Virus record (IMG/VR): IMGVR_UViG_3300045974_000806
Coordinates: 1-64,000 of that record
DNA length: 64,000 bases
Direction: 5' to 3' (one strand)
Origin: a virus
Part shown: piece by piece, positions 1-64,000 of the stretch
Layout: each line of letters opens with the position of its first letter
Position numbering within the stretch: the first letter of the stretch is position 1
Translations under genes and position numbers: made by a program
Notes under the pieces: model-generated
Databases searched by the model: none
Seen by the model: only the letters and a program-made list of their open reading frames with translations
Told to the model about the DNA's origin: nothing

Positions 1-1
1 G

Positions 2-202
2 GCCACCGCGGACTCCCTGGCGGTGGGGGACCTGACCTGGGAAGCTGGTGCCATCACGTGGTGTGCCGTGGCCATGCCGGTGAGCCACCGCCCCACGGCC
101 CCTCCCCAGCGCGTGAGCCACGCCCCGGACCCGCCCGCCCAGCGCGTTCACTTCCTGAGTCATGCTAACCTCACCGGGCCGTTCAACAGCGGAGCAGGGT
201 GA
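2..202 (+). CDS. C-terminal end of an unidentified protein (partial, probably structural)
   Basis: The reading frame is open from the window edge and ends at TGA 200-202, giving 66 visible residues. The tail runs through a Pro-rich stretch to the end SHANLTGPFNSGAG. The stop overlaps the ATG of the next gene at 202, the tight coupling used throughout this tail region. I do not recognise the family. Its place directly before the connector genes suggests a virion protein, but that is inference from position only. Confidence 0.6.
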   Translation, partial: ATADSLAVGDLTWEAGAITWCAVAMPVSHRPTAPPQRVSHAPDPPAQRVHFLSHANLTGPFNSGAG

Positions 203-861
203 TGGACATTCTGGCGGAGCAAGGTGACGGCACGGTCACGCTTTCCCTGGTGGTGGGGGACAGCGCGGACCTGACGCTGACGGTGGACGACGGGGCCACG
301 CCGGCCGTGATCATGGACCTGTCCCAGGCCATGGACGGCACGCCCAACTGCCCGGCCATCATCCGCATGGCCATCAAGGACGCGCCGGCGGAGGAAGCCA
401 ACACCGCGGCGCTCACCTACCGCACCAGCTTTGACCCGGCGCAGATTGAGGTGCTTGCCCAGGCCAGCACCACGCTGGGCCAGATGGTCATCCATCTGGA
501 CAAGCCGGACACGGAGGCCGCGGACCCGTCCACCAGCTACAAGTGGGACGTGGAGGTGAGCCGCCAGGGCACCATCCGCACCAGCGTGGGCACCGCGGCC
601 ATTCCGGAAGGCGGCGGCGTGGTGGTGGGTTCCGGAACCGCGTGGACCAAGGCCCGGACGGGGGACATCCTGCAACTCACCAGCGGCGCCAACGCCGGCA
701 AGGTGGCCCTGGTGGCGTTGGTCACGGATGACACGCACCTCACGGTGGAGAACCCCAAGCTGACCGCGGACCCGTCCGCCACGTTCGTGCTCCGCCGCGG
801 CGTCCACCGCACCGTGGTGCGCGGTGCGTGCTCCCTGGTGCAAGGCGTGGTGACCGCATGA
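202..861 (+). CDS. phage structural protein with Ig-like/beta-sandwich character
   Basis: 219 residues. ATG 202 is chosen over the adjacent GTG 199 because GGAG at 191-194 is then 7 bases away. The first 110 residues are beta-rich and include YKWDVEVSRQGTI, which resembles the strand pattern of Ig-like domains in phage baseplate and connector proteins (general resemblance, not a family assignment). Residues about 133-200 hold a second small beta module (GDILQLTSGANAGKVA) of a kind that recurs in the sheath and fibre proteins of this phage. The stop overlaps the next start. Role in the neck or tail is inferred from position. Confidence 0.75.
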   Translation: MDILAEQGDGTVTLSLVVGDSADLTLTVDDGATPAVIMDLSQAMDGTPNCPAIIRMAIKDAPAEEANTAALTYRTSFDPAQIEVLAQASTTLGQMVIHLDKPDTEAADPSTSYKWDVEVSRQGTIRTSVGTAAIPEGGGVVVGSGTAWTKARTGDILQLTSGANAGKVALVALVTDDTHLTVENPKLTADPSATFVLRRGVHRTVVRGACSLVQGVVTA

Positions 862-1931
862 GCCAACCGTTCTCAACGTCCAGCCCGGTGACGCTCCCGT
901 CCATTGAAACATGGTACGTGGGCCGCTGCTTCTTCTACCTGAAGGACCCGGCCGCGGCCCTGGCGTCGGGCTATGACCGCATCCGCATCTACAAGCGCCT
1001 GAAGCCGGCGGACCCGTGGGTGGAACTCACCAAGCCGGACACGCAGTTGCACATCGCTGCGGACAAGGTGAACTACACGTTCCTTGAGCAGAAGGCCGCG
1101 CGCGGTTCCGAGTACCGGCCGTCCCTCTCTTCCTCCCTGGGCGTGCTTCCGGATGTCCCCCAGGACGGCCTGATTCAGGACGCGGTGGACACGTCCTTTG
1201 AGACGCTTTGGACTTCCCAGGAAGTGCGGGACACGTTTGCCTGGGGCTTGTTGGGCCTGGGCACGGACGACTCCGGCAACCCGTTTCCGGAACGCTTCTA
1301 CGCGCACTACCTGAAGTACGGCGTGACCAAGTTTGAAACAAAGACGCGCATCCGCGTCCTGCCCACGCCCATTGTGGGGGAGCGCCACGACTACTGTCCC
1401 ACGGAATGGACGGACAGGTATTGGACGTTCATGCTGGACGAGTTCCCGTGCGTCAGCGTGGACAAGGTGACGTTCCAACTGCCCGGGTCCCAGCCGTTCG
1501 TCTTTCCGGAGTCCTGGGTGCAGGCGGACCTTGCCTTGGGCATTGTGGCCATTGTTCCGGACGGCTCCGCCCCCTGGGTGATTCCCACCACGTTCCGGAC
1601 GCCCGTTGGGTTCCCCAAGGTGACGCCGGGCGCCATCAAGATTGACTACGTGGCCGGCTTCCCCCTGGGCAGGGTTCCGGAGAACATCAGGGACATCATT
1701 GGCAAGGAGGCCATCTCCGGCTTCCTGAACCTCGCCGGCGACCTTGTTGGTGGTGCCGCCATCGCGTCCCAGTCAATGTCCATGGACGGCCTGTCCCAGT
1801 CCGTGAACACCACGTCCAGCCCAACAATGGGCGGCTTTGGTGCGAGGCTCATCCAATACAACAATGAACTCAAGCGGGACTATCCGCTGGTGCAGGCCCT
1901 CTACAAGGGACCGCGCCTCTACGTCGGGTGA
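858..1931 (+). CDS. phage virion protein, neck/connector region
   Basis: 357 residues from ATG 858, which overlaps the previous stop as ATGA. An in-frame GTG/CTG extension upstream would overlap the previous gene by about 30 bases and is not needed. The N-terminal third (ETWYVGRCFFYL, IRIYKRL, NYTFLEQKA) reads like a beta-sandwich. The C-terminal part has a Gly/Ser-rich segment (GLSQSVNTTSSPTMGGFGAR) then a helical end, a pattern I associate with phage head-tail connection proteins, though I cannot name the family. It sits two to four genes before the tail sheath, where neck proteins normally lie. Confidence 0.75.
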   Translation: MSQPFSTSSPVTLPSIETWYVGRCFFYLKDPAAALASGYDRIRIYKRLKPADPWVELTKPDTQLHIAADKVNYTFLEQKAARGSEYRPSLSSSLGVLPDVPQDGLIQDAVDTSFETLWTSQEVRDTFAWGLLGLGTDDSGNPFPERFYAHYLKYGVTKFETKTRIRVLPTPIVGERHDYCPTEWTDRYWTFMLDEFPCVSVDKVTFQLPGSQPFVFPESWVQADLALGIVAIVPDGSAPWVIPTTFRTPVGFPKVTPGAIKIDYVAGFPLGRVPENIRDIIGKEAISGFLNLAGDLVGGAAIASQSMSMDGLSQSVNTTSSPTMGGFGARLIQYNNELKRDYPLVQALYKGPRLYVG

Positions 1932-1934
1932 CTC

Positions 1935-2780
1935 ATGGTGGACAAGCGCCCGTTCGCATTGGATGCCGGGACCATCTTCCCGCCGACGGACAACCCCAAG
2001 GAAGCCGGCGCGCGCGTTGACTTCCGGACGGACATCTCTTTCCGGAACTTGGTGGAGTGGCATGGCGTCCGCTGGGCCTGGACGCGCATGACCATCTGCC
2101 CCTGCAAGGGCTTCAATGACCAGACGGGCCAGACGGACCCGCACTGTGCCATGTGCAACGGCCTGGGCTGGGCTCCCATCAAGACGCCCGGCTACTACAT
2201 GCAGGCGGAGAAGGTGGGCGTGCTGAATGAGGAGCAACAGGAACTCATCCGGCGCAACAACTCCATGCTCATCCGCGGCGTGGCCACGTCCATGACCTCC
2301 CAGCCCAATATGTTCGGCGTCCTGGGGCCGTGGGCGCTGGGCAACGTCATGATCACCGTGCGGGCGGAGAACAAGCTGGGCTACTATGACCGCCTTTGCT
2401 ACTTGGATGACGTCATGCCGTTCTCCGAAGTCATCACCCTGGGGGACAGCGCCACGGTGAAGACACGCTATCCGGTGGCGGCATTGAACGCGGTCATCAG
2501 CAGCACGACGGTCTACACGGAAAAGGACGTGTGGCTGGACAAGGGCGCGCTGTCCTGGGTGGACGGGCACCAGCCCGTTTCCGGAACCCGCATCTCCGTG
2601 AGTTATATGTGCCATCCGGTGTTCGTGGTGATCGACTACGCGCACCTGATTCGGACCATGCCCGTGCGCGCCAAGCTGCCCCGCGCCCAGCAGTTGACGC
2701 CCATGGGTGAGACGCTGAACCTGCCGCTGCAAGTGATTGCCCGCTTGGAGCACCTGCCCCTGGAAACGAGGGCGCCGTGA
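1935..2780 (+). CDS. phage virion protein with a Cys-rich (zinc-ribbon-like) loop
   Basis: 281 residues. Near residues 56-75 there is a cluster CPCKGF...DPHCAMCNGLGW, four cysteines spaced like a zinc ribbon or a DnaJ-type CxxCxGxG unit. Metal binding is inferred from the spacing. The remainder is mixed alpha/beta without a recognisable enzyme motif. It starts 3 bases after the previous stop and its own stop overlaps the next GTG start. By position it belongs to the neck or tail-completion set. Confidence 0.75.
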   Translation: MVDKRPFALDAGTIFPPTDNPKEAGARVDFRTDISFRNLVEWHGVRWAWTRMTICPCKGFNDQTGQTDPHCAMCNGLGWAPIKTPGYYMQAEKVGVLNEEQQELIRRNNSMLIRGVATSMTSQPNMFGVLGPWALGNVMITVRAENKLGYYDRLCYLDDVMPFSEVITLGDSATVKTRYPVAALNAVISSTTVYTEKDVWLDKGALSWVDGHQPVSGTRISVSYMCHPVFVVIDYAHLIRTMPVRAKLPRAQQLTPMGETLNLPLQVIARLEHLPLETRAP

Positions 2781-3640
2781 TCAAAACCGTGGTCCTTGAC
2801 GCCTTCCTGCCGGGTGAGTTCATGGACCGCGTGCAGCCGGAAGTCCTGGCCCAGGTGGCGTTCGATGTCATGGACGCGGCCCGGGACTTTTGGATCAAGC
2901 GTGCCGGGGAGCGTCTGCACATGACGTCCCGGGACTACATCAACGGAATCCAGCCGGTGGAGATGGCGCCGGGCATGGCATCAGTGGCCCTGCTGGGGAC
3001 GCTCCCCAACATGGTGGAGAACGGCGCTGGCCCCTTTGACATGCATGACACGCTGCTGGGTCCCAACGTGCCGGTGGCCGGCCCAGGCCAGAAGGGGAAG
3101 CACAAGAACGCCAAGGGCGGATATTACCGGGCCATCCCCATGCGGCATCAGGGTCCGGACACCGCGGGGAAGGGCGGTGGCGCCCCCATGGGCAGCCAGT
3201 ATTTCAAGAGCCTGCCGGCGTCCCTGGCAAAGACGCTCCAAGCGGACCTGGGCCGCGCGGTCTACAAGAAGGCGTCCCGCCTCAAGGCCAGCACCACCAT
3301 GCCCGCGGGGACCTACGGCCCGGTGAAGCCCAACACGCCTGGGCGCCTGCCCGCGGGGACCGGCGGGGCCGGCCTGCTGAAGGCCCACCCCACCATGGTT
3401 GGCGGACGCATGACCGCGCCACACAGCACGGACATCTACGCCGGCATGATCAAGCAGTCCAAGACCTACGCCGCGGCCACGCAGAGCCAGTACACCACGT
3501 TCCGGATCATCAGTGACTCCGTTCCGGACAAATGGATTCACCCGGGCATGGATGCGGTCCACCTCGCGGATGAAGTACAACGCTACATTGAGACGGTGGC
3601 CCCCAAGGCCATCCTGGCCGCGTTTGAGGCATCCCTGTGA
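2777..3640 (+). CDS. tail-completion/minor tail protein, possibly HK97 gp10-like
   Basis: 287 residues, GTG start overlapping the previous TGA. The segment around residues 70-100 (NMVENGAGPFDMHDTLLGP) is reminiscent of HK97 gp10-type tail-completion proteins, which share a glycine-rich GxxxxP segment and a helical body. That resemblance is weak and is my inference. Residues about 90-150 are rich in Gly, Lys and Pro. The C-terminal part is helical. The coupled stop and start with the next gene supports co-translation of connector components. Confidence 0.7.
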   Translation: MIKTVVLDAFLPGEFMDRVQPEVLAQVAFDVMDAARDFWIKRAGERLHMTSRDYINGIQPVEMAPGMASVALLGTLPNMVENGAGPFDMHDTLLGPNVPVAGPGQKGKHKNAKGGYYRAIPMRHQGPDTAGKGGGAPMGSQYFKSLPASLAKTLQADLGRAVYKKASRLKASTTMPAGTYGPVKPNTPGRLPAGTGGAGLLKAHPTMVGGRMTAPHSTDIYAGMIKQSKTYAAATQSQYTTFRIISDSVPDKWIHPGMDAVHLADEVQRYIETVAPKAILAAFEASL

Positions 3641-4302
3641 TTGAGCGTGTCCTCTTTGACGTCATCACCGCCGGCATTGCCGCCCTGAAGGCCAACCCGG
3701 GCGCCATCGCGGCGTTCTTCGCGCGGGACAGCATCATCTCCGTGGAAGAGGCCGCGGCCCTGGAAGACCTGTTCCTGAACAAGGAGACGCCAACCGTCAT
3801 CCACGGCTACGCGCGCGAGAACGCCAAGTTCCCGGTCTACGCCATCACCCTGGGGAGTGAGAGCGAGTCCCAGTCCTTCCTGGGCGACGAGGGCGGGTTC
3901 ATTGACGACCCGGAGGACGAGGACCACGGCGCGGACGAGTTCGCGGCCATCTTCGCCTACCAGTTCAACCTCATGGTCTACGCGCAGCATCCGGACGTGG
4001 TGTTGGCCTACTACCAGTTGCTGAAAGAGATCATCGTCAACGGGTTCCCCACGTTCAAGGCCAACGGGCTCTTTGACCTGCGGTTCAGCGGCGCGGACAT
4101 GGCGCCGGACCCTTCCTGGGTGCCCGCGGGCCTCTTTGTCCGCCGCGCCACACTTTCCTGCTCCCGGGAGTACACACAGCCGTGGCCGTCCAGTAAGCTG
4201 GGGCGCGCATGGCAGGTGTCAGGCATCCACATTGACGCCCAGGGCGACGTTGGCAAGGACGTCGGGGGCGTGAACACAGAAGTGTACCCAAAGGAGAAGT
4301 GA
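3637..4302 (+). CDS. tail terminator-like protein upstream of the sheath
   Basis: 221 residues from GTG 3637, overlapping the preceding stop. The composition is acidic, with a run of D/E near residues 85-100 (FIDDPEDEDHGADEF). The mixed alpha/beta body and place two genes before the sheath match the usual locus of a tail terminator or tail-completion protein in myoviruses. No catalytic motif is visible. The function is inferred from synteny, not from a recognised domain. Confidence 0.7.
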   Translation: MIERVLFDVITAGIAALKANPGAIAAFFARDSIISVEEAAALEDLFLNKETPTVIHGYARENAKFPVYAITLGSESESQSFLGDEGGFIDDPEDEDHGADEFAAIFAYQFNLMVYAQHPDVVLAYYQLLKEIIVNGFPTFKANGLFDLRFSGADMAPDPSWVPAGLFVRRATLSCSREYTQPWPSSKLGRAWQVSGIHIDAQGDVGKDVGGVNTEVYPKEK

Positions 4303-4305
4303 CCC

Positions 4306-4572
4306 ATGGCAAGGCCGCAGAAGGAAGACAGCACCACCCCCGTGGACGCGCCGGCCGCGCCGGCCGCTCCGGAAGCGCACGCACCCCTGGCCATGGAGCC
4401 GGGCACCTTTCAGTCCGTCCCCCTGGGCGTGTGGCTCCGCCAGAAGTTCGGCGCCAAGTTCGACCACGGCGCCGGCTTTGCCCACTGGGCCAAGAAGAAC
4501 GGGCACGTGCGGAACTCTGTTCCGGAATGGGAAGCCCTGCTGGCTGCATTCAACAACCGCCCCCTGGGCTGA
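4306..4572 (+). CDS. small hypothetical virion protein
   Basis: 88 residues. The first 30 residues are a low-complexity Pro/Ala segment (TTPVDAPAAPAAPEAH) and the last 50 form a compact Trp-containing region (VWLRQKFG, FAHWAKKNGH). I do not recognise it. It starts 3 bases after the previous stop and is followed by a 42-base gap before the sheath gene, the first real break in the connector operon. Confidence 0.7.
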   Translation: MARPQKEDSTTPVDAPAAPAAPEAHAPLAMEPGTFQSVPLGVWLRQKFGAKFDHGAGFAHWAKKNGHVRNSVPEWEALLAAFNNRPLG

Positions 4573-4614
4573 ACCACACCCTTTTTCCGGAACGCAGAAA
4601 GGCAGGACAACAAC

Positions 4615-7191
4615 ATGGCCACTTCGATCTTCTTCAATGGGCGCGTCATCAGCATCCCCGGCAGCTACAGCGAGGTGGACGCGTCGGGCCTTGAGTCCGT
4701 GGGCCTGGGCGCTTCCGGAATCGTCGCGGTGCTGGGCACGGCGGAGGGCGGCCGGCCTGTCTCTGCCATCTCGGAAACCAAGGACATCCCGCGGTTCACC
4801 AACCCGGACAAGATGCGCCGGGCGTTCCGGAAGGGCCAACTCCGTGAAGTGACGGACATGGTGTTCAGCCCGGCCAAAGATCCGGACATCCTGGCGGGCG
4901 CGCAGCAGGTGGTGACCATGAAGGTCAACCCGGCCACGCAGAGCGCCACCACGCTGCTGTCCGGAGTGACCCCGGTCCTGACCCTCACGTCAAAGGACTA
5001 CGGCGCCTTCACCTCGCAGATCAGCGTGGAAGTCCAGCCCGGCAGCAGCCAGGGCAAGATGCTCACCATCAAGATGGAGGGCGTCACGGAGACGGTGGAC
5101 AACCTGGGCGGGAGCCCGTTGGCCACGTTGCAGTATGACGGCGGGTCCTACGGCTACAACACCGCGGTGATGGCGCTGAACGATGCGGGGGACATCAGCG
5201 TCACCTGCACGCGCGCGGGCGCGGGCCTCAACGGCGCTGGCCAGCCGGCCGGCGAGATCACCCTGGTGACGGCCAACGCGGTGGAGTTCGCCGGCGTGAA
5301 CCTCACCGGCGTGGCGGCCACCCTGGCCGTGGCTTCCGGAACGGTCACCGCCACGGGCGTCACGGGGATGATTGCAGACTCCCTCCCGTCCAGCCCGTCA
5401 CCCATGCGTGGCCGCTTCATCACCATCAGCGGCGCCACCAACCCGGGCAACAACGGCACATTCGCCATTGCCGCCGTCCCGGGCATCACCAGCGTGCAGT
5501 GGGTCAACCTGAACGCGGTGGCTGAGAGCACCGGCTTCACGTGGACGGTGAGTGACGCCGGCCTGAAGGTCACCCTGTACGGCAAGTCCGCGGGCCTGCC
5601 CGTGCGTGAGACGCTGACCCACGCGGGCGCCACCACGGTCACCAGCAGCACCGTTTGGGATGCCACGGGCCTGTTGGGCATTGTGATGTCCGCGGCCCCG
5701 GTGGCCGGCGCCATCACCTTCAAAAACGCCCCTGGCGGTGCCACGGTGGCGGCCCTGGCCATTGGGCAGGTGTCCCGCGGCGCCATCGTCTGCGAAAACG
5801 CCTACGTGAACTCCGCGTCCGTGTCCCTCAAGCTGTCCGGGGCCGGCACGCAGCAGGTGGCCCTGTTCGGCAAGGACGCGGCCGGCAACAACGTGCAGGA
5901 ATTGATTGCCATGACGGGCGCGGTGGCCATCGCCAGCGTGGCCAGCACCTACGCGGAACTGCAAGCCATCTGCGTCAACCTGCTCCCCACGTCCCTCACG
6001 CTCACCTTGACCGCCCTGGCGGCCAAGTCCCTGGGCGCGGTGCAGACCACGGTCACCAAGGTCAAGGGCTACTTCGACGGGAAGACCAAGCTGACCAGCA
6101 GCAACACGGTGAAGGGTTTCCTGTTCAACACCCTCACGGGCCAGTCCAACTTTGCCGCCACGGACTTTGACATCATCAGCGGTTCCGGAGTGAGCATTGC
6201 GTCCCCGGCCACGGGCAACCTGACGGCGGACCTCTACGCCATTGCGGCCTGGGTGAACCAGAACAGCCAGTTGGTGTCCGCCCTGGTGCCGGCCAACGCG
6301 CCCGCGGTTCCGGACAACACCGCGGCGCCGGTGTTCCTGGCCGGCGGTGTGGAGGGCGTGGCGCTCTTCCAGCACTACCAAGCGGCCCTCACCCTGCTGA
6401 AGAAGATCCGGGTGAACAGCGTGGTGGACTTGTCCGGCGACCCGGCGGTGGCCGCCGCGGTGGATGCGCACTGCGCCTATATGGGCGGCGTGGGCCGGTC
6501 TGAACGGGACGGCTTTGTGGGCCTGCTCAACAACGCCAAGACCGACGTCACCACCAAGGATGACGCCAAGGCCCAGATTGTGGACATCAACAGCCGGCAC
6601 ATCCGCGCGTTTGCCCAGGCCATTGAGCGTTACGACTCCAACGGGGACCGCACGGAGTTCCTGCCCCCGTTCCTGGGAGCCATTGCAGCCGGCGCCCAGG
6701 CAGGCAGCCCGGTGGGGACGTCCCTCACGTTCAAGTACATGAACGTGCTGTCCTTCCGGCAGCACTCGTCATGGAACCCCACGGAGGACGCGGAAGAGAT
6801 GATCACCGCGGGCCTGTGCTTCCTTGAGAACAAGGAGGGCGTGGGCCGGCGCATTGTCCGGAACGTCACCACGCATCTGTCCTCCAACAACATCGCCTAC
6901 ATTGAAGGGTCCGTGAACACCGCGGTGAACTTCGCCGTGTTCAATTTCAGGACCAACATGGAGTTCGCGGTGGGCAAGCGCGGCTTCTCCGGAACGCTGG
7001 CCGCGGCACGCGGTGTGGCGGTGGGGACGCTGGGTCTGCTGGTGGACAACGTGGTGATCACCGCCTACCGCAGCCTGTTCATGGAACTGAACGTGGATGT
7101 GCTGGAAGTCTCTTTGGAGATTGCGCCCATCATCCCCATCAATTTCGTGAAGACGACGGTGCATCTGGTGACCGTGGCGCAGGCGGCCTGA
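4615..7191 (+). CDS. contractile tail sheath protein
   Basis: 858 residues, the main contractile element around the tail tube. The N terminus (SIFFNGRVISIPGSYSEVD) has the typical sheath opening, in which a polypeptide enters the tail surface via a conserved P-G-x-Y segment. The C-terminal half (PPFLGAIAAGAQAG, then REVERSE-free helical and beta segments to LEVSLEIAPI) matches the core fold. At 858 residues it is longer than most sheaths (about 400-650). The extra length is a Gly/Thr/Ala-rich beta region at about residues 100-480 that includes the small module MRGRFITISGATNPGNNG also seen in fibre proteins. The tube gene follows 51 bases downstream. Confidence 0.93.
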   Translation: MATSIFFNGRVISIPGSYSEVDASGLESVGLGASGIVAVLGTAEGGRPVSAISETKDIPRFTNPDKMRRAFRKGQLREVTDMVFSPAKDPDILAGAQQVVTMKVNPATQSATTLLSGVTPVLTLTSKDYGAFTSQISVEVQPGSSQGKMLTIKMEGVTETVDNLGGSPLATLQYDGGSYGYNTAVMALNDAGDISVTCTRAGAGLNGAGQPAGEITLVTANAVEFAGVNLTGVAATLAVASGTVTATGVTGMIADSLPSSPSPMRGRFITISGATNPGNNGTFAIAAVPGITSVQWVNLNAVAESTGFTWTVSDAGLKVTLYGKSAGLPVRETLTHAGATTVTSSTVWDATGLLGIVMSAAPVAGAITFKNAPGGATVAALAIGQVSRGAIVCENAYVNSASVSLKLSGAGTQQVALFGKDAAGNNVQELIAMTGAVAIASVASTYAELQAICVNLLPTSLTLTLTALAAKSLGAVQTTVTKVKGYFDGKTKLTSSNTVKGFLFNTLTGQSNFAATDFDIISGSGVSIASPATGNLTADLYAIAAWVNQNSQLVSALVPANAPAVPDNTAAPVFLAGGVEGVALFQHYQAALTLLKKIRVNSVVDLSGDPAVAAAVDAHCAYMGGVGRSERDGFVGLLNNAKTDVTTKDDAKAQIVDINSRHIRAFAQAIERYDSNGDRTEFLPPFLGAIAAGAQAGSPVGTSLTFKYMNVLSFRQHSSWNPTEDAEEMITAGLCFLENKEGVGRRIVRNVTTHLSSNNIAYIEGSVNTAVNFAVFNFRTNMEFAVGKRGFSGTLAAARGVAVGTLGLLVDNVVITAYRSLFMELNVDVLEVSLEIAPIIPINFVKTTVHLVTVAQAA

Positions 7192-7242
7192 GCGTTTTGG
7201 CAGTGAACTGAGAGGCGCGGGCCTCACAAAGAGGAGTGTGTC

Positions 7243-7689
7243 ATGGCGGAAAAGGGACGAGTCTTTACTGGGGCACGCGCGCGCCTGCTCATCAACGGTG
7301 TCAAAGTGGGCTACGCCAGGAACTGCTCCGGCCGGGAGGAGATCCAGTATGAGCCCATCAAGGTGCTGGACAACATTCAGGTGCAGGAACACGTTCCTGT
7401 CTCCTACGTGGTGTCCTTCTCCGCCGGCTTTGTCCGCCTTGTGGGTGAGACGGTGAAGAGCCTGGGCTACTTCCCCACGCTGGGCTCCAACCCGGCGGAC
7501 CACCTGAAAAACATCCTGACGTCCGGCGCCCTCACCATCACCATTGAGGACAACCAGACAGGCAGCATCTTCATGACGTTGGAGCAGGCCAAGGCGTCCT
7601 CCAACAATTGGAGCATCGACGCCCAGGGCGTGGTTGGCTATGACATGGAGTTCGTGGCGATTCGGATGCGCGACGAATCGGAGGTCTAA
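7243..7689 (+). CDS. tail tube protein
   Basis: 148 residues. The protein polymerises into the rigid inner tube that the sheath surrounds. The beta-rich sequence with VFTGARARLLINGVKVGYA at the start and SIDAQGVVGYDMEFVAIR at the end fits the simple beta-barrel tube fold of myoviruses, and a gene of this size directly after the sheath is the standard order. ATG 7243 is supported by GAGGAG at 7231-7236, six bases upstream. The gene stands apart from its neighbours (51 bases before, 49 after), consistent with separate high expression. Confidence 0.9.
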   Translation: MAEKGRVFTGARARLLINGVKVGYARNCSGREEIQYEPIKVLDNIQVQEHVPVSYVVSFSAGFVRLVGETVKSLGYFPTLGSNPADHLKNILTSGALTITIEDNQTGSIFMTLEQAKASSNNWSIDAQGVVGYDMEFVAIRMRDESEV

Positions 7690-7738
7690 CATTGCATTCA
7701 CGCCAGCGCCGTGGCAGAACCTGTTCCGGAGGTTCACC

Positions 7739-8383
7739 ATGGCGAATGTCGGTAAGGCCCCGGATGCGCGGACGGCCCCGTTGTGCGCATGTGGGTGCAC
7801 GGAGCAGGTGCGCTGGCAGCGTGGGATAGGCTGGGGCAGGTTCAGGAAAGGCCACCGCGCTAGATTGCAGCGCACCAAAGCGTCACAGGCTGGGCCTCCA
7901 CCGCGTTGCGCTTGCGGGTGTGGTGCCCCCGTGACTTGGCAGCCCGGGGGCGGCTGGAACCGCTACCTGCACGGGCACCACGTCTCCGTCCCTGGCCAGA
8001 ACCCAAACAAGGGGGTTCACCAACTTGGGGAGAAGAACCCCATGAAGCGGAAGGAGGTCCGCGAAAAGGTGGCGGCGGCCATGCTGGGTGTTTCCAAACC
8101 GGGCTCTGGGCGGTCAGGGTCAGCCAATTCCGGATGGAATGGTGGGCGCATCATTCGGGACGGGTATGTCTACCTCCGGCTGGAAGATGGTTACGTTCCG
8201 GAGCACCGGATGGTGATGGAGCGGCATCTGGGACGCCCCCTTATGACGTCGGAAGTAGTCCACCACATCAACGGGATTCAGACTGACAACCGCCTCGAAA
8301 ACCTTCAGGTTCTGAGCCAATCGGAGCATGTGGCGCTCCACAACCGGGAGCGGCACCTTGCTGTTCCGGAACCCCCGGCATAG
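7739..8383 (+). CDS. free-standing HNH homing endonuclease with NUMOD3-like motif
   Basis: 214 residues. ATG 7739 is preceded by GGAGG (7728-7733 area) and removes an upstream out-of-register extension into the tube gene. Two Cys repeats open the protein (CACGCTEQVRWQ and CACGCGAPVTWQ), followed by a NUMOD3-like DNA-contact segment (LGEKNPMKRKEVREKVAAAM) and an HNH core (HRMVMERHLGRP, VVHHINGIQTDNRLENLQVL). Such enzymes cut alleles that lack the insertion and spread the gene. It interrupts the conserved tube-to-chaperone order of the tail module, which is the typical placement of a mobile homing gene. Confidence 0.92.
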   Translation: MANVGKAPDARTAPLCACGCTEQVRWQRGIGWGRFRKGHRARLQRTKASQAGPPPRCACGCGAPVTWQPGGGWNRYLHGHHVSVPGQNPNKGVHQLGEKNPMKRKEVREKVAAAMLGVSKPGSGRSGSANSGWNGGRIIRDGYVYLRLEDGYVPEHRMVMERHLGRPLMTSEVVHHINGIQTDNRLENLQVLSQSEHVALHNRERHLAVPEPPA

Positions 8384-8425
8384 AAACCGCGTTGCCGGCC
8401 TACCTTCCGGAACGCGGAGTCACAC

Positions 8426-8896
8426 GTGGCACCTCCCACCCCCAAGAGCCTCATCCCGTCCCACCTCACCGATGAAACCAGCGCCGCGGACCTGAAGGCC
8501 CAGGCGCAGGAAGCGGTGGCTGACGCCCCCAAGCCCGACGAAAAGCGGGCCATGCGGGACGCCAGCTACACGTTCCCGTTTGAGTACGTGGACGGCGCCG
8601 GCCGGCGCTACACCGGGACCTTCACGCACGTCATTCCGGACCTGGGCCAGCGGCAGGCCATTGGCGTGCTGCGCGCCAAGTTCTCCGGCGGCGTGCTGTA
8701 TGAAGCCCTGGACCCGTTCACGCGGGAGATCAACATGATGGTGGCGGACATGACCGTCACCCTGGAAGACAAGGACCGTCCGGAATGGGCGGTGGACCTG
8801 CGCAAGCTGAAGGACGCGGACGTGGTGTACCGGCTCTGGGAGGTGGTGGCCGAACATGAGGCCACGTTTCTCGGACAACGCGCACCTGCAACGTGA
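8426..8896 (+). CDS. tail assembly chaperone, upstream ORF
   Basis: 156 residues from GTG 8426. It lies between the tube and the tape measure, the position of the gpG/gpGT-type chaperone pair, and is followed by an overlapping ORF in the +1 frame. The body is beta-rich then helical (YTFPFEYVDGAGRRYTG, LWEVVAEHEATF) and acidic. The family assignment rests on synteny and the overlapping-frame architecture. Near the 3' end a TTT-C sequence at 8867-8870 would allow a +1 slip into the next ORF. Confidence 0.72.
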   Translation: MAPPTPKSLIPSHLTDETSAADLKAQAQEAVADAPKPDEKRAMRDASYTFPFEYVDGAGRRYTGTFTHVIPDLGQRQAIGVLRAKFSGGVLYEALDPFTREINMMVADMTVTLEDKDRPEWAVDLRKLKDADVVYRLWEVVAEHEATFLGQRAPAT

Positions 8897-9242
8897 AGCC
8901 CAGCGGGACATCCATTCCGGACTGGGCCGGCTGAAGCGTTGGTGGAGCAACAAGTGGAAGCGTCCGCTGAACCACCCCCTGCTGCTGGGCCAGACGGTGG
9001 CCCAGTTGCTGACGGAGTTCTATGCGGACCTGTACGAGGAGAAAGAGGAGATTGAGCGCCGCTTGGAGAACCCGGACGGCGACACCTCCAAGCTGCGGGA
9101 GCGCCTGCGCAGCATCACCGCGTTCCTGGGGGAAGAGGCTCCGGATGTGGCGGACGACCTGATTGACCGCTGGGAACGGGAACTCGCTGCCGGAAAGACC
9201 CCGGACCTTGGTATGCTCCCCGCCCAGGCCAAAAAGAGGTGA
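8856..9242 (+). CDS. tail assembly chaperone, downstream/frameshift ORF
   Basis: 128 residues if started at ATG 8856. The frame is open upstream only back to 8811. The sequence LKRWWSNKWKRPLNHPLL followed by QLLTEFYADLYEEKEEIE is a segment I have seen in proteins preceding myovirus tape measures. Expression could be by reinitiation at ATG 8856 (GGGAGG at 8838-8843 is 12 bases upstream, rather far) or by +1 frameshifting from the preceding ORF, which would join EATF to SDNAHL. The gene ends 3 bases before the tape measure start. Confidence 0.75.
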   Translation: MRPRFSDNAHLQREAQRDIHSGLGRLKRWWSNKWKRPLNHPLLLGQTVAQLLTEFYADLYEEKEEIERRLENPDGDTSKLRERLRSITAFLGEEAPDVADDLIDRWERELAAGKTPDLGMLPAQAKKR

Positions 9243-9245
9243 CCG

Positions 9246-11342
9246 GTGACCACCAAGATCAGCAAGGTAGGCGTCCAATTTGAAGCCAAGGGCGCGGAGG
9301 CGGTGGACCGCCAACTCACCAAGACCACCGGCCGGCTCAAGACCATTGCGGAGCGCGGCCGGGACTTCGCGGCCATGGACAAGACGGTGGCCCGGCTGTC
9401 CAAGCAGTTCGCCACCATGGGCGCCCAGTTGGAGAAGATGAACCGGTCCATGGGCATGGCCGGTGGCGTCCAGCAGATGAAGGAGATGCAGAAGGCCACG
9501 GAAGCGGTCACCAAGGCCGTGGAGGCCATGACCCAGGCCAAAGAGAAGGCCCACAAGACGGAGAAGAAGCACAAGGAGGGACGCGAGGCCCTGTCATTCC
9601 ACCGCGGCATCGCGCAAGGGTTGGAGATCGGGGAATACTTTCCGGAAGAGTCCAAGGCGGGCTTCTACCGGAATCTGGCCGGCCGCGGCGTGGGGCGCAT
9701 GGCGCGCGGTGGTGTGTCCGCGGCGGCCACGCCCTTCACCGGCCAGGAAGGGTTCTCGGAGGCGCTGCGTTCCATCCCCGGCCTGGGCGGGTGGATGGCC
9801 CAGAAGTTTGGGGCCGCCATGCAGGCCGCCCAGATGGCCGTGGGCGTGGAGCAGCAGAAGGGCGGGTTCGCCTACCTCCACGGGATGGGCCACGGTGGCC
9901 GGAACGCGGTGGCCGCGGCCCAGGCAGCAGCCGGCGTGCGCATCCCAGGCATGAACCCCGCCGCCATCACCCTGGCGGGGAACCTCGCGGCCCGGGACGC
10001 CGGCATGCTGTTGCCCGCGGGCGGCAAGGTGCAGGAACCTGGGCCGGGCCGCGTGCGGGACCGCGCCCTGGCGCGCATGGATGCCCTCAAGCACGGCGGC
10101 CTCAAGGAACTGGCCCGGGTGGGCGCGGAGCAGCGCGCGGAGACGGCCGGCCTGGAAACGCCCGCGGAAGCCCGGGAGCGCGGTGAGAAGACGGAGCGCG
10201 CGGCCCAGGAAAAGGGCATCCGGAACGCCAAGGCAGCCCGGGAGGCGGCCCGCCGGCGGGCGGAGAACGCGGACTTCAACGCCCCCTTTGGGGACATGAT
10301 CAGTGCCGGCATCCGGTTTGGCCTGGACCCGCGGCAGGCCATCCAGGCAGGCAGTGAACTGGTGAACACGGCCGGGCTGAACTTGGAGGACGTGTCCAAG
10401 GGCCGCCTGACCACCGCAATGGCCGCCCAGCGCAGGTTCGGCGTTGGGATGGGGGAATCGGGCACCATGATGCGCGGGGAGCGCAGCGGGGCGCTGGGGG
10501 GGTCCTACGAGTCCAACCTGCAAGGGGCGCTTGAGACGGCCCACAGCATGGGCCTCCGCGGCCAGGACGTGTCCAACTACGTGCGGGACATCGCGTCCAA
10601 GGTGCAGTCCTTTGAGCAGACGGGCATCCCGGTGGCCCGCAAGAGCCTGGGGCAACTCCAACTGGGCCTTGCCCAGGTGGTGGGCGGGATGCGCGGGCAG
10701 GTGCTGGGCCAGCAGTTGATGGGCACGGTGCAGAACATTGGCATGAACGGTCCCAAGGACGCGGCCCAGATGCTGGCCTTCCGGCAGATGGGTGGGTTCA
10801 GCGGCGGGAACATCAACGACTACTGGGCCGCGCAGAAGAAGATGGCCGCGGGCGGAGACACGGAGGGCCTGGGCCGGATGCTGTCCGCGGTGCAAGAGGG
10901 CCTGGACGAGCCGGGCGCCAAGTCCCTGGCCGTGAAGAACCTGCTGGGCCGGCTGGGCGTGAACATCAACCCGGGGGAGGCGGACGCGTTCACGGGCGGT
11001 GACACCAGCATGTTGGAAACGTGGCGTGGCCAGATGGCCGCCGGCGGGAAGGCGGCCGGGCGCGTGGGCGGGGAACTGGCCGGTGCCCAGGCCACCGGGA
11101 CGGAGCAGGAAGTGGCCGCGTCAGAGGCCGCCAAGTACGCGTCCGGGGAGAAGGTCATCACCGCCTTCCTTGAGTTTGAGAAGGTGTCCAACCAAGGCAT
11201 CAAGGACGTGGCCGTGTTCGGCAAGGAACTGGGCCAGATGGCCGGCTGGGCCGCAAAGACGTCGGAAGAGTTCACGGGCATCCTTGAGAAGTGGAAGAAG
11301 ATCACGGATGACACCCTGCACAAGATGGGGCTGGCCCAATGA
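9246..11342 (+). CDS. tail tape measure protein
   Basis: 698 residues, GTG start. It sets tail length and occupies the tail lumen before DNA ejection. The N-terminal 110 residues are a coiled-coil-like helix rich in K, E, A and M (AEAVDRQLTKTTGRLKTIAE). The centre is Ala/Gly/Arg-rich with further helices (residues 280-345), and the C terminus is helical. No long hydrophobic segment stands out. If the family rule of about 1.5 angstrom per residue holds, the tail would be about 100 nm; that is inference. It follows the chaperone pair, as expected, and overlaps the hub gene by four bases. Confidence 0.88.
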   Translation: MTTKISKVGVQFEAKGAEAVDRQLTKTTGRLKTIAERGRDFAAMDKTVARLSKQFATMGAQLEKMNRSMGMAGGVQQMKEMQKATEAVTKAVEAMTQAKEKAHKTEKKHKEGREALSFHRGIAQGLEIGEYFPEESKAGFYRNLAGRGVGRMARGGVSAAATPFTGQEGFSEALRSIPGLGGWMAQKFGAAMQAAQMAVGVEQQKGGFAYLHGMGHGGRNAVAAAQAAAGVRIPGMNPAAITLAGNLAARDAGMLLPAGGKVQEPGPGRVRDRALARMDALKHGGLKELARVGAEQRAETAGLETPAEARERGEKTERAAQEKGIRNAKAAREAARRRAENADFNAPFGDMISAGIRFGLDPRQAIQAGSELVNTAGLNLEDVSKGRLTTAMAAQRRFGVGMGESGTMMRGERSGALGGSYESNLQGALETAHSMGLRGQDVSNYVRDIASKVQSFEQTGIPVARKSLGQLQLGLAQVVGGMRGQVLGQQLMGTVQNIGMNGPKDAAQMLAFRQMGGFSGGNINDYWAAQKKMAAGGDTEGLGRMLSAVQEGLDEPGAKSLAVKNLLGRLGVNINPGEADAFTGGDTSMLETWRGQMAAGGKAAGRVGGELAGAQATGTEQEVAASEAAKYASGEKVITAFLEFEKVSNQGIKDVAVFGKELGQMAGWAAKTSEEFTGILEKWKKITDDTLHKMGLAQ

Positions 11343-12802
11343 CGGCCGTCAAGCCCATCCCCGGCTTCCAGGGTTCCCGCACGTCCGGAGCCAAGGTCAC
11401 CCTCTACAGCCACGCGGATGACCCGGTGCTGGGCGAGGCCCAGAAGTCCCGCATTGAGGTGGTGGGCCACGGGAACATTCCGGAAGAGGCCCCGTCCGTG
11501 GTGTCCATCCAGACCTCAAAGAGCCTGGGCGCCGCGTCCGGAACGTGGTCCGCGGAGGTGAAAGCGCCGGCCCATTCCGGACAGGCGGACCTGCTGGAAC
11601 GGGTGGTGGATGACGACTGGGTTGATCTGTCCCTCACGGTGAACGCGCGCAAGACGCACATCATGCGCGGGCAGGTGGACACCATGCGCCGGCGCACGGC
11701 GGTGGGCGGGAACGGCGCCACCACGCGCGTCTATTCGTTCAACGGCCGGGACCACGGCGCCATCTTTGAGAAGAGCAACATCTGGTTCAACCAGTTCACG
11801 TCCGTGAACGCCATTGCCGGCCAGTTGGGCATCCGGCTGGGCCAGCGGATTCCGGTGGGACCGCCCAACGCCATTGTGGAGCAACTGCTCTACGGGATGC
11901 TGGACGTCCTGCATGACGCCGGCAACGCGAACTGGCGCCTGCCCCGGAGCATGGGCGTGCTGGGCGGCGCGGCCCTGGTGGACGCCATGCCCTTCCTTGA
12001 CGGGGACTTTGACAATGACCCGCCGCGGGAAGCCAACCTCGTCACCATGGACACGCCCAATGGGCGGCCCCTGTGGTCCTTTGCCCAGGAATGGGCGGAC
12101 CCCATGTTTTGTGAACTGTTCTGCGACCTGACGCCGGCCGCGGGCGGTCCCATCTACATGGACCCCAACAAGGAGTACGGCGAGGACGACACCATGATGG
12201 CGGTGTTCTTCCGGAACAAGCCGTTCCCCACCACCGCCAACCCGGGCGGCCCGCTGCTGTCCAGCCTGTGGGGGAACATCCCCATGGTGGAGATTCCGGA
12301 ACAGTACATCAGCAACATGGACGTGGGCCGCGGCGGCACGGAACGCTTCACCATGTTCACCGTCTCACCCCAGGTGGTGCAGGCGGTTTCTGACGTTGAC
12401 TACACCGCGCCGCTGTGGAGCCCGGAGGACGTGGGCCGGCACGGCGTGCGCCAGTTCGCCGTGGAAAGCCGCTACGTCACCAAGCAGGCAAACCTGCTGA
12501 CCATGACCAAGGCCCAGCGGGAACAGGTGGTGTCCTGGCACGCCATTGCCCCCTACCTGCTGAACGGGAACATCACGCTGGGCGCGCTCTTCCCAGGCAT
12601 CCGCGTGGGCATGCGCCTGCGCATCGTGAACGAACGCAGCACGTTGCAGGAAAGCTACTACGTGGAGGGCGTGAGCCACCGGTGGAACGCGCGCACGGGC
12701 GGCAGCACTTCCCTGGTGGTGACCCGCGGGTGGCGTGGGACGGACGAGGCATACATGAACGCGGTCTACAAGCTGAGTGACCGGTATGAGGTGGCAAAGT
12801 GA
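11339..12802 (+). CDS. baseplate hub protein (gpD/gp27-like)
   Basis: 487 residues, ATG overlapping the tape measure stop. The N-terminal domain is beta-rich with the order seen in hub proteins of the P2 gpD/T4 gp27 group (TSKSLGAASGTWSAEVK, then DLLERVVDDDWVDLSL and THIMRGQVDTMRRR), describing a tail-tube-like beta domain with a distorted loop. The C-terminal part (RIVNERSTLQESYYVEGVSHRW was seen as separate strands, RIVNERST and YYVEGVSHRW) matches late-control type proteins. It lies between the tape measure and the spike, the normal hub position. Assignment is by motif resemblance and synteny. Confidence 0.8.
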   Translation: MTAVKPIPGFQGSRTSGAKVTLYSHADDPVLGEAQKSRIEVVGHGNIPEEAPSVVSIQTSKSLGAASGTWSAEVKAPAHSGQADLLERVVDDDWVDLSLTVNARKTHIMRGQVDTMRRRTAVGGNGATTRVYSFNGRDHGAIFEKSNIWFNQFTSVNAIAGQLGIRLGQRIPVGPPNAIVEQLLYGMLDVLHDAGNANWRLPRSMGVLGGAALVDAMPFLDGDFDNDPPREANLVTMDTPNGRPLWSFAQEWADPMFCELFCDLTPAAGGPIYMDPNKEYGEDDTMMAVFFRNKPFPTTANPGGPLLSSLWGNIPMVEIPEQYISNMDVGRGGTERFTMFTVSPQVVQAVSDVDYTAPLWSPEDVGRHGVRQFAVESRYVTKQANLLTMTKAQREQVVSWHAIAPYLLNGNITLGALFPGIRVGMRLRIVNERSTLQESYYVEGVSHRWNARTGGSTSLVVTRGWRGTDEAYMNAVYKLSDRYEVAK

Positions 12803-14082
12803 CCAACCGCATCCAGGCCCGCGGCTTCCAGGGCGGCGCCGTGAAGTCTTCCGGAGTCCCCGCCGGCGGCATTGAGGCCCAGCACGGACTGCGCGCGCAC
12901 GGCATGCTGCTGTCCGGCGTGGTGATTGCCTCCTACGTGCAACTGGACGGCAACCCGGCCCTTCCGGAAGGCCACGTGCAGCGGCCCACCGCGGTCTACT
13001 GCGACGTGCTCATCTACAGCACGCGCGCGGCCCTGCGCGGGCAAGTCATCTATGCCGCCATGGTCGCGGACAGCGTGGGCCTGCACGGCGGCCACGTGTG
13101 GATTCCTCGCGCGGCCACGCTGAACATCGCGGGGGAAAAGACCGGCCTCCCGGTGGTGGACCCACGGGACCTCGACGGGGACCACGTGCTGGTGCAGTTC
13201 CTTGACGACAACCTGAACAGCCCGGTGATCACCAGCCGCATCCCGCACCCCCAGGCCGGGCTTGGCAACGAGGAGTTCCCCCAGGCCGGCCACCGCGTCC
13301 TGCTGAAGGTTTCAGACGGCACCGTGGACTTCCGGAAGCATCAGGGGACGTTCCAGGGTGTGGACGCCAACGGGAACTTTCTGGTGGACTCCACGCGCGC
13401 GCACGGCGGCAAGTACACGCTGGGCGGCGGGGAAGACGCGGGGAAGAACGCCATCTTTGGGAACCAGACGTTCACGTTGCCCAACGTGGCCAAGTTCACC
13501 GTCCTGGGCGTGGAGGACCAAGGCAAGCACGCGCCCAACAATGAGAAGTTCCGGCTGGTGCTTGAGGCCAACAAGCTGACCGTCCAGATGATGGATGACC
13601 CGCTCAAGTCCGTGGTGCTGGACACGGACGCCAAAACGCTCACCGTGAAGCTGGGCGCGGAGAACAAGTCCCTGGTGCTGGACGAGAACGCCGGCAGCCT
13701 CACCGTCAAGCTGGGGGATGACAACAAGTCCCTGGTGCTGAACGGGACGTCCCTCACCGTGAAGCTGGGGGACGCCACGCATGAACTGGTGCTGGACCAC
13801 AGCGCCTTGGAAGCCAAAGTGGGCGGGGACGGCCTCAAGCTGGAACAGTTTGGGCCGTCCGCGGTCCTGGCTATTGGCGGCGGTGGGGACTTCGCGGTGT
13901 CCTTCAACCAGTTGGACGCGTGGTGGACCGTGGTGGGGCCGCTGATTGCTAGCCACGTCCACCCCACCACCGCCCCTGGCGCCCCCACGCTCACATCTCC
14001 GGCCATTGCCACTGTGGGCAGTGCCCCTCCCCAAGCCCTTTGGAAGCTGGCCGGCCTCAAGGTCCGCGCCGGCAACGCATGA
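12799..14082 (+). CDS. baseplate central spike protein (gpV/gp5-like)
   Basis: 427 residues, GTG start overlapping the hub stop. The spike trimer punctures the host envelope at the tip of the tail. An OB-fold-like segment with GDHVLVQFLDD and NSPVITSRIPHPQ is seen at about residues 128-155 and corresponds to the gp5/gpV N-terminal barrel. Residues about 250-335 hold four approximate 18-20 residue repeats ending in SLVLD, SLVLN or ELVLD, with LTVKLG in each, as expected for a triple-stranded beta-helix needle. A Pro/His-rich end follows. Confidence 0.87.
   Translation: MTNRIQARGFQGGAVKSSGVPAGGIEAQHGLRAHGMLLSGVVIASYVQLDGNPALPEGHVQRPTAVYCDVLIYSTRAALRGQVIYAAMVADSVGLHGGHVWIPRAATLNIAGEKTGLPVVDPRDLDGDHVLVQFLDDNLNSPVITSRIPHPQAGLGNEEFPQAGHRVLLKVSDGTVDFRKHQGTFQGVDANGNFLVDSTRAHGGKYTLGGGEDAGKNAIFGNQTFTLPNVAKFTVLGVEDQGKHAPNNEKFRLVLEANKLTVQMMDDPLKSVVLDTDAKTLTVKLGAENKSLVLDENAGSLTVKLGDDNKSLVLNGTSLTVKLGDATHELVLDHSALEAKVGGDGLKLEQFGPSAVLAIGGGGDFAVSFNQLDAWWTVVGPLIASHVHPTTAPGAPTLTSPAIATVGSAPPQALWKLAGLKVRAGNA
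13579..13794 (+). repeat. tandem beta-helix repeats within the spike gene
   Basis: Three well matched 42-base units start at 13639, 13699 and 13753 (period 60 then 54), with a more diverged unit before them near 13579. Each encodes LTVKLG, a charged turn and LVLD or LVLN. The DNA is conserved as well as the protein, so recent duplication is likely. Such repeats lengthen the needle of the spike. Confidence 0.8.
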
Positions 14083-14089
14083 GGAACCC

Positions 14090-14449
14090 ATGACCACCAA
14101 GCAGGCCGCCCTGGCGGCAGCCATCCACGGCACCATGCCCTTGGAGCCATCTCCGGCCCCGGTCCCCGCCCTGGTGGACCTCCCCCTGCGCCTGTACTGC
14201 GATTCCATGGCGGAGGCCCTGCTGGGCACGGCACCTCCGGCCGCCACGCCCCCAGGTGCCCCTGGCGTGCTCACCGCGGCCTACCCATCCCCGGTTGCCC
14301 CCACGCCCGGGCCACACGTGGCCGCGGCGTCCAACGGCACCCTGCCGGCCACCACGGACGCCGTGCTGTGCCAGATCCACGTGGACGCTTCCGGAAACGC
14401 CCACGTGTTCAACGGGACCGTCTGGAAGAAGCTCAAGTTCGACCCATGA
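14090..14449 (+). CDS. small Pro/Ala-rich baseplate-region protein
   Basis: 119 residues from ATG 14090, with GAGGA at 14081-14085 just upstream. An in-frame extension into the spike gene is rejected. The centre is Pro/Ala/Thr-rich (PPAATPPGAPGVL), and the C terminus ends with HVFNGTVWKKLKFDP, a short beta element of the kind found at the ends of phage fibre and tip proteins. I do not recognise a family. Its place after the spike suggests a tip or PAAR-like role, but no PAAR motif is visible. Confidence 0.7.
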   Translation: MTTKQAALAAAIHGTMPLEPSPAPVPALVDLPLRLYCDSMAEALLGTAPPAATPPGAPGVLTAAYPSPVAPTPGPHVAAASNGTLPATTDAVLCQIHVDASGNAHVFNGTVWKKLKFDP

Positions 14450-14485
14450 CGGCCGGCCCCTTCCCCAGGTAAGCTGGCCGGCACC

Positions 14486-16447
14486 ATGGCGTTCACCATC
14501 ACTGACGCAACCATCCGGAACGTGAACGACGCAGACGCCACCGCCGCGGCGTCTGACTTCATCCCCATGTCCCGGCTGCTGCGCGCGGTGGCGGAGGAAG
14601 CCCGGGAGAGCGCCACCAAGGACGCAAAGTTCTTCAAGAGCCTGCTCTACTACTTTGAGTTGGAGGTGCCCAAGAAGCTGTCCCCCGGCCCCAACAAGTA
14701 CCTCTACCCCCTGGTGCTGCCTCCGGAGTCCTACGGGATGACGGAGCCCTTTGCGGTGGAGCAGGCGTTCACCCTGGGCGGTGGGCTCTTTGTGGAGGAA
14801 CAGGGTGTGGTGGCCAGGACCATCACGCTTTCCGGAACCACCGGGTGGGCGCCCCGGAAGCAGAAGGGGCCGGTGTCCAACTTCAATTTCATCTCCGCAC
14901 CCCAGCACCGCACGTGGCGCCGTGACGTCACCAAAACGGTGAAGGCCCTCACCGCGCTTTCCGGACAGCGGCACTTTCAGTTCCTGCAAGACACCGTGTT
15001 CCGGACCTACGGGGACCTGAAGCAGGACCCGGCCACGTCGGAAGACACCAAGCTGTACTTCCACAACGTGCAGGACGACGAGCATTGGCGCGTGTTCCCC
15101 ATGTCGTTCAGCATGAGCCGGAGCGTGGCACAGCCGCTGCTCTACAAGTACGACATCCAACTGCTGGCCGTGGCTCCGGAGTCCGTTCCGGAAGAGAAGC
15201 TGTCCGAGGACGGCCCCGTCATGGCGGCCCTCCGGAACCCGTTCCGGGTGATCAAAAGCGCGGTGGACAACATCCGCGCCGCGGTGCTGGACCTGTCCGC
15301 GGTGACGGGGGAACTCCGGGCCGTCAACGGCAAGTTCACCAGCCTGCTGGATGGGGCCGTGGGCATTGCAGACGCCGCGGAGAAGTTCCTCGACGGCACC
15401 GCCACGCTGATTGCCCAGCCGCTGTCCCTGGTGGAGAACACCATGAAGGCCGGCAATGACGCGCTGCTGGAATGGAACACCGGCGTGGCCTCCGGCTCCG
15501 CCATTGGCCCGCCGGCCAACCTGCTCAACAGCATCCGGAAGATCATTGACTCCCTGGCCCTGATTGGAAGCTACCCGGGCTCTTTCCGGAACAGCATCCA
15601 GGCGGAGGTGGACAAGTTCCTGGCCCAGGCGTCCCTGGCCTACCGCAACAAGGCGTCCCTCAAGGCGGCGGTGAACAACATCCCGTCCACGCTCCGCGGC
15701 TTCTCATCCCAGGCCCGCGGGACCACGCCCAACCCGGGCGACTACGCGCGGTCCCTGGCGTCCCTGGGCCTGGGGCAGGACACCCCGCGCTACGCCAGCG
15801 CCGTGGAATACGTGCTTGAGATGGGGGACAGCCTGGAAAACCTCGCCGCGCGCTACCTGGGGGACGCGCGGAACTGGAAGTACATTGCCCTGTTCAACGG
15901 CCTGAAGGCCCCCTTCATCAGCCAGGACGGCCTGCCGGGCACGCTCCGCTGGGGGGACAAGATCCTCATCCCGTCCACCGCGGCGCCGGCGGTGGTGGCC
16001 ACCAACCCCGCGGTCCTGGGCACGCGCGCCAATGAGCCGGGCGCCGTCCAGGCCCTGGGCCGGGACCTGCTGTTGACCGCGGTGGACCGGGATCAATTTG
16101 ACCTTGTGATCGACGCAGACGGCGGCGGCATTGACATCAAGCTGACGGACGGGGTGGCCAACCTGAAGCAGGCCATCCGGACGCGCATCATCACGGAGAA
16201 GGGCACGGACATCCTGTACCGGAACCTGGGATGCTCCCGCGTGGTGGGCCTGGGCTTGACGGAGGTGGACCTTGAGACGGCCAAGATCCGGCTGGTGGAG
16301 GCGGTGGGCGCGGACCCCCGCATCGCCGCGGTCACCAACGTGACGTTCAATCTGGTACAGCCTGACGGGGTGGAGGCGGACCTCACCGCGGAAGTCCGCG
16401 GGTTCTCGCGCCCGGAGCAGGTGGTTGTGGTCACCCCCGTTGTCTAG
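14486..16447 (+). CDS. baseplate wedge fusion: N-terminal baseplate domain + LysM + gp25-like domain
   Basis: 653 residues. Residues 1-230 form an unrecognised domain. Residues about 441-495 are LysM-like (MGDSLENLAARYLGDARNW, then GDKILIP), a sugar-binding or baseplate-dimerisation fold. Residues about 523-650 match the gp25/gpW baseplate wedge family (GRDLLLTAVDRDQFDLV, IRTRIITEKGTDILYRNLG, VEAVGADPRI). In T4 the LysM-bearing gp53 and gp25 are separate baseplate proteins; here they are one chain. The next gene encodes the J/gp6 partner that normally follows gp25, which supports the assignment. Confidence 0.87.
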   Translation: MAFTITDATIRNVNDADATAAASDFIPMSRLLRAVAEEARESATKDAKFFKSLLYYFELEVPKKLSPGPNKYLYPLVLPPESYGMTEPFAVEQAFTLGGGLFVEEQGVVARTITLSGTTGWAPRKQKGPVSNFNFISAPQHRTWRRDVTKTVKALTALSGQRHFQFLQDTVFRTYGDLKQDPATSEDTKLYFHNVQDDEHWRVFPMSFSMSRSVAQPLLYKYDIQLLAVAPESVPEEKLSEDGPVMAALRNPFRVIKSAVDNIRAAVLDLSAVTGELRAVNGKFTSLLDGAVGIADAAEKFLDGTATLIAQPLSLVENTMKAGNDALLEWNTGVASGSAIGPPANLLNSIRKIIDSLALIGSYPGSFRNSIQAEVDKFLAQASLAYRNKASLKAAVNNIPSTLRGFSSQARGTTPNPGDYARSLASLGLGQDTPRYASAVEYVLEMGDSLENLAARYLGDARNWKYIALFNGLKAPFISQDGLPGTLRWGDKILIPSTAAPAVVATNPAVLGTRANEPGAVQALGRDLLLTAVDRDQFDLVIDADGGGIDIKLTDGVANLKQAIRTRIITEKGTDILYRNLGCSRVVGLGLTEVDLETAKIRLVEAVGADPRIAAVTNVTFNLVQPDGVEADLTAEVRGFSRPEQVVVVTPVV

Positions 16448-16455
16448 GAGCCGTC

Positions 16456-17898
16456 ATGCCCAGTCCCAACCTGAAGTCCTATGAGCCCATCCACCAGCAG
16501 ATGATCAACGTCATGGTGTCCCGCACGTCCCTCACGGACGTCACGGATTCCAGCGTGTTCAAGCACCTGCTGGCCGCGCCAGCGCGGGAGATGGACGAGA
16601 TTTACTTCCAGATGGGGCTCTTTCCGGACCTGTTCTCCATCGACACGGCATCCGGCGACGACCTTGACCGGCGTGCCGCGGACATCCAGCCCGGCCTGCT
16701 GGTGCGGACGTCCGCCACCAAGTCCACCGGCGTGGTGGTGTTCACGCGTTCCGGAACCGTGGGGGACGTGTCCATCCCCGCCGGCACCGTGCTCAAGACG
16801 CCCAGTGGCGTGAAGTTCATCACCATCATTGACGGGGCCATCACCAACGGCAATTCATCTTCCGGAAGCGTGTCCGTCCTGGCCCAGGACGCCGGCACCG
16901 CCGGCAACGTGGCTGCCCTCACCATCACCCTGTTCAATTCCAAGCCCGCCGGCGTGGACGGCGTGTCCAACCCCTCCACGCTCATTGGCGGCCTGGACAC
17001 GGAGACGGATGACGCCTTCCGCGCACGGCTCAAAGCCTACGTGGCCTCCCTGGCGCGCTGCACGCCCCAGGCGTTGGAGTTCATTGCCACCGGCGTGACG
17101 GCCACAAACGGCCAGCGCGTGGCGTTCGCGCACGTGGTGGAGGACGCCGTGGACCGCGGGGAGGTGTACCTCTACCTTGACGACGGTTCCGGAACCATTG
17201 AGACGTCCACGCACGTGAGCACTCCGGAGAACCTGACGCAGGGCCTGGGCGGCCCGTTTGGTGACGGGGACAGCGCGCTGGGCGGGGAGCAGTTCCTCCG
17301 CACCAACTTCAAGCCGCTGAAGGTGGACCTTGCCAACGTGTCCGCCAGCATCTCCCTGGTGAGCGAGGGCACCGGCGCGCGCGGGACGCTCACCTACGGC
17401 GTGGACTTCCTGCTGAATGACCCCGCCGGCGAGTTCAAGATGACGCCGGCCCTGGTGGCCGGGGAAGTCATCAAGGCCACCTACACGTATTACGGCGGCC
17501 TGATTGGTGAGGTGCAGCGGATTGTGGACGGCGACCCGGAGGACCGCACCAACTACCCAGGCTGGCGCGCGGCCGGCGTGCGGGTCCACTGCCTCCCTCC
17601 CCAGATCCTGCAACAGGTGGTGAACGCCAACGTGCTGGTGGCGGAAGGGTTCGTGAAGGGCGTGCCGGTGAGCGGCGGCTACACCACCGGGTCTGTCCTG
17701 GCCGCGGTGGCGGAGGCCATCAGCGCCTACGTGAACAACCTGGGCATCTCAGGGGACGTGCTCCGCAGCGAACTCATCACGCGCATCATGGAGGTGCCTG
17801 GGGTCACCAACACCACGCTCAACACGCCGGCCACGGACATCATCATGCTGGACAACCAACTGGCCCGCATCACCATCGCAAACATCCTGCTGTCCTGA
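16456..17898 (+). CDS. baseplate J-like protein (gp6/gpJ family)
   Basis: 480 residues, ATG 16456 with AGGAG at 16446-16450. Baseplate J proteins form the wedge ring that couples receptor binding to sheath contraction. The family order is visible: a helical start, then VVVFTRSGTVGDVSIPAGTV with a PSGVKF segment, then DAGTAGNVAALTI and the GVDGVSNPSTLIGGLDTETD stretch leading to DDAFRARLKAY, all typical of baseplate J. The C terminus (LRSELITRIMEVPGVTNTTL) is the usual helix and strand ending. Follows the gp25 domain gene as in most contractile systems. Confidence 0.92.
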   Translation: MPSPNLKSYEPIHQQMINVMVSRTSLTDVTDSSVFKHLLAAPAREMDEIYFQMGLFPDLFSIDTASGDDLDRRAADIQPGLLVRTSATKSTGVVVFTRSGTVGDVSIPAGTVLKTPSGVKFITIIDGAITNGNSSSGSVSVLAQDAGTAGNVAALTITLFNSKPAGVDGVSNPSTLIGGLDTETDDAFRARLKAYVASLARCTPQALEFIATGVTATNGQRVAFAHVVEDAVDRGEVYLYLDDGSGTIETSTHVSTPENLTQGLGGPFGDGDSALGGEQFLRTNFKPLKVDLANVSASISLVSEGTGARGTLTYGVDFLLNDPAGEFKMTPALVAGEVIKATYTYYGGLIGEVQRIVDGDPEDRTNYPGWRAAGVRVHCLPPQILQQVVNANVLVAEGFVKGVPVSGGYTTGSVLAAVAEAISAYVNNLGISGDVLRSELITRIMEVPGVTNTTLNTPATDIIMLDNQLARITIANILLS

Positions 17899-17904
17899 CC
17901 TCTC

Positions 17905-18891
17905 ATGGCGCGCATCCGCATCACCCTCACCACCGACGCAGCGCACCCCAGGGTTGTCTACCTGGGGAACAAGATCGCTTGGTACGCATACGTGCGGCCC
18001 ACCGACGTGCTGTGCATCCAGCGGGAGGTGAACGGCGTGCGGGACCCGGAGGTGCAGGTCTGCTCACCGGTGAAGAGCCTGGACGTCATTCAGGACCCGG
18101 TGGACCCCACCAAGGGGTGGATCTACTTCATCCATGACGGCATCCTTGAGCGGATTCAGGTGACGCCCCTGGCGGCGAACCTCACCGCGGTGGCCTACCT
18201 CCGGATTGACGGGTGGTATCAAGGCACGCCCATCTCCGGCGGGACCGGTCTGCTCCGCCAGTGGACCACGACGGAATATCCGCCCCTCAAGCGCCTGCGC
18301 CAGGAAGCCACACCCATCTCCGGCGGGACCGGTCTGCTCCGCCAGTGGAGTGCTTCCGAAGGTCCGGACCCACCGTCCATCACGATTGAGCGCACCAACA
18401 GCGGCATCAACGTGCTCATCACCTCCCCCAACCGCAACGCGTTCCGGAACCGGAACATCACGCAGATGCACGTGTGGCGAAAGCAGACCTCCAACCAACT
18501 GGTGGGCGGGGACTGGGCGCTGCACGCCACCGTGGACGTGCCAACGCTCCCTCACACATGGGAGCCACCGCTGCCGGCCTTGGTGGCCGCGGTCCCTGGG
18601 ACGACCACGCCGGTGTCCTACTGGGCGGTGTCTTGCGTGCGCACGGGATACCTCCCCGCGGAAAGCGTCTACAGCAACATTGCGACGGACGACGGGACGT
18701 TGCCCGTAATCTACGTGGACTCCCCCAAAGCAGTGGGAGGCACCCACGTGTATCAGACGTGGACCACCTTTGAGTGGACGCCTATGAAGCGCGTACGGGA
18801 TGACCAGATTGGCGCCGGCGTCATTGGCCCAGGTGGCACCGGCCTAATGCGCAAGTGGATTGTGAACGGAACAAGCATCATCAACCCTTGA
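17905..18891 (+). CDS. tail fibre/baseplate-associated protein with an internal repeat
   Basis: 328 residues. The protein is beta-rich with fibronectin-like spacing and three copies of a short motif: ISGGTGLLRQW twice and the diverged GPGGTGLMRKW at the C terminus. The first two copies lie 28 codons apart and are encoded by an identical 37-base sequence. I do not recognise the family. Its position right after the baseplate J gene, where gpI-like and fibre genes lie, supports a distal tail role. Confidence 0.75.
   Translation: MARIRITLTTDAAHPRVVYLGNKIAWYAYVRPTDVLCIQREVNGVRDPEVQVCSPVKSLDVIQDPVDPTKGWIYFIHDGILERIQVTPLAANLTAVAYLRIDGWYQGTPISGGTGLLRQWTTTEYPPLKRLRQEATPISGGTGLLRQWSASEGPDPPSITIERTNSGINVLITSPNRNAFRNRNITQMHVWRKQTSNQLVGGDWALHATVDVPTLPHTWEPPLPALVAAVPGTTTPVSYWAVSCVRTGYLPAESVYSNIATDDGTLPVIYVDSPKAVGGTHVYQTWTTFEWTPMKRVRDDQIGAGVIGPGGTGLMRKWIVNGTSIINP
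18229..18349 (+). repeat. 37-bp exact direct repeat inside a tail gene (18229-18265 and 18313-18349)
   Basis: Both copies begin CCCATCTCCGGCGGGACC and end CGCCAGTGGA. The offset is 84 bases, so the reading frame is kept and a 12-residue peptide is duplicated. A duplication this exact is either recent or held by recombination. Confidence 0.9.
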
Positions 18892-18902
18892 AGGAGCCGG
18901 CC

Positions 18903-21900
18903 ATGGACGACAACAACAGCAACAGCGTTCCGCACCTTAAGGGGTGGGTGGAATACACGCTCCGCGACGACGCCACGGGGGAAGTCATCCGTGAGGGGCG
19001 CGCGGATAACGTCTTTACCAACTGGGGATACCGGAGCTTTTTCTGGGCAGGGAACTTTGGCGCGTGGGTGGTGATCTCCGACGACGAACACCCCGTTGGG
19101 ATGCGCGATTGGCTCAACCACCTCAAGGTGGACGGGAAGTCCCCCACGCCTGTGCAAGGGCCAACGCCATCCTACGACCTGACCAACCTGATCATCTCGC
19201 GGACGTGCTCTTTCACCTCCCCGTCGTCACCCCCGCGGACTGTCCGCCGGATTGCGCTGTCCATCGGGGGGAGCATCAACGGGAACGCCATCAACAGCAT
19301 TGCGGCCTACATGGAGATCACGCCCCCAATCGTTCAGAACTCCGGAAGCACTTTGGAATTGGTGTACCGCCAACAATTCGTCATCCCCACGGCGAAGAGC
19401 ATGCAGCGGTGGGTTCAAAACCCGCTGAAGAACCAGCGGCGGTTCGCCCAGGTGTACATGCACAACCCCGGCCCAGCCAATTCATGGTCCGCGGGATTCA
19501 CCATGTGGCAGAACCACGGGAAAGCCTTCTTTGTTGACGAGGGCGCGCGCTACGGGCTGGCCCAAGCCGGCAATGGCCTCGGATACGTCGGTGGGCTGGA
19601 CAGTTGGGCCGCTTACACACGCTCCGGTGGGTTGACTGCCACCTCAGTGGCTCCGCACTTCGCGTCCCGCTATGGGGCCGGGAACATCACCATCTCCGAC
19701 ACAAACAACAATTCGCACACAGGAGCGTTTGCCACCGCATTTGCATGCGCCGACGACTACCCATGGGCATCAGATGACTCATGGTCCAACAGCCGCTTCT
19801 ACCCTTTGGTGGGGTTCCAGCCCCTGGGTACATTTGAGGGCGACGTGTCCACCGTCTTCCAGCACCCGGCCGGCGAAACGTACCTCTTCAACGTGACAGG
19901 CTCCGTGGCGACGGGGCAGGGGACTGTGCTGGTGAAGGGTCCGTTCCGCCCGGACGATCAGTACATGCCGGTCAACCGCAGCTATGCCATCCAGTTCTAC
20001 GCCTCCGGCGGAACCACCGGCCCCAAGGCCAGTTACCGGGTAACCAGTGGCGGACTCGCACGCCAGGATGGTTACCAGTCCTTGCTGGACGGGACGGTGG
20101 GCCTCAATCTTTGGTACCTCTACCCAACCTACTCGTCGGACATTGACCCGGATGTGGTCTATACGAAGAACAGTTGCTGCTACGACGGACGCGGCCACTA
20201 CTGGGCCACAGGACGCAGCAACGGGACCACCAACCGGCTGTTCATGTGGAAGGGCTTCACGTTTGAGCAGGTGCTGGACCGCGTGGAGTCAGACGACACC
20301 CGCTTTTGGGGAATCACGCCCGGGGACCAGTTGGTGGCTCAATGGTACGGCGACAGTTCCAACGCCTACGGCCCTCCCCAGGCATCCCCATGTCTGTGCT
20401 CCAATGAGGCCGGCTTGGTGTTCTACCCCACGCGCATGGCCGCGGCAGGGCAGCAAGCGGTGTACGTCATCGACAATCAGAAACCGGGACGCTACTATCA
20501 GCGCCCTTCCGGAATCGTCGCCACGGGCAGCCACAACCTGCAAGTGGCCGCGGCGGACGAGATTCACAGCATGTTCCCATTCGTTTCCGGAACGGTGGGC
20601 AGCGACGGTGTGACCGGCGGTGACGTGGGCCGGCGCATCCGCATCGTGAACAGTGCCAATGGCAACAACAGCGTCCGCACCATCACCGCGGTGGTGGATG
20701 CGCGGAACGTGACCCTGGATGGCGCGGCGTTCACCACGGAAGTGGGATTGACGTGGCACTGGGTGGTGGTGACCCCTCGCACCAGCACCAACGGACTCAC
20801 TGACCGCCTGCGGGTGCTCAAGTACGACCTGACGCGCAACATCCTGTGGGCGTGGACTGACGCCGGCATCCAGGCCAGCACCAACAACGGACTCACCTGG
20901 GGCGCTGTGATTGGCTCCGGAACGGGCCTCGCCACGACCAGCGCGCAACGGTGCATTATTCCGGACGGGCGCAATGGCAACAGCAACTGCTGCATTGGCA
21001 ACAGCGGCGAACTGTACTGGCTGGACGACGGGGGCGGCTCCACCGCGGCACAAGGGCTTAACAAGTACGTGCCCGGCGCCGGTCCCAACTACACCGGCGG
21101 GACGCACACGCGCATCTTTTGCAACACGTTCCATTCGTGGAACGCCAGCTATCCACCGTTCTGCCTTGCGTATGATCCGGTGGCTCCGGACATGGCCACC
21201 ACGGAAGGGTCCCTGTGGATCGGGCGCGTGTTCTCCACGTCCGTGTGGAATCGCCTGAAGTGTGACTTGTTCACTCAAGCCAACATGACCAATTTCACCG
21301 ACCCCAACATCAACAACAGCACCATCGCCAGCCGCCTCAACCAAGGAGTGCAGCACATCACCGTTGGTCCGGGCGGGGCCGTGGCGTTCAACAACAACGG
21401 CAACAACAACGGCTACCCGAACATCAACTACGACTACGGGACACACTTCCCAGCGTGGACGGGCGGAGACAACCTCGGACTCTATTACTATGACCATTAC
21501 ATGCTGTGGCCCGGCGGTGATCCTTCCAACATGGGGCACGGGTGTATGGACGTCCGTCCAGATGGAACGCTTGTTCAATTCTCCGACCCAGGACATTCCG
21601 CATCAGCAGCCCATGGTGGCCATGTATACTGGTGGGAGCCCACCTCCCAGAAGTGGATTCCCTGGAAGGGAACCGAGGCCCAGTTCAACACGCGCTATGG
21701 GGTCACCAACAGTGGGCGCAAGGATGTCCACGCCACCTATGACCTGTTCAAAGACAACATCCGGTTCGCGTTCATCCAGAACGGGAGCGTTGCGCAAACA
21801 TCTGAATACGTCACCGGCGAGCGGTTCTCTTTCATTTCAAGCCTGGGGCTCCACCGCACCAACATTCAGGACCTGAGTTGGGCGCAGGACATCACGGTGG

Positions 21901-23393
21901 GGAAGGTTACCAACTACCTTGAGGACCAGCCCATTAAAACGGTGCCGGTAAATGGCGGTGGTGGCAACGTCCGCGTCTTCCAAGATCACGCCAATGGCGC
22001 ATTCAGCAGCAAGTTTGACCCCCAGCGCCCCTTGGGGAGTGGGACCAACTTTGTTCCGGAGGTGGTGGGCAGCACGGGCCGCAGGTTTGGGTGGTGTCCA
22101 CAGGGTTGGGTGTCTTTCCTGAACGGCCAGAACTCCGGCGTGGTCCCCGACACGTACACGAACACAAACCTCCCGGGGTGGACCGCCGGCATCGACCTGG
22201 GTGCGTCTTTGGTGGTGGGGAAGCTGCAAGTGCAGCTTTTCACTGAGCCAAGCAAGATGGCCCACTACACGTCAACGGACAACAATTCGGTTGGGCGTGT
22301 CCTCGTCTACTATTCGGACGACAACGCGGTGTGGACTGAGTTCGCAACCACGCGGCTCATTGCGCAAGCCACGGGTGAAGGAGGGACCTGCACAGTGGGT
22401 GCAGGCATTGTGGGTGAGCCTGTGATCACTGGGCTGGCCAATATCCTTCCAAACATGGTGGGCCGCTACATGACCTTCAGTGGCTCCGCCAATCCCGCCA
22501 ATGACGGAACCTTCCTCGTCACGGCGTACCTGAGCGGCACCAGCGCCCGCGTGGCAAATCCGGCCTGGGTTGCCGGCGCATCGAATTGGACGTGGGGTTT
22601 GGACCCTGGGTACAAGTACGTGTGCCTTGAGTCATCAACGGCAAGCGCGGCCCAGAACCCATCCGACAGTCCCTATTGCCGGCTGACCATCGACCTTGCG
22701 GCCACCGGACTTGCGGATGCTGCGCGCCAACACCGCTATTGGAAGGTGGTGAACTTCTACCGCAACGCTGAGTACGGGTCCGTGTTCTCGGACCAGTTCT
22801 ATTTCGGCCATTTCGTGGCCTATGGGAACGATGGGCTTGCGTTGGGCCTGGACGTCAATACGCGTCTTCCGGAAGCCGGCAGCGTGGACCTGCTTTCCTC
22901 CCCGGTGCGCCAAGCGTCCTTCATTCAGGACCGCGTGGGCATCTCCGGAAAGGGCGGAATCAACTCCGCTCCGGATGGGTATGCTGACGGCTTCACGGAC
23001 CTTGTGACCATCGTTTCCGGAACCTTCAATACCGGGAGCATCAACACCACCACGGACTATCTGGCCTATAAGCACCCCGTCACCGGGACCTTCCTCCGGA
23101 ATGACGTGGGGTCCGTGGGGAATGGGGAACCTGGGGCGCTGGGGGAGCAGACCATGGTGCGCATTGTCGCGGTCACCACCACCACCATTCAGGTGGCCAA
23201 GCGCAACGTACCCAGCAACCTGTCCGCGGCTGACTGGGAAGTCCGCCGGCCGGCGAACCTGCGTACGGACTACGCGTACAATGCCGGGGACATGACGGAC
23301 TGCTTTGCCGGAATGGGCTACATGCAGTTCCACGACGCTGACGCCGGCCGTGAGTACCGCGTCATCCAACGGGGCATCAACCGCGCGCCATGA
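18903..23393 (+). CDS. very large tail fibre/receptor-binding protein
   Basis: 1,496 residues from ATG 18903 (GGAG in AAGGAGCC at 18891-18898). Beta-rich throughout, with many Asn, Gly, Ser and aromatic residues, Asp/Asn-rich loops and no helical core, as in phage adhesins. It contains copies of the small module seen in the sheath (GGDVGRRIRIVNSANGNNS near 20610 and LPNMVGRYMTFSGSANPAND near 22450) and a stretch resembling BNR/propeller blades (ASTNNGLTWGAVIGSG). Codon third positions carry visibly more A and T than in neighbouring genes, hinting at separate ancestry. Enzymatic activity is not evident. Confidence 0.82.
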   Translation: MDDNNSNSVPHLKGWVEYTLRDDATGEVIREGRADNVFTNWGYRSFFWAGNFGAWVVISDDEHPVGMRDWLNHLKVDGKSPTPVQGPTPSYDLTNLIISRTCSFTSPSSPPRTVRRIALSIGGSINGNAINSIAAYMEITPPIVQNSGSTLELVYRQQFVIPTAKSMQRWVQNPLKNQRRFAQVYMHNPGPANSWSAGFTMWQNHGKAFFVDEGARYGLAQAGNGLGYVGGLDSWAAYTRSGGLTATSVAPHFASRYGAGNITISDTNNNSHTGAFATAFACADDYPWASDDSWSNSRFYPLVGFQPLGTFEGDVSTVFQHPAGETYLFNVTGSVATGQGTVLVKGPFRPDDQYMPVNRSYAIQFYASGGTTGPKASYRVTSGGLARQDGYQSLLDGTVGLNLWYLYPTYSSDIDPDVVYTKNSCCYDGRGHYWATGRSNGTTNRLFMWKGFTFEQVLDRVESDDTRFWGITPGDQLVAQWYGDSSNAYGPPQASPCLCSNEAGLVFYPTRMAAAGQQAVYVIDNQKPGRYYQRPSGIVATGSHNLQVAAADEIHSMFPFVSGTVGSDGVTGGDVGRRIRIVNSANGNNSVRTITAVVDARNVTLDGAAFTTEVGLTWHWVVVTPRTSTNGLTDRLRVLKYDLTRNILWAWTDAGIQASTNNGLTWGAVIGSGTGLATTSAQRCIIPDGRNGNSNCCIGNSGELYWLDDGGGSTAAQGLNKYVPGAGPNYTGGTHTRIFCNTFHSWNASYPPFCLAYDPVAPDMATTEGSLWIGRVFSTSVWNRLKCDLFTQANMTNFTDPNINNSTIASRLNQGVQHITVGPGGAVAFNNNGNNNGYPNINYDYGTHFPAWTGGDNLGLYYYDHYMLWPGGDPSNMGHGCMDVRPDGTLVQFSDPGHSASAAHGGHVYWWEPTSQKWIPWKGTEAQFNTRYGVTNSGRKDVHATYDLFKDNIRFAFIQNGSVAQTSEYVTGERFSFISSLGLHRTNIQDLSWAQDITVGKVTNYLEDQPIKTVPVNGGGGNVRVFQDHANGAFSSKFDPQRPLGSGTNFVPEVVGSTGRRFGWCPQGWVSFLNGQNSGVVPDTYTNTNLPGWTAGIDLGASLVVGKLQVQLFTEPSKMAHYTSTDNNSVGRVLVYYSDDNAVWTEFATTRLIAQATGEGGTCTVGAGIVGEPVITGLANILPNMVGRYMTFSGSANPANDGTFLVTAYLSGTSARVANPAWVAGASNWTWGLDPGYKYVCLESSTASAAQNPSDSPYCRLTIDLAATGLADAARQHRYWKVVNFYRNAEYGSVFSDQFYFGHFVAYGNDGLALGLDVNTRLPEAGSVDLLSSPVRQASFIQDRVGISGKGGINSAPDGYADGFTDLVTIVSGTFNTGSINTTTDYLAYKHPVTGTFLRNDVGSVGNGEPGALGEQTMVRIVAVTTTTIQVAKRNVPSNLSAADWEVRRPANLRTDYAYNAGDMTDCFAGMGYMQFHDADAGREYRVIQRGINRAP

Positions 23394-23956
23394 CCGTCTC
23401 CACCCCCGCCCTGGCTGCCTATGACGACGTGCAGGAAGTCTCCCTGTCCACGTTTGCGCAGCGCATCCTCGTCACCGCCATCCGGGCCAACGGCCTGTCC
23501 ATCCACTGGGAGAACGACCCCAAAGGCATCTGGACGGCCATCCCCAAGGTGGCTCCGGAATACGTCCAGCCCCTGCGTCACCTATCCACTGCGGTCCTGG
23601 GCGGGGAACTCTGCATGGCCTGGAACAATCCCAATTCCGGAAAGATCCTCTTCTCCCGGTATGACCTGCTGCGAGGCGTGGTGAGCCGCACGCCGGTTGC
23701 CATTGTCTCCGGAACCACGCCGGCGCTGTCCCCGTACCAGAACGGAGCCAGCCTCATGATGGCCTACGCGTCCAACGGCCAGCACCTGTTCCTGACCACG
23801 GACGACAAGGGGGCGTCCTGGCTGGTGCCTCCCCTGGTGCCGCTGGTGGGTGATGCCGGCAGCGCCAACATCACGGAGATTGACGTGGCCGTGATCAATC
23901 CGGCCGGGTCTGACATCCTGTGGACTGAGACGGACCTTCCCCTGGCCGGAGAGTGA
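23390..23956 (+). CDS. tail-associated protein, BNR/sialidase-repeat-like
   Basis: 188 residues, ATG overlapping the previous stop (ATGA). Repeated strand patterns such as NSGKILFSRYDL, QHLFLTTDDKGASW and SDILWTETD look like propeller blades; DDKGASW is close to the Asp-box pattern SxDxGxxW. That similarity is by eye. It lies between two fibre genes and probably contributes to a host-recognition complex. Confidence 0.72.
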   Translation: MTVSTPALAAYDDVQEVSLSTFAQRILVTAIRANGLSIHWENDPKGIWTAIPKVAPEYVQPLRHLSTAVLGGELCMAWNNPNSGKILFSRYDLLRGVVSRTPVAIVSGTTPALSPYQNGASLMMAYASNGQHLFLTTDDKGASWLVPPLVPLVGDAGSANITEIDVAVINPAGSDILWTETDLPLAGE

Positions 23957-23957
23957 G

Positions 23958-24401
23958 ATGACGGACATCTTTGTTGGGCAGTATTCGGTCAACGCCATCC
24001 GCCTGGACCGCGCGAGCCTGGACAAGGTGGAGGATGACGGCGGCTACCAGATTGACCTGTGGGGCCTGTTCAAGGACGCCACCGCCAAGCTGGAACTGGT
24101 GAGCGTGGCCACCACGCAGCCCTACCTGTGCTACGGCGCGCGTTCCGGAATGGGCTACACGCCCAAGCCCAAAAGCCCGTTCCTCGTTTCCCTGGCCACG
24201 CCGCCCCTGCCCCCGGGCGTCTACAACTTCCGCATCACCCAGGGCGGGTCCATCTTCACCAGCACCGCGGCAAGCACCCCGTTCAACCTCACCGTGGTCC
24301 GCCGCAACTGGCACGCACGGACCCTGGCAATGCGCCGCGTCTTCCCGCCGTGGTACAAGCTGGGTCCCAGGTATCTGGACACGGTGGGACTGCTCACATG
24401 A
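23958..24401 (+). CDS. tail fibre-region protein of unknown function
   Basis: 147 residues, beta-rich with a basic C terminus (VVRRNWHARTLAMRRVFPPWYKL). It starts one base after the previous stop and overlaps the next start. I do not recognise a family. The internal segment GVYNFRITQGGSIFTS resembles an Ig-like strand pair. Co-directional and coupled with fibre genes, so a structural or assembly role is likely. Confidence 0.7.
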   Translation: MTDIFVGQYSVNAIRLDRASLDKVEDDGGYQIDLWGLFKDATAKLELVSVATTQPYLCYGARSGMGYTPKPKSPFLVSLATPPLPPGVYNFRITQGGSIFTSTAASTPFNLTVVRRNWHARTLAMRRVFPPWYKLGPRYLDTVGLLT

Positions 24402-27106
24402 CCAAAGGCGTGCTGGAAGCGTGGAGCGAGGCGGTTGGGGAGCAACTGGATGCCCTGGCCGGCTTCCGGTTCACGCGCACCACCGCCCAGGTGGCAGAGG
24501 GGGACACCGCATGGCCCCTGGAAACCACCTACGGATGGCCCAACGCCGGCCGGTTCTTTGTGGATGGGGACGTCTACCGCTACACCGCAAAGACGGACAC
24601 GGGTGTGTCCGGCGTGCGCTGGGATGACCCGGCGTTTGCCCTTCCGGTCACGGGCCGGCTGACCGCGCCGGCAACCAGCGTCCAGGCCACCTACTTCAAA
24701 AGCGCCGTCATCCGGATGGCCCTCACGGGGACCTGGGCCGGCTCCATGGAGCTTGAGGTGTCCAAGGACGGCGTGACCTGGGCGACCTACAACACGGGCA
24801 TCACCGCCAACACCACGGTGGACGTGGCCCTGGCGGACTACCCCAAGCTGCGCCTCCGGAGCACGTCCCTGACCTCCGGAGCGGCCAACGTGGTGATGCT
24901 CCCCCTCCCCCAGGGGGACGGCACGCCGCAGCCCGTGGCGGGCTTCCTGGCCGCCGGCGGGCAGGTCATCAACACGGTGCTCATCCCGCGGGCCGTCCTG
25001 GCGGTAACCATCACGGGAACCTGGGTGGGGACCCTCACGGTGGAGCAGTCCGCGGACGGCGCCGCCTGGACCGCCCTGGGCGCGTACACGGCCAACGCCG
25101 CGGTGGAGGTGGCCGTGAGCCAACCCCAGGTCCGCGTGCGGGCCTCCCCGTGGACCTCCGGGCGCGCGGACCTGTCCCTGGTGGTGGTGGCCCGCTCCGG
25201 CGCGCGCAGGACCGTCCCGGTGGCTTCCCACGTGGTGGACTACAGCCGGACGTTCAGCGCCCTGGACTCCATGCGGGATCAAGTGTTCGTGGACACCGCG
25301 GTGGGGGACTACCTGAGCGCCCTGGGCCGGTCCCTGGGCGTCCGCCGTCCGCCCAACCTGTCCAATGATGACGACTTCCGGAAGGTCATCAAGGCCATGG
25401 CCTACCTGCCCAAGGGGACCATGCAGGGCCTGGAACTGGCCATGACCGCGTTCTTTGGGGCCGGGAACTTCAAGGTGTGGGAAGACTTCCCCACCTTCCG
25501 GAACACGGTGTTCATCCAACTGCTGAACGGCATCAACCTTGCGGAATCCGCCAACGGGCAGACCTACCTGACCCGGAGCGCCCCGCGGTCCCTGGACACC
25601 GCGGCCAAAACCCTCACCCTGGCCACACCTGGGGTTTCCCCCACAACGGAAGGTCCCGTCCTGGCGGTGATGGGCGCGCGGCTGCTGGATGAAGGCCGCT
25701 ATGACCTGCTGACCACCACGCGGCCCAGCGGCATCTCTGACTACCTGTACCCGGGCGGCCCGCTCACCGCGGTGTGGCTCTATTCCGGAACCACGGAGGC
25801 ATCCGTCTCCGCCATGGCGCTGGCCACGGGCATGACGCTCACCACCACCGCCGGCCAGACGGCGCTCTACGCGCGCACGGCCCGCATCCGCCCGGAGAGC
25901 AACGCGTCTATCACGGTGACCGGCCGCGTGTCCGCGGCATCCGGAACCGCCGCGGGTTCCGGAAAGCAGTGGACGTTCGGCCTGCGTGATGGGGCACGGG
26001 ACTTGGCGGTGGGCGCCATTGCCAGCGGGGCCAACATCCAGTTCGGGCTCATCTCCACCAGCACGGGCCAGTTCCTGGCCGGCGCCGCGGTGGTGGTGGC
26101 CCTGGGCACGGAAGTCCACCTCACCCTCCGGAAGACCGGCGCCCAGGTGGACCTGCTGTGGAACGGCGTGGTGGTGCAATCGGCCACGGCGGTGGACTTC
26201 CCCGCCAGCGCGGTGAATGAGTTCCGGATGGGACACACGGACGGGACCTACGCGGTGACGTCCACCACCAAGGTGCTGGCGTTCTCCGCCGTCACCCTGA
26301 CGGACTATTGGAACATCTCCGGAAACATCGGAACCACGGTGGGCACCAACCAACTGAACACGTCCAGCGGCGGCAACATCCAAACGGGTGACGTGGGCAA
26401 GGCCGTGCGCACGGTGTCCACCGCCTTCCCCAAAAACACGGGCCTGTGGCTGGTGGACACGGTGCTGTCCACCGACAACATGACGCTCAAAGGCGTCATC
26501 CGGAAGCACGCGGGCGTGGCGTCCCTGGGCGTGGCGGGCGCGGCCCCTCACCGCATCACCGTGGCCGGCATTCCGGACGCGTTCACCTACCCACAGGACG
26601 TGGGCAAGCAGATTGAGATCATGGGCAGCGCCGGCGGCCTGGGCAACAACGGCGTCTTTGTCATCAGCCAACTCATGCTTCCGGACGCCCCGGGCACGGC
26701 CATCTCCGGAAGCCTCACGCAGCAGACCAACGTGTGTGAGGTGGCCACCGCGCCGGCGGGCGGGTTCGACGTGGAGACGGGCCTCAACTGGCGCCTCATC
26801 CCCAACTGGGGCACGCCGGACACCACGCTGTACTGGGAACTGGCGGACGCCGGTTCGTTCGCCGGCATGGTGCTCACGCTGCGCGCCAACCCGCCGCTGA
26901 CCATCCCAGGTGGCTACGTGGTGGCCATGCTGGTGACCTACTCCACCGTGAAGAGCGGGCAGGTGCTGTTGGCCGCGGACGTGGCCAATGACCCGGCCGG
27001 CGCGTGGTTCCCCATCTACCTGCCGGGCCACCCCATGGGCGCCTATGCCCAGTACCTTGCTGAATTGACGGTGGCCGGCGTGATTCCGGAAGTGCTACTC
27101 GGTTGA
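24398..27106 (+). CDS. large tail protein with gpI-like segment and a lectin-like domain
   Basis: 902 residues from ATG 24398, overlapping the preceding stop; a long in-frame extension into that gene is rejected. Residues about 290-370 hold a helical stretch (GDYLSALGRSLGVRRPPNL, FRKVIKAMAYLPKGTMQGLE) that matches P2 gpI-type proteins linking fibres to the baseplate. Residues about 460-640 look like a LamG/concanavalin-type jelly roll (WTFGLRDGARDLAVGAIAS, VHLTLRKTGAQVDLLWNG). Two copies of the small DVGK module follow (QTGDVGKAVRTV, PQDVGKQIEIMGSAG). Order and domains suggest the fibre-attachment protein. Confidence 0.8.
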   Translation: MTKGVLEAWSEAVGEQLDALAGFRFTRTTAQVAEGDTAWPLETTYGWPNAGRFFVDGDVYRYTAKTDTGVSGVRWDDPAFALPVTGRLTAPATSVQATYFKSAVIRMALTGTWAGSMELEVSKDGVTWATYNTGITANTTVDVALADYPKLRLRSTSLTSGAANVVMLPLPQGDGTPQPVAGFLAAGGQVINTVLIPRAVLAVTITGTWVGTLTVEQSADGAAWTALGAYTANAAVEVAVSQPQVRVRASPWTSGRADLSLVVVARSGARRTVPVASHVVDYSRTFSALDSMRDQVFVDTAVGDYLSALGRSLGVRRPPNLSNDDDFRKVIKAMAYLPKGTMQGLELAMTAFFGAGNFKVWEDFPTFRNTVFIQLLNGINLAESANGQTYLTRSAPRSLDTAAKTLTLATPGVSPTTEGPVLAVMGARLLDEGRYDLLTTTRPSGISDYLYPGGPLTAVWLYSGTTEASVSAMALATGMTLTTTAGQTALYARTARIRPESNASITVTGRVSAASGTAAGSGKQWTFGLRDGARDLAVGAIASGANIQFGLISTSTGQFLAGAAVVVALGTEVHLTLRKTGAQVDLLWNGVVVQSATAVDFPASAVNEFRMGHTDGTYAVTSTTKVLAFSAVTLTDYWNISGNIGTTVGTNQLNTSSGGNIQTGDVGKAVRTVSTAFPKNTGLWLVDTVLSTDNMTLKGVIRKHAGVASLGVAGAAPHRITVAGIPDAFTYPQDVGKQIEIMGSAGGLGNNGVFVISQLMLPDAPGTAISGSLTQQTNVCEVATAPAGGFDVETGLNWRLIPNWGTPDTTLYWELADAGSFAGMVLTLRANPPLTIPGGYVVAMLVTYSTVKSGQVLLAADVANDPAGAWFPIYLPGHPMGAYAQYLAELTVAGVIPEVLLG

Positions 27107-27121
27107 AAAGAGGAGAACCCC

Positions 27122-29119
27122 ATGACCCTTGACCAACTCCGCATGCAGGACTCGCAGCGCCTTGACCGCGGTGACGTGGAGCACCTGACCAACGTCCCGT
27201 TGGAGGCCGTGAAGTCCCTGTCCGCGGCACTGCTGGTGGGAGCCGGCCGCGCGCACGTCATCTCCGGCTTCAAGCTGGAAGTGAGCGGGCTGTCCACGGC
27301 CAGGGTCCTCAAGGTGGTGAAGGGCACGGCCATCCTGTCCATGCGGGACGCGTTGAACCAACCGTCCTACGGCGTGGTGACCGCGGAGGGTGACGCCCAG
27401 CGGCTGCTGGACATGAGCGGCTTTGGTTCCGGAACCTGGGGCGTGTGGCTGCGCTTTGAGCAGCAGGACGGCGCCTTTGCCAACCGGGTGTTCTGGGACC
27501 CGCTGGCCGTCAAGGAGTTCGCGCAGAACGTCCCCACGCGCAAGATGGCCAACTGGGGCCTCACCACGGTGAGCGTTGCTTCTTCCGGGCTGGCACCCTC
27601 CACGTCCCCGGGCGCGGAATGGGTCTACCTGGGCTACGCCGTCATCAGCGGCGGGTCCCTGGCGGTGACGCCGGCGCGGGACCTGTTCTTTGAAGGGACG
27701 GAGGCCACGGGCACCCCCTATGACCAGCCGTGGGGCACGGGCCTGGACCGGGACACGGACAGGTCCGCCAACGGGCTCAAAGACCTGAGCACGTTCGCCA
27801 GCGCGGTGCTCAAGAAGCTGGGTGAGATTCAGAGTGCCAGCGCGCGCTGGTGGACTGCGCCGCCGGAGCCCCTGGACCAGAAGGTGTCCAAGCACGGTGA
27901 CTCCGTGAGCGGCAGCTACACGTTTGCCGGCGGCAACATCTACTTCACCACCACGTCCCCGGTGTACTTCCAAAGCGCGGCGTTCAGCACGGGATGGGAC
28001 CTTGCCACCGCGGCCTCCCCGTTTGGCAGCGCCTACGTGGACACGCTCTACACCAAGAACGGAATCCAGCGGAACACCACCACCGGGTCCGCCACGCAGG
28101 ACATTGGCACCCTGGCGGACTCGTTTGCCACGCTCTACGGGCAGGCCCTGGACCTGCGCGGGACCTCCGCAACCATGGTCATGGTGGGCCACGCCACCAA
28201 GCCGCTGATGCGGTTCTTTGACACCGACGTGCCGGCCAACCGCGCCAACATCTACGCGGACACCGCGTCCGGCGCCCCCTACCTGGGCCTGTCCACGGAG
28301 GGTACCGTCAAGCGCGTGGCCATCATGCCGGACAACAACGCGTTTGGCGGCGCCACGGTGGCGTTTGACGCGGACGGAGGGGACGGAAACCCCTACGTGT
28401 TCCCGCTCCAAAACGCCTCCGGGGGCAACGGCGTGCGCCTTGGCGCCGCGGCCCTGCGTTGGCACACGGTCTACGGACTCAACGCCAACTTTGACTTCCT
28501 GCTCCCCAAGACCGCGGGCACGTCCGCCATTGGCCAGTCCGGGTCCCATTGGGGTGACGTGTTCAGCGATGCCGCGCACATTGCAGGCCGGGTCACGGCC
28601 CAGCAAGCCTATCCGGACGCGGACGCCGGCGCCGGCCGCAAGCTGGGTGACAGCAGCAACCGTTGGGCATCCTGCGACGTGATGACGGGCGTGTTTTACA
28701 CCAGCCTGGAAGTGACCGGAGCCGGAGCCGGCTTCACACTGGGCGCGGGAACCATGCACGCGGGCGCCAACGGGCAAGTCAACGTGCCCACCATCTTTTC
28801 CGACGCCAATGGCATCAAGGTGGGGAAGATCAGCGGCCTGGGCGCGGGCAATCCCGTCAACATCCGGACCAACGGCCCCAACTTCACGGACCCCATCATC
28901 TACTGGGACCAAGACCTCTACAACGGGACCATCTGGAAGTTCCGCTATAACAGCGGTTCCGGAAGCCCGCCGGATCAGCACGGCGTCAACCCGCCCAGTG
29001 TGGATGACGCGATCATCCTGCGCACCAACGGCTACGCGCTCAAGTGCCAAGTGTACAACGGGTCTGGGTACACCAACGTGTGGTTGCTGGCCTACTTTGG
29101 CGCGAACCTTCCGGGCTGA
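27122..29119 (+). CDS. tail fibre protein
   Basis: 665 residues. ATG 27122 is supported by AGAGGAG at 27109-27115. The N terminus is helical (LDQLRMQDSQRLDRGDVEHL), the middle has repeats of the type found in phage fibre shafts (QDIGTLADSFATLYGQALDL; SHWGDVFSDA; SSNRWASCDVMTG), where a surface phrase 'x-lGs-x-W-x-x-l' recurs, and the C terminus is a beta-rich tip. This is the last gene of the tail module; 86 non-coding bases follow before the next gene. Confidence 0.82.
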   Translation: MTLDQLRMQDSQRLDRGDVEHLTNVPLEAVKSLSAALLVGAGRAHVISGFKLEVSGLSTARVLKVVKGTAILSMRDALNQPSYGVVTAEGDAQRLLDMSGFGSGTWGVWLRFEQQDGAFANRVFWDPLAVKEFAQNVPTRKMANWGLTTVSVASSGLAPSTSPGAEWVYLGYAVISGGSLAVTPARDLFFEGTEATGTPYDQPWGTGLDRDTDRSANGLKDLSTFASAVLKKLGEIQSASARWWTAPPEPLDQKVSKHGDSVSGSYTFAGGNIYFTTTSPVYFQSAAFSTGWDLATAASPFGSAYVDTLYTKNGIQRNTTTGSATQDIGTLADSFATLYGQALDLRGTSATMVMVGHATKPLMRFFDTDVPANRANIYADTASGAPYLGLSTEGTVKRVAIMPDNNAFGGATVAFDADGGDGNPYVFPLQNASGGNGVRLGAAALRWHTVYGLNANFDFLLPKTAGTSAIGQSGSHWGDVFSDAAHIAGRVTAQQAYPDADAGAGRKLGDSSNRWASCDVMTGVFYTSLEVTGAGAGFTLGAGTMHAGANGQVNVPTIFSDANGIKVGKISGLGAGNPVNIRTNGPNFTDPIIYWDQDLYNGTIWKFRYNSGSGSPPDQHGVNPPSVDDAIILRTNGYALKCQVYNGSGYTNVWLLAYFGANLPG

Positions 29120-29130
29120 TTCCGGAAGCC

Positions 29131-29143
29131 GCAATTTTGCCGT
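29131..29143 (+). promoter_or_regulatory. 13-bp element GCAATTTTGCCGT (copy 1 of 3)
   Basis: Nearly identical elements occur at 35026-35038 and 51328-51340 (GCAATCTTGCCGT). Copy 1 sits in the gap between the tail module and the first replication-side gene, directly followed by TTGACG at 29143-29148; copy 3 directly follows a TTGACG. The core GCAA-N2-TTGC is a short inverted repeat, so a protein-binding site is possible. Function is not known. Confidence 0.35.
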
Positions 29144-29208
29144 TGACGAAAACCACGCACACGTGCGAACAATTCCCCATCACCGGGTGAGCCGGTCATG
29201 GAGGAGTG

Positions 29209-29595
29209 ATGCTTCACGTCAACGCGTCGTTGGCGGAATTGCTGCGTCTGCGCAGCACGTTCCAAGCCTATGTCCGTCTGGATGTTGCCCTGATGGATAT
29301 GTGCCACGGGGACCCTGCCGCGGCCCTGTTGCTGTCCTACGCCCTGGACCTCTACGTGGTGCATGCCGGCACCGCGGTGGACGGCTGGTGGCCCATGCCC
29401 TGGGCCGGCGTCACCGCGGTCACGCGCCTCCCGCCCAAGCGGGCTGCCACGGCCATGGGCCGGCTGAAGGCCCTGGGATTCATCCAGGCAGAGGTGCGTC
29501 GGGTTCCGGATGGCCGCACCGGGCAGTTCGTCCGGCTCAGTGAGCCCATCCTGCTGGGAGCGTGGATGCGCCGGGTCCATGGGGGCCAAAAGTGA
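29209..29595 (+). CDS. winged-helix DNA-binding protein, possible replication initiator/regulator
   Basis: 128 residues. ATG 29209 is used; GTG 29206 is an alternative, and GAGGAG at 29201-29206 serves either poorly or well. The C-terminal half (GVTAVTRLPPKRAATAMGRLKALGF, read as TAVTRLPPKRAATAMGRLK then GFIQAEV with RTGQFVRL) has the helix-turn-helix-wing pattern of winged-helix proteins such as phage replication initiators and small regulators. It ends exactly where the repeat-rich non-coding region 29596-30040 begins, the arrangement typical of an initiator gene and its origin. Initiator role is inference. Confidence 0.75.
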   Translation: MLHVNASLAELLRLRSTFQAYVRLDVALMDMCHGDPAAALLLSYALDLYVVHAGTAVDGWWPMPWAGVTAVTRLPPKRAATAMGRLKALGFIQAEVRRVPDGRTGQFVRLSEPILLGAWMRRVHGGQK

Positions 29596-29602
29596 AAAAC
29601 CT

Positions 29603-29747
29603 CAATGATATTAGGGAAACCCCGATTCGGGGTTTCCGGAAAACAGCAGCGTTCACGGGCACATGCGCGGTTCCGGAAGCGCGGGCTCCGCGGGTGGAGT
29701 TGCCAGAAACCCCAATGAAATTAGGGAAACCCCGATTCGGGGTTTCC
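29603..29747. repeat. 35-bp direct repeat with hairpin, copies 29603-29637 and 29713-29747
   Basis: The copies differ at one base (CAATGATATTAGG versus CAATGAAATTAGG) and share 27 identical bases to the end. Each contains GGAAACCCCG-ATT-CGGGGTTTCC, a perfect 10-bp stem with a 3-base loop, at 29615-29637 and 29725-29747. No U-tract follows on the + strand, so a plain + strand terminator is unlikely. Confidence 0.9.
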
Positions 29748-29749
29748 CA

Positions 29750-29815
29750 ACTTGAAGACGACTTGAAGACGACTTCAACGCGTGTTGAAACCGACTTCAA
29801 TACGTTCAATCGGTA
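29750..29815. repeat. 11-bp phased iterons (candidate initiator binding sites)
   Basis: Successive units are ACTTGAAGACG (29750), ACTTGAAGACG (29761), ACTTCAACGCG (29772), TGTTGAAACCG (29783), ACTTCAATACG (29794) and a partial TTCAATCGG (29805). TTGAA and its complement TTCAA recur every 11 bases, about one helical turn, so all sites face one side of the helix. This is characteristic of iteron arrays bound cooperatively by initiators. Confidence 0.7.
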
Positions 29816-29948
29816 TATCCGGAAGAACCGGATCTTCCGGAGAGAGACAAGATCAAAACCAATGGCCCTGAACGGTTGTTCAGTGCTAGCACGGGAGGGG
29901 GAAAAGGGTGCAAGTCACCTTTTGAAAACCTGCCGTGAAAGGGCCATC

Positions 29949-30001
29949 ACTGGCTGCGCCAGTAGAGGGCCTGCGGGCTGCTGCGCAGCCCTCCGGCCCT
30001 C
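29949..30001. other. two adjacent hairpins, the second compound
   Basis: ACTGGC-TGC-GCCAGT spans 29949-29963. Immediately after, 29965-30001 folds as GAGGGCC/GGCCCTC (7 bp), a symmetric 3-by-3 internal loop (TGC opposite TCC), GGGCTGC/GCAGCCC (7 bp) and a TGC loop. The structure ends 39 bases before the helicase ATG. It could be an RNA leader structure, a primosome loading site or a terminator lacking a U-tract; the sequence cannot decide. Confidence 0.75.
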
Positions 30002-30040
30002 CCAGGATGCTTGGCTGACACGCTGGGAAGGATTCAGGCC

Positions 30041-31600
30041 ATGACCCATAGCTACCCACCCCCCGGAAGCGAACGTCAAGCCTGGGCCGGCCCAGGGGCC
30101 TTGGTTGAAAGGGGCAACACCTGGGCGCGGCTGTCCAACCTCCCGCCCCAGACGGTGGCCGCGGTGGATGCCGCCACGTCCTACGCCACCGCCCAGGTGG
30201 ACACCGGCGGGTGGCGTCCCCCGGAAGCGGTCATGGGCGAGGAGGTGTGGGACGGCTGGGTCCATCTGGCCCGGTTCCCCGCCCCGGGCGTGGCCCTGGT
30301 GCCGGCCGGCCTGCTGGAACTGGCCCAGGCTGCCCTGGCGTCCACCGGCGTGCAGGCCCAGGTCGTGGACCACCGGGTCCGGACGGAGCCCGGCGTGCCG
30401 GACCCCGCCACCATTCCGCTGCGCCCCTACCAGCGCGCCGCGGTGGCGGCCCTGATGGATGCCGGCCAGGGCGTGCTGGACATGCCCCCACGTTCCGGAA
30501 AGACGCGCACGGCCATTGAGGCGGTGCGGCAGGTGGCGTTGCCGGCCCTGTGGATTGTCCCCACGCTCAACATTGGCAAACAAACGCAGGCCGCCGCGGA
30601 AGAGTTCATGGGCCGCAACTGGGCCGTGTTCGTTTCCGGAAACGCCGCGGCGGAAGAGGCCGCCGGCGCCCCGGTGGTGATTGTCACGCCCAACACGGCC
30701 GCGGCCCTGTCGGACGCCTTCTACGCCACGCGCAAGGTGCTGGTGATGGATGAATGCCACCACCAAGCCGCGTCCACGTGGCGGACCATCTCCAACCGCA
30801 CGCCGCACATCTGGTGGCGGTGGGGCATGTCCGGAACCTTCTTCCGGAGCGGGGAGGATGACCTTGCCATGCGCGCGGTCCTGTCCCGCGTGGTCTACCG
30901 GGTGACCGCCCAGGAACTGGTGGACATGGGGAACCTTGTGACCGGGGACGTGGTGTTCCTCCCGGTCCTGTGCGCCCTGGTGCCGTCCAGCCCGGGCAAG
31001 TCCTTCCAGGCCGGCGTGGGGGCCAAGGGAATCTTCCGGAATGACTTCCGGTCCCAGCTTGCCGCCTGGGCCGCGGCCAGCCTGTGCGCCGCCGGCAAGC
31101 GCACGGTGGTGCTGGTGGGGACCAAGGAGCAGGGCAGGACCATCACGGAGGCGCTGGAAGCGGCCCTGCCCAGGGACACAACCAGCCCCTGGAAGGCGGC
31201 GGAGTTCATCTCCACAGACCGCCCATCCAAGGTGTGCCAGGACGTCCTGGCGGCGTTCACCGCCGGCAACGGCGTGCGCGTGCTGATTGGCACGTCCATG
31301 ATCGGGGAGGGCACGGACCTCCCGACATCGGACGCGCTGGTGTACGCGATGGGCGGCAAGGCGGAGGTGAGCCACACGCAGGCCGCCTACCGCGTGATCA
31401 CCGCGGTCCCAGGCAAGCGCCGCGCAATCATCGTGGACTTCGCAGACCGTCACAACCCGACGCTGCTCCGCCATTCCGAGGAACGCCTGCGCACCTACGT
31501 GGGACAGCCGGTGTTCCGGACGCACGTGTTGCAACAGGTGGAAGAGTTCCAGGGTTGGCTGCAACACGGTGAGACGTTTTTGCCCCAGCCCACTACCTAG
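30041..31600 (+). CDS. superfamily 2 DNA helicase (UvsW-like)
   Basis: 519 residues from ATG 30041; an in-frame TTG at 30011 would run into the hairpin region and is less likely. Motif Q/I area LRPYQRAAVAAL then PPRSGKTRTAIEAV (Walker A, about residues 148-160), motif II MDECHHQ (DECH, residue about 237), motif III GMSGTF, motif V GTSMIGEGTDLP and a motif VI-like QAAYRV. The DECH type and size match T4 UvsW and related branch-migration helicases that unwind R-loops and stalled forks. It opens the replication block just past the candidate origin. The stop codon overlaps the conserved 31-bp promoter motif. Confidence 0.9.
   Translation: MTHSYPPPGSERQAWAGPGALVERGNTWARLSNLPPQTVAAVDAATSYATAQVDTGGWRPPEAVMGEEVWDGWVHLARFPAPGVALVPAGLLELAQAALASTGVQAQVVDHRVRTEPGVPDPATIPLRPYQRAAVAALMDAGQGVLDMPPRSGKTRTAIEAVRQVALPALWIVPTLNIGKQTQAAAEEFMGRNWAVFVSGNAAAEEAAGAPVVIVTPNTAAALSDAFYATRKVLVMDECHHQAASTWRTISNRTPHIWWRWGMSGTFFRSGEDDLAMRAVLSRVVYRVTAQELVDMGNLVTGDVVFLPVLCALVPSSPGKSFQAGVGAKGIFRNDFRSQLAAWAAASLCAAGKRTVVLVGTKEQGRTITEALEAALPRDTTSPWKAAEFISTDRPSKVCQDVLAAFTAGNGVRVLIGTSMIGEGTDLPTSDALVYAMGGKAEVSHTQAAYRVITAVPGKRRAIIVDFADRHNPTLLRHSEERLRTYVGQPVFRTHVLQQVEEFQGWLQHGETFLPQPTT
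31569..31599 (+). promoter_or_regulatory. conserved 31-bp phage promoter motif (copy 1 of 4)
   Basis: Left block GTGAGACGTTT, variable middle TTGCCCCAGCC, right block CACTACCTA. If GAGACG acts as the -35 and TACCTA as the -10, the spacer is 17 bases. This copy overlaps the last codons of the helicase gene and lies 101 bases before the next start, leaving room for a structured leader. Confidence 0.65.
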
Positions 31601-31608
31601 AGTATTGA

Positions 31609-31680
31609 AGGGGAGCCATAAGGCCCCCTCCGAGGCCCAGGGTGCGTGACTCCATCACTCCACCACCCTGGGCAATCTTT
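31609..31680 (+). promoter_or_regulatory. structured leader upstream of the 31701 gene
   Basis: Two stems lie between the promoter motif and the gene: a small GGGG...CCCC stem at about 31610-31627 and a perfect 10-bp inverted repeat GCCCAGGGTG (31635-31644) / CACCCTGGGC (31664-31673) with a 19-base loop, followed by AATCTTT. It may be a weak intrinsic terminator or attenuator, or an operator. Other genes with the same promoter motif have leaders of only about 20 bases. Confidence 0.55.
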
Positions 31681-31700
31681 CCCACCTTCCGGAGGAACCC

Positions 31701-32111
31701 ATGAGCAAAGACGGCAAGTTCAGGCTTGGCATCGACATGCACGACGAACAGTTGCGGGTGGCCATGGGCGACCCCAACCGGCTGGCCCTTTGGGCGGAGC
31801 AGACGGGGCGCGGGTTCATTGTGCTCAACACGCGCCACCTCATCCGCGCGCTGGAATGGCCCGCCGGCATCCAACTGGTGCAGCAGGTGGTGAGCGCCTA
31901 CCGCGACTTCCGCCGGACCCTTCCGGATGCGTACCGGGAACAGGTGACCGCCACGGACCACGCCACCGGCCGGCAGGTCACGGTGGAGACGGACGTCATG
32001 CTGGACGAGACGCCCAGCCTGGACGAGATTGCCGCGCTCCGGAAGCAGTTGGATGACATGGAGGCGGACGTTCGCGCGGACCTGGGCCGGCGCAAGGCGG
32101 TGCGGTCATGA
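31701..32111 (+). CDS. hypothetical protein in the replication block
   Basis: 136 residues; GGAGG at 31692-31696 precedes ATG 31701. The centre is mixed alpha/beta (RGFIVLNTRHLIRALEW) and the C terminus is a likely coiled coil (LDEIAALRKQLDDMEADVRAD). I do not recognise it. It is the first gene of a coupled set (next ATG overlaps its stop) that includes an Hfq-like protein and the replicative helicase, under the conserved promoter motif. Confidence 0.78.
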   Translation: MSKDGKFRLGIDMHDEQLRVAMGDPNRLALWAEQTGRGFIVLNTRHLIRALEWPAGIQLVQQVVSAYRDFRRTLPDAYREQVTATDHATGRQVTVETDVMLDETPSLDEIAALRKQLDDMEADVRADLGRRKAVRS

Positions 32112-32515
32112 GCGGCCCGTGGCTCCCTCCGTTGCCGTTGTCTTACGTGCCGCCCGCCACCCCGGACGGCCCCAGCAAGAGCGCGCCCGGGCAGAAGAAA
32201 CGGAAGAACTACGGGCCGGAGAGTGAGATGTGGGACGCGCTGAAGGGAACGCGCGTCCACATCCGCCTGCTGGACGGTGACCTTTGCTGGGGCGTCCTGG
32301 CCTGGGTGGACGTGTTCACCATTGCCGTGGACCTTGACTCGTTCCTGGCGGGGAAGCGCCTCGACTACGCGGCAAGCCGTGTCAACCCACCGCGCCGGAG
32401 GATGATCTACAAGCACGCCATCTCCGACGTGGGCGAGTCCCGCTCCCAGGTTCCGGAAGAGGACCCGGAAGGCCGGCACACCATTCCCCTGGACTCGGAC
32501 GTGCGCCGGCCATGA
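32108..32515 (+). CDS. Hfq/Sm-like RNA-binding protein
   Basis: 135 residues. Residues about 42-76 read ALKGTRVHIRLLDGD then GVLAWVDVFTIAVDL, and residues 99-108 are MIYKHAISDV. This matches the two Sm motifs of bacterial Hfq, whose Sm2 motif contains YKHAIS and whose Sm1 motif has the VNG...D-x-F pattern; the Asp, Phe, Tyr, Lys and His of the RNA-binding rim appear present. A loop of about 20 residues (AGKRLDYAASRVNPP) is inserted before Sm2, and basic and acidic tails flank the core. Family knowledge: Hfq hexamers bind small RNAs and U-rich or A-rich RNA. A phage-borne copy could redirect host RNA control; that is inference. Stop and start are coupled with both neighbours. Confidence 0.75.
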   Translation: MSGPWLPPLPLSYVPPATPDGPSKSAPGQKKRKNYGPESEMWDALKGTRVHIRLLDGDLCWGVLAWVDVFTIAVDLDSFLAGKRLDYAASRVNPPRRRMIYKHAISDVGESRSQVPEEDPEGRHTIPLDSDVRRP

Positions 32516-33126
32516 GCGCGCTGGCCTTCACCCTGGTGGAGGATTGGAACGTCTACCTGATGCAGACGTTCCACGTTCACCAGATGCGCGCCCAGGGGCG
32601 CTACATCGGGACCCGCCGGCCCAATGCGGCCAACGTGGCCATGATGGATGCCATGGTGGAATGGTGCCGCGGCCGGGCCATTGAGCCGCGCCAGTGGCTG
32701 TTCTTCCTGTTCAAGCGCACCAACTGGCGGTTCCCCCCGAAGTGGCAAGAGGGCTACCTGATGAGCGAGGCGGCGGCAAAGAAGTTCCGGAAGCCGGCCA
32801 AGTACAGCCTTGCGTTCTTCCGCCGGCGGATGGGCGCCGCGGCGGTGGTGGATGACGCCGCCTATGACCCCAACCGGGACATCACGCCGGCAACGGAAGC
32901 CCTCAAGGCCCGCTACGCGGAAAGCGGGCAGCAGATGCGGTGCCTGGATGAAACGCTGGTGCGCACCGCCGGCTTCCATCCGCAGTCCCGCGTGTGCGCC
33001 GCGTGCAAGCTGTCCCAGGAATGCGCCCTGGCCCTGGAAGCCGCGGCACCGTTTGCCATCCTGGCCCTCCGTTCCGGAATAATCACCAGCAGCGAAGCTG
33101 AAAGACAGGCCGTCCTCCATGACTGA
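32512..33126 (+). CDS. hypothetical protein with a C-terminal Cys cluster
   Basis: 204 residues, ATG overlapping the previous stop. The N-terminal 110 residues are aromatic and basic (WLFFLFKRTNWRFPPKWQEGY) and the C terminus has VCAACKLSQECALALE, a CxxCx5C cluster that resembles the Cys-rich motif in the histone-like gene at 36445 and may bind zinc or an iron-sulphur centre. I do not recognise the family. It overlaps the start of the replicative helicase by 8 bases, so a partner role (for example loader) is possible but unproven. Confidence 0.75.
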   Translation: MSALAFTLVEDWNVYLMQTFHVHQMRAQGRYIGTRRPNAANVAMMDAMVEWCRGRAIEPRQWLFFLFKRTNWRFPPKWQEGYLMSEAAAKKFRKPAKYSLAFFRRRMGAAAVVDDAAYDPNRDITPATEALKARYAESGQQMRCLDETLVRTAGFHPQSRVCAACKLSQECALALEAAAPFAILALRSGIITSSEAERQAVLHD

Positions 33127-34621
33127 TGCGCCACCGCCCATCCGGCGCCGCGGAATCCAGAACCCCCAGCAGCCGGGCCTCACGTCCCAGGACACGGAGC
33201 ACCTTCCCCTGGACGCGGACTTCCAGGGCGTGCTCATCAAGATGCTGTTGGAGGACCACGACCTTGCCGCGGGCCTGGGTGGGCACCTCCACCCCACGTT
33301 CTTTGCAAGCCCGGTCCACCGGTGGGCCTGGGACTATTGCCTCCGGTACAAGCAGGACATTGGCGGCTACCCAACGCTGAACTTCCTTGTGTCCTCCGCC
33401 GGCCAGATGCCCGGCAGCGGCCCGCTGTTCTCCGCCACCCTGGCCCAGATTCGGGACCGGCCCATCACGGACGAGGTGGCCGTGCGCACGCAGGCCGTGG
33501 ACTTCATCCGCCGCAGCGTGTTCAAGCGCGCGGTGCTGGACAGCAAAGACCTGTTCAACGCCGGCAAGTACGGCGCCGCCTATGACCTCATGAAGGAACG
33601 CATGGGCGTGCTGGATGCCGTGAGCATTGAGCCGGTGAGCCGCGCGTGGTTCTCGGAAGAGTTCGTGTCCCGCCACATCGAACGCCAGGACCCCACCTAT
33701 CAGGCCAGCGCCATTGCCACCGGCATCCCGCCGCTGGATGGCCGGCCACCCCAGGGCGTGCTGGACGGCGGGTTGCACCTGGGTGAACTGGGCCTGTGGA
33801 TTGCCTATCCCAAGGCCGGCAAGACCACCATGTTGATCAACCTGGGCGCGGTGGCCGTGCGCACGCAGCGCAAGAGGACGCTCCACATTGTGCTTGAGGG
33901 CAGTCTTTCCTACGTGGAGGCCCGCTATGACAGCGTGTTCACCGGTGAACTCTACGTCAACGTGAAGCGGGGCGAGGTGGACGCCCAGAAGTACGCGCGC
34001 GCGTTTGCGGAGATGCAGGAACTCCGGCGCATGCTTGTCATCCGCGACTTCACAAAGACGGGTGACGCCAACATCACGCACGTGGACGGGGAACTGCGGG
34101 ACCTTGCCCGCGGCTTTGGGTTCCAGCCGGAATTGATCGTGCTGGACTACGTGGACCTGCTCCAAGCCAAGTACCGCTATGAGCGCGAGGTGGAGGCGGC
34201 CAAGGCGGCCATGCAAGACTTGAAGAACCTTGCCAACCGCGGCTACGCGGTGTGGAGCGCGTCCCAGGTCCAACGCCCGACGGACGATGAGTACCAGCAC
34301 CGCCAGCACACCCTGGTGAGCAAGAACATTGCGGACTGTTACGCCAAGGTGCGCATTGCTGACTTTGTGGGGAGCATCAACCAGACGGTGGCGGAGCGGG
34401 AACAGGGCGTGATGCGCCTCTTTGCGGAACTGTACCGGGACGGCCCCAGCGGCGTGAACATCCAGATCAACACGGACTTCACCACCATGACGTTCAGCGG
34501 CGGTTCCGCGGTCGTCACGCCGGCACCTGGGCCTGAGCGTTCAACGGACGCGTCAGTGCAGGCAACCAAGCCCATGCTCTACAAGACCGGAGGCTACCAA
34601 CAGAAGCGCGGAGTGACGTGA
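33119..34621 (+). CDS. dnaB: replicative DNA helicase, DnaB-like
   Basis: 500 residues. Unwinds DNA 5'-3' ahead of the fork as a hexamer. The N-terminal domain (LPLDADFQGVLIKMLLEDHD) resembles the DnaB N-terminal helical domain. The RecA-like core shows Walker A AYPKAGKTTMLINLG (about residues 228-242), Walker B LIVLDYVDLL (about residue 340) and a Gln-bearing WSASQVQRP sensor (motif H3). It overlaps the previous gene by 8 bases and the primase start follows at the stop codon, the normal helicase-primase pairing. Confidence 0.93.
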   Translation: MTDAPPPIRRRGIQNPQQPGLTSQDTEHLPLDADFQGVLIKMLLEDHDLAAGLGGHLHPTFFASPVHRWAWDYCLRYKQDIGGYPTLNFLVSSAGQMPGSGPLFSATLAQIRDRPITDEVAVRTQAVDFIRRSVFKRAVLDSKDLFNAGKYGAAYDLMKERMGVLDAVSIEPVSRAWFSEEFVSRHIERQDPTYQASAIATGIPPLDGRPPQGVLDGGLHLGELGLWIAYPKAGKTTMLINLGAVAVRTQRKRTLHIVLEGSLSYVEARYDSVFTGELYVNVKRGEVDAQKYARAFAEMQELRRMLVIRDFTKTGDANITHVDGELRDLARGFGFQPELIVLDYVDLLQAKYRYEREVEAAKAAMQDLKNLANRGYAVWSASQVQRPTDDEYQHRQHTLVSKNIADCYAKVRIADFVGSINQTVAEREQGVMRLFAELYRDGPSGVNIQINTDFTTMTFSGGSAVVTPAPGPERSTDASVQATKPMLYKTGGYQQKRGVT

Positions 34622-35691
34622 TGGATGAACTGACCCTGGCCCTTCAACGGTTTGACCTGCTGGCCTACGTGGAGGCCAAGGGCGCGGTGAAGGACGGCCG
34701 TGACGAGATGGTGTTGTTTTGCCCGCAGTGCGAGACGGAGAAGCTGACCGTGAACCCGCACAACCGCATGTGGCGGTGCTTCCGGTGTGAGTACCTGACG
34801 GAGACGGGCGCGCTGCACGGCGCCAAGCCCCGGGGCAACGTGTTCCAACTGGTGGAGTGGCTGGAAGGCACGTCCAAGCGTGACACCGCGCGGTTCATCC
34901 TTGAGCGCGCTTCCGGACAGACCGCGGACGCCATGGCCGGCCCCCTGGTGACGGACTTTGCACCGGTGGTGACGCACGCGCTCAAACGCCCCACGGGCCT
35001 TCCGGAATCTTGTGTTGCAATCACCGCAATCTTGCCGTACATGAAACGGCGCGGCATCACATTGGAGGACGCGGCGATGTTTGGCTTGGGGCATGTGCCG
35101 GCGGAGGCGGGCGGGTGGTTGGCCAACCGGATCATCTTTCCGGTGTGGGACCGCGGCCAGTGTCTCTATTGGCAGGCCCGCGCGTGCTGGGACGTGCATG
35201 AGCACGTGGCCCGCTGGCCCGGTGACAAGTTCCGGAAGAGCCTGAACCCGTCCAGTGAGCGCAACGGCCAGTTCTTCCTGGGTTCGTCTGACGTGGTGGG
35301 CAACTTGGAGAGCGCAGTGGCGTGCAGCCCGCGCCCGGTGATCGTGGAAGGCCCCACGTCCGGAATCCGCACAGGCCCGGACGCCATGTGGACGTTCGGC
35401 AAGAACCTCTACCCGGCCCAGGTGGTGCGGATGGTGGAGCACGGCGTGCGCGCGGTGGACTTCATGTGGGACGGCCCGTCCGCTCCGGACGCCGCCGGCG
35501 TGCGCAAGGAGCCCCTGGGCGCGTGGCCGGACATGCTGCGCCACGCCCCCACGCTGGTGAGTGCCGGCATTGACGTGCGCGTGGTGTTCATCCCCCAGGG
35601 GGACCCGGGCGACTATTCCAGGGCAGAAGTGGCGGAGATGCGGCGGGTTTGGTCCCGCCCGTTCGCGGAGGTGTCAACGTGGTCGCTGTGA
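34621..35691 (+). CDS. DNA primase with CHC2-type zinc finger
   Basis: 356 residues. ATG 34621 is chosen over GTG 34618 because GGAG at 34610-34613 then sits 7 bases away. A zinc ribbon at C34, C37, C53 and C56 (FCPQCETE, WRCFRCEY) begins the protein, followed by VFQLVEWLEG. The Toprim-like part includes RIIFPVWDRGQCLYWQAR, VIVEGPTSGI (catalytic Glu region) and VDFMWDGPSAPDA (the DxD-like acidic region appears weakened to a single D). It makes RNA primers and pairs with the helicase encoded just upstream. A patch near 35000-35110 uses unusual codons and contains copy 2 of a 13-bp element. Confidence 0.88.
   Translation: MDELTLALQRFDLLAYVEAKGAVKDGRDEMVLFCPQCETEKLTVNPHNRMWRCFRCEYLTETGALHGAKPRGNVFQLVEWLEGTSKRDTARFILERASGQTADAMAGPLVTDFAPVVTHALKRPTGLPESCVAITAILPYMKRRGITLEDAAMFGLGHVPAEAGGWLANRIIFPVWDRGQCLYWQARACWDVHEHVARWPGDKFRKSLNPSSERNGQFFLGSSDVVGNLESAVACSPRPVIVEGPTSGIRTGPDAMWTFGKNLYPAQVVRMVEHGVRAVDFMWDGPSAPDAAGVRKEPLGAWPDMLRHAPTLVSAGIDVRVVFIPQGDPGDYSRAEVAEMRRVWSRPFAEVSTWSL
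35026..35038 (+). promoter_or_regulatory. 13-bp element GCAATCTTGCCGT (copy 2 of 3), inside the primase gene
   Basis: Identical to the copy at 51328-51340 and one base from 29131-29143. It lies in coding sequence (A-I-L-P) with GCA and TTG codons that are uncommon in this phage, so selection on the DNA is possible. No promoter hexamers are evident here. Confidence 0.3.
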
Positions 35692-35930
35692 AGAAGAAGC
35701 GCGCCGGGAAGTTCCAGCATCCGGAACGGCGCAAGATGACTGTCCTGCTGGCTCCGGAACTGTATCGGGGCCTGGAAGACGTCTGCCAAAGCATGGGCGC
35801 GTCAAAGAACACCGTGGCGCTCATGGGCATTGCCTGGATGACGTATCTTCTCCATGGGATGCGTGAAGGGGACACGCGGATGGCCAAGCACGTGTTGTTG
35901 AAGCACCTTGAAACATGCCTTCCTGGGTGA
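35679..35930 (+). CDS. small ribbon-helix-helix-like DNA-binding protein
   Basis: 83 residues from GTG 35679, seven bases after GGAGG (35667-35671); GTG 35688, overlapping the previous stop, is an alternative. After a basic start (VKKKRAGKFQHPERRK) comes MTVLLAPELYRGLEDVCQ then MGASKNTVALMGIAWM, a strand followed by two helices that matches the Arc/MetJ/CopG pattern. Such proteins repress promoters as dimers. Target unknown. It precedes the sigma-like gene, so both may belong to a regulatory pair. Confidence 0.72.
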   Translation: MVAVKKKRAGKFQHPERRKMTVLLAPELYRGLEDVCQSMGASKNTVALMGIAWMTYLLHGMREGDTRMAKHVLLKHLETCLPG

Positions 35931-35979
35931 GCCGGGAAGTGCTTTGGCCCGGCCGGACGGCCCGGGCGCGGAGTGATGG

Positions 35980-36435
35980 ATGGACCAGACCAAGGCGGTG
36001 CGCGCCCTCGCGCGCAAGTTCCGGCGTTCCAGCGATGACGACTGGGATGGCCTGACACAGGAAGACTGGGAGCAGGAACTCCGGATTGCGTGGTGGCTGG
36101 CGGAGAAGTCCGGAAAGCCACCGGTGCTGGGCGCCTACTTCCGCGCCAGGGAATTGCAGCGCACCCGCTGGGCCGCGTTCCGGATGCGTGAAAGGGTCCT
36201 GGCGGTGCAGCACCTCCAAAAGGAGGCGGACCCGCTGACGGACCCCGCCCAACACACGTCGGCTTGTATCCGGAATGCCCACAGCCTACTGTCTCCGGAA
36301 CTGTGGGACGTGATGAACTGCATGGGCGCTGGGATGTCCACACCTGAAGTGGCGGCGGAGTTCGGTTGGACCCGCGCCACAGCAGGCCGGCGCATCCAAG
36401 CGGCCCGGGAGCAGGCCCACCACATCCTGAAGTAG
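35980..36435 (+). CDS. phage sigma-factor-like protein
   Basis: 151 residues. Residues about 1-72 resemble a sigma region 2 helix bundle (DDDWDGLTQEDWEQELRIAW, then LGAYFRARELQRTRW). Residues about 104-150 look like region 4 (LLSPELWDVMNCMGAGMS, then EVAAEFGWTRATAGRRIQAA), a clear helix-turn-helix. Length suits an ECF-like or phage late sigma factor. It lies 9 bases upstream of the next gene and after a ribbon-helix-helix gene. I infer it may direct RNA polymerase to the four-copy 31-bp promoter motif; no direct evidence. Alternative: a small HTH regulator unrelated to RNA polymerase. Confidence 0.7.
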   Translation: MDQTKAVRALARKFRRSSDDDWDGLTQEDWEQELRIAWWLAEKSGKPPVLGAYFRARELQRTRWAAFRMRERVLAVQHLQKEADPLTDPAQHTSACIRNAHSLLSPELWDVMNCMGAGMSTPEVAAEFGWTRATAGRRIQAAREQAHHILK

Positions 36436-36444
36436 GAGCGGACC

Positions 36445-37464
36445 ATGCCGGTGCAGATCAAGCGCGACGAACGGACGGACGAATCCCTGGTGACGGACCA
36501 ACCCTGTTACGGGGAGATGTTCGCCGCGGATGACCCGGAGTGCCGGCACAACTGCGCCGCGCGGGACCTGTGCATGGACCGGACCCTGCGCGCCACCATT
36601 CCGGAACGCATGGGCCTCAAGCAGGTCCCCAACGTGCCGGCCAGCTACACCGCCCAGCGCATTGCCCTGGTGCTGGATTCGACGGAGCAGACCGCCCAGG
36701 CCCTGGTGGACCTGCGCCGCGGGAAGACCCCGGATCTTGCGCTGGGCATCACCACCCCAGAAGACGACGACACCGCGGCGGACATTGATGCCGTGGTTGA
36801 CATGGTGTCCACCATGCAGGCACAACCGCCTGCCATTCCGGAACATCCGGAACCCGCACCCAAGGAGACGGCGATGAAGAAGCCGGAGAAGAAGAAGGCC
36901 GCCGCGAAGGTGGCAAAGAAGCCGGCGGCAAAGAAGGCCGCCCCCAAGAAGACCCCCGCCCCCAAGAAGGCCAAAGTGAAGACGGCCAAGGCCATCAAGG
37001 GTGAGGCGGACGAAGCGTCCCTGGGCGCCTGGACGCGTGAGCGCGCGCGTTCCGCCTGGGTGCGCGGACTGCCCCCTGGCGCCGCGTTTGAGCGTGAGTT
37101 CCACGGCAAGGTCTACACCCTCAAGGTGGACCTGACAGACCGCCGCTACCTGCTGAACGGCAAGCCCTTCCCCACCGTCTACGCGGCCACCGCCGCGGTG
37201 GTGGGCAAGGCCGAGTCCGCCACGGCAGACGGCGGGACCCGCACCATGCCGGCGTGGTCCTCCCAGCGGTTCTGGGCTCCCAAGAGCAAGGCCAAGGGCA
37301 AGGCCGCCGGCAAGAAGGCCGCGCCCGTCAAGAAGGCCAAGGGCAAGGCCGTCAAGGTCAAGCCGGTGAAGGCGCCCCAGGTTCCGGAAGCCCCCAAGGC
37401 GCCGGCCCTGCCCCCGCCCATCACCAAGCCTTCCGCGGTTCCGGAACTGGCCCTGGCCGGCTGA
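36445..37464 (+). CDS. histone H1-like Lys/Ala-rich protein with Cys cluster and DUF2924-like domain
   Basis: 339 residues. Order: a four-Cys cluster (C21, C33, C37, C43; CYGEMF, ECRHNCAARDLC), a short helical domain, a Lys/Ala/Pro tail at about 145-185 (KKAAAKVAKKPAAKKAAPKK), a compact domain at about 193-280 with FHGKVYTLKVDL, RYLLNGKPFPT and QRFW that resembles DUF2924 (a small domain often next to phage or integrated-element recombination genes), a second Lys/Ala tail at 280-312, and a Pro-rich end. The tails resemble eukaryote-type histone H1 and bacterial Hc1/Hc2 proteins, suggesting DNA coating. Start overlaps nothing; RBS AGGAG at 36434-36438. Confidence 0.8.
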   Translation: MPVQIKRDERTDESLVTDQPCYGEMFAADDPECRHNCAARDLCMDRTLRATIPERMGLKQVPNVPASYTAQRIALVLDSTEQTAQALVDLRRGKTPDLALGITTPEDDDTAADIDAVVDMVSTMQAQPPAIPEHPEPAPKETAMKKPEKKKAAAKVAKKPAAKKAAPKKTPAPKKAKVKTAKAIKGEADEASLGAWTRERARSAWVRGLPPGAAFEREFHGKVYTLKVDLTDRRYLLNGKPFPTVYAATAAVVGKAESATADGGTRTMPAWSSQRFWAPKSKAKGKAAGKKAAPVKKAKGKAVKVKPVKAPQVPEAPKAPALPPPITKPSAVPELALAG

Positions 37465-37471
37465 GATACGC

Positions 37472-37503
37472 AACGTCGGTCAGACCGGACTTGGACCGAC
37501 GTT
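37472..37503. promoter_or_regulatory. perfect 10-bp inverted repeat upstream of the polymerase gene
   Basis: AACGTCGGTC (37472-37481) and GACCGACGTT (37494-37503) flank a 12-base loop. It lies 8 bases after the histone-like gene stop and 85 bases before the polymerase start. No U-tract follows, so an operator or translational hairpin is more likely than a terminator. Confidence 0.65.
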
Positions 37504-37588
37504 ATGTATCAGTTCCTGCAACAACCCCGTGACCTGACGGGCCGCGCTGCATGGTGAGTGCAGGCGGCAGCAGGGGAGGTGGTTCCCA

Positions 37589-39643
37589 TTGTTCGCGCAA
37601 CTGCGTGCGTTTGAATACCAGCGTGACGACCCGCGCCACCGCGTCATCCGCACGGTGCCGGAGTTCCAGAACGCCATCCACTGGCTTGCCCAGCAGCCCA
37701 CCCTGGCGGTGGACACGGAAACCTCCGGCCTCGCTTGGTACAGAGACGCCAGCGTGTGCGGCGTTGCCATGGGCGCAATGCGCGAGGGTGCGCCGCAATG
37801 CTTCTACTTCCCGGTGAGGCACCAGACCGGGGAGGTGCAACTTCCCCCGGACATTGTGTTTGCCGCGGTGCGGGACATCCTGGCCAACCCGGCCCTGGAA
37901 ACCATCTGGCACAACAAGAAGTTCGACCAACACATGCTCCGTCGGGAGCGCGTCCACATCCTGGGCCGTGCCCGGGACACCATGGTGGAGGCGCAACTGG
38001 CGGACGAGAACGCGCCCCTGGCCCTCAAGGCCCGCGCCCTGGCGGACCTGGGCGACAAGCGCGCCCACGCGTTTGAGGACACCCTGGACCGCGCGGTGGG
38101 CCGGCTGGCCAAAGAGGCCAAGTGCAAGAAGACAGAGTTCAGGGACCGCTACGGATACGCGCGCGTGGATGTGATGCTGGCCGGCATCTACGCGTGCTGG
38201 GACATCGACTTCACCCTGGGCCTCGCCAACACGTATGACCGCCGCGGCATCCGGCAGTTCTTCCGGAACACGTATGAGACGGAGATCGCGTTGATCGACG
38301 TCCTGTGCGAGATGGAAGAGAACGGGATGCCCGTCAACCGGGACTACCTTGAGTGGCTGGCCGGCGAGACGGATGCAGCCAAGGACGCGCTGCTCCCCCA
38401 GATCCACGCCGCGGCCGGTGGCTACGTGTTCCGTCCGGAAGAGGACGCGGAGGTGGTTCACGTCCTGACCAAGCGCCTGGGCGTGCAACTCACAAAGGAG
38501 ACAAAGGCCAGCAAGAAGGCGCGGTGGAACAGCGACGAGGAACACGTGCCAGTGTTCACCGTGGACGCGGAGGTGCTGGGCGCGCTGGCCGCGGAACACC
38601 CCGTGTGCAAGCTGATCCTCGACTACCGGGAGGCCGCGAAGATTCGCGGCACGTACACCACGTCCATCATTGAGCGCATTGGTCATGACGGGAACGTGCA
38701 TGGCGACTTCAAGCAACTGGGCACCAACACCGGCCGCATGAGCAGTGAGAAGCCCAACCTTCAGAACGTCAGCAGCGACAGCAATGACCGCGCAATCGCG
38801 CACAGCGGCCTGCCCCTGAAGAAAGGCGGCCAGGACCCGTGGAGCATCAAGCGCGCGTTCACCAACCGCGGCCCAGGGAAGCGCCGCATCTACAACGACT
38901 ATTCGCAGATCGAATTGCGCGTGCTGGCCTACTACTCGCGGGACCCGGTGATGATGGAGACGTACCTTGACCCCAAGGGCGACATCCACACGCGCACGTC
39001 CATGGAGGTGTTTGGGTCCGCGGATGAAGAGATGCGCCGGGACGCCAAGGTGATCAATTTTGGCCTCTCCTACTGCATGAGCGCCATTGGCTACGCGCGC
39101 AACACGGGCAAGTCCGAGGCCCAGGGCGAAGAGGACATGGAGAGGTTTTTCCGTCGGTACGGCCGCATTGAGCCGTTCCGTGAAGAGTTCTGGCGCCTGT
39201 GCCGGCAGAACGGCGCGGCTTCCGGCACCGCCCCACACTTCCAGAATATGTTCGGCAGGCCACGCCGCATTCCGGACCTGAACTCGCGCAACAAGTGGGA
39301 ACGCATGCGCGCGGAGCGGCAAGCAATCGGGTCCCTCATCCAGGGGACCGCCGCGGAACTCACCAAGGAATCCCTGGTGCGCATCTGGCGGTGGGAACAG
39401 AAGGCGCGCACGGGCCTCATGCTGTGCAGCACGATTCACGACGAGATTAGCTTTGACGTTGACGAGGTGCTGACGGAGCCAGTCCTGGCGGCCGTGGTGC
39501 CAATGCTTGAGACGTTTCCGCAGTTCAACCCGGTTCCCATCCTTGTTGACTCTTCCTACAGCGACACGGATTGGAGCGAGAAAAAGAAGTTCAAGAAGGG
39601 ATTGGTGAAGCATGTTTGGGAACCAGCAAACAGTGACGCTTGA
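37589..39643 (+). CDS. polA: DNA polymerase, family A, with 3'-5' exonuclease
   Basis: 684 residues. The start is TTG 37589; GGGGAGGT at 37573-37580 is 8 bases upstream. Exonuclease motifs: AVDTETSGLAW (Exo I), WHNKKFDQHML (Exo II), YACWDIDFTLG (Exo III). Polymerase motifs: A NDYSQIELRVLAYYSRDP, B RRDAKVINFGLSYCMSAIG, C CSTIHDEISFDV. Motif B has SYC where E. coli Pol I has IYG. The 5' nuclease domain of Pol I is absent, as in most phage enzymes. Replicates the phage genome. The next ATG overlaps the 3' end by 32 bases. Confidence 0.96.
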   Translation: MFAQLRAFEYQRDDPRHRVIRTVPEFQNAIHWLAQQPTLAVDTETSGLAWYRDASVCGVAMGAMREGAPQCFYFPVRHQTGEVQLPPDIVFAAVRDILANPALETIWHNKKFDQHMLRRERVHILGRARDTMVEAQLADENAPLALKARALADLGDKRAHAFEDTLDRAVGRLAKEAKCKKTEFRDRYGYARVDVMLAGIYACWDIDFTLGLANTYDRRGIRQFFRNTYETEIALIDVLCEMEENGMPVNRDYLEWLAGETDAAKDALLPQIHAAAGGYVFRPEEDAEVVHVLTKRLGVQLTKETKASKKARWNSDEEHVPVFTVDAEVLGALAAEHPVCKLILDYREAAKIRGTYTTSIIERIGHDGNVHGDFKQLGTNTGRMSSEKPNLQNVSSDSNDRAIAHSGLPLKKGGQDPWSIKRAFTNRGPGKRRIYNDYSQIELRVLAYYSRDPVMMETYLDPKGDIHTRTSMEVFGSADEEMRRDAKVINFGLSYCMSAIGYARNTGKSEAQGEEDMERFFRRYGRIEPFREEFWRLCRQNGAASGTAPHFQNMFGRPRRIPDLNSRNKWERMRAERQAIGSLIQGTAAELTKESLVRIWRWEQKARTGLMLCSTIHDEISFDVDEVLTEPVLAAVVPMLETFPQFNPVPILVDSSYSDTDWSEKKKFKKGLVKHVWEPANSDA

Positions 39644-40133
39644 CGCCTACGTGCAGCGGCTTTCACAGATGACGGAGCCGGTGACCATGTGGACCCTGGA
39701 CGCCAACGGCGAGGTGATTCCACACTTTCAGGTGGATGGCGCGATCATCCAGAACCTGATGGTGGATGAAGCCACGCTCCGCTCCCAGGTGGACCGCATT
39801 GCGAGTGAACAGATGCACTGGGGGCGCATCACCGCGCGCCAGCAGCGGTGCCACGCGGTGCGGGAACGCCAACTCCGCCAGTGGAAGGCGCGCGTGGAAT
39901 TGGAGTTCCGGAAGGCCCAGGACGACCTGGGCAAGAAAACCACGGAGGCCATGGTGGAAGCCCACTACAGGACCGCCCCGGAATACGCGGTGGTTCAGGT
40001 GAACGTGGAGGCTTGCGCGGAGGCGGCCATGGTGGCGGACGTGATCTACTCCGCGTTCCGCAGCAAGCGGGAGATGCTGCGCACGGACATTGTGCGCGTC
40101 CCCGACGGCAGCCTGCAACGTCTTTCACCCTAG
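39612..40133 (+). CDS. hypothetical protein coupled to the polymerase
   Basis: 173 residues, ATG 39612, overlapping the polymerase gene by 32 bases in another frame. Mostly helical with charged, coiled-coil-like stretches (QQRCHAVRERQLRQWKARVE, LEFRKAQDDLGKKT). I do not recognise a family. Position between polymerase and the single-strand-binding protein suggests a replication or recombination accessory (for example a mediator), but nothing in the sequence proves it. Confidence 0.75.
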   Translation: MFGNQQTVTLDAYVQRLSQMTEPVTMWTLDANGEVIPHFQVDGAIIQNLMVDEATLRSQVDRIASEQMHWGRITARQQRCHAVRERQLRQWKARVELEFRKAQDDLGKKTTEAMVEAHYRTAPEYAVVQVNVEACAEAAMVADVIYSAFRSKREMLRTDIVRVPDGSLQRLSP

Positions 40134-40164
40134 GTGAGACGTTTCCGGCCCAGGACACTACCTA
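40134..40164 (+). promoter_or_regulatory. conserved 31-bp phage promoter motif (copy 2 of 4)
   Basis: GTGAGACGTTT, middle CCGGCCCAGGA, CACTACCTA. It begins at the stop codon area of the preceding gene and ends 22 bases before the ATG of the single-strand-binding protein gene, with purine-rich AAGAAGAGAGGG between. Confidence 0.7.
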
Positions 40165-40186
40165 CAAAGAAGAGAGGGAATCACCC

Positions 40187-41647
40187 ATGAACAACCCCTA
40201 CCAGCAGCAGCCCCCGCAGCAGTTCCCCCAGCAACCCCAACAGCAACAGCAGTGGGCGCAGCCGCAGATGGCCGGCCCGCCCATGCAGCAGCAGATGCCG
40301 CAGCAGCAGTGGATGGGCCAGCCCGGAATGCCCATGCCCCAGCAGCAGTGGATGGGCCAGCCCGGAATGCCCATGCCCCAGCAGGCTCCCCAGGGCATGC
40401 CCATGCCCTCCCAGGCTCCGGCGGCACCACCGCCCCCGCTGCCCACCGTGCAGTCCCTCCCCCAGTACCAAGGCACGGACGCCGCCATGGTGGCCGCCGC
40501 CTACGCCGCGGCGGAGGAAGAGCGCGCCCGCCAGACGGAAGCGCGCAACCGCCAGGGCCTGTCCTACTGGGATGGCCCCAAGTGCCCCACCGGCCAGAAG
40601 TGGGGACAGGCCCCCAAGGGCGCCAAGGCCACCGCCTACGTGTGGCTGTGCCCCACGGCGGTGCCGGGCACGCTCCCCTTCCGGAAGGTGGACACGCACT
40701 TTTGGAAGTCCGCGGCATACCCCAAGGGCGTGAGCATCCTGTGCCTGGGCGCCGCGTGCCCGCTCTGCACGGCCCGCAACCTGTTGTTCTCCACGGGCAA
40801 CGCCGCGGATGCAGAGAAGGCCAACGCCATGCGGCGCGCGCGCACGCAGGCGTATTGGAGCATCATCTCCCTGGACGACCCCTATGAGATGCTTGACACC
40901 AAGACGGGCCAGATGGCGCCCCTGGTGTGGCGCATGCCCGGCGGGACCCACCAAGACCTGATGGACTGCTTCAAGATGGTGGAGGAGATGACCCGCAAGA
41001 CCAACGCGGCCGTCCCCGTGGGTTCCGGAATGGACCTGTGCGTCAACCCCCAGCACGGCCGCGCGTTCGCCGTGACCAAGGAGAAAGTGGGGGCCGCCGA
41101 GATGAATATTGAGTGGAAGATCCAGCAGTGTGACAGCAGCGCGCTCCCCCAGCAGTTCTGGCCGGCGCTCTACAACCTCAAGCCCCTGGACAACTTGGAC
41201 CGCGCTCCCACGCAGGACATTGTGCGGCAGGCCATGACGGACCTGGGCTTGCCGTGGTTCCCCACGGTCACGCAACTGTGGCAGGCCCTCCCGGCAGCCG
41301 CGGCCCCCGCCGCCGGCGCACCCCAGCAGCCCCAGGCCGGCGGGTTCATGCAGCAGCCCGTCCAGGCCATCCCTGGCGGCGCCATGCAGGCCATGCAGCA
41401 GCAGGTCCCGGTCATGCAGCAGGCCCCCCAGCCCATGATGCAGCAGCAGCCCCAGCAGCAGTGGGCAGGCCAGATGCCGGCCCAGGGCATGACGCAGATG
41501 GGCGGACCCCAGATGCCACAGGCCCAGGTGTTCCAGGCCGGCCCCACGGTGCAGCAGATGAACGCGGTCTACGGCCCGCCCGGCCAGCAGCAGCAGCCCC
41601 AGCAGCAGAACGTCCCGCAACTCATCCAGCAACTCCACGGGCGGTGA
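40187..41647 (+). CDS. single-stranded DNA-binding protein (gp32-like) with long Gln/Pro/Met-rich tails
   Basis: 486 residues from ATG 40187; a longer in-frame reading upstream is rejected because it overlaps the preceding gene and passes through the promoter motif. The core at about residues 125-345 contains KVDTHFWKSAAYPKGVSIL, CLGAACPLCTARN and AYWSIISLDDPYE, matching the T4 gp32 zinc and OB-fold region (H...C...CPxC). Residues 1-85 and 365-486 are low-complexity (PQQFPQQPQQQQQW, QQQPQQQWAGQMP). gp32-like proteins coat single-stranded DNA and load recombinase. The tails are unusual for the family, which normally has one short acidic C terminus. Confidence 0.82.
   Translation: MNNPYQQQPPQQFPQQPQQQQQWAQPQMAGPPMQQQMPQQQWMGQPGMPMPQQQWMGQPGMPMPQQAPQGMPMPSQAPAAPPPPLPTVQSLPQYQGTDAAMVAAAYAAAEEERARQTEARNRQGLSYWDGPKCPTGQKWGQAPKGAKATAYVWLCPTAVPGTLPFRKVDTHFWKSAAYPKGVSILCLGAACPLCTARNLLFSTGNAADAEKANAMRRARTQAYWSIISLDDPYEMLDTKTGQMAPLVWRMPGGTHQDLMDCFKMVEEMTRKTNAAVPVGSGMDLCVNPQHGRAFAVTKEKVGAAEMNIEWKIQQCDSSALPQQFWPALYNLKPLDNLDRAPTQDIVRQAMTDLGLPWFPTVTQLWQALPAAAAPAAGAPQQPQAGGFMQQPVQAIPGGAMQAMQQQVPVMQQAPQPMMQQQPQQQWAGQMPAQGMTQMGGPQMPQAQVFQAGPTVQQMNAVYGPPGQQQQPQQQNVPQLIQQLHGR
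40301..40378 (+). repeat. exact 39-bp tandem duplication in the single-strand-binding protein gene
   Basis: Units 40301-40339 and 40340-40378 are identical and in frame, encoding QQQWMGQPGMPMP twice. It lies in the N-terminal Gln/Pro tail. Slippage or unequal recombination is the likely source. Confidence 0.95.
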
Positions 41648-41650
41648 CAC

Positions 41651-42808
41651 ATGGCAACCAAACGCAAGGTGACCCGCGGCGGCCTTTCCGGAAAGAAGGC
41701 GCCGGCCCGCGTGAAGCTGAAGGCGGACATCCACGCAGACCTTGCCCAGGCCATCCAGGGCAAGGACAACTTTGCCCACGTCCTGCGGCTGAATGATGAC
41801 CGCGTGGTGGGCACGGTGCGGCGCTACGTGTCCACGCGCTCCCTGGCCATCAACAAGGCCGTGGGAGGCCGCGGGTTCCCTTGCGGGCGGTTGATTGAGA
41901 TTTACGGGCAGACGGGATGCGGCAAGACCACGCTGGTGCAGCACGTGATGGCGGAGGTGCAGGCGACGGACGGCGTGGTCACGCTCTTTGAGCCGGAAGT
42001 GAAGTTGGACAAGCGGTACGCGGCCAACCTGGGCGTGGACAACGGCAAGGTCCACGTCATTGAGCCGGAAGAGAAGAAGGCCAAGGACGGGTCCGTGGTG
42101 TTCTCCGGTGAGCGCACCATTGAGGCCGGCGTGGAGGCCACGCGCCGCACGCTGGACTTTTGGATGGAGAAGGGCGGCAAGGGCCTGCTGGCCATGTTCT
42201 GGGACAGCATTGCATCCGCGGCCACGGAGGAAGAGATGGCCAACCCGCACACGGCCCAGCCCGGCGTTGCGGCCAGGGAACTCCGCCGCGCCATGCGAAA
42301 GTTGATGGGCAAGGTGGCCCGGAGTGACGCGCTGTGGGTGGTGGTGAACCAGCAGTATGAGAAGATCGGCGGGTTCTCACGCACGCCCGGCGTGAAGCGT
42401 TCCACCTACGGTGGCGGCGGAATCCCGTACCACGCAAGCCTGCGCCTGGAACTCATTGTCACCGGCCAACTCAAGGACACCAAGGGCAACGTGGTGGGCG
42501 TGGAGTGCCTGTGCAAGGTCATGAAGAACCATCTGTCCGGCGAGGAAGGGTCCACCGCGCCGGCCAAGGATGAAGCGTTCGCCATTCAGTGGGGCCGCGG
42601 CATCTGCAACGCCTGGACGCTGTTGGAGAAGCTGAAAGCCAACCGGTACATCCAATTCGGCGGGGGCTGGTACACGTACCAAGTGAGCGGTGGCCAGCCC
42701 GTGCAGTGGCAGGGCGGATGGCAGGGCCTGGAAGCCCTGCTGACGGAGAACCCCGCGCTCTACGCCGAGATGGCCAACGTCTACAACAACTGCCCCGGAG
42801 GGGTGTGA
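41651..42808 (+). CDS. RecA/UvsX-like recombinase
   Basis: 385 residues. Walker A IEIYGQTGCGKTTLVQ (about residues 82-97), Walker B-like GLLAMFWDSIA (about 178-188), the RecA-type VVVNQQYEKIGGF and GGGGIPYHASLRLELIV, corresponding to the FINQ...KIG and GG-ALKFYAS-R segments of RecA. The first 30 residues are basic (TKRKVTRGGLSGKKAPARVK). It forms presynaptic filaments for strand exchange, and follows the gp32-like gene directly, as expected for a UvsX/gp32 pair. The next ATG overlaps its stop. Confidence 0.93.
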   Translation: MATKRKVTRGGLSGKKAPARVKLKADIHADLAQAIQGKDNFAHVLRLNDDRVVGTVRRYVSTRSLAINKAVGGRGFPCGRLIEIYGQTGCGKTTLVQHVMAEVQATDGVVTLFEPEVKLDKRYAANLGVDNGKVHVIEPEEKKAKDGSVVFSGERTIEAGVEATRRTLDFWMEKGGKGLLAMFWDSIASAATEEEMANPHTAQPGVAARELRRAMRKLMGKVARSDALWVVVNQQYEKIGGFSRTPGVKRSTYGGGGIPYHASLRLELIVTGQLKDTKGNVVGVECLCKVMKNHLSGEEGSTAPAKDEAFAIQWGRGICNAWTLLEKLKANRYIQFGGGWYTYQVSGGQPVQWQGGWQGLEALLTENPALYAEMANVYNNCPGGV

Positions 42809-43068
42809 TGGCGGCAAACAAGAAGCGCCTCTTTGCGCGCGCGTCGGACGGTGTGGCCCACGTGCTCACGGAAACCTATGCCAACGACACCTTTGACGCC
42901 GCGTGCGGCGCCGCGGGCCTCATGCTGGTGTCGATATGGCCGGAGCAGCGGGGCGCCACCGTTGACCGGCAATGCCTCATGTGCCCCTGGGAACGCGACG
43001 GCCACACCAAGCGCCGCGTTCCGGAACAACTCACGTTGCCGGGAATCCCGCCGGCGAGGACCCTCTGA
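42808..43068 (+). CDS. small Cys-containing protein
   Basis: 86 residues, ATG overlapping the recombinase stop. A single CLMCPW pair lies near residues 58-61; TFDAACGAAGLM and a basic C terminus follow or precede it. No family recognised. Coupled on both sides (next ATG overlaps its stop), so it is translated with the recombination genes. Confidence 0.7.
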   Translation: MAANKKRLFARASDGVAHVLTETYANDTFDAACGAAGLMLVSIWPEQRGATVDRQCLMCPWERDGHTKRRVPEQLTLPGIPPARTL

Positions 43069-43346
43069 TGCCCCTGTTCACGTTCGTGTGCCCCGACTGC
43101 GGCACGGAGAAGGAAGTCCTGATGAAGGCGTCAGAGCGCGAGACGGAGGTGGTGTGGTGTCCGGACAAGGACTGCGGCCAGGAAGACCCGGAGACGGCCC
43201 CGTCCCGCATGAAGTGGAAGGGCATTGAGGGCGCCACGGTGGTGCGCGCCAACGGCGCCTACAAGTTCCAGTTGATTGACGGCAGCGGCGGCCGGCACAC
43301 GTCCCCCAAGGCGGAAAGCCGCGCCAACCGCCCACGGAGGGCCTGA
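43068..43346 (+). CDS. FmdB-like zinc ribbon protein
   Basis: 92 residues from ATG 43068. The start MPLFTFVCPDCGTEKEVLMK and later WCPDKDCGQED form a CxxC...CxxxxC zinc ribbon with the MPxYxFxCxxCG opening of the FmdB family (putative regulatory zinc ribbons). Basic Ser/Arg C terminus. It may bind nucleic acid; target unknown. Sits between the recombinase and SbcD genes, coupled to both. Confidence 0.78.
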   Translation: MPLFTFVCPDCGTEKEVLMKASERETEVVWCPDKDCGQEDPETAPSRMKWKGIEGATVVRANGAYKFQLIDGSGGRHTSPKAESRANRPRRA

Positions 43347-44317
43347 TGCTCTACTTCAGCGACCTGCACATGCGCCCGGAATCCGAGGACACGTGCTTTG
43401 CGGTGTTGGAAGCCATGCTGGCCGCGGAGGCCCAGACGGGCCACGCGGTGGGCTTCCTGGGTGACTTCTGGCACGTGCGCTACAGCGTGCCCGTCTACCT
43501 GTTGAACCGCGTGCGGGAGACGTTGAAGCGGTTCCGGAACCTCTACATCCTCCCCGGCAACCACGATCAATACGACGTGGCCGGCCGGCACGCGTTGGAG
43601 GTGTTCCAAGACCTGCCCAACGTGCGCGTGTTCAGTGAGCCCACGTGGGACGTCCACACGGGATGCTGGCTGCCCTACCGGAAGCATCCGGAGGAACTGG
43701 CGCGCTGGGTGGCCAACAACCCGCGGCCGGAAGGGTGCCCGGACGTGGCCCACCTCCACCACGGCATTGTGGGCGCGTCCATGAACAACCACGCGGTGGC
43801 CGGCGAGGCGGACGGACTGCATCCGGAAGCCCTCCCGTTTGCGCGCGTCTACTGCGGGCATTGGCACCGGCACCAGACCATTGCCCAGTGCGTCTACGTG
43901 GGCTCCCAGTGGCAGACGCGCTCTGACGAGTCCGGACAGGTCAAGGGCATGGTGATGTCTGACACCGCCGGCTCCGCGGCCACGTCCACGCGGTTCCAGT
44001 TCATCCCGGTGAACCTGGGGCCGGCGTTCCACCGCGTGGAGGCGTTCACGGCGCAAGAGATTGCCGGCATACACGCGGGTGACACGGTGCGCGTGCCTTC
44101 CGGAACCAGCGCCAAGATGGTCAAGGCGCTCACGGACCTGGGCGCGGAGGTGTTCATGGAGCCGGCCGCCCCGGCCCAGGTGGGGCCGCGCCTGGGCGTG
44201 GCTCCGGGCGCCCCGCTGCGCACGCAGGCGGAGAAGTACGTGGGCACGCAGACCCTTCCGGAAGGGTTCACCGCCGCGGACCTGATGGCCGTGTTTGACG
44301 AGGTGGCCAATGGCTGA
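43346..44317 (+). CDS. sbcD: SbcD/Mre11-like nuclease subunit (gp47-like)
   Basis: 323 residues. Calcineurin-like metallophosphoesterase motifs appear in order: DLHMRP (D6, H8), LGDFWH (about 40), PGNHDQYD (about 73), LHHGIVG (about 138) and GHWHRHQ (about 172). These bind two metal ions. With SbcC it forms the Mre11/Rad50-type nuclease that resects DNA ends for recombination-dependent replication. The start overlaps the preceding stop (TGATG). An HNH gene now separates it from the SbcC gene, which normally follows directly. Confidence 0.93.
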   Translation: MLYFSDLHMRPESEDTCFAVLEAMLAAEAQTGHAVGFLGDFWHVRYSVPVYLLNRVRETLKRFRNLYILPGNHDQYDVAGRHALEVFQDLPNVRVFSEPTWDVHTGCWLPYRKHPEELARWVANNPRPEGCPDVAHLHHGIVGASMNNHAVAGEADGLHPEALPFARVYCGHWHRHQTIAQCVYVGSQWQTRSDESGQVKGMVMSDTAGSAATSTRFQFIPVNLGPAFHRVEAFTAQEIAGIHAGDTVRVPSGTSAKMVKALTDLGAEVFMEPAAPAQVGPRLGVAPGAPLRTQAEKYVGTQTLPEGFTAADLMAVFDEVANG

Positions 44318-44852
44318 ACCCGTGGTCTTTGGCGATGATCGGCTTCCTCCCCGTTTCTGGGACAAGGCGGTGGTGGAACCCACGGGGTGCTGGCGCTGGG
44401 ATGCGTCGTGCAACTCCAAGGGCTACGGCCTCTACAGCGTTGGCCAGGGTGTGCTGTGGCTGGCCCACCGTGCGGCGTTCACCGCGCTCCGGGGAGTCAT
44501 TCCGGAAGGGTTGCAGATTGACCACCTGTGCCGGAACAAGCGGTGCGTCAATCCAGACCACCTTGAGGCCGTCACCGCGCAAGTCAACGTGCAGCGCGCC
44601 TCTGCGGCTCCGGAGTCCATTGCGCGCGTTGCTGCCAGGGTTGAAGCACGGACGCACTGCGCGCAGGGCCATCCCCTGTCCGGGGACAACGTGCGTTTGG
44701 TGAAGGACCGCAAGGGCAATGTGTCCCGGCAATGCCGTATCTGCCTGCGCGCCCACAACGTGAAGAAGAGGAAACTGGTGCAGGCTGATCCTGAGAAGCG
44801 GGCCGCCCGTAACGCGTACAGCCGCCAGTATTACAAGGAGCACTCCGCATGA
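44310..44852 (+). CDS. HNH homing endonuclease between SbcD and SbcC
   Basis: 180 residues from ATG 44310, overlapping the SbcD stop by 8 bases. The N terminus CWRWDASCNSKGYGLYSVGQ and LAHRAAFTAL lead to the HNH core IDHLCRNKRCVNPDHLEAV, the classic form in which Cys pairs hold the fold. A C-terminal zinc ribbon (CAQGHPL...CRICLRAHN) and a basic tail complete it. It interrupts the SbcCD operon while keeping tight coupling (next ATG overlaps its stop), typical of a homing gene that has settled without breaking translation. Confidence 0.93.
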   Translation: MAEPVVFGDDRLPPRFWDKAVVEPTGCWRWDASCNSKGYGLYSVGQGVLWLAHRAAFTALRGVIPEGLQIDHLCRNKRCVNPDHLEAVTAQVNVQRASAAPESIARVAARVEARTHCAQGHPLSGDNVRLVKDRKGNVSRQCRICLRAHNVKKRKLVQADPEKRAARNAYSRQYYKEHSA

Positions 44853-46933
44853 AACCCCTTGCGCTCTACATCCAGAACTACGGTTCCTTCTACGGGCGGC
44901 ACCACATCAACCTCGCAGACCGCGGGAACGTGTCCGTCCTGGGCGAGAACTGCGACGACCCGCGGGCCAAGTCCAACGGTTCCGGAAAGTCCACGTGGAG
45001 TGACGCCTGGGACTGGTGTTGGTTCGGGGAGCACCCGCGCGGGGACTCCGCGGACAGCGTGGTGAACGACGAGGCCAAGGCCGGCTGCTGTGTGACCACG
45101 GACCTGTTGGATGACGCCGGCCGGCTCATCCGCGTCACGCGCGTGCGGGAATGCGCCGGCGTGGGGAACGGCCCGCGGCTGTGGGTGGACGGCAAGGAGA
45201 TCACCGCCCTGGACGGCAAGGAGACGCAGCGCCTGATTGAGCAGCACCTGGGCCTGGACCGCACGGTGTTCCACGCCGCGGTGATGTTCGGCCAGGAAGA
45301 CACGTTTAAGTTTGCCGACGCGACGGACGGCCAACGCAAGGACGTGCTGACCCGCATCCTTCCGGAACTGGCGGAGGTGGACGGCTACCTCAAGCGCGTG
45401 GATGACCTGCTGGTGGCCGCCCGCGGAGATGAACAGCGCGCCGCGGTGAAGGCCGGCGCCGCGGATGCCGCCCTGCAATCCATCCAAGGCCAGGACTTTG
45501 ATGGGGCCATCCGGTCCTGGGAAGCGCAGCGCGCGGAGCGCCTGGGCTACCTGGGCGCGCTGTCCAATGAACTGGGTGACCGCGTGTCCGCTGCCCAGGC
45601 CCAGGTGGACCTTGCCCGGAACCTGCCGGCAGTGCCCCCGCCGGTCCCGGTCCCAACCGTCACGCCGGCGCCCCTTCCGGAGTACCAAGCAGCCCAGGAC
45701 GCCGCGGCCCTGGCCTCCCGGGAATCGGAGGCCGCCAGCGCCCGCCGGAACGCGGCCAACAACGCCTTGGTGGAGAAGCAGGTGCTGGCCCGGGAGATTC
45801 AGGCCACCCTCCGCCGGCTGGAAGCGGCCACGGTGGGCCAGTGCTCCCAATGCGGCCAGCCCATCACCAAGGAGCATCTGGCCAAGGAGGTGGCCCTGGC
45901 CAAGGCCCGGTGGGATGCCGTGTGCGTGGAGGGGACCGCGGCCAAGGCCCGTTTCGAGGAAGCCAACCAGCAGGCCCAGGCCGCGGCGGACGCATGGACC
46001 GCGGCCGTGAACCATCACACCGCCCTCCACCGGCAGTGGCTGGACGTGCAGCAGCAGGCCCAGCAGGCCCACGCGGTGGCCCAGGCCACCCGGAACCAGC
46101 AGGTTCAGGCCGCCCAGCGCGCCCAGGACGCCTTCCGCCAAGCCGGCAAGGCGCTCCAACAGGCCCAGGGTGACCTGCAACGCACGCAGCAAGAGGCGGC
46201 CACCCTGGCGCAGGCCACCAACCCGTTCCAGCAGCAGCGCGCCGCCTGGGCCGCCCAGGTGATGTCCGCCCAGGTGGTGCAGGCCACGGAACGCGCCGCG
46301 GTGGACTTCTTCCGGAAGCGCGTCCAGGCCCTTGAGTTCTGGAAGGTGGGCTTTGGGGCAAAGGGCCTGAAGTCTTTCCTGCTGGACGGCAAGGTGGCGG
46401 AGATGGCCGCGGAGGCCAACCGGTGGGTGTCTTTGCTCACCGGCGGGACCACCTGGGTGGAGTTCAGCACGCAGCGGCAGGTGGGCAAGGGGAAGGCCGC
46501 CAAGCTGGTGGAGGACTTCTCCGTGCGCGTGTTCCGGAGCAACCCGGATGGGACCGTCACGCAGCGCAACTACCGGTCATGGAGCGGCGGGGAGAAGTAC
46601 CGCGTTGCGTTGGGCGTGGACTTTGGACTGGCCCGCCTGATCGCCAAGCGCGCCCGGTGCTCCTATGACGTGTTGGTGCTGGATGAACTGTTCCAGCGCA
46701 GCCTGGACGCGACGGGCAAGGACGCGGTGGCGGAACTGCTGCAAGCCCTGGCCCTGGAAAAGAGTTCCATCTTTGTGATTGACCATTCAGAGAACTTGAG
46801 TTACGCCAACCTCTTTGAAACCCGGATGGTGGTGCGGAAGATCGGCCGCCGGTCACGGGTGGTGGATGGGCTGAACTACGGCGTGGAACTCGGACCCGAC
46901 AATTCGCTCACGGCGCATCCGGCGTTCCCATGA
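44849..46933 (+). CDS. sbcC: SbcC/Rad50-like ATPase (gp46-like)
   Basis: 694 residues. Walker A NGSGKSTWSD (about residues 43-52), a Gln-loop region MFGQEDTFKF, a zinc hook CSQCGQPIT (about 332-340) between two coiled-coil arms rich in Ala, Gln and Glu, the ABC signature WSGGEKYRVALG (about 577-588) and Walker B VLVLDELFQ (about 608-616) with an H-loop IDHSE. The arms are short compared with cellular Rad50 (total usually over 1,000 residues), as in T4 gp46. Works with SbcD on DNA ends. Confidence 0.94.
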   Translation: MKPLALYIQNYGSFYGRHHINLADRGNVSVLGENCDDPRAKSNGSGKSTWSDAWDWCWFGEHPRGDSADSVVNDEAKAGCCVTTDLLDDAGRLIRVTRVRECAGVGNGPRLWVDGKEITALDGKETQRLIEQHLGLDRTVFHAAVMFGQEDTFKFADATDGQRKDVLTRILPELAEVDGYLKRVDDLLVAARGDEQRAAVKAGAADAALQSIQGQDFDGAIRSWEAQRAERLGYLGALSNELGDRVSAAQAQVDLARNLPAVPPPVPVPTVTPAPLPEYQAAQDAAALASRESEAASARRNAANNALVEKQVLAREIQATLRRLEAATVGQCSQCGQPITKEHLAKEVALAKARWDAVCVEGTAAKARFEEANQQAQAAADAWTAAVNHHTALHRQWLDVQQQAQQAHAVAQATRNQQVQAAQRAQDAFRQAGKALQQAQGDLQRTQQEAATLAQATNPFQQQRAAWAAQVMSAQVVQATERAAVDFFRKRVQALEFWKVGFGAKGLKSFLLDGKVAEMAAEANRWVSLLTGGTTWVEFSTQRQVGKGKAAKLVEDFSVRVFRSNPDGTVTQRNYRSWSGGEKYRVALGVDFGLARLIAKRARCSYDVLVLDELFQRSLDATGKDAVAELLQALALEKSSIFVIDHSENLSYANLFETRMVVRKIGRRSRVVDGLNYGVELGPDNSLTAHPAFP

Positions 46934-47469
46934 GGTTTGTAATGTTTCCGGATGGCGTTGAGTGGCGCACAGTCAGAGGGTTCCCAACCTACCGGGTGAC
47001 GGCGGATGGTGAGGTGTGGAGCTACCACAAACACTCCGCTGGTGATGGCTGGAAACGATTGACAGCGTGTCCGGATTCCGGAGGTTACATGGTGGTGGGA
47101 CTGACGCGCGGTGGGCGGTACGGCGAGGCTTCCGGAAAGAAGACCACCTGCAAGGTGCACCGGTTGGTGTTGCAGGCGTTCCGTGGTCCGTGCCCACGCG
47201 GTTACGAGGCGCGGCACTTTCCGGACTTTTCAAAGGACAACAACCGTTTGGACAACCTTGCTTGGGCGCCCCCGGAAGTGAACCAAGCGGAGCGAAAGCT
47301 GGCCAGGGGCGAACATTCAGGCCGGGCCAAGCTCACGGAGGCGGACGTGCGGGAGATGCGCCGGCTCCGGAATGCCGGCATGCTTTTGCGGGAACTGGCG
47401 GAGAAGTTTGGCGTCAACACGCGGACCACATGGTGCGCGGTCACCGGCAAGACATGGAGTCATCTGTGA
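46930..47469 (+). CDS. HNH endonuclease with NUMOD4-like start and HTH end
   Basis: 179 residues, ATG overlapping the SbcC stop. VEWRTVRGFPTYRVTADGEV is a NUMOD4-type opening, KVHRLVLQAFRG and RHFPDFSKDNNRLDNLAWA form the HNH core (the usual H-x-D/N variation appears as RHFPDFS), and the last 60 residues (AKLTEADVREMRRLRNAG, LRELAEKFGVNTRT) are a helix-turn-helix that likely gives site specificity. Third HNH gene of the window, and the second next to SbcC. Confidence 0.9.
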   Translation: MRFVMFPDGVEWRTVRGFPTYRVTADGEVWSYHKHSAGDGWKRLTACPDSGGYMVVGLTRGGRYGEASGKKTTCKVHRLVLQAFRGPCPRGYEARHFPDFSKDNNRLDNLAWAPPEVNQAERKLARGEHSGRAKLTEADVREMRRLRNAGMLLRELAEKFGVNTRTTWCAVTGKTWSHL

Positions 47470-47864
47470 ACAGCGGCATGAACAGGCAGCAACGCAGGGC
47501 GACGGCAGCACAGCATCCTACCTATTGGAGATTGACCCCGCTTTTCCAGGGTGAGGACGGCAAGCTGGTGGAGGGCGGCCAGAACTACGTCATCCACACC
47601 GCGCCCAACAACATGGTGGTGGTGCAGGTCCCCACGGATGCATGCACCGTGGAGATGGCCCAGCGCACGGAGCGGGAACTGATGGACAAGCTGCAACGGG
47701 ACGTCATTGTGACGTCGGACAACGTGAAGTTCATGAAGGTGGAGCCGGTGGACCGCGCGGAGATCGCGGAACTGCTCAAGGCGGACAACGGGGAGGGTGC
47801 CATGAAGGAAGCCATGCGCGAGTCCCCCACCCCACCCCAGGGGACGCCGGCGGTGCCCAAGTGA
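47466..47864 (+). CDS. small hypothetical phage protein with MNRQQRR-type start
   Basis: 132 residues from GTG 47466 (GGAG at 47456-47459, six bases upstream; overlaps previous stop as GTGA); ATG 47478 is an alternative start. The opening MNRQQRRATA resembles many small phage proteins of unknown role. The body is mixed (NYVIHTAPNNMVVVQVP; ERELMDKLQRDVIVTSDNV). The next gene starts by GTGA overlap. Function unknown. Confidence 0.72.
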   Translation: MNSGMNRQQRRATAAQHPTYWRLTPLFQGEDGKLVEGGQNYVIHTAPNNMVVVQVPTDACTVEMAQRTERELMDKLQRDVIVTSDNVKFMKVEPVDRAEIAELLKADNGEGAMKEAMRESPTPPQGTPAVPK

Positions 47865-48460
47865 CCCGCCGCAGCCGCACCGCTCTTCCGGAACCGTCCG
47901 TGATGGTCATGGGCGTGGACACCGCCATTGCCAACGTGGGCTGGTGCGTGGCGCGCATGACGTCCACGGCCCTGGCGCCCGTGGCCATGGGCGTCATCCG
48001 GACGCAGCCCAACGCAAAGAAGCTGGGCATCCGCGTGGGTGATGACGACTGGGCACGTTCCAAGACGATTGCCCACGCCCTGCGGGAGGTGGTGAAGCAG
48101 CACCGCCCGCACATCCTGGCGGTGGAGGCGTGGAGCCCCCCACGCAACGCCGCGGCCGTGGGCAAGATTGGCCGCGTGTTCGGCGTGCTGGTGGACATGA
48201 GCCTCACGGATGACCTTCCGGTGCTGCACGCCACGCCGCAAGAGATCAAGAAGGCGGTGACGGGCAAGGCCAGCGCGGAGAAGGGCGAGGTGATTGCCGC
48301 GTTGGAAGAGATGTTCCCCGGCACCCTGGCCCTGGTGCATCATCTGCCCGCCGGCGTGCATGAACACGCGTTTGACGCCCTGGGCGCGCTGGTGACGTGC
48401 TGGGAGAACGAACCCATGAAGGTGCTGCGGCAGGTGACCGCCATCCGGGCGGGGAGGTGA
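47861..48460 (+). CDS. ruvC: RuvC-like Holliday junction resolvase
   Basis: 199 residues from GTG 47861; an in-frame extension into the previous gene is rejected. RNase H-fold motifs: VMGVDTAIANVGWCV (catalytic Asp about 20), HILAVEAWSP (Glu about 89), the PQEIKKAVTGKASAEKGEV stretch typical of RuvC, and HEHAFDALGALV (His 169 and Asp 172 as metal ligands). It would resolve junctions made by recombination and replication, trimming DNA before packaging. Follows the recombination genes in order. Confidence 0.88.
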   Translation: MTRRSRTALPEPSVMVMGVDTAIANVGWCVARMTSTALAPVAMGVIRTQPNAKKLGIRVGDDDWARSKTIAHALREVVKQHRPHILAVEAWSPPRNAAAVGKIGRVFGVLVDMSLTDDLPVLHATPQEIKKAVTGKASAEKGEVIAALEEMFPGTLALVHHLPAGVHEHAFDALGALVTCWENEPMKVLRQVTAIRAGR

Positions 48461-48463
48461 GCC

Positions 48464-48829
48464 GTGTTGATCCTTGTGACCAAACAGACGGTGCTGATGG
48501 ACGTGAGCCGGCTGATGATTGAGCGGCTTGCCCGCGCGTTGCGCGTGGAGCCATCCCTGGTGAAGGTGAACTGGGTGCAGGAAAACGGCAGCATCTCTCC
48601 GCGCATTGACGTGGAATTGCCGCCCATCATCCCGCCGGCGGACGTGGACGTGACTGACCCGGTGGCCATGGCGGCGTGGGAGGCCGGCAACGCGGACCTC
48701 CCGGGCATCTATGACTTCCTGAAGGCCCGCGGCATCGACAATCCGGAGGCCATCATCAAGCACCAAGTGGCCGTGTCCATGGCGGACTTGAAGGCCCGGA
48801 TGGGAGCGTTCCGGAAGGTGGCGGCATGA
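48464..48829 (+). CDS. hypothetical protein between resolvase and 48826 gene
   Basis: 121 residues, GTG 48464 start, 3 bases after the resolvase stop. A basic-hydrophobic N-terminal region (LIERLARALRVE region) is followed by PPIIPPADVDVTDP and an acidic/helical end (IYDFLKARGIDNPEAI). The end overlaps the next start. No family recognised. Confidence 0.72.
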   Translation: MLILVTKQTVLMDVSRLMIERLARALRVEPSLVKVNWVQENGSISPRIDVELPPIIPPADVDVTDPVAMAAWEAGNADLPGIYDFLKARGIDNPEAIIKHQVAVSMADLKARMGAFRKVAA

Positions 48830-49482
48830 GCCCGGCAAAGAAGAAGGTGGCCCGCAAGGCCATCACGGTTCCGGAAGTGAAGCTGACCACCGCACAGCGG
48901 CGGGAACTGCGCAGCAAGCTGTTGCTGCTCTACATCTCCGCCGTCACCAAGCCCATGTTGCCGGACCTGTTGCGGCGTGCGGAGTTCCAGGGACTGCCCA
49001 TCAAAACGGTGGAGGACTGGAAGTACGAGGACCGGTGGGAGGAACAACGCAAGGCGTTCCAGGCCAGCCTGTTTGCCCAGGTGAAGACCCGCATTGGGGA
49101 CCGCCTTGCGCAGACCACGTTGCAGATGCTGGAAGAACTGGCCCCCATCAAGGACCGCCTGATTGCCCGCTTGGCCACGGAGACGTTTGACGACCTGTCC
49201 GCGGACAAGCTGTTGAAGGCGTTTTGCACCGTGCTGGAACTCCAAGCGCGGCTCACGGAACAGGCCGTTGGGCTCATCACCCCGACGCAAGGAACACAAG
49301 AGGCACCCCATGATGCAAGCATTCCAAGCCCTGTTGTCGCTTCCGGAATCACCGACCTCACCGTTGACGAAGCGCGCGAGGCGGCGTTCGCCATCATGCG
49401 CCGCCGGCGTGAGGCCGCGTTCAACGCCGCCAAGCCTGCGGGGGGAACGGGACCCAATGGTGCGCCTCACGGCCCTGGATGA
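48826..49482 (+). CDS. small terminase-like or DNA-binding protein (tentative)
   Basis: 218 residues, ATG overlapping the previous stop. The basic start (SPAKKKVARKAITVPEV), a helix-rich core with WKYEDRWEEQRKAF and a Pro/Gly C terminus recall small terminase subunits and other phage HTH proteins, where a W...W pattern follows the first helix pair. The resemblance is weak; no large terminase lies near. Overlaps the next gene's start by 26 bases. Could be any helical DNA-binding protein. Confidence 0.6.
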   Translation: MSPAKKKVARKAITVPEVKLTTAQRRELRSKLLLLYISAVTKPMLPDLLRRAEFQGLPIKTVEDWKYEDRWEEQRKAFQASLFAQVKTRIGDRLAQTTLQMLEELAPIKDRLIARLATETFDDLSADKLLKAFCTVLELQARLTEQAVGLITPTQGTQEAPHDASIPSPVVASGITDLTVDEAREAAFAIMRRRREAAFNAAKPAGGTGPNGAPHGPG

Positions 49483-49678
49483 CTTCCTGTGGGCGTCCAT
49501 GGGTGAGGCCATGAACCGGGCCGCCGCCAAGGGCGCCACGCCGCGGGAACTCATGGTGGCGCTCCACGCGGTGTTCCTGCGCGCGGCTCACTCCCAGCCG
49601 GAGGCCACCCTGGACAGCACGCTGCAAACGGGAATCGAGTACCACCGCGCCGTCTACCTCGCTCCGGAAAGGGTCTAA
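49457..49678 (+). CDS. small helical protein
   Basis: 73 residues from ATG 49457, inside the 3' end of the previous gene (26 bases, different frame). A longer in-frame reading would overlap that gene by 200 bases and is not favoured. FLWASMGEAMNRAAAKGATP and ELMVALHAVFLRAA suggest a helical domain. Function unknown; it lies just before the clamp-like gene. Confidence 0.65.
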   Translation: MVRLTALDDFLWASMGEAMNRAAAKGATPRELMVALHAVFLRAAHSQPEATLDSTLQTGIEYHRAVYLAPERV

Positions 49679-49681
49679 CCC

Positions 49682-50803
49682 ATGCTGCTGCGTGAGGCGT
49701 TGTTGCGGGCGGCCCCGTTCGCCGCGGAAGAGGGACCCCTGGCCCACGTGGTGGTGGTGCCGGCGGTGTTCCTGGCCCATCACCCGGTGGAGTTCGTGGG
49801 CGCCCACGCGCTCCCCTTTGAGCCGGCCCGCGTCCAGGCCACCAACGGGACCACCGGTGTGATCATCCCGCTGGACCCGGGCACGGACGTCCCCTACGTG
49901 GCCATGCACGCCGGCGCGCTCAAGAAGGTGCTCCAACTGCTGCCCAAGGGCGCGGACTTCACGCTGGCGCCCCTGGGCCACAACGTGGCGGTGTCCTGGG
50001 ACGGGACCGGCTGTTCCGTGGCCGCCCTTCCGGACCCTGGCGCCGCGTTGCCGCCCCTCAAGCTGCCCGGGCAGATGCGCGCGGTGCTCCCCCAGACGCT
50101 CCGGAGCATGCACCGCGTGCTGCATTGCGCCATTGAGGACCCGGACAGGCCGCTGCTGGGCAACGTCCACCTCACGCCCTGGTGGGCGGAGGCCACGGAC
50201 CAAAACCGCGTGGCCAGGACCACGCATGCTGGACTGGTGCCGCACGGGATGCTGGTGCCCCCGGACCTGTTCCGGACATGGAAAGACCCGGGCGTCCTGG
50301 GCGTGTCCATGGCCACCGTGGGTGACACGCTGTGGGTGCAGATTGGAGAGGAACTGCGGCACGCCAAGGTGGGCCTGGACGCGGACTTCTTCAACCTTGA
50401 CCCGTTGCTGGTGGAGGCCCCGTGCTTCCGCGCCCAGGTGCTGGGGCCGGCCATGGTGGATGCCATCAAGCGCGCGGCAAAGACGTCCCCCATCAACGTG
50501 CTTGAACTGGTGTTTGGCCCGGGCGCGTGCAGCGTGGCCGGCCTCACCGCGGACGGTGACCCCAGCGCCCGGGAGGTGATTCCCACCGTGGGGAACGCCG
50601 GGGACGTCACGGTGCGCATGACTCTCCGCGCCAGCTATGTGCGGGACGCGGTGACCGCGGCGGTGGACAAGGGCAAGGAGTCCATTGTCCTGAAGTACCT
50701 GCACGCCAGCGCGCCCCTGCGCGTGGAGCGCGGCCCGTTCTCTGAAATGGTTTGGCCCCTGTTCATTCCGGAAGTAGGAGGCACCAATGCAAAGGACGCT
50801 TGA
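49682..50803 (+). CDS. dnaN: DNA polymerase sliding clamp, beta-like
   Basis: 373 residues, close to the 366 of E. coli DnaN. The motif pattern of the second domain (RPLLGNVHLTPWW then ATDQNRVARTTHAG) matches the DnaN phrase 'R-x-L-x-G-V...ATDG-x-R-L-A', and the C terminus (IVLKYLHASAPLRVERGP, MVWPLFI) resembles the last strands of beta (vimPm). It would tether the family A polymerase to DNA. Overlaps the next gene's start by 17 bases. Assignment is by motif resemblance and domain size. Confidence 0.78.
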   Translation: MLLREALLRAAPFAAEEGPLAHVVVVPAVFLAHHPVEFVGAHALPFEPARVQATNGTTGVIIPLDPGTDVPYVAMHAGALKKVLQLLPKGADFTLAPLGHNVAVSWDGTGCSVAALPDPGAALPPLKLPGQMRAVLPQTLRSMHRVLHCAIEDPDRPLLGNVHLTPWWAEATDQNRVARTTHAGLVPHGMLVPPDLFRTWKDPGVLGVSMATVGDTLWVQIGEELRHAKVGLDADFFNLDPLLVEAPCFRAQVLGPAMVDAIKRAAKTSPINVLELVFGPGACSVAGLTADGDPSAREVIPTVGNAGDVTVRMTLRASYVRDAVTAAVDKGKESIVLKYLHASAPLRVERGPFSEMVWPLFIPEVGGTNAKDA

Positions 50804-51305
50804 GGTGGCGCTGACCCAGTTGGACGTGGTGGAGGCCACCGGCAACAATGATGGCGTGCCGGCCGTGCGCTACAACCGCGGGGAGTGTGTCCCCTGGTGC
50901 GCCGCGTTCGCGCTCTACTGTAACGCCAACAGTATGGACGCCAAGGTGGTGCGCACCGACAAGGAATGGTGGGCGCTGCGCGCGGTGCAGGCGTTCGAGG
51001 ACGAGATGCGCAACCGTGGCTGGTGGTTCAGCCGGATGGCCAGCCTGAAGCCCCAGGCCAATGACCTCATCTTCTTTGGGGACCGCGGCGCATCGGACGC
51101 GTCATTCACCGGCCGGCACATGGGCGTGATTGAGCGCGTGGAGACGCACGTGTCCAGCCTCAACCTGCCATCCACGGCCTGGATGGTGATCCACACCGTG
51201 GAGGGCAACCTGGGCAACCGCGTGCAGCGCGTGGTCCACGACCTGTCCAACCCAAAGACCTCCGCACGCATCACGGGCTACGCGCACTTCCCAGCCTCCC
51301 CGTGA
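50787..51305 (+). CDS. CHAP-type cysteine peptidase, probable endolysin
   Basis: 172 residues. GECVPWCAAFALYCNAN carries the likely nucleophile C38, with H111 in FTGRHMGVIERVE and a downstream TVEGNLGNRV, the CHAP/NlpC-P60 order (Cys, His, polar). CHAP domains cleave peptidoglycan cross-bridges. No signal peptide or SAR anchor is visible, so export would rely on a holin. It overlaps the clamp gene by 17 bases, far from the other lysis candidate at 57810. Could also be a DNA-ejection or assembly peptidase. Confidence 0.83.
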   Translation: MQRTLEVALTQLDVVEATGNNDGVPAVRYNRGECVPWCAAFALYCNANSMDAKVVRTDKEWWALRAVQAFEDEMRNRGWWFSRMASLKPQANDLIFFGDRGASDASFTGRHMGVIERVETHVSSLNLPSTAWMVIHTVEGNLGNRVQRVVHDLSNPKTSARITGYAHFPASP

Positions 51306-51309
51306 TCTT

Positions 51310-51351
51310 GTGCTTTCTGTCCTTGACGCAATCTTGCCGTATCTGGTAACC
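51310..51351 (+). promoter_or_regulatory. regulatory gap before the 51401 gene
   Basis: GTGCTTTCTGTC at 51310-51321 resembles the leader element found at 55915 and 60368 (one mismatch in 12). TTGACG follows at 51323-51328, overlapping by one base the 13-bp element GCAATCTTGCCGT (51328-51340). A -10 hexamer at the right distance is poor (GTAACC at 51346-51351). The gap separates the replication block from the accessory genes. Confidence 0.35.
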
Positions 51352-51400
51352 CTGACCAACCCGCGTGCGCGTGATGCGCATGCACCTTGAGGAGTGTCCT

Positions 51401-52267
51401 ATGGCCGCAAAGAAGAGCAAGAAGACTGAAGCCCCCGCCACGTCCCCCGCCGCCGGCTCACCGCCCGCGGCCACCGCGTTCACCGTTGGCCAGCAGAAGG
51501 TGTTGAGCCTGCTCACCGGCGTCCTGTCCAACCGCGCGGCCACCCTGGGTGAACTGCAAACGGCCCTGGCGGCCGTGGGGGAGGATGCCGGCGCCGTGCT
51601 CCAAGGGCTGCAAGCCCGCGGGCTGGTGGTGCCCGCCGCCGGCGGCGTGATGGCCGCCCGGGATGCCGCGGGGAACTTCTGCGTGATGTCCGGCAACCCG
51701 CCGGCGGCTTCCGGAACCCCGGAACAGGCCCCGCCCCCGCCGCCCCCTGCCCAGGTCCCGCCCCCCGCGGCCGTGGCCCACGTTCCGGAATCCCATCCCT
51801 GGGAGGAATCCGCGGAAGAGGAAGAGGAGGGCGGGGACGACCTGTCAGAGGCCCTGTTGGAGAAGATGGAAGAGCAGACGGAACTGTTGAAGCGCATCTG
51901 CACGCTGTTGGAGCGCACGCCGGCAGCGGCCCAGGCCCCCGCGGCCCCGGGCCTTCAGTCCTGGCCGCCGGCCGTGGCCGCCCCGCCCCTCCCGCCGCCC
52001 CCGCCCACGCAGGGGATGGCTCCGCCCCCACCGCCGGCCCAGGTGGCCCAGCAGGCCATGCCGCCCCCGGTGTTCAACGTCCAGGCCCAGTTCCCCCAGG
52101 CCGGCCAGTTCCAGGCCCCCATGATGGCCCAGGTTCCCCCGGGCTACATGATGACCCCCCAGGGCATTGTGCCCATGCAGATGCAGCAGCAGCCGCAGCA
52201 GATGCAGACCATGGCCAACGGTGGCGGGCAGGTGGCCGCCTGGGTTCCCCCTGGTGCCCCGCGCTGA
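51401..52267 (+). CDS. winged-helix-like protein with Pro/Gln/Met-rich low-complexity tails
   Basis: 288 residues from ATG 51401 (GAGGAG at 51389-51394). After a basic start comes a helical domain of about residues 25-90 with LGELQTALAAVGEDAGAVLQ and GLVVPAAGGVMA, which reads as a winged helix. From about 105 the chain is Pro-rich (PPPPPPAQVPPP), then a Glu-rich helix (LLEKMEEQTELLKRIC), then Pro/Met/Gln (PMQMQQQPQQMQTM). The tail composition mirrors that of the single-strand-binding protein. Function unknown; a DNA-linked scaffold is possible. Confidence 0.75.
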   Translation: MAAKKSKKTEAPATSPAAGSPPAATAFTVGQQKVLSLLTGVLSNRAATLGELQTALAAVGEDAGAVLQGLQARGLVVPAAGGVMAARDAAGNFCVMSGNPPAASGTPEQAPPPPPPAQVPPPAAVAHVPESHPWEESAEEEEEGGDDLSEALLEKMEEQTELLKRICTLLERTPAAAQAPAAPGLQSWPPAVAAPPLPPPPPTQGMAPPPPPAQVAQQAMPPPVFNVQAQFPQAGQFQAPMMAQVPPGYMMTPQGIVPMQMQQQPQQMQTMANGGGQVAAWVPPGAPR

Positions 52268-52279
52268 AAGGACTCCGCC

Positions 52280-52621
52280 ATGACCACCACCTCCAAGTTC
52301 GTCAAGCATGACGCCGGCAAGAACCTGCTGGGATGCCTGCCACCGCGGGCGTTGATGTCCATTGGCCGCGTGCTCACCCTGGGCGCGGCCAAGTACAGCC
52401 GCGATAACTGGCACAAGGTCCGCGAACGGTCCCGCTATTACGACGCCCTGTTGCGGCATCTGTTCGCGTGGTGGGCCGGCGAGGACAAGGACCCGGAGTC
52501 CGGGGAAAGCCACCTTGCCCACGCCGGCTGCTGCCTGATGTTCCTGCTGGAATTGGAGGAGGTGGGCTTGGCGGAGGATGACCGCCCGCACTTCCGGAAC
52601 GACAAGCGGGTGAAGCCATGA
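52280..52621 (+). CDS. dATP/dGTP pyrophosphohydrolase-like protein
   Basis: 113 residues. The sequence LTLGAAKYSRDNWHKV, ALLRHLFAWWAGEDKDPESG and HLAHAGCCLMFLLELE matches the conserved blocks of the phage dATP/dGTP diphosphohydrolase N-terminal family (also annotated DUF5664, an all-alpha pyrophosphatase-like domain): G-A-x-K-Y, N-W, R-H-x-x-A-W, D-x-E-S-G, H-x-x-H-A. Such enzymes adjust purine deoxynucleotide pools, including in phages that use modified bases. No purine-replacement genes are seen here. Next ATG overlaps its stop. Confidence 0.85.
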   Translation: MTTTSKFVKHDAGKNLLGCLPPRALMSIGRVLTLGAAKYSRDNWHKVRERSRYYDALLRHLFAWWAGEDKDPESGESHLAHAGCCLMFLLELEEVGLAEDDRPHFRNDKRVKP

Positions 52622-52917
52622 GTTATTGGTCTGGCGACGAGGACGAGGAAGCGACGGTGGACATCTTCAAGGGCGTCACCGTCCAGCGTGAGACGGAGAA
52701 GGCTGTCCTTGTCACGCTTCCGGAGTTCGGCGGTGACAAGGACGTGCAGGTGTGGGTCCTCAAGTCCGTCATCACCGACGACTCGGAGGTGCATGACGTG
52801 GAGTGCTACAACGCCAACGGCCCAGGCAAGCTGGTGGTGAAGGGCTGGTGGACGGAGAAGGCCCTGGACAGCCACAAGAAGGCCAAGGCCATCCGCGCCA
52901 AGGGGAGGCCGGCATGA
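52618..52917 (+). CDS. hypothetical protein
   Basis: 99 residues, ATG overlapping the previous stop. Beta-rich (VDIFKGVTVQRETEKAVLVTL, read in pieces as DIFKGVTVQRETE and AVLVTLPEFGG) with an acidic start and a basic end (HKKAKAIRAKGRPA). No family recognised. Part of a four-gene coupled string with the pyrophosphohydrolase and methyltransferase genes. Confidence 0.72.
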   Translation: MSYWSGDEDEEATVDIFKGVTVQRETEKAVLVTLPEFGGDKDVQVWVLKSVITDDSEVHDVECYNANGPGKLVVKGWWTEKALDSHKKAKAIRAKGRPA

Positions 52918-53045
52918 CGCGCCCGTGGAGGCCCTGGGGAATCCGCACGCACCCGTTCATCCGGTGGCTGTGGTTCGTGTTCATGGGCGTGCTGGGACTG
53001 GCCACGGGCGTGTTGCTTGACGCCCTGTTCCGGAGGTGGCCGTGA
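52914..53045 (+). CDS. small single-pass membrane protein
   Basis: 43 residues, ATG overlapping the previous stop. One hydrophobic segment, WLWFVFMGVLGLATGVLL, is preceded by positively charged residues and ends in DALFRRWP. Candidate membrane peptide (antiholin-like or other). Its stop overlaps the methyltransferase GTG start, supporting real translation. Confidence 0.65.
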   Translation: MTRPWRPWGIRTHPFIRWLWFVFMGVLGLATGVLLDALFRRWP

Positions 53046-53680
53046 GTTCAACAAACAGGGGCGCCACGCGCCAGGAACTGGACTACTACCGCACGGACCC
53101 GGCGGAGATCGCCGTGTTCCTGCGGGAATGGTTCAACGACGTGCCCAGCGCGCGTGAGTTGCTGACCACGGGCACCGTGCTGGACCCATGCGCCGGCGGG
53201 AACGTCAAGCCCGTGCAGTGGGAATACAAGAAGGGCGAGGTGGCCACCATCCAGCCGTCCACGATGTCCTATCCGGAGGCCATTGCGGCGGTGACGGGCA
53301 ACGTGGTGGTGACCAATGACGTGCGCCCGGACTCGCCGGCCATGATGCACCATGACTTCCTGACGGGGGACCTGGGCCTGTCAAAGCAGCCGGAGGTGAT
53401 CATCACCAACCCACCGTTCAGCATTGCCCAGCAGGTGATTGAGAAGTCCCTGACCATGGTCCCCGTGGGCGGGCTGGTGGTGATGCTGCTGCGCTTGAAC
53501 TTCTTTGGGAGTGACAAGCGGTTCCCGTTCTTCCAGGGGAAGATGCCCCAACGCGCCTACGTGCATCACCGGCGCATGGGCTTCACGCCCGACGGGAAGA
53601 CGGACTCCATTGAGTACATGCACGCGGTGTGGCACCGCGCGCGCGTTCCCAGCCCCGCCACCACCCTGCGCGTCATTTGA
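53042..53680 (+). CDS. SAM-dependent DNA methyltransferase
   Basis: 212 residues, GTG start overlapping the previous stop. Motif I VLDPCAGGN (residues about 47-54) binds S-adenosylmethionine and motif IV ITNPPFS (about 121-127) is the NPPF catalytic motif of N6-adenine or N4-cytosine methyltransferases. The target-recognition region is short, as in phage orphan enzymes. It may protect phage DNA against host restriction; the target is not known. Motif X and other motifs are not clear by eye. Confidence 0.88.
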   Translation: MSSTNRGATRQELDYYRTDPAEIAVFLREWFNDVPSARELLTTGTVLDPCAGGNVKPVQWEYKKGEVATIQPSTMSYPEAIAAVTGNVVVTNDVRPDSPAMMHHDFLTGDLGLSKQPEVIITNPPFSIAQQVIEKSLTMVPVGGLVVMLLRLNFFGSDKRFPFFQGKMPQRAYVHHRRMGFTPDGKTDSIEYMHAVWHRARVPSPATTLRVI

Positions 53681-53687
53681 GGCAACC

Positions 53688-54014
53688 ATGAAAGAGACAA
53701 AGACGGATGACCTCGCGGCCCCTGGTGGCCGGCTCACCACCGACGAGGAAGCGCGCGGATGGCTGCTGGAATTGATCACCACCACGCGTGAGGCCCGGGC
53801 CGCATGCGACGGTGCAAGCAGCGCCGCGGACATGCGCCGGCTGCACAGCCGCTTTCTGGTGAAGCACGGCGCGGCCCTGGGCGCGCTGATGACCTGCTAC
53901 CGGTGCGGCCTGCTGAGTGACGTTGGCTACCATGAGATGCGCAAGGAAGTGCTGGACACCCTGACGCCCACCGTCATCACGGTGGTGCCTTTCACCGGAG
54001 GAAAACATGGTTGA
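53688..54014 (+). CDS. hypothetical helical protein
   Basis: 108 residues from ATG 53688. Helices dominate (ARGWLLELITTTREARAACD, then RRLHSRFLVKHG and EMRKEVLDTL). A longer in-frame reading would overlap the methyltransferase gene by 180 bases and is rejected. The 3' end overlaps the next gene by 8 bases. Unknown function. Confidence 0.7.
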   Translation: MKETKTDDLAAPGGRLTTDEEARGWLLELITTTREARAACDGASSAADMRRLHSRFLVKHGAALGALMTCYRCGLLSDVGYHEMRKEVLDTLTPTVITVVPFTGGKHG

Positions 54015-54348
54015 ACCGAAGAACGAGATCCCCCTGGACGCAATGCAGTTCAAGGACCCGCCGGAACTGACCGCCGGCAAGGTCCCTCCCATGGTGGGCG
54101 AGGGTATCAACGCGGTGATGCGCGTCCTGCCCAAGGTGCGCTCCCCCCTCCCCCAGGGGCTGTCCGATTCGGACATGATTGGCGTCCTTGAACGCCGCTC
54201 CCAGGTGGTGCAGGAACTGGCGTTTGCCCGCGGCATGGTTGAGGGCATGCTGTTGGCCGCGGCCGGCTACGGGTCCATCACCAAGGACCAGTTCCGTGAG
54301 CAGATGACCGTGCTACACACGGTGCTGGCCCAGCGCCCCCCGGAGTGA
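54007..54348 (+). CDS. hypothetical protein
   Basis: 113 residues, start overlapping the previous stop by 8 bases; GGAGG precedes at 53996-54001. Helical C terminus (LERRSQVVQELAFARGMVE, then KDQFREQMTVLHTV). No family recognised. It lies 3 bases before the Cro/CI-like gene. Confidence 0.7.
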   Translation: MVEPKNEIPLDAMQFKDPPELTAGKVPPMVGEGINAVMRVLPKVRSPLPQGLSDSDMIGVLERRSQVVQELAFARGMVEGMLLAAAGYGSITKDQFREQMTVLHTVLAQRPPE

Positions 54349-54351
54349 TGC

Positions 54352-54591
54352 ATGCGCACCCACGCCACAAAGAACCAGACGTTGGTGGATGAGTTTGGGG
54401 AGCGCCTGCTGTCCGCGCTTCTCCGTCGTCACATGACCCGGGCGGACCTGTGCGTGAAGTCCGGGCTCAAGTACGACTCCGTGACCAAGCTGGCCCGCGG
54501 GACCCGCGCTCCCAACCTGCGCACCGTCGCATCCATCGCCACCGCCCTGGGCGTGACGGTGGCCCAGTTGCTTGAGGAGATGTCCACGTGA
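54352..54591 (+). CDS. Cro/CI-type helix-turn-helix regulator
   Basis: 79 residues. An XRE-type helix-turn-helix covers residues about 22-75: MTRADLCVKSGLKYDSVTKL, then RAPNLRTVASIATALGVTV, with the usual L-x-x-I-A-x-x-L-G-V core. Such proteins repress early or lysis genes, and a phage with a virulent gene set can keep one for internal timing. Operators are not obvious. Starts 3 bases after the previous stop and overlaps the next gene by 4 bases. Confidence 0.85.
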   Translation: MRTHATKNQTLVDEFGERLLSALLRRHMTRADLCVKSGLKYDSVTKLARGTRAPNLRTVASIATALGVTVAQLLEEMST

Positions 54592-54797
54592 CGTGTGAAC
54601 ACTGTGGGGAGGTGCCAGCGGAGGGTTCCGGAATCCCGCACCAGAACGTGTGCCCGCGCTTCACGTGCGCGCTGTGCGGTGCCAAGTTCGCGGTGTTTCC
54701 GGAACCCACCAAGAAGCTGTTTGGCACCTCCCCCCGGTGCGTGGCGTGCAAGAACGCGCCGGCCCCCAAAGGGGCGGCGTGGCGTGATAGTGTTTGA
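54588..54797 (+). CDS. small zinc ribbon-like protein
   Basis: 69 residues, GTG start overlapping the previous stop. Three Cys pairs: CEHCG at the start, CALCG mid-way and RCVACK near the end. Spacing fits zinc ribbons. Could bind nucleic acid. No family recognised. Confidence 0.7.
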   Translation: MTCEHCGEVPAEGSGIPHQNVCPRFTCALCGAKFAVFPEPTKKLFGTSPRCVACKNAPAPKGAAWRDSV

Positions 54798-54823
54798 CGT
54801 CCGTTGGCTTTGGTGGGGTCTGA

Positions 54824-55255
54824 ATGCAGCGCGTGCGGATGACGGAAGAGGAACTGCTGGCCGGCCTGGGCATCCTGGGCGTGACCCTGGAACAGTTCCA
54901 GCACCCCCTCCGGGCGAACAGCCAGGACGAGGGCGCGCGCCGGCTGGCGGACCTGAAGGCCAACGTGAAGCGCGCCTTCCGGAAGGCCGCCCTGGACCTG
55001 CATCCAGACCGCACGGGCGGTGACGAGGAAAAGGCCGGCCGCTTCAAGCTGGCATCCTCGGTGGCGGAGGTGGTGGAGGCGTTGACGCTCCACGTCCAGC
55101 GGCCCAGGCCCCCACCACCGGTCCCGCGCGGCGGCGTGGTGATCATCAACATGCAGCCCGGCGTCCACGTGCGCTGGACCACCGGCTCCGCTTCTACAGG
55201 CTCCGCCACCACCACCACGACCAATGGTTGGCCGTGGGACGCGGGCGGCTTTTGA
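54824..55255 (+). CDS. J-domain (DnaJ-like) protein
   Basis: 143 residues from ATG 54824; ATG 54839 is an alternative. Helix II/III of a J domain is visible at about residues 43-85: KANVKRAFRKAALDLHPDRT, with the essential HPD, then DEEKAGRFKLASSVAEV. Helix I is less certain. The C terminus is Pro and Thr-rich (PPPPVPRGG, TTTTTNGW). J proteins recruit Hsp70, so this may assist phage protein folding or DNA replication. Not a full DnaJ: no Gly/Phe or Cys-rich region. Confidence 0.82.
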   Translation: MQRVRMTEEELLAGLGILGVTLEQFQHPLRANSQDEGARRLADLKANVKRAFRKAALDLHPDRTGGDEEKAGRFKLASSVAEVVEALTLHVQRPRPPPPVPRGGVVIINMQPGVHVRWTTGSASTGSATTTTTNGWPWDAGGF

Positions 55256-55267
55256 GAGGGTGTCACC

Positions 55268-55666
55268 ATGGACAAGATCATGAACAAGTTCTCCGTTTCC
55301 GACATGGCGTGGGTTCCCAAGGCTCTGAAGGCCATCGACCTGGGCGAGGGTGTTTGCGTGTCCGTCACCGGCCCGGACGCCAAGCTGATCATGCAGCACG
55401 TGCAGGACATCACCGCACGCCTGCCCATCATGAGCCTGTTCAACGCCGTGCAGCGTTTTGTCCCTGCCGTCGGCGCGGTCCACATTGACCCGCTGGTGGT
55501 GGTGCCCGTCCTGGCGTCCCTGGGCGCGCTGGGCGCCGCGGCCGGCTCCGTGGCGTTCGTCGCCGGCGTGGGCGTGGCGCACGGCATGAAGCTGGCGTTC
55601 ACCTATGACATGGGCAGCCTGCTGGACCCCATGGATGACGCCCTGAGCATCACGCTGACCAAGTGA
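55268..55666 (+). CDS. membrane-associated hypothetical protein
   Basis: 132 residues. Residues about 70-110 are a long hydrophobic Ala/Gly/Val stretch (VVVPVLASLGALGAAAGSVA and FVAGVGVAHG) that could form one or two membrane helices. N-terminal part is amphipathic. Its stop overlaps the next start. No recognised family; a minor inner-membrane or virion protein is possible. Confidence 0.7.
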   Translation: MDKIMNKFSVSDMAWVPKALKAIDLGEGVCVSVTGPDAKLIMQHVQDITARLPIMSLFNAVQRFVPAVGAVHIDPLVVVPVLASLGALGAAAGSVAFVAGVGVAHGMKLAFTYDMGSLLDPMDDALSITLTK

Positions 55667-55866
55667 GCGGCCCGCACCTTCCCACCGTCGCACGCTGGCA
55701 CCTCCCGGGCTCTTCCCGCCGGGAGGCGCTGTGCGGCGTCACGCTGCTGCCCTCCGCCAGCGTGCTGATGCCGGAACTGGTGGCTCACATCCACCACCCG
55801 GACTTTGACCTGCCCCTGTGCCCCCTGTGCCAGGAAGCCCAGGCCCCCACCCCACCCGGAACCTGA
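55663..55866 (+). CDS. small Cys/His-containing protein
   Basis: 67 residues, GTG start overlapping the previous stop. PELVAHIHHPDFDLPLCPLC contains clustered His residues and a CPLC pair, possibly a metal site, followed by a Pro-rich end. No family recognised. 122 bases of leader sequence with a conserved element follow before the next gene. Confidence 0.6.
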   Translation: MSGPHLPTVARWHLPGSSRREALCGVTLLPSASVLMPELVAHIHHPDFDLPLCPLCQEAQAPTPPGT

Positions 55867-55914
55867 TCACTTCCGGAACCCAAACCGGTGCAGATCCGCC
55901 TACTTGCGGAAAGT

Positions 55915-55939
55915 GTGCTTTTTGTCTTGTCTTCCGGAA
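55915..55939 (+). promoter_or_regulatory. conserved leader element (copy 1 of 2)
   Basis: GTGCTTTTTGTCTTG then TCTTCCGGAA. The copy at 60368-60392 matches 24 of 25 bases. Both genes downstream start after a shared ACGGAGCCACC box (50 and 58 bases later). A diverged third copy begins at 51310. Probably a promoter or processing site; not a terminator as no stem is evident upstream. Confidence 0.5.
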
Positions 55940-55988
55940 CCCACGGGCGCAACGTCCCATCCCGCAAGACCAACCACGGAGCCACCCC

Positions 55989-56600
55989 ATGCTGAACTTC
56001 GCCGCCCTCTCTGCCGACCCCCACGCCCTGGCCGCCCTGGATGACCTGCTGGCCAGCAACACGGGCTTCCCCACGTTCCAGGCCCTACTGGACGCCAAGG
56101 GCTCCTACCGCCCCACCGTGGACGTCTCCACGCCGGAGATGGCCTTCCTGGCGGATGCGTATGACGCGGCCATGACCGCCCGCGGTGACGCCCGCCGCGC
56201 CTACCGCACGGGCAACCGCGTTGCGGCCCTGGTGGAGCGCACCGCGTTTGTGCCGGCCGCGGCCCTGGTGCCCGGGGAGGAGATTGAGGTGGAGGCGAAC
56301 CAAGGTATGCGCCCCGCCGTGGTCCTGGCCGTCCTGGGCCAGCGCGCCCTGGCGGAATACACCATGCCGGCTGGCACCACCGCGCTGATGGTCCTCGACC
56401 TGGGCAAGAGCGCGCGGATGTTCACGCAGGCCGCCACCTCCCCCTCCTACCGGACCTGCCCGCGCAAGTGGCTGGTGGCCATGGTGGCCGCCGGCACGCA
56501 GTGGGAGGGCAACGGGCAGCAAGGCGGCGCCCTGTCCTTTGCCAAGGCCCTGGAACTGGCCGGCGTGTCCTCAACGCCCGCCCAGAAGGAGTTGTTCTAA
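55989..56600 (+). CDS. hypothetical protein behind the conserved leader
   Basis: 203 residues from ATG 55989 (CGGAG at 55978-55982); a longer in-frame reading through the leader is rejected. Ala-rich helical N terminus (FAALSADPHALAALDDLLAS), then a beta-rich part (EEIEVEANQGMRPAVVLAVL) and a helix-rich end. No family recognised. The stop overlaps the next ATG. Confidence 0.72.
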   Translation: MLNFAALSADPHALAALDDLLASNTGFPTFQALLDAKGSYRPTVDVSTPEMAFLADAYDAAMTARGDARRAYRTGNRVAALVERTAFVPAAALVPGEEIEVEANQGMRPAVVLAVLGQRALAEYTMPAGTTALMVLDLGKSARMFTQAATSPSYRTCPRKWLVAMVAAGTQWEGNGQQGGALSFAKALELAGVSSTPAQKELF

Positions 56601-56878
56601 TGCGCGGTGACCTGTTGGAGACGGTGCTGGACGATTCCGCGGCCCTGGGTGATTCCGGAAAGCTGCGCCGCCTGGAAGCCCGGTGGCGCCAGCGCGCGGC
56701 CATGATGGCCCAGGACGGGTCCCTGGTGACCTGCCACGCCTGGGAAGAGGCCGCGGACGCCGCCCTGGCCCGGGCCGTGGCGGTGGAGTCCCGCCTGGGC
56801 GGCCGGGTGGACTCCGCCCTGTCCTGGGAGCGTTGGTCTGAGGCCGCGGTGCTGCGCTTCCGCGGAGGTGAGCCATGA
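56600..56878 (+). CDS. hypothetical helical protein
   Basis: 92 residues, ATG overlapping the previous TAA. Entirely helical, Ala/Arg-rich (LRRLEARWRQRAAMMAQDG, WEEAADAALARAVAVES). No family recognised. Its stop overlaps the next ATG (ATGA). Confidence 0.7.
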   Translation: MRGDLLETVLDDSAALGDSGKLRRLEARWRQRAAMMAQDGSLVTCHAWEEAADAALARAVAVESRLGGRVDSALSWERWSEAAVLRFRGGEP

Positions 56879-57108
56879 ACCCCTCCCACGCTGCCCAGGA
56901 TGCCCCCAGCGGGCTTCCGGAAGTCCTGGCCTTGCACTGCCCCACCTGCGCCCGTGCGCAGCGCCCTGCGCCCCTCATGCGCGCTGCAACGCTGCTGTGC
57001 CGGCGGACCTGCCCCGGCTGCCGGACCCGGTGGGTGCTGAAGGTGACCGTGATGCGGGTGACCGCCCTGGGCGCCATGCACCACCTTGAGTGGACCGTTG
57101 CCGCTTGA
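56875..57108 (+). CDS. small zinc ribbon-like protein
   Basis: 77 residues. HCPTCARAQ and CRRTCPGCRTRW give two Cys pairs that fit a zinc ribbon. The C terminus is a beta hairpin-like end (VLKVTVMRVTALG). ATG overlaps the previous stop. No family recognised. Confidence 0.7.
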   Translation: MNPSHAAQDAPSGLPEVLALHCPTCARAQRPAPLMRAATLLCRRTCPGCRTRWVLKVTVMRVTALGAMHHLEWTVAA

Positions 57109-57124
57109 AGATCACCGTGGGATA

Positions 57125-57163
57125 AGGCCGGCCCGGAGGTGGTGCTCTGGTACGGGCCGGCCT
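57125..57163 (+). promoter_or_regulatory. 10-bp inverted repeat enclosing a ribosome-binding site
   Basis: AGGCCGGCCC (57125-57134) and GGGCCGGCCT (57154-57163) are perfect arms around a 19-base loop that contains GGAGGT (57135-57140) and a CTG at 57147. An RNA stem of this strength would present or hide the ribosome-binding site of the following reading frame. Confidence 0.6.
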
Positions 57164-57647
57164 GACCGAGACTGAGGCGGAACTTCTCCGGCTACTCCAC
57201 CACGCCCGCGGGTGTGATGGGGTCCGGTGCTCTACCTGCGCCCGGATTGACCTGCGGCTGCAAGATGGCCTGCCCCACGCCACGGATGACCCCACCGCCC
57301 GCTTCTACGTGGTGGCCGCCGGCCTGGACCAACTGGTGCGCCATCTGGAAGGCGTCTACGGCATGATGGAGGGCGCCCTGCTGCCCCCAGGAACCCGCCG
57401 GGCCATGCACGTGGCCGTTGAGGGGACCCACCGCATCCTGAGCCTGCTGCGCCTGCCCGCGGGCAAGGAGGAGAACCCCCTTGACTCAAGCCCCCCAACG
57501 CCGCCCCCGGACCCCGTTGCAGACCGCCCAGCGCGAGGCGGCATCCCTCCGCCAGGAACTGGAAGACCTCCGGCTACGTTTCGCCATCCTGTCACGGGAC
57601 AAGTCATTGTCCGACGAGCGATTGTCCTCCACTTCAAAGGCCCTTGA
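57147..57647 (+). CDS. hypothetical protein, probable non-ATG start
   Basis: About 166 residues if the CTG at 57147 is used. The frame is open from 57126 to 57647 and has coding-like third positions well before the first ATG/GTG (GTG 57309). The early part reads LTETEAELLRLLHHARGC, then CSTCARIDLRLQDG, so a Cys-containing domain would be lost if translation began at 57309. No in-frame ATG, GTG or TTG lies between 57126 and 57309. The last 55 residues overlap the next gene in another frame and look like its shadow. Start and end are both uncertain. Confidence 0.5.
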   Translation: MVRAGLTETEAELLRLLHHARGCDGVRCSTCARIDLRLQDGLPHATDDPTARFYVVAAGLDQLVRHLEGVYGMMEGALLPPGTRRAMHVAVEGTHRILSLLRLPAGKEENPLDSSPPTPPPDPVADRPARGGIPPPGTGRPPATFRHPVTGQVIVRRAIVLHFKGP

Positions 57648-57756
57648 TCGCCTGGACGCGGAACTGGCCGCGGTGCGGGCTCAAAGCGCGGCCCTGATGC
57701 TTTGGGCCACCGGTGGAATCAAAGGCGCCAAGCAGGTCAACCGGGAGTCCGCTTGA
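57481..57756 (+). CDS. coiled-coil hypothetical protein
   Basis: 91 residues from TTG 57481, with AAGGAGGAG at 57465-57473 at good distance. After a basic start (TQAPQRRPRTPLQTAQRE) the rest is a coiled coil (REAASLRQELEDLRLRFAIL, ALDRLDAELAAVRAQ). It precedes a holin-like membrane protein, so a lysis accessory is possible. It overlaps the preceding frame by 167 bases. Confidence 0.72.
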   Translation: MTQAPQRRPRTPLQTAQREAASLRQELEDLRLRFAILSRDKSLSDERLSSTSKALDRLDAELAAVRAQSAALMLWATGGIKGAKQVNRESA

Positions 57757-57809
57757 AGTGACGCCGGAGGCCCAGCGGTGGCATGATTCGCGTGGAAAGG
57801 GGAAGACCC

Positions 57810-58421
57810 ATGCGGATGTTCCTGTTGGTGCTGTTCCTGGCGGTGGTGGGTGGCAACGCAAGCGCGCAAAGTGATGCGTCCGTTCCGGATGCCCAGGTGG
57901 TGATGGACGCCGCGGTGGTGAACGTGGTGCCGGACCTGACGGCCCAGGTGGCCATCCCGTTGCCTCCCCCTGGTGCGATTCCGGAAGCCTCCCCACAAGA
58001 GGTGCTGTCCCTGGTGCGCCTGTTCACCAACGCGGTGAAGCACAAGGACTACGCCCTGGCCGCGGCGTTTGCCCTCATGGTCCTGGCCTGGGGACTCCGG
58101 AAGATGTTCCCGCGCCTGCCCCCACAGTTCATCCCGCTGGTGACCCTGCTGCTGTCCAGCGTGCCCACCATTGTGGTGGTGCTGAAGAGCCCCACGGTGA
58201 CCTGGGATGAGGCGCTGACCACGCTCTTTGTGGTGTGGTTCATGAGCGCCGGCCAGTGGGAGAACGCGGTGAAGGCGGCCCGGGACGGCGTGCCGGTGGT
58301 GCTGGCGTGGCTGTCCAAGCTGGCCCCGAAGAAGGAAGCGCCGGCCCCGGTGGACGTCACCGCGGTGGTGCCCGCACCTGCGCCCCTGCCCGTTCCGGAA
58401 GACAAAACGCCCAAGGCGTGA
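57810..58421 (+). CDS. holin-like membrane protein
   Basis: 203 residues from ATG 57810. A signal-like hydrophobic start (MRMFLLVLFLAVVGGNASAQ) is followed by an Asp/Val/Pro stretch and three hydrophobic segments: about residues 83-103 (DYALAAAFALMVLAWG), 109-130 (FIPLVTLLLSSVPTIVVVL) and 140-155 (LTTLFVVWFMSAG). The C terminus is charged and Pro-rich (PKKEAPAPVD). The topology matches some phage holins, which open the membrane for endolysin. The conserved promoter motif follows within its last codons. Confidence 0.7.
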   Translation: MRMFLLVLFLAVVGGNASAQSDASVPDAQVVMDAAVVNVVPDLTAQVAIPLPPPGAIPEASPQEVLSLVRLFTNAVKHKDYALAAAFALMVLAWGLRKMFPRLPPQFIPLVTLLLSSVPTIVVVLKSPTVTWDEALTTLFVVWFMSAGQWENAVKAARDGVPVVLAWLSKLAPKKEAPAPVDVTAVVPAPAPLPVPEDKTPKA

Positions 58422-58448
58422 GACGTTTTGGCCCCTGCCCACTACCTA
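58418..58448 (+). promoter_or_regulatory. conserved 31-bp phage promoter motif (copy 3 of 4)
   Basis: GTGAGACGTTT, middle TGGCCCCTGCC, CACTACCTA. Starts at the stop codon of the holin-like gene and ends 21 bases before the dCTP deaminase ATG, with AAAGGAGG as the ribosome-binding site between. Confidence 0.7.
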
Positions 58449-58469
58449 TGGGAAAGGAGGCACAAAACC

Positions 58470-59042
58470 ATGCTGCTGAATGACTGCGAGATCGCGGCCC
58501 TGGCCGTTGAGCAAAAGATGATCACCCCGTTCTGCCCGGAGAACGTGTCCGAGAAGTACGGGAACAAGGTGGTGTCCTACGGCCTGTCATCCGCCGGCTA
58601 TGACATCCGGCTGGCGGATGAGTTCGCCGTGTTCAGCCCAGTCCGGGTGACGGGCGCGGTGGACGTGAAGGCGTTCAACACGGACGCCCTGGTGCGCTTC
58701 AACGCGGATGTTTGTGACATCCCCGCGCACAGCTACGTGCTGTGCCGCAGCCTGGAAACATTCCGGATGCCGGAGGACGTGGCCGCCACGTGCGTGGGCA
58801 AGTCCACCTACGCACGCGTGGGATTGATCGTGAACGTCACGCCGCTTGAGCCTGGGTGGGAAGGCAACCTGACGTTGGAGATCAGCAACAGCAGCCCGTG
58901 CCCCGTGCGCGTCTACGCCGGCGAGGGCATTGCCCAGTTGCTGTTCCACCGCCTGAGCGGCCGTCCGTCGGTCACGTACCGTGACAAGGGCGGCAAGTAC
59001 ATGGGCCAGCATGGCGTCACGCCCCCAAAGATGAAAGCCTGA
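58470..59042 (+). CDS. dcd: dCTP deaminase
   Basis: 190 residues from ATG 58470, matching the usual Dcd length. Motifs: LSSAGYDIRLADEF (start of the trimeric dUTPase-like fold), VGKSTYARVGLIVNV (GKSxxAR; catalytic-site Arg) and LEPGWEGNLTLEISN (PGWEG-x-x-x-LE with catalytic Glu). It makes dUTP from dCTP for thymidylate synthesis, or dUMP if bifunctional. First gene behind promoter copy 3, so expressed with the nucleotide-supply genes downstream. Confidence 0.92.
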   Translation: MLLNDCEIAALAVEQKMITPFCPENVSEKYGNKVVSYGLSSAGYDIRLADEFAVFSPVRVTGAVDVKAFNTDALVRFNADVCDIPAHSYVLCRSLETFRMPEDVAATCVGKSTYARVGLIVNVTPLEPGWEGNLTLEISNSSPCPVRVYAGEGIAQLLFHRLSGRPSVTYRDKGGKYMGQHGVTPPKMKA

Positions 59043-59046
59043 GCCC

Positions 59047-59268
59047 ATGGCGGACCCGCTCCGGAATCCTGGCCGCGGGGACGTGGTGGAATTGACGGAT
59101 GGGAGCATGCGCGTGGTCCTGCGTGCGGATGAGGTGGCCATCACGTTCTGGGACCTTCCGGCCCAGCGCGTGTGGACCACATCCATGAAGGGCTGGCGCC
59201 AGCGGGCCAAGGGCGGCCGGGTCATCCTGGGCGCGGAGAGAGACAGCTACCAGCACCTGTTGGAGTGA
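59047..59268 (+). CDS. small hypothetical protein
   Basis: 73 residues. Beta-rich (DVVELTDGSMRVVLRADE, then WTTSMKGWRQR) with a helical end. No family recognised. Lies between two nucleotide-metabolism genes of the same operon. Confidence 0.65.
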   Translation: MADPLRNPGRGDVVELTDGSMRVVLRADEVAITFWDLPAQRVWTTSMKGWRQRAKGGRVILGAERDSYQHLLE

Positions 59269-59272
59269 AGCC

Positions 59273-59431
59273 ATGGAAGACCCGCGGTGGCTGCAATGGG
59301 TGTGGCGCGTGCTCCGGCGCGTGGACATCCACGTGGACTTCATCACCACGGAAGAAGCGGCCCAGGAACTGCTGGGGCGCGAGGTTCGGTTCATCTGGCG
59401 GCCGGTGATCCACACCGGCGAGGAGGAGTGA
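59273..59431 (+). CDS. small protein of 52 residues
   Basis: ATG 59273 to TGA 59431, 52 residues (MEDPRWLQWVWRVLRRVD start, ending in IHTGEEE). Helical and acidic at the end. It fills the gap between the 59047 gene and the kinase exactly: stop and the next start are 2 bases apart. The ribosome-binding site is weak (GGAG at 59263-59266). Composition matches neighbours, so I keep it as real but without function. Confidence 0.6.
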   Translation: MEDPRWLQWVWRVLRRVDIHVDFITTEEAAQELLGREVRFIWRPVIHTGEEE

Positions 59432-59433
59432 CC

Positions 59434-60069
59434 ATGTATGTGGCTGTTGAGGGAATCATTGGAGCAGGCAAGAGCACCCTGGCCCAGCATCTGGCCAAAC
59501 GCATGGACTGGCGCATGCTGGCGGAACCCATCGACGGGAACCCGCTGCTGGGCAAGTTCTACGAGGACAGCGCGCGGTGGGCGTTCACCATGCAGATCCG
59601 GATGCTGCATGACCGCTACCGACTCCAACAGGTGGCCGCGCATGACCACCAACCGTGCGTGCTGGACCGGTCCCTCCCAGGTGACCGCGTGTTCGCCAAG
59701 CTGCAAGTGGACTACGGCAACATGCACCCCTTGGAGTGGGAAACCTACGAACGCTGCTACTACGCCATGAGCGCCATCCGCCCGCCCATGGTGATGGTCT
59801 ACCTGCGCGTGAACCCCGACGTGGCCATGCAGCGGATGGTGACCCGCGCGCGGGACGTGGAGCGGCACTTGCCGGTGGAGTACCTGCGGGACCTCGCGCG
59901 TGGGTATGACGACCTGATTGCCCAGATTGAATCCGGAAAGCACGCCTGGGGCCGCGGCATCTCTGTGCTCACGGTGAACTGGGACAAGCAGATCACCGGA
60001 CGTGACTACGTGGACACGCTGGACGCCCTGGTGCCGCAACTCACCGCGGCCATGGAGGGGCGTGTCTGA
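59434..60069 (+). CDS. deoxynucleoside kinase
   Basis: 211 residues from ATG 59434; GAGGAG precedes at 59420-59427. P-loop VEGIIGAGKSTLAQ (about residues 4-17), the substrate-binding DRSLPGDRVFAK (DRS motif, about 84) and the lid YLRVNPDVAMQRMVTRARD (R-x-x-x-R). These identify the dNK/dGK/dCK family, which phosphorylates deoxynucleosides for phage DNA synthesis. Longer in-frame reading upstream would overlap the preceding small gene and is rejected. Next ATG overlaps its stop. Confidence 0.93.
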   Translation: MYVAVEGIIGAGKSTLAQHLAKRMDWRMLAEPIDGNPLLGKFYEDSARWAFTMQIRMLHDRYRLQQVAAHDHQPCVLDRSLPGDRVFAKLQVDYGNMHPLEWETYERCYYAMSAIRPPMVMVYLRVNPDVAMQRMVTRARDVERHLPVEYLRDLARGYDDLIAQIESGKHAWGRGISVLTVNWDKQITGRDYVDTLDALVPQLTAAMEGRV

Positions 60070-60395
60070 TGCCGGCGGCCCCGCACCTGCGTTCCAGCAC
60101 GGCCAGGCAACTGCGCACGTCATGGCAGTTGCTGGCCCTGATAGCGGAGCGCCCGCGGACGGAGACGGAACTGGCCAAGCACCTGGGGGTGCCCCGCACC
60201 CTGGTGTGGCGCCACGTCCAGGCCATGCGCCAAGCCGGCATGCCCTTGGAAGCCGTGCCGGACCCCGCCTGGGGAGGAAAGCGCCGGCTGTGGCGCCTGT
60301 CCGGAATCATTCCCTGGCGGGTTCCGGAACGCGGCCTGGACCCGGAGATCAAGCCTGATCCGGCCGAGTGCTTTTTGTCTTGCCTTCCGGAATGA
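60069..60395 (+). CDS. winged-helix DNA-binding protein
   Basis: 108 residues, ATG overlapping the previous stop. Residues about 15-68: SWQLLALIAERPRTETELAK, then HLGVPRTLVWRHVQAMRQAG, a MarR/GntR-like helix-turn-helix with wing (KRRLWRLSG). Basic N terminus. Likely a transcription regulator of the phage. Its last 27 bases carry copy 2 of the conserved leader element, so the C terminus is constrained by that DNA site. Confidence 0.75.
   Translation: MPAAPHLRSSTARQLRTSWQLLALIAERPRTETELAKHLGVPRTLVWRHVQAMRQAGMPLEAVPDPAWGGKRRLWRLSGIIPWRVPERGLDPEIKPDPAECFLSCLPE
60368..60392 (+). promoter_or_regulatory. conserved leader element (copy 2 of 2)
   Basis: GTGCTTTTTGTCTTG then CCTTCCGGAA, 24/25 identical to 55915-55939, yet here inside the last codons of the preceding gene. 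Conservation across coding and non-coding settings argues for a DNA or RNA function rather than protein sequence. Confidence 0.5.
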
Positions 60396-60450
60396 AGCCG
60401 GACTAGGGTTCCGGGTTGCCGGAAGGACCGGCCACAAAAACGGAGCCACC

Positions 60451-60813
60451 ATGACCACCGCCACGTTCGTCCCCTCCTGCTTCTTCCTGCGCTCTGACGT
60501 CGTTGTCATCGGTTCCAACCCGGAAAGCGCGGACATGGACAACCCGCGCGGGAGCCTGTTTGGCTACGCGGTCTACGTGGTGGCGGAAGCGTCCAACGGG
60601 GAGCGCATGGCGCATGACCACACGTTCACGGCCAGCCGAGAGAAGGATGCCCTGGCCCGCGGGGAGGCCCTGCTGGCCCGCATCCAGGCCGCGGTCTTTG
60701 GTCACGGCCGAGACATTGACCCCGCGTGCTGGACGCCGTGTGAAGCGGCCTACGGCTCCAACGCCTACGTGGCGGAGGTGGCCATGATGAGCCGGGAAGA
60801 GCGCGCCCAATGA
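60451..60813 (+). CDS. hypothetical protein behind conserved leader
   Basis: 120 residues, ATG 60451 after CGGAGCCACC. Alpha/beta, with an acidic middle and helical segments (EKDALARGEALLARIQ). No family recognised. The leader shared with the 55989 gene suggests coordinated control. Confidence 0.72.
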   Translation: MTTATFVPSCFFLRSDVVVIGSNPESADMDNPRGSLFGYAVYVVAEASNGERMAHDHTFTASREKDALARGEALLARIQAAVFGHGRDIDPACWTPCEAAYGSNAYVAEVAMMSREERAQ

Positions 60814-60844
60814 CCTGAGCGGCCGGCATAGCAGGACGGGAGAA

Positions 60845-60864
60845 GGGCGCCGACTGGGGCGCCC
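60845..60864. other. GC-rich hairpin in intergenic gap
   Basis: GGGCGCC (60845-60851) and GGCGCCC (60858-60864) with a six-base loop. The gap 60814-60886 otherwise holds a ribosome-binding site (GAGGAGG at 60874-60880). No U-tract follows; a leader structure is as likely as a terminator. Confidence 0.5.
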
Positions 60865-60886
60865 GGACCCGTTGAGGAGGTGCCCT

Positions 60887-61336
60887 GTGAAGCGCGCCAG
60901 TTACCGTGAAGGAATCGAGTGCATTGCCCTGAACGATGAGCCCACCAGCCTGGAAGTGGAGGACATGGAGGCCATGGCGTCCGTGATGCTCCAAGCGGTC
61001 CTGTTCGGCGTCACGCAAGAGCGCGTGGCCAAGGACGTGGTGCGCTTCCGGAAGAAGCTGGCCAAGGCGGAGGCGCGCTTGAGCAAGCTGCACAAGATCC
61101 CCACGCCGGTGGTGAGCGGCCCCTGGGTGCTGGTGCATGCCGTGGGCAAGGCGCCCGTGTTCGTGGGGGAGCAAGTGGCCAGCCGGGCCGGCTTTCCGGA
61201 CACGGTGCTGGGCGGCACCCCACCGCAGCACCCCGCCAGCACCGGCCGCGTGGCCGTGAAGCACGCCGGCGAGTTCTTCCCCAGCGTGTTTGGGATGACC
61301 TGGGTGCGCAGGGGTGAGGGCACCTCCCATGGGTGA
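60887..61336 (+). CDS. hypothetical protein
   Basis: 149 residues from GTG 60887, six bases after GAGGAGG. The N terminus is basic, then helical (VEDMEAMASVMLQAVLFG; DVVRFRKKLAKAEARLSKLH), the end is beta-rich. No family recognised. The 3' end overlaps the next gene by 8 bases. Confidence 0.72.
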   Translation: MKRASYREGIECIALNDEPTSLEVEDMEAMASVMLQAVLFGVTQERVAKDVVRFRKKLAKAEARLSKLHKIPTPVVSGPWVLVHAVGKAPVFVGEQVASRAGFPDTVLGGTPPQHPASTGRVAVKHAGEFFPSVFGMTWVRRGEGTSHG

Positions 61337-61607
61337 CGCCTGCAAGCACATTGGCCAGTGGCGCATGTACAAGGACACGGAGGGCTCCACGGTGACCCGC
61401 CGCGTCCTGTGCCTGGACTGCGGCGCCTGTCTGTACCGGGAGGACTGGCCGCTGGCGGACGTGGAGGAACACGTGGCCCAGGTGAAGCGGGCCGCCAAGG
61501 CCGCCATTGCCGCCGCCCGCGGCCCCCTCCGCACCTGCATCCACTGCAAGCGCGCCTTGGATGCGGCCGGGGAATGCAGGGATTGCCCAGCACGCCGCCG
61601 GCGGTGA
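61329..61607 (+). CDS. small zinc ribbon-like protein
   Basis: 92 residues from ATG 61329. LCLDCGACL and TCIHCK with CRDCPARR give three Cys pairs, helical between them (VEEHVAQVKRAAKAAIAA). Possible nucleic-acid binder. The conserved promoter motif begins at its stop. Confidence 0.7.
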   Translation: MGDACKHIGQWRMYKDTEGSTVTRRVLCLDCGACLYREDWPLADVEEHVAQVKRAAKAAIAAARGPLRTCIHCKRALDAAGECRDCPARRRR

Positions 61608-61634
61608 GACGTTTCAGGCCCAGAACACTACCTA
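61604..61634 (+). promoter_or_regulatory. conserved 31-bp phage promoter motif (copy 4 of 4)
   Basis: GTGAGACGTTT, middle CAGGCCCAGAA, CACTACCTA. Ends 21 bases before ATG 61656, with GAAGAGAAGGGAG between. Overlaps the stop of the preceding gene, like the other copies. Confidence 0.7.
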
Positions 61635-61655
61635 CAGAAGAGAAGGGAGAAACAG

Positions 61656-62318
61656 ATGAACCCAACGGAGGCTTTCATGATGCCAGGAACCTGTGACGGA
61701 TGCGGCGAGTCCCTGTGCCCCACCCACCACGTTTGCCATGCGTGTTCGGAAGGGGAGGCCAGTTTCACCCCGGACAAGCCCATCACGGAGCAGGTGGAGG
61801 AGTTCTCCAAGCTGGTGGTGGCCGCCCAACGGGTCCACGCGTCCCTGACCAGCACGCCGGAGGTGAATTGGCAGGCGTTCATCCCTGGTGGCCCCGCGCT
61901 GCACAAGGCGTGGCGCGCGGACATCACCAAGCTGGCCGGCACCCTGAACCGCGCCATCCGTGACGGCGCCCCGGGTGAGACGGGCACGCGCGTCCTGACC
62001 GTGGCCCTGTCCCTCACGGAACTGAACCTGTCCGCCAAGCAGGTCACGCTGAACGGCAAGCCGGTGGTGGGCGTGCGCATCCGCGGACCCATCCGCGCGG
62101 TGGAGTACGTCATCCTGGCCGTGGTGGCCGCACAACAGACGGCACCGCGCTCCAAGTACCTCCAACGCGTCCTGGGCGCCCTGATGCGGCTCTACGTGAA
62201 TGGCGCAGGCCAGGACATCTACCCACCCATGAAGCCGCACCTGATGCACGCCCAAGCGTTTCCGGAAGGCACCGCGGAACTGCACATGCGCGCTGGTGAC
62301 CCGGAAGGGGAGGGGTGA
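61656..62318 (+). CDS. hypothetical protein with N-terminal zinc motif
   Basis: 220 residues. The start carries TCDGCGESLCPTHHVCHACS, a Cys/His cluster that fits a zinc ribbon or double CxxC. The remainder is mixed alpha/beta with many helices. No family recognised. It is the first gene behind promoter copy 4, which makes it a candidate for early or middle expression. Confidence 0.72.
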   Translation: MNPTEAFMMPGTCDGCGESLCPTHHVCHACSEGEASFTPDKPITEQVEEFSKLVVAAQRVHASLTSTPEVNWQAFIPGGPALHKAWRADITKLAGTLNRAIRDGAPGETGTRVLTVALSLTELNLSAKQVTLNGKPVVGVRIRGPIRAVEYVILAVVAAQQTAPRSKYLQRVLGALMRLYVNGAGQDIYPPMKPHLMHAQAFPEGTAELHMRAGDPEGEG

Positions 62319-62322
62319 GCCC

Positions 62323-62538
62323 ATGGTGATGCCGCGTGAGACGGTGAAGGGCGGAGCGCCGGCAACGTGCCCGGAGTGCAACCGCACCGTGGTTCCGGAA
62401 GTGCTCCACAGCCCGGCCGGCTACTACGTGGGGACCATGTGCGGGTGCGGCCCGTACAGCCGGGAGTCCACCTATTTCGCCACGGAGCCGGCCGCGGCCC
62501 AGGCCCAGGCCCTGGCCAGCGGGAGGTATGGACGATGA
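62323..62538 (+). CDS. small zinc-binding-like protein
   Basis: 71 residues from ATG 62323 (GGGGAGGGG at 62308-62315). CPECN and CGCGP pairs. Beta-rich between. No family recognised. Its stop overlaps the next ATG. Confidence 0.68.
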   Translation: MVMPRETVKGGAPATCPECNRTVVPEVLHSPAGYYVGTMCGCGPYSRESTYFATEPAAAQAQALASGRYGR

Positions 62539-62801
62539 TCACCCGGGAGCGGCTACGCCAGATGACCGCGGACTTGGACAGCGTTGGGTTCTTCCGGAAC
62601 GAGACAACGGAGGAACTACGCGCGCTGGTGTCGAGCGTCGAGTTCGCCAAGGACGTGGCGGAGCAGGACTGCAACTATGGGGACGGATGCCACGGCACGC
62701 ACTCCCCGCGGAGCACGCCGGCACGCCACGGCCGTTGCACCGCATGCGCCGCGCGGCTGGCCCTGGGCCTGCCGGCGTCCGCGGAAGGTGTCTACCCATG
62801 A
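62535..62801 (+). CDS. small Cys-containing protein
   Basis: 88 residues, ATG overlapping the previous stop. Helical N terminus (RERLRQMTADLDSVGF), then a Cys cluster (CNYGDGC, CTACAARLA). No family recognised. Stop overlaps the next ATG. Confidence 0.68.
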   Translation: MITRERLRQMTADLDSVGFFRNETTEELRALVSSVEFAKDVAEQDCNYGDGCHGTHSPRSTPARHGRCTACAARLALGLPASAEGVYP

Positions 62802-63160
62802 CCATGGCCCAGGAAAGCTACGTTGAGCGCCCGTTCGTCATCCAGCACGTGGACCACCCCGGTGACTACGTGTTGTTCTGGAAGGGCAACCGCGCCGGCT
62901 ACACGGTGAACTTGGATGAGGCCGGCCGCTACACGGAAGAGGAAGCGCGCAACATTGTGATGGGCCGTCCGGAAGTGGACGTGGCGCTGATGTTCAAGGA
63001 CGTGGAGGCGGAAGTCCGGCGCGTGGTGCTGCGGGACCGGGCCTACTTCCTGACCAAGGTCTACGTGCCCAAGAACATCCACCCGCACACCGTGGTGGTG
63101 TCCCGCCGCGGTGGGCCGGATGACCTGTTCACCAACATCACCGTCGGAGGCAAGCCATGA
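62798..63160 (+). CDS. hypothetical protein
   Basis: 120 residues, ATG overlapping the previous stop. Mixed alpha/beta (GDYVLFWKGNRAGYTVNLDE, AYFLTKVYVPKNIH). No Cys cluster. No family recognised. Stop overlaps the next gene start. Confidence 0.7.
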   Translation: MTMAQESYVERPFVIQHVDHPGDYVLFWKGNRAGYTVNLDEAGRYTEEEARNIVMGRPEVDVALMFKDVEAEVRRVVLRDRAYFLTKVYVPKNIHPHTVVVSRRGGPDDLFTNITVGGKP

Positions 63161-63621
63161 GTGGATGGATGTTGCCATGTGGCCAGTGCATGGCCTGCAA
63201 GACTTCCGGAAGCGCCGCGTGCGAACGGCCGCTGAACTATGAGCCCAACGCCATCAAGTGGCGCCCAGGTGACCGCGTGCTGCATGACGCGGACGCCAAG
63301 AACGCAGGCATGTTGATGCGCGTCCTGGCCAGGAACCGCAACGGCATGGTGCGCACGGAATACCTCGACCCCGTGTTGCAGAAGCGGTGGGGCAAGGGCC
63401 GGCGCTCCACGCTGATCAACCCGTTGGAGGCGCTGCATGATCCGGAACGGTTCGGCGTGTTCGAGGACCGCGCCCACGCTGCATGGCACCGGGAGAAGGC
63501 CGCCCAGTTGCGCGTGGCCATGGAGGAATCCACCGCGCTGCTGGACCGCGGACAGGTGACCCAGGCCGTCAAGGTGTTGGAGCGTTCCGGAGTCATGCAT
63601 TGCCCCCAGTGTGAGTGCTGA
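63157..63621 (+). CDS. hypothetical protein with terminal Cys pairs
   Basis: 154 residues, ATG overlapping the previous stop. The start has PCGQCMACKTSGSAACE and the end HCPQCEC, so both termini carry Cys pairs that could bind zinc together. Helical centre (AQLRVAMEESTALLDRG). No family recognised. Confidence 0.7.
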   Translation: MSGWMLPCGQCMACKTSGSAACERPLNYEPNAIKWRPGDRVLHDADAKNAGMLMRVLARNRNGMVRTEYLDPVLQKRWGKGRRSTLINPLEALHDPERFGVFEDRAHAAWHREKAAQLRVAMEESTALLDRGQVTQAVKVLERSGVMHCPQCEC

Positions 63622-63643
63622 CCAACCAAAGGAGAGGAAGCCT

Positions 63644-64000
63644 ATGCATGCTCATTCAGAGGTTGTGCGCTTGAGTGAAGAACTGTCCAAGTATTTTTCA
63701 GAGATGCCTCTGCTGCCCCATCGCACGGGCTACACGCTGCACTCATACGGCGTGGCAGCCAATGGTGTTCCCTGGTGGCTGCTGCTCCACAACCGGGGAA
63801 AGTTTTTGCTGCGCCTTGACGGGGATGCCGCGGTGGAATGCTTTGATGACTTTGCAGCGGAAGGTGGGGCTGCGATTGAGCATATTGAGGACGTGCGCCT
63901 GGAAGCCGCGGAGACGGTCATTCGTCGGTTATACGCGCTGCGGTTTGCCATTGAAGAGTTGATGCCAGAAGCACGCCGGCGAGTGCTCCACAAGGGGAAG
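63644..64000 (+). CDS. hypothetical protein (partial, runs off the window)
   Basis: 119 visible residues from ATG 63644 (GGAGAGG at 63631-63637). Mixed alpha/beta with PWWLLLHNRGKFLL and a helical end. Codon use is less GC-biased than upstream genes (TATTTTTCAGAG early on), suggesting a different source. No family recognised. Confidence 0.7.
   Translation, partial: MHAHSEVVRLSEELSKYFSEMPLLPHRTGYTLHSYGVAANGVPWWLLLHNRGKFLLRLDGDAAVECFDDFAAEGGAAIEHIEDVRLEAAETVIRRLYALRFAIEELMPEARRRVLHKGK

Follow-up and report, generated by a model that had tools for sequence, protein, structure and literature searches.

The described systems closest to the protein studied here are bacterial Hfq, covered by the profiles PF17209 and TIGR02383 and known from E. 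coli, Caulobacter and S. aureus, and the archaeal and eukaryotic Sm/Lsm proteins (PF01423), which have the same fold. In bacterial Hfq, residues K56, H57 and F42 bind U-rich RNA at the pore. Other Hfq-like or Sm-like folds encoded by phages have been little studied and were recognised by fold only; PDB 3BY7, which we take to be the crystal structure of a Sm-like protein of putative cyanophage origin, belongs here. Further cases are gp39 of phage Adephagia, which has an Hfq-like fold (PMC11373665), and the BFVD entries for Mycobacterium phages Tonenili and Phabba named 'Hfq-like domain-containing protein', along with BFVD proteins named 'Sm-like' or 'RNA binding'. Tonenili gave no match with the family profile described below or with PF21979, and a reading of 50 kb of it showed no YKHA. 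A search of the open literature turned up no study of a phage Hfq, but phage Hfq-like folds themselves are known already, and what is new is a Sm-like family in a fixed slot of SPO1-like phages.

The protein encoded at 32108..32515 of the window, by which we mean the whole 64-kb stretch of DNA that was analysed, has bacterial Hfq as its best match in both sequence and fold, and shares with it the order of one helix and five strands, the G, D and F residues of Sm1, and YKHAIS. It differs from bacterial Hfq in scoring below the family cut-offs, in having E and S for Q8 and D9 and V for Q41, in a strand 3-4 loop that is 15-17 residues longer, in a Pro-rich N-terminal extension, in its location in a phage replication operon, and in falling outside the sampled Hfq clade. 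The long strand 3-4 loop is probably a feature it has in common with the Sm/Lsm proteins, from which it is distinguished by the bacterial YKHAIS in place of the Lsm Sm2.

The window is part of a 110,271-bp virus record (GC 66.8%), almost all genes of which lie on one strand. The genes identify a tailed phage: sheath and baseplate genes point to a contractile tail, and there are also genes for terminase, portal, PolA, UvsX, SbcC/D, a DnaB-like helicase and primase. The major capsid protein (MCP) shares about 36% identity with its counterparts in SPO1-like Bacillus phages; the virus record has no close relative on record, and neither tRNA genes nor a second Sm gene were found in the virus genome. 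A 3,021-aa ORF is located outside the window, at 90964-100029 of the virus record (L002:6964-16029).

The Sm gene is located within a replication block, as originally predicted, with genes for DnaB-like helicase, primase, PolA, UvsX and SbcCD around it. The conserved block, all on the plus strand, is opened by a ResIII/DEAD-type helicase (30011..31600), followed by g25, which encodes an unknown protein and is kept in the block (31701..32111), the Sm gene (32108..32515), g27, which encodes a Cys-rich protein and lies directly 5' of DnaB in the block copies (32512..33126), and the genes for a DnaB-like replicative helicase (33119..34621) and a DNA primase-like protein (34618..35691), the last two assigned by family match. 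The Sm gene overlaps its neighbours by 4 nt at both ends in an ATGA, its start with the stop of g25 and its stop with the start of g27, and g27 shares 8 nt with the gene for the DnaB-like helicase; start-stop overlaps of this kind usually mean coupled translation. Upstream of the operon, in the gap 5' of g25, a perfect 10-bp inverted repeat was read directly from the plus strand (GCCCAGGGTG at 31635-31644 and CACCCTGGGC at 31664-31673, with a 19-nt loop), and it is a possible regulatory hairpin. The promoter motif placed upstream by the original prediction could not be recovered, with no sigma-70-like site found in 29000-40500, and no known sRNA families were found in the window.

Several other features of this region were recorded. 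In g27, residues C144, H156, C162, C165 and C171 are invariant (C-x17-C-x2-C-x5-C plus H), which from the sequence is likely a Zn or Fe-S site, and the Cys spacing presumably resembles that of WhiB proteins. Just 5' of the replication block, positions 29597-29850 contain two copies of a 41-nt repeat holding the palindrome GGGAAACCCCGATTCGGGGTTTCC, followed by TTGAAGACGACTTGAAGACGACTTCAAC, and the GC content of this stretch drops to 48-52% in comparison to 67% overall, making it a candidate origin or control region. Further downstream, the product of 35980-36435 has at its C-terminus an HTH resembling sigma-70 region 4 (Pfam E 0.0014, below the cut-off) and may be a sigma-like factor of the phage. 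The product of 36445-37464 has four Cys at its N-terminus and a middle part that is rich in Lys, Ala and Pro and resembles histone H1, and it matches DUF2924 weakly.

The Sm gene begins with ATG and encodes 135 aa, and its assignment as an Hfq-like Sm-domain protein is based on the ORF, profiles, predicted fold and conservation. The ORF, which contains LKGTRVHIRLLDGDLCWGVLAWVDVFTIAVDLD and RRMIYKHAISDV, is coding, because its codon usage matches that of the phage itself, both of its ends are in ATGA overlaps, and conservation of the protein sequence extends to other phages. All of its parts are on the plus strand. Residues 1-36 (32108..32215) form the Pro-rich extension, which has low pLDDT and is largely private to the window phage; in the closest sister proteins the PES motif is reached after about 5-12 residues. 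Alignment and model place the predicted N-terminal helix of the Sm fold at GPESEMWDALK (32213..32245), where the window protein reads PES...LKG in comparison to QD..FLN.LR in bacterial Hfq. It is followed by the Sm1 half with predicted strands 1-3 (32252..32332), including G57, G62, D68 (Hfq D40) and F70 (Hfq F42), by the extra loop between strands 3 and 4 at the Sm L4 position (32342..32392), which is basic, has low model confidence and is missing from the sister proteins, and by the aligned Sm2 MIYKHAISDV plus the next strand, residues 99-110 with K102 and H103 (32402..32437); the C-terminal end is a charged tail. The ORF is thus as it was first described, an Hfq-type Sm1 followed by an intact YKHAIS Sm2 at residues 101-106. 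The insert of about 20 residues said to precede Sm2 is present as well, but its size is 15-17 residues when compared with the sister phage and bacterial Hfq.

Among Pfam and NCBIfam families, Hfq was the top family for the window protein, which scored 20.6-22.5 bits against Pfam Hfq PF17209 (E 3.4e-4, cut-off 27) and 23.8-25.7 bits against TIGR02383 (E 3e-5, cut-off 61.7), below all curated Hfq cut-offs. The Hfq-related families of cyanobacterial type, NF047718 and PF21979, gave weak matches to the Sm1 half, again well below cut-off. The syntenic sister protein of contig L006 clears the Pfam Hfq cut-off, with 28.3 versus 27 bits. An alignment of the window protein to Hfq of E. coli, B. subtilis and S. 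aureus runs across the whole domain, and V50, G57, G62, D68 and the entire YKHAIS are identical to those three proteins. The Sm1 glycines, D40 and F42 of Hfq align as G57, G62, D68 and F70, while the Q8-D9 pair of the proximal RNA site is replaced by E38-S39 and the Q41 column has V. When the window and L006 proteins were compared together with bacterial Hfq, hhalign gave a probability of 96.9% (96.9-97.2% over the comparisons made) with both Sm halves covered, and the two-phage profile matched 32 PDB sequences, 31 of them Hfq or Hfq-like, mostly around Sm2.

The signal is retained in the wider phage family. With the 14-member phage profile, Hfq came first in PDB (E 6e-6), and nearly all of the 45 matches were Hfq, Lsm or Sm. 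After removal of every member with KHA, five of six PDB matches were Hfq or Hfq-like, with weak E values of 0.17 and up, and hhalign of members without KHA against Hfq gave 89.8% and 74.5%. For the FKGPG class alone, 22 of 23 PDB matches were Sm, Lsm or Hfq (best E 0.0017), a count that includes 1ycy, a protein of unknown function that we judged to be Sm-like; archaeal Sm and LSm3 were among the best matches. Since the direct profile comparison between the FKGPG and YK classes is weak (9.1%), the link between them rests on position and fold. The similarity thus extends over both halves of the domain and not over YKHAIS alone, which places the proteins in the wide Sm/Lsm/Hfq superfamily.

The AlphaFold model showed a helix at residues 37-45 and strands at 49-54, 59-67, 71-75, 97-101 and 105-110, which is the Sm order. 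With bacterial Hfq rows in the input the block-mean pLDDT was 85-96 outside the extra loop and about 58 within it, in comparison to 45.6 with the two phage rows alone; neither run is unbiased, as the confident one had Hfq rows and the two-row one was poor. The best PDB folds for the model, among the matches listed, were all Hfq, with TM up to 0.89 over the target, and the rmsd to Caulobacter Hfq was near 1 A. The original prediction was to be abandoned if the fold proved not to be a Sm barrel, and an alpha plus five-strand Sm core was predicted, from an alignment that held Hfq rows. The window sequence is compatible with a Sm fold as modelled, and the model is not independent proof of it. Bacterial Hfq is shorter than Sm/Lsm proteins by an internal loop (PMC2650416), and the extra loop in the window protein is probably at the place where Sm/Lsm proteins exceed Hfq in length.

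The block order helicase, g25, Sm, g27, DnaB, primase recurs in SPO1-like phages, often with ATGA or GTGA overlaps. The first homologue came from an alignment-based scan, in the 109-kb contig L006, which has the same six-gene order and lacks the extra loop. A scan from the DnaB-like helicase identified 21 loci with the block, and the Sm-like ORF is intact in the slot of 14 phages, window included; g25 was not recognised by search in L178 and in the FKGPG locus L185. Only two members, the window and L006/L181, keep YKHAIS. The Sm2 variants of the others are YKHAIL (L183), PKHAVA (L169), YKLAIK (L173), YKQSIH (L172), YKSAVA (L178), YKNGIR (L171), YKAGIR (L175), QKSAIS (L170) and FKGPG (L188, L187, L185, L189). 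Just two columns of the family alignment never vary: one holds a leucine of Sm1, and the other the KH lysine (Hfq K56), found in 14 of 14 members. The Sm1 glycine and D40 come close to this, and the residue after the lysine varies; because the histidine differs between members, the lysine and not the full YKHAIS is what their shared function requires. The PES...LKG helix marks the YK-type members; the four FKGPG members lack it, and in some others it is altered. The family of the replication block, to which the window protein belongs, is recognised by its g25-g27 slot upstream of the DnaB-like helicase together with the invariant Sm2 lysine.

The gene is truncated in one phage, where L174:1741-1900 is a remnant without the first domain half that retains the ATGA overlap with g25 (MKGYLGRYLPLDSIGVSLDPKNPENVSTVYKDGLRVE). 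It was not recognised at the block of L179, L180, L182, L184 and L186, and in the near-identical pair L176/L177 the slot was not readable as Sm. With six or seven phages having no recognisable gene and one having a truncated copy, the Sm gene is not essential to the block. The prediction of a phage Hfq-like protein with intact YKHAIS is supported by the profiles, by the sister protein passing the Pfam cut-off and by the predicted Sm core, but in most proteins of this locus the H, the A or the S is gone. Since YKHAIS does not define the family and the insert is private to the window phage, we classify the protein as an Hfq-related Sm protein and not as Hfq.

The window protein used singly as query returned no relative from viral contigs, annotated phages or bacterial genomes, and relatives surfaced solely through alignment-based searches. 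PolA as bait returned nothing in viral contigs. The MCP-anchored search gave 80 relatives; in 50 contigs of MCP relatives, the two-row phage alignment or the Pfam Hfq model matched in L006 only, and the diverged copies came to light in the gene neighbourhoods of g27 and DnaB. E. coli Hfq gave nine matches in 50,697 phage records, mostly host chromosome records or insignificant, with a few unannotated records among them, which suggests that phage Hfq genes with YKHAIS are rare.

Some homologues of the ResIII helicase of the window (30011-31600) in sister phages contain inteins. The DNA of those at the DExH box (L169:1744-2766 and L182:1892-2905) also encodes, in the +1 frame, a conserved ORF of 267 codons (L169:1919-2722 and L182:2058-2861), which matches a DUF559/Vsr-like endonuclease with Pfam E values of 1.9e-10 and 1.8e-7. 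In the main frame the central part of the intein is poorly conserved and the +1 ORF is well conserved, so that a homing endonuclease seems to be nested out of frame. At L179:970-3480 an intein interrupts Walker A of this helicase (MVPR|C...KN|SGKTR) and has a Hom_end_hint domain (E 3.7e-13).

In the domain tree the sampled bacterial Hfqs form one clade (98/100) with no phage protein inside, a result from a short alignment with long branches and a mostly alphaproteobacterial sample, and a recent capture from the host is disfavoured on this ground. The KHA phages are scattered in the DnaB tree and do not form a single clade. As judged from these sequences, an old Sm gene with a drifting Sm2 fits the pattern; alternatively, KHA may have been gained several times independently.

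Taken together, we favour the reading, with a probability of roughly 0.6, that the gene encodes a phage Hfq-related Sm ring which binds RNA and is made together with the replication proteins. The protein would be translated from the replication operon, probably coupled to the neighbour genes, would fold as an N-terminal helix plus a five-stranded Sm barrel, and would assemble into a homo-oligomeric ring, probably hexameric like Hfq. By analogy with Hfq, ring formation is very likely. Single-stranded and probably U-rich RNA would then be bound at the pore via K102, H103 and F70, which correspond to K56, H57 and F42 of Hfq, and this step appears likely by the same analogy, with slightly less assurance. 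The phage's own ring would protect, anneal or reposition transcripts of the phage or of its host during synthesis of the replication proteins; such a general RNA chaperone role is a guess that we rate a little below even.

The alternative that survives best, which we consider possible but clearly less probable, is a dedicated replication accessory, in which the ring would bind an RNA primer, an origin transcript or R-loop, or ssDNA, and would act at initiation alongside g27 and the DnaB-like helicase. Its attraction is that many distant phages have the gene in a fixed slot directly 5' of g27 and DnaB, where starts and stops overlap, and the order in SPO1 is likewise helicase, one gene (gp20.1), DnaB; the homology of g27 to gp20.1, however, is suggestive and not established (hhalign 11.7%). 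The possible origin-like, AT-richer repeats are just 5' of the block, and bacterial Hfq binds DNA too (PDB 5uk7, among the fold matches). On the other hand, several block-bearing phages do without the gene, so that helicase loading is independent of it, and gene order may mirror timing alone. As far as gene arrangement can tell, the fixed slot favours a link in timing at least, and the gene losses speak against an essential replication part.

A broader proposal, which we regard as unlikely at present, is that the SPO1-like lineage has its own Sm-based RNA machinery for starting or controlling DNA replication, with an Sm2 that spans YKHAIS to the Lsm-like FKGPG around one lysine, and that it forms an unrecorded reservoir between Hfq and Lsm; forms intermediate between these two motifs are YKHAIL, YKLAIK, YKSAVA and YKNGIR. 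An antagonist of the host, which would mix into or compete with the host Hfq ring or sponge a nucleotide immune signal, is improbable. The variable Sm2 beside a conserved scaffold, the gene losses and the private insertions would suit such a role, phages do turn RNA-binding folds into sponges (SPO1 Acb4, with a dsRBM-like fold, PMC11722364), and Hfq crystals with bound ATP, UTP and ADP are among the PDB fold matches; but the gene is in the core replication block and not in an accessory or anti-defence cluster, the family scans matched no known sponge family, and the distance of the phage proteins from the sampled bacterial Hfqs makes mixed rings unlikely. Chance resemblance, in which an unrelated small protein happens to hold YKHAIS, can be dismissed as highly improbable, for even though the single-protein scores are low, the main match covers just about 12 residues and the phage-only structure model is poor, only about 0.00016 YKHAIS is expected per whole 110-kb genome from the amino-acid composition of the predicted genes, ignoring the Sm1 match, the syntenic homologue retains YKHAIS and clears the Pfam cut-off, and the Sm signal persists after dropping all KHA members.

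Hfq has been named as a host factor borrowed by an RNA phage, and the DNA phages here bring their own Hfq-related protein. A conserved Sm-like gene at one site of the replication operon is a testable entry to phage-run RNA control, and the range of Sm2 within one gene family bears on the relationship between Hfq and Lsm.
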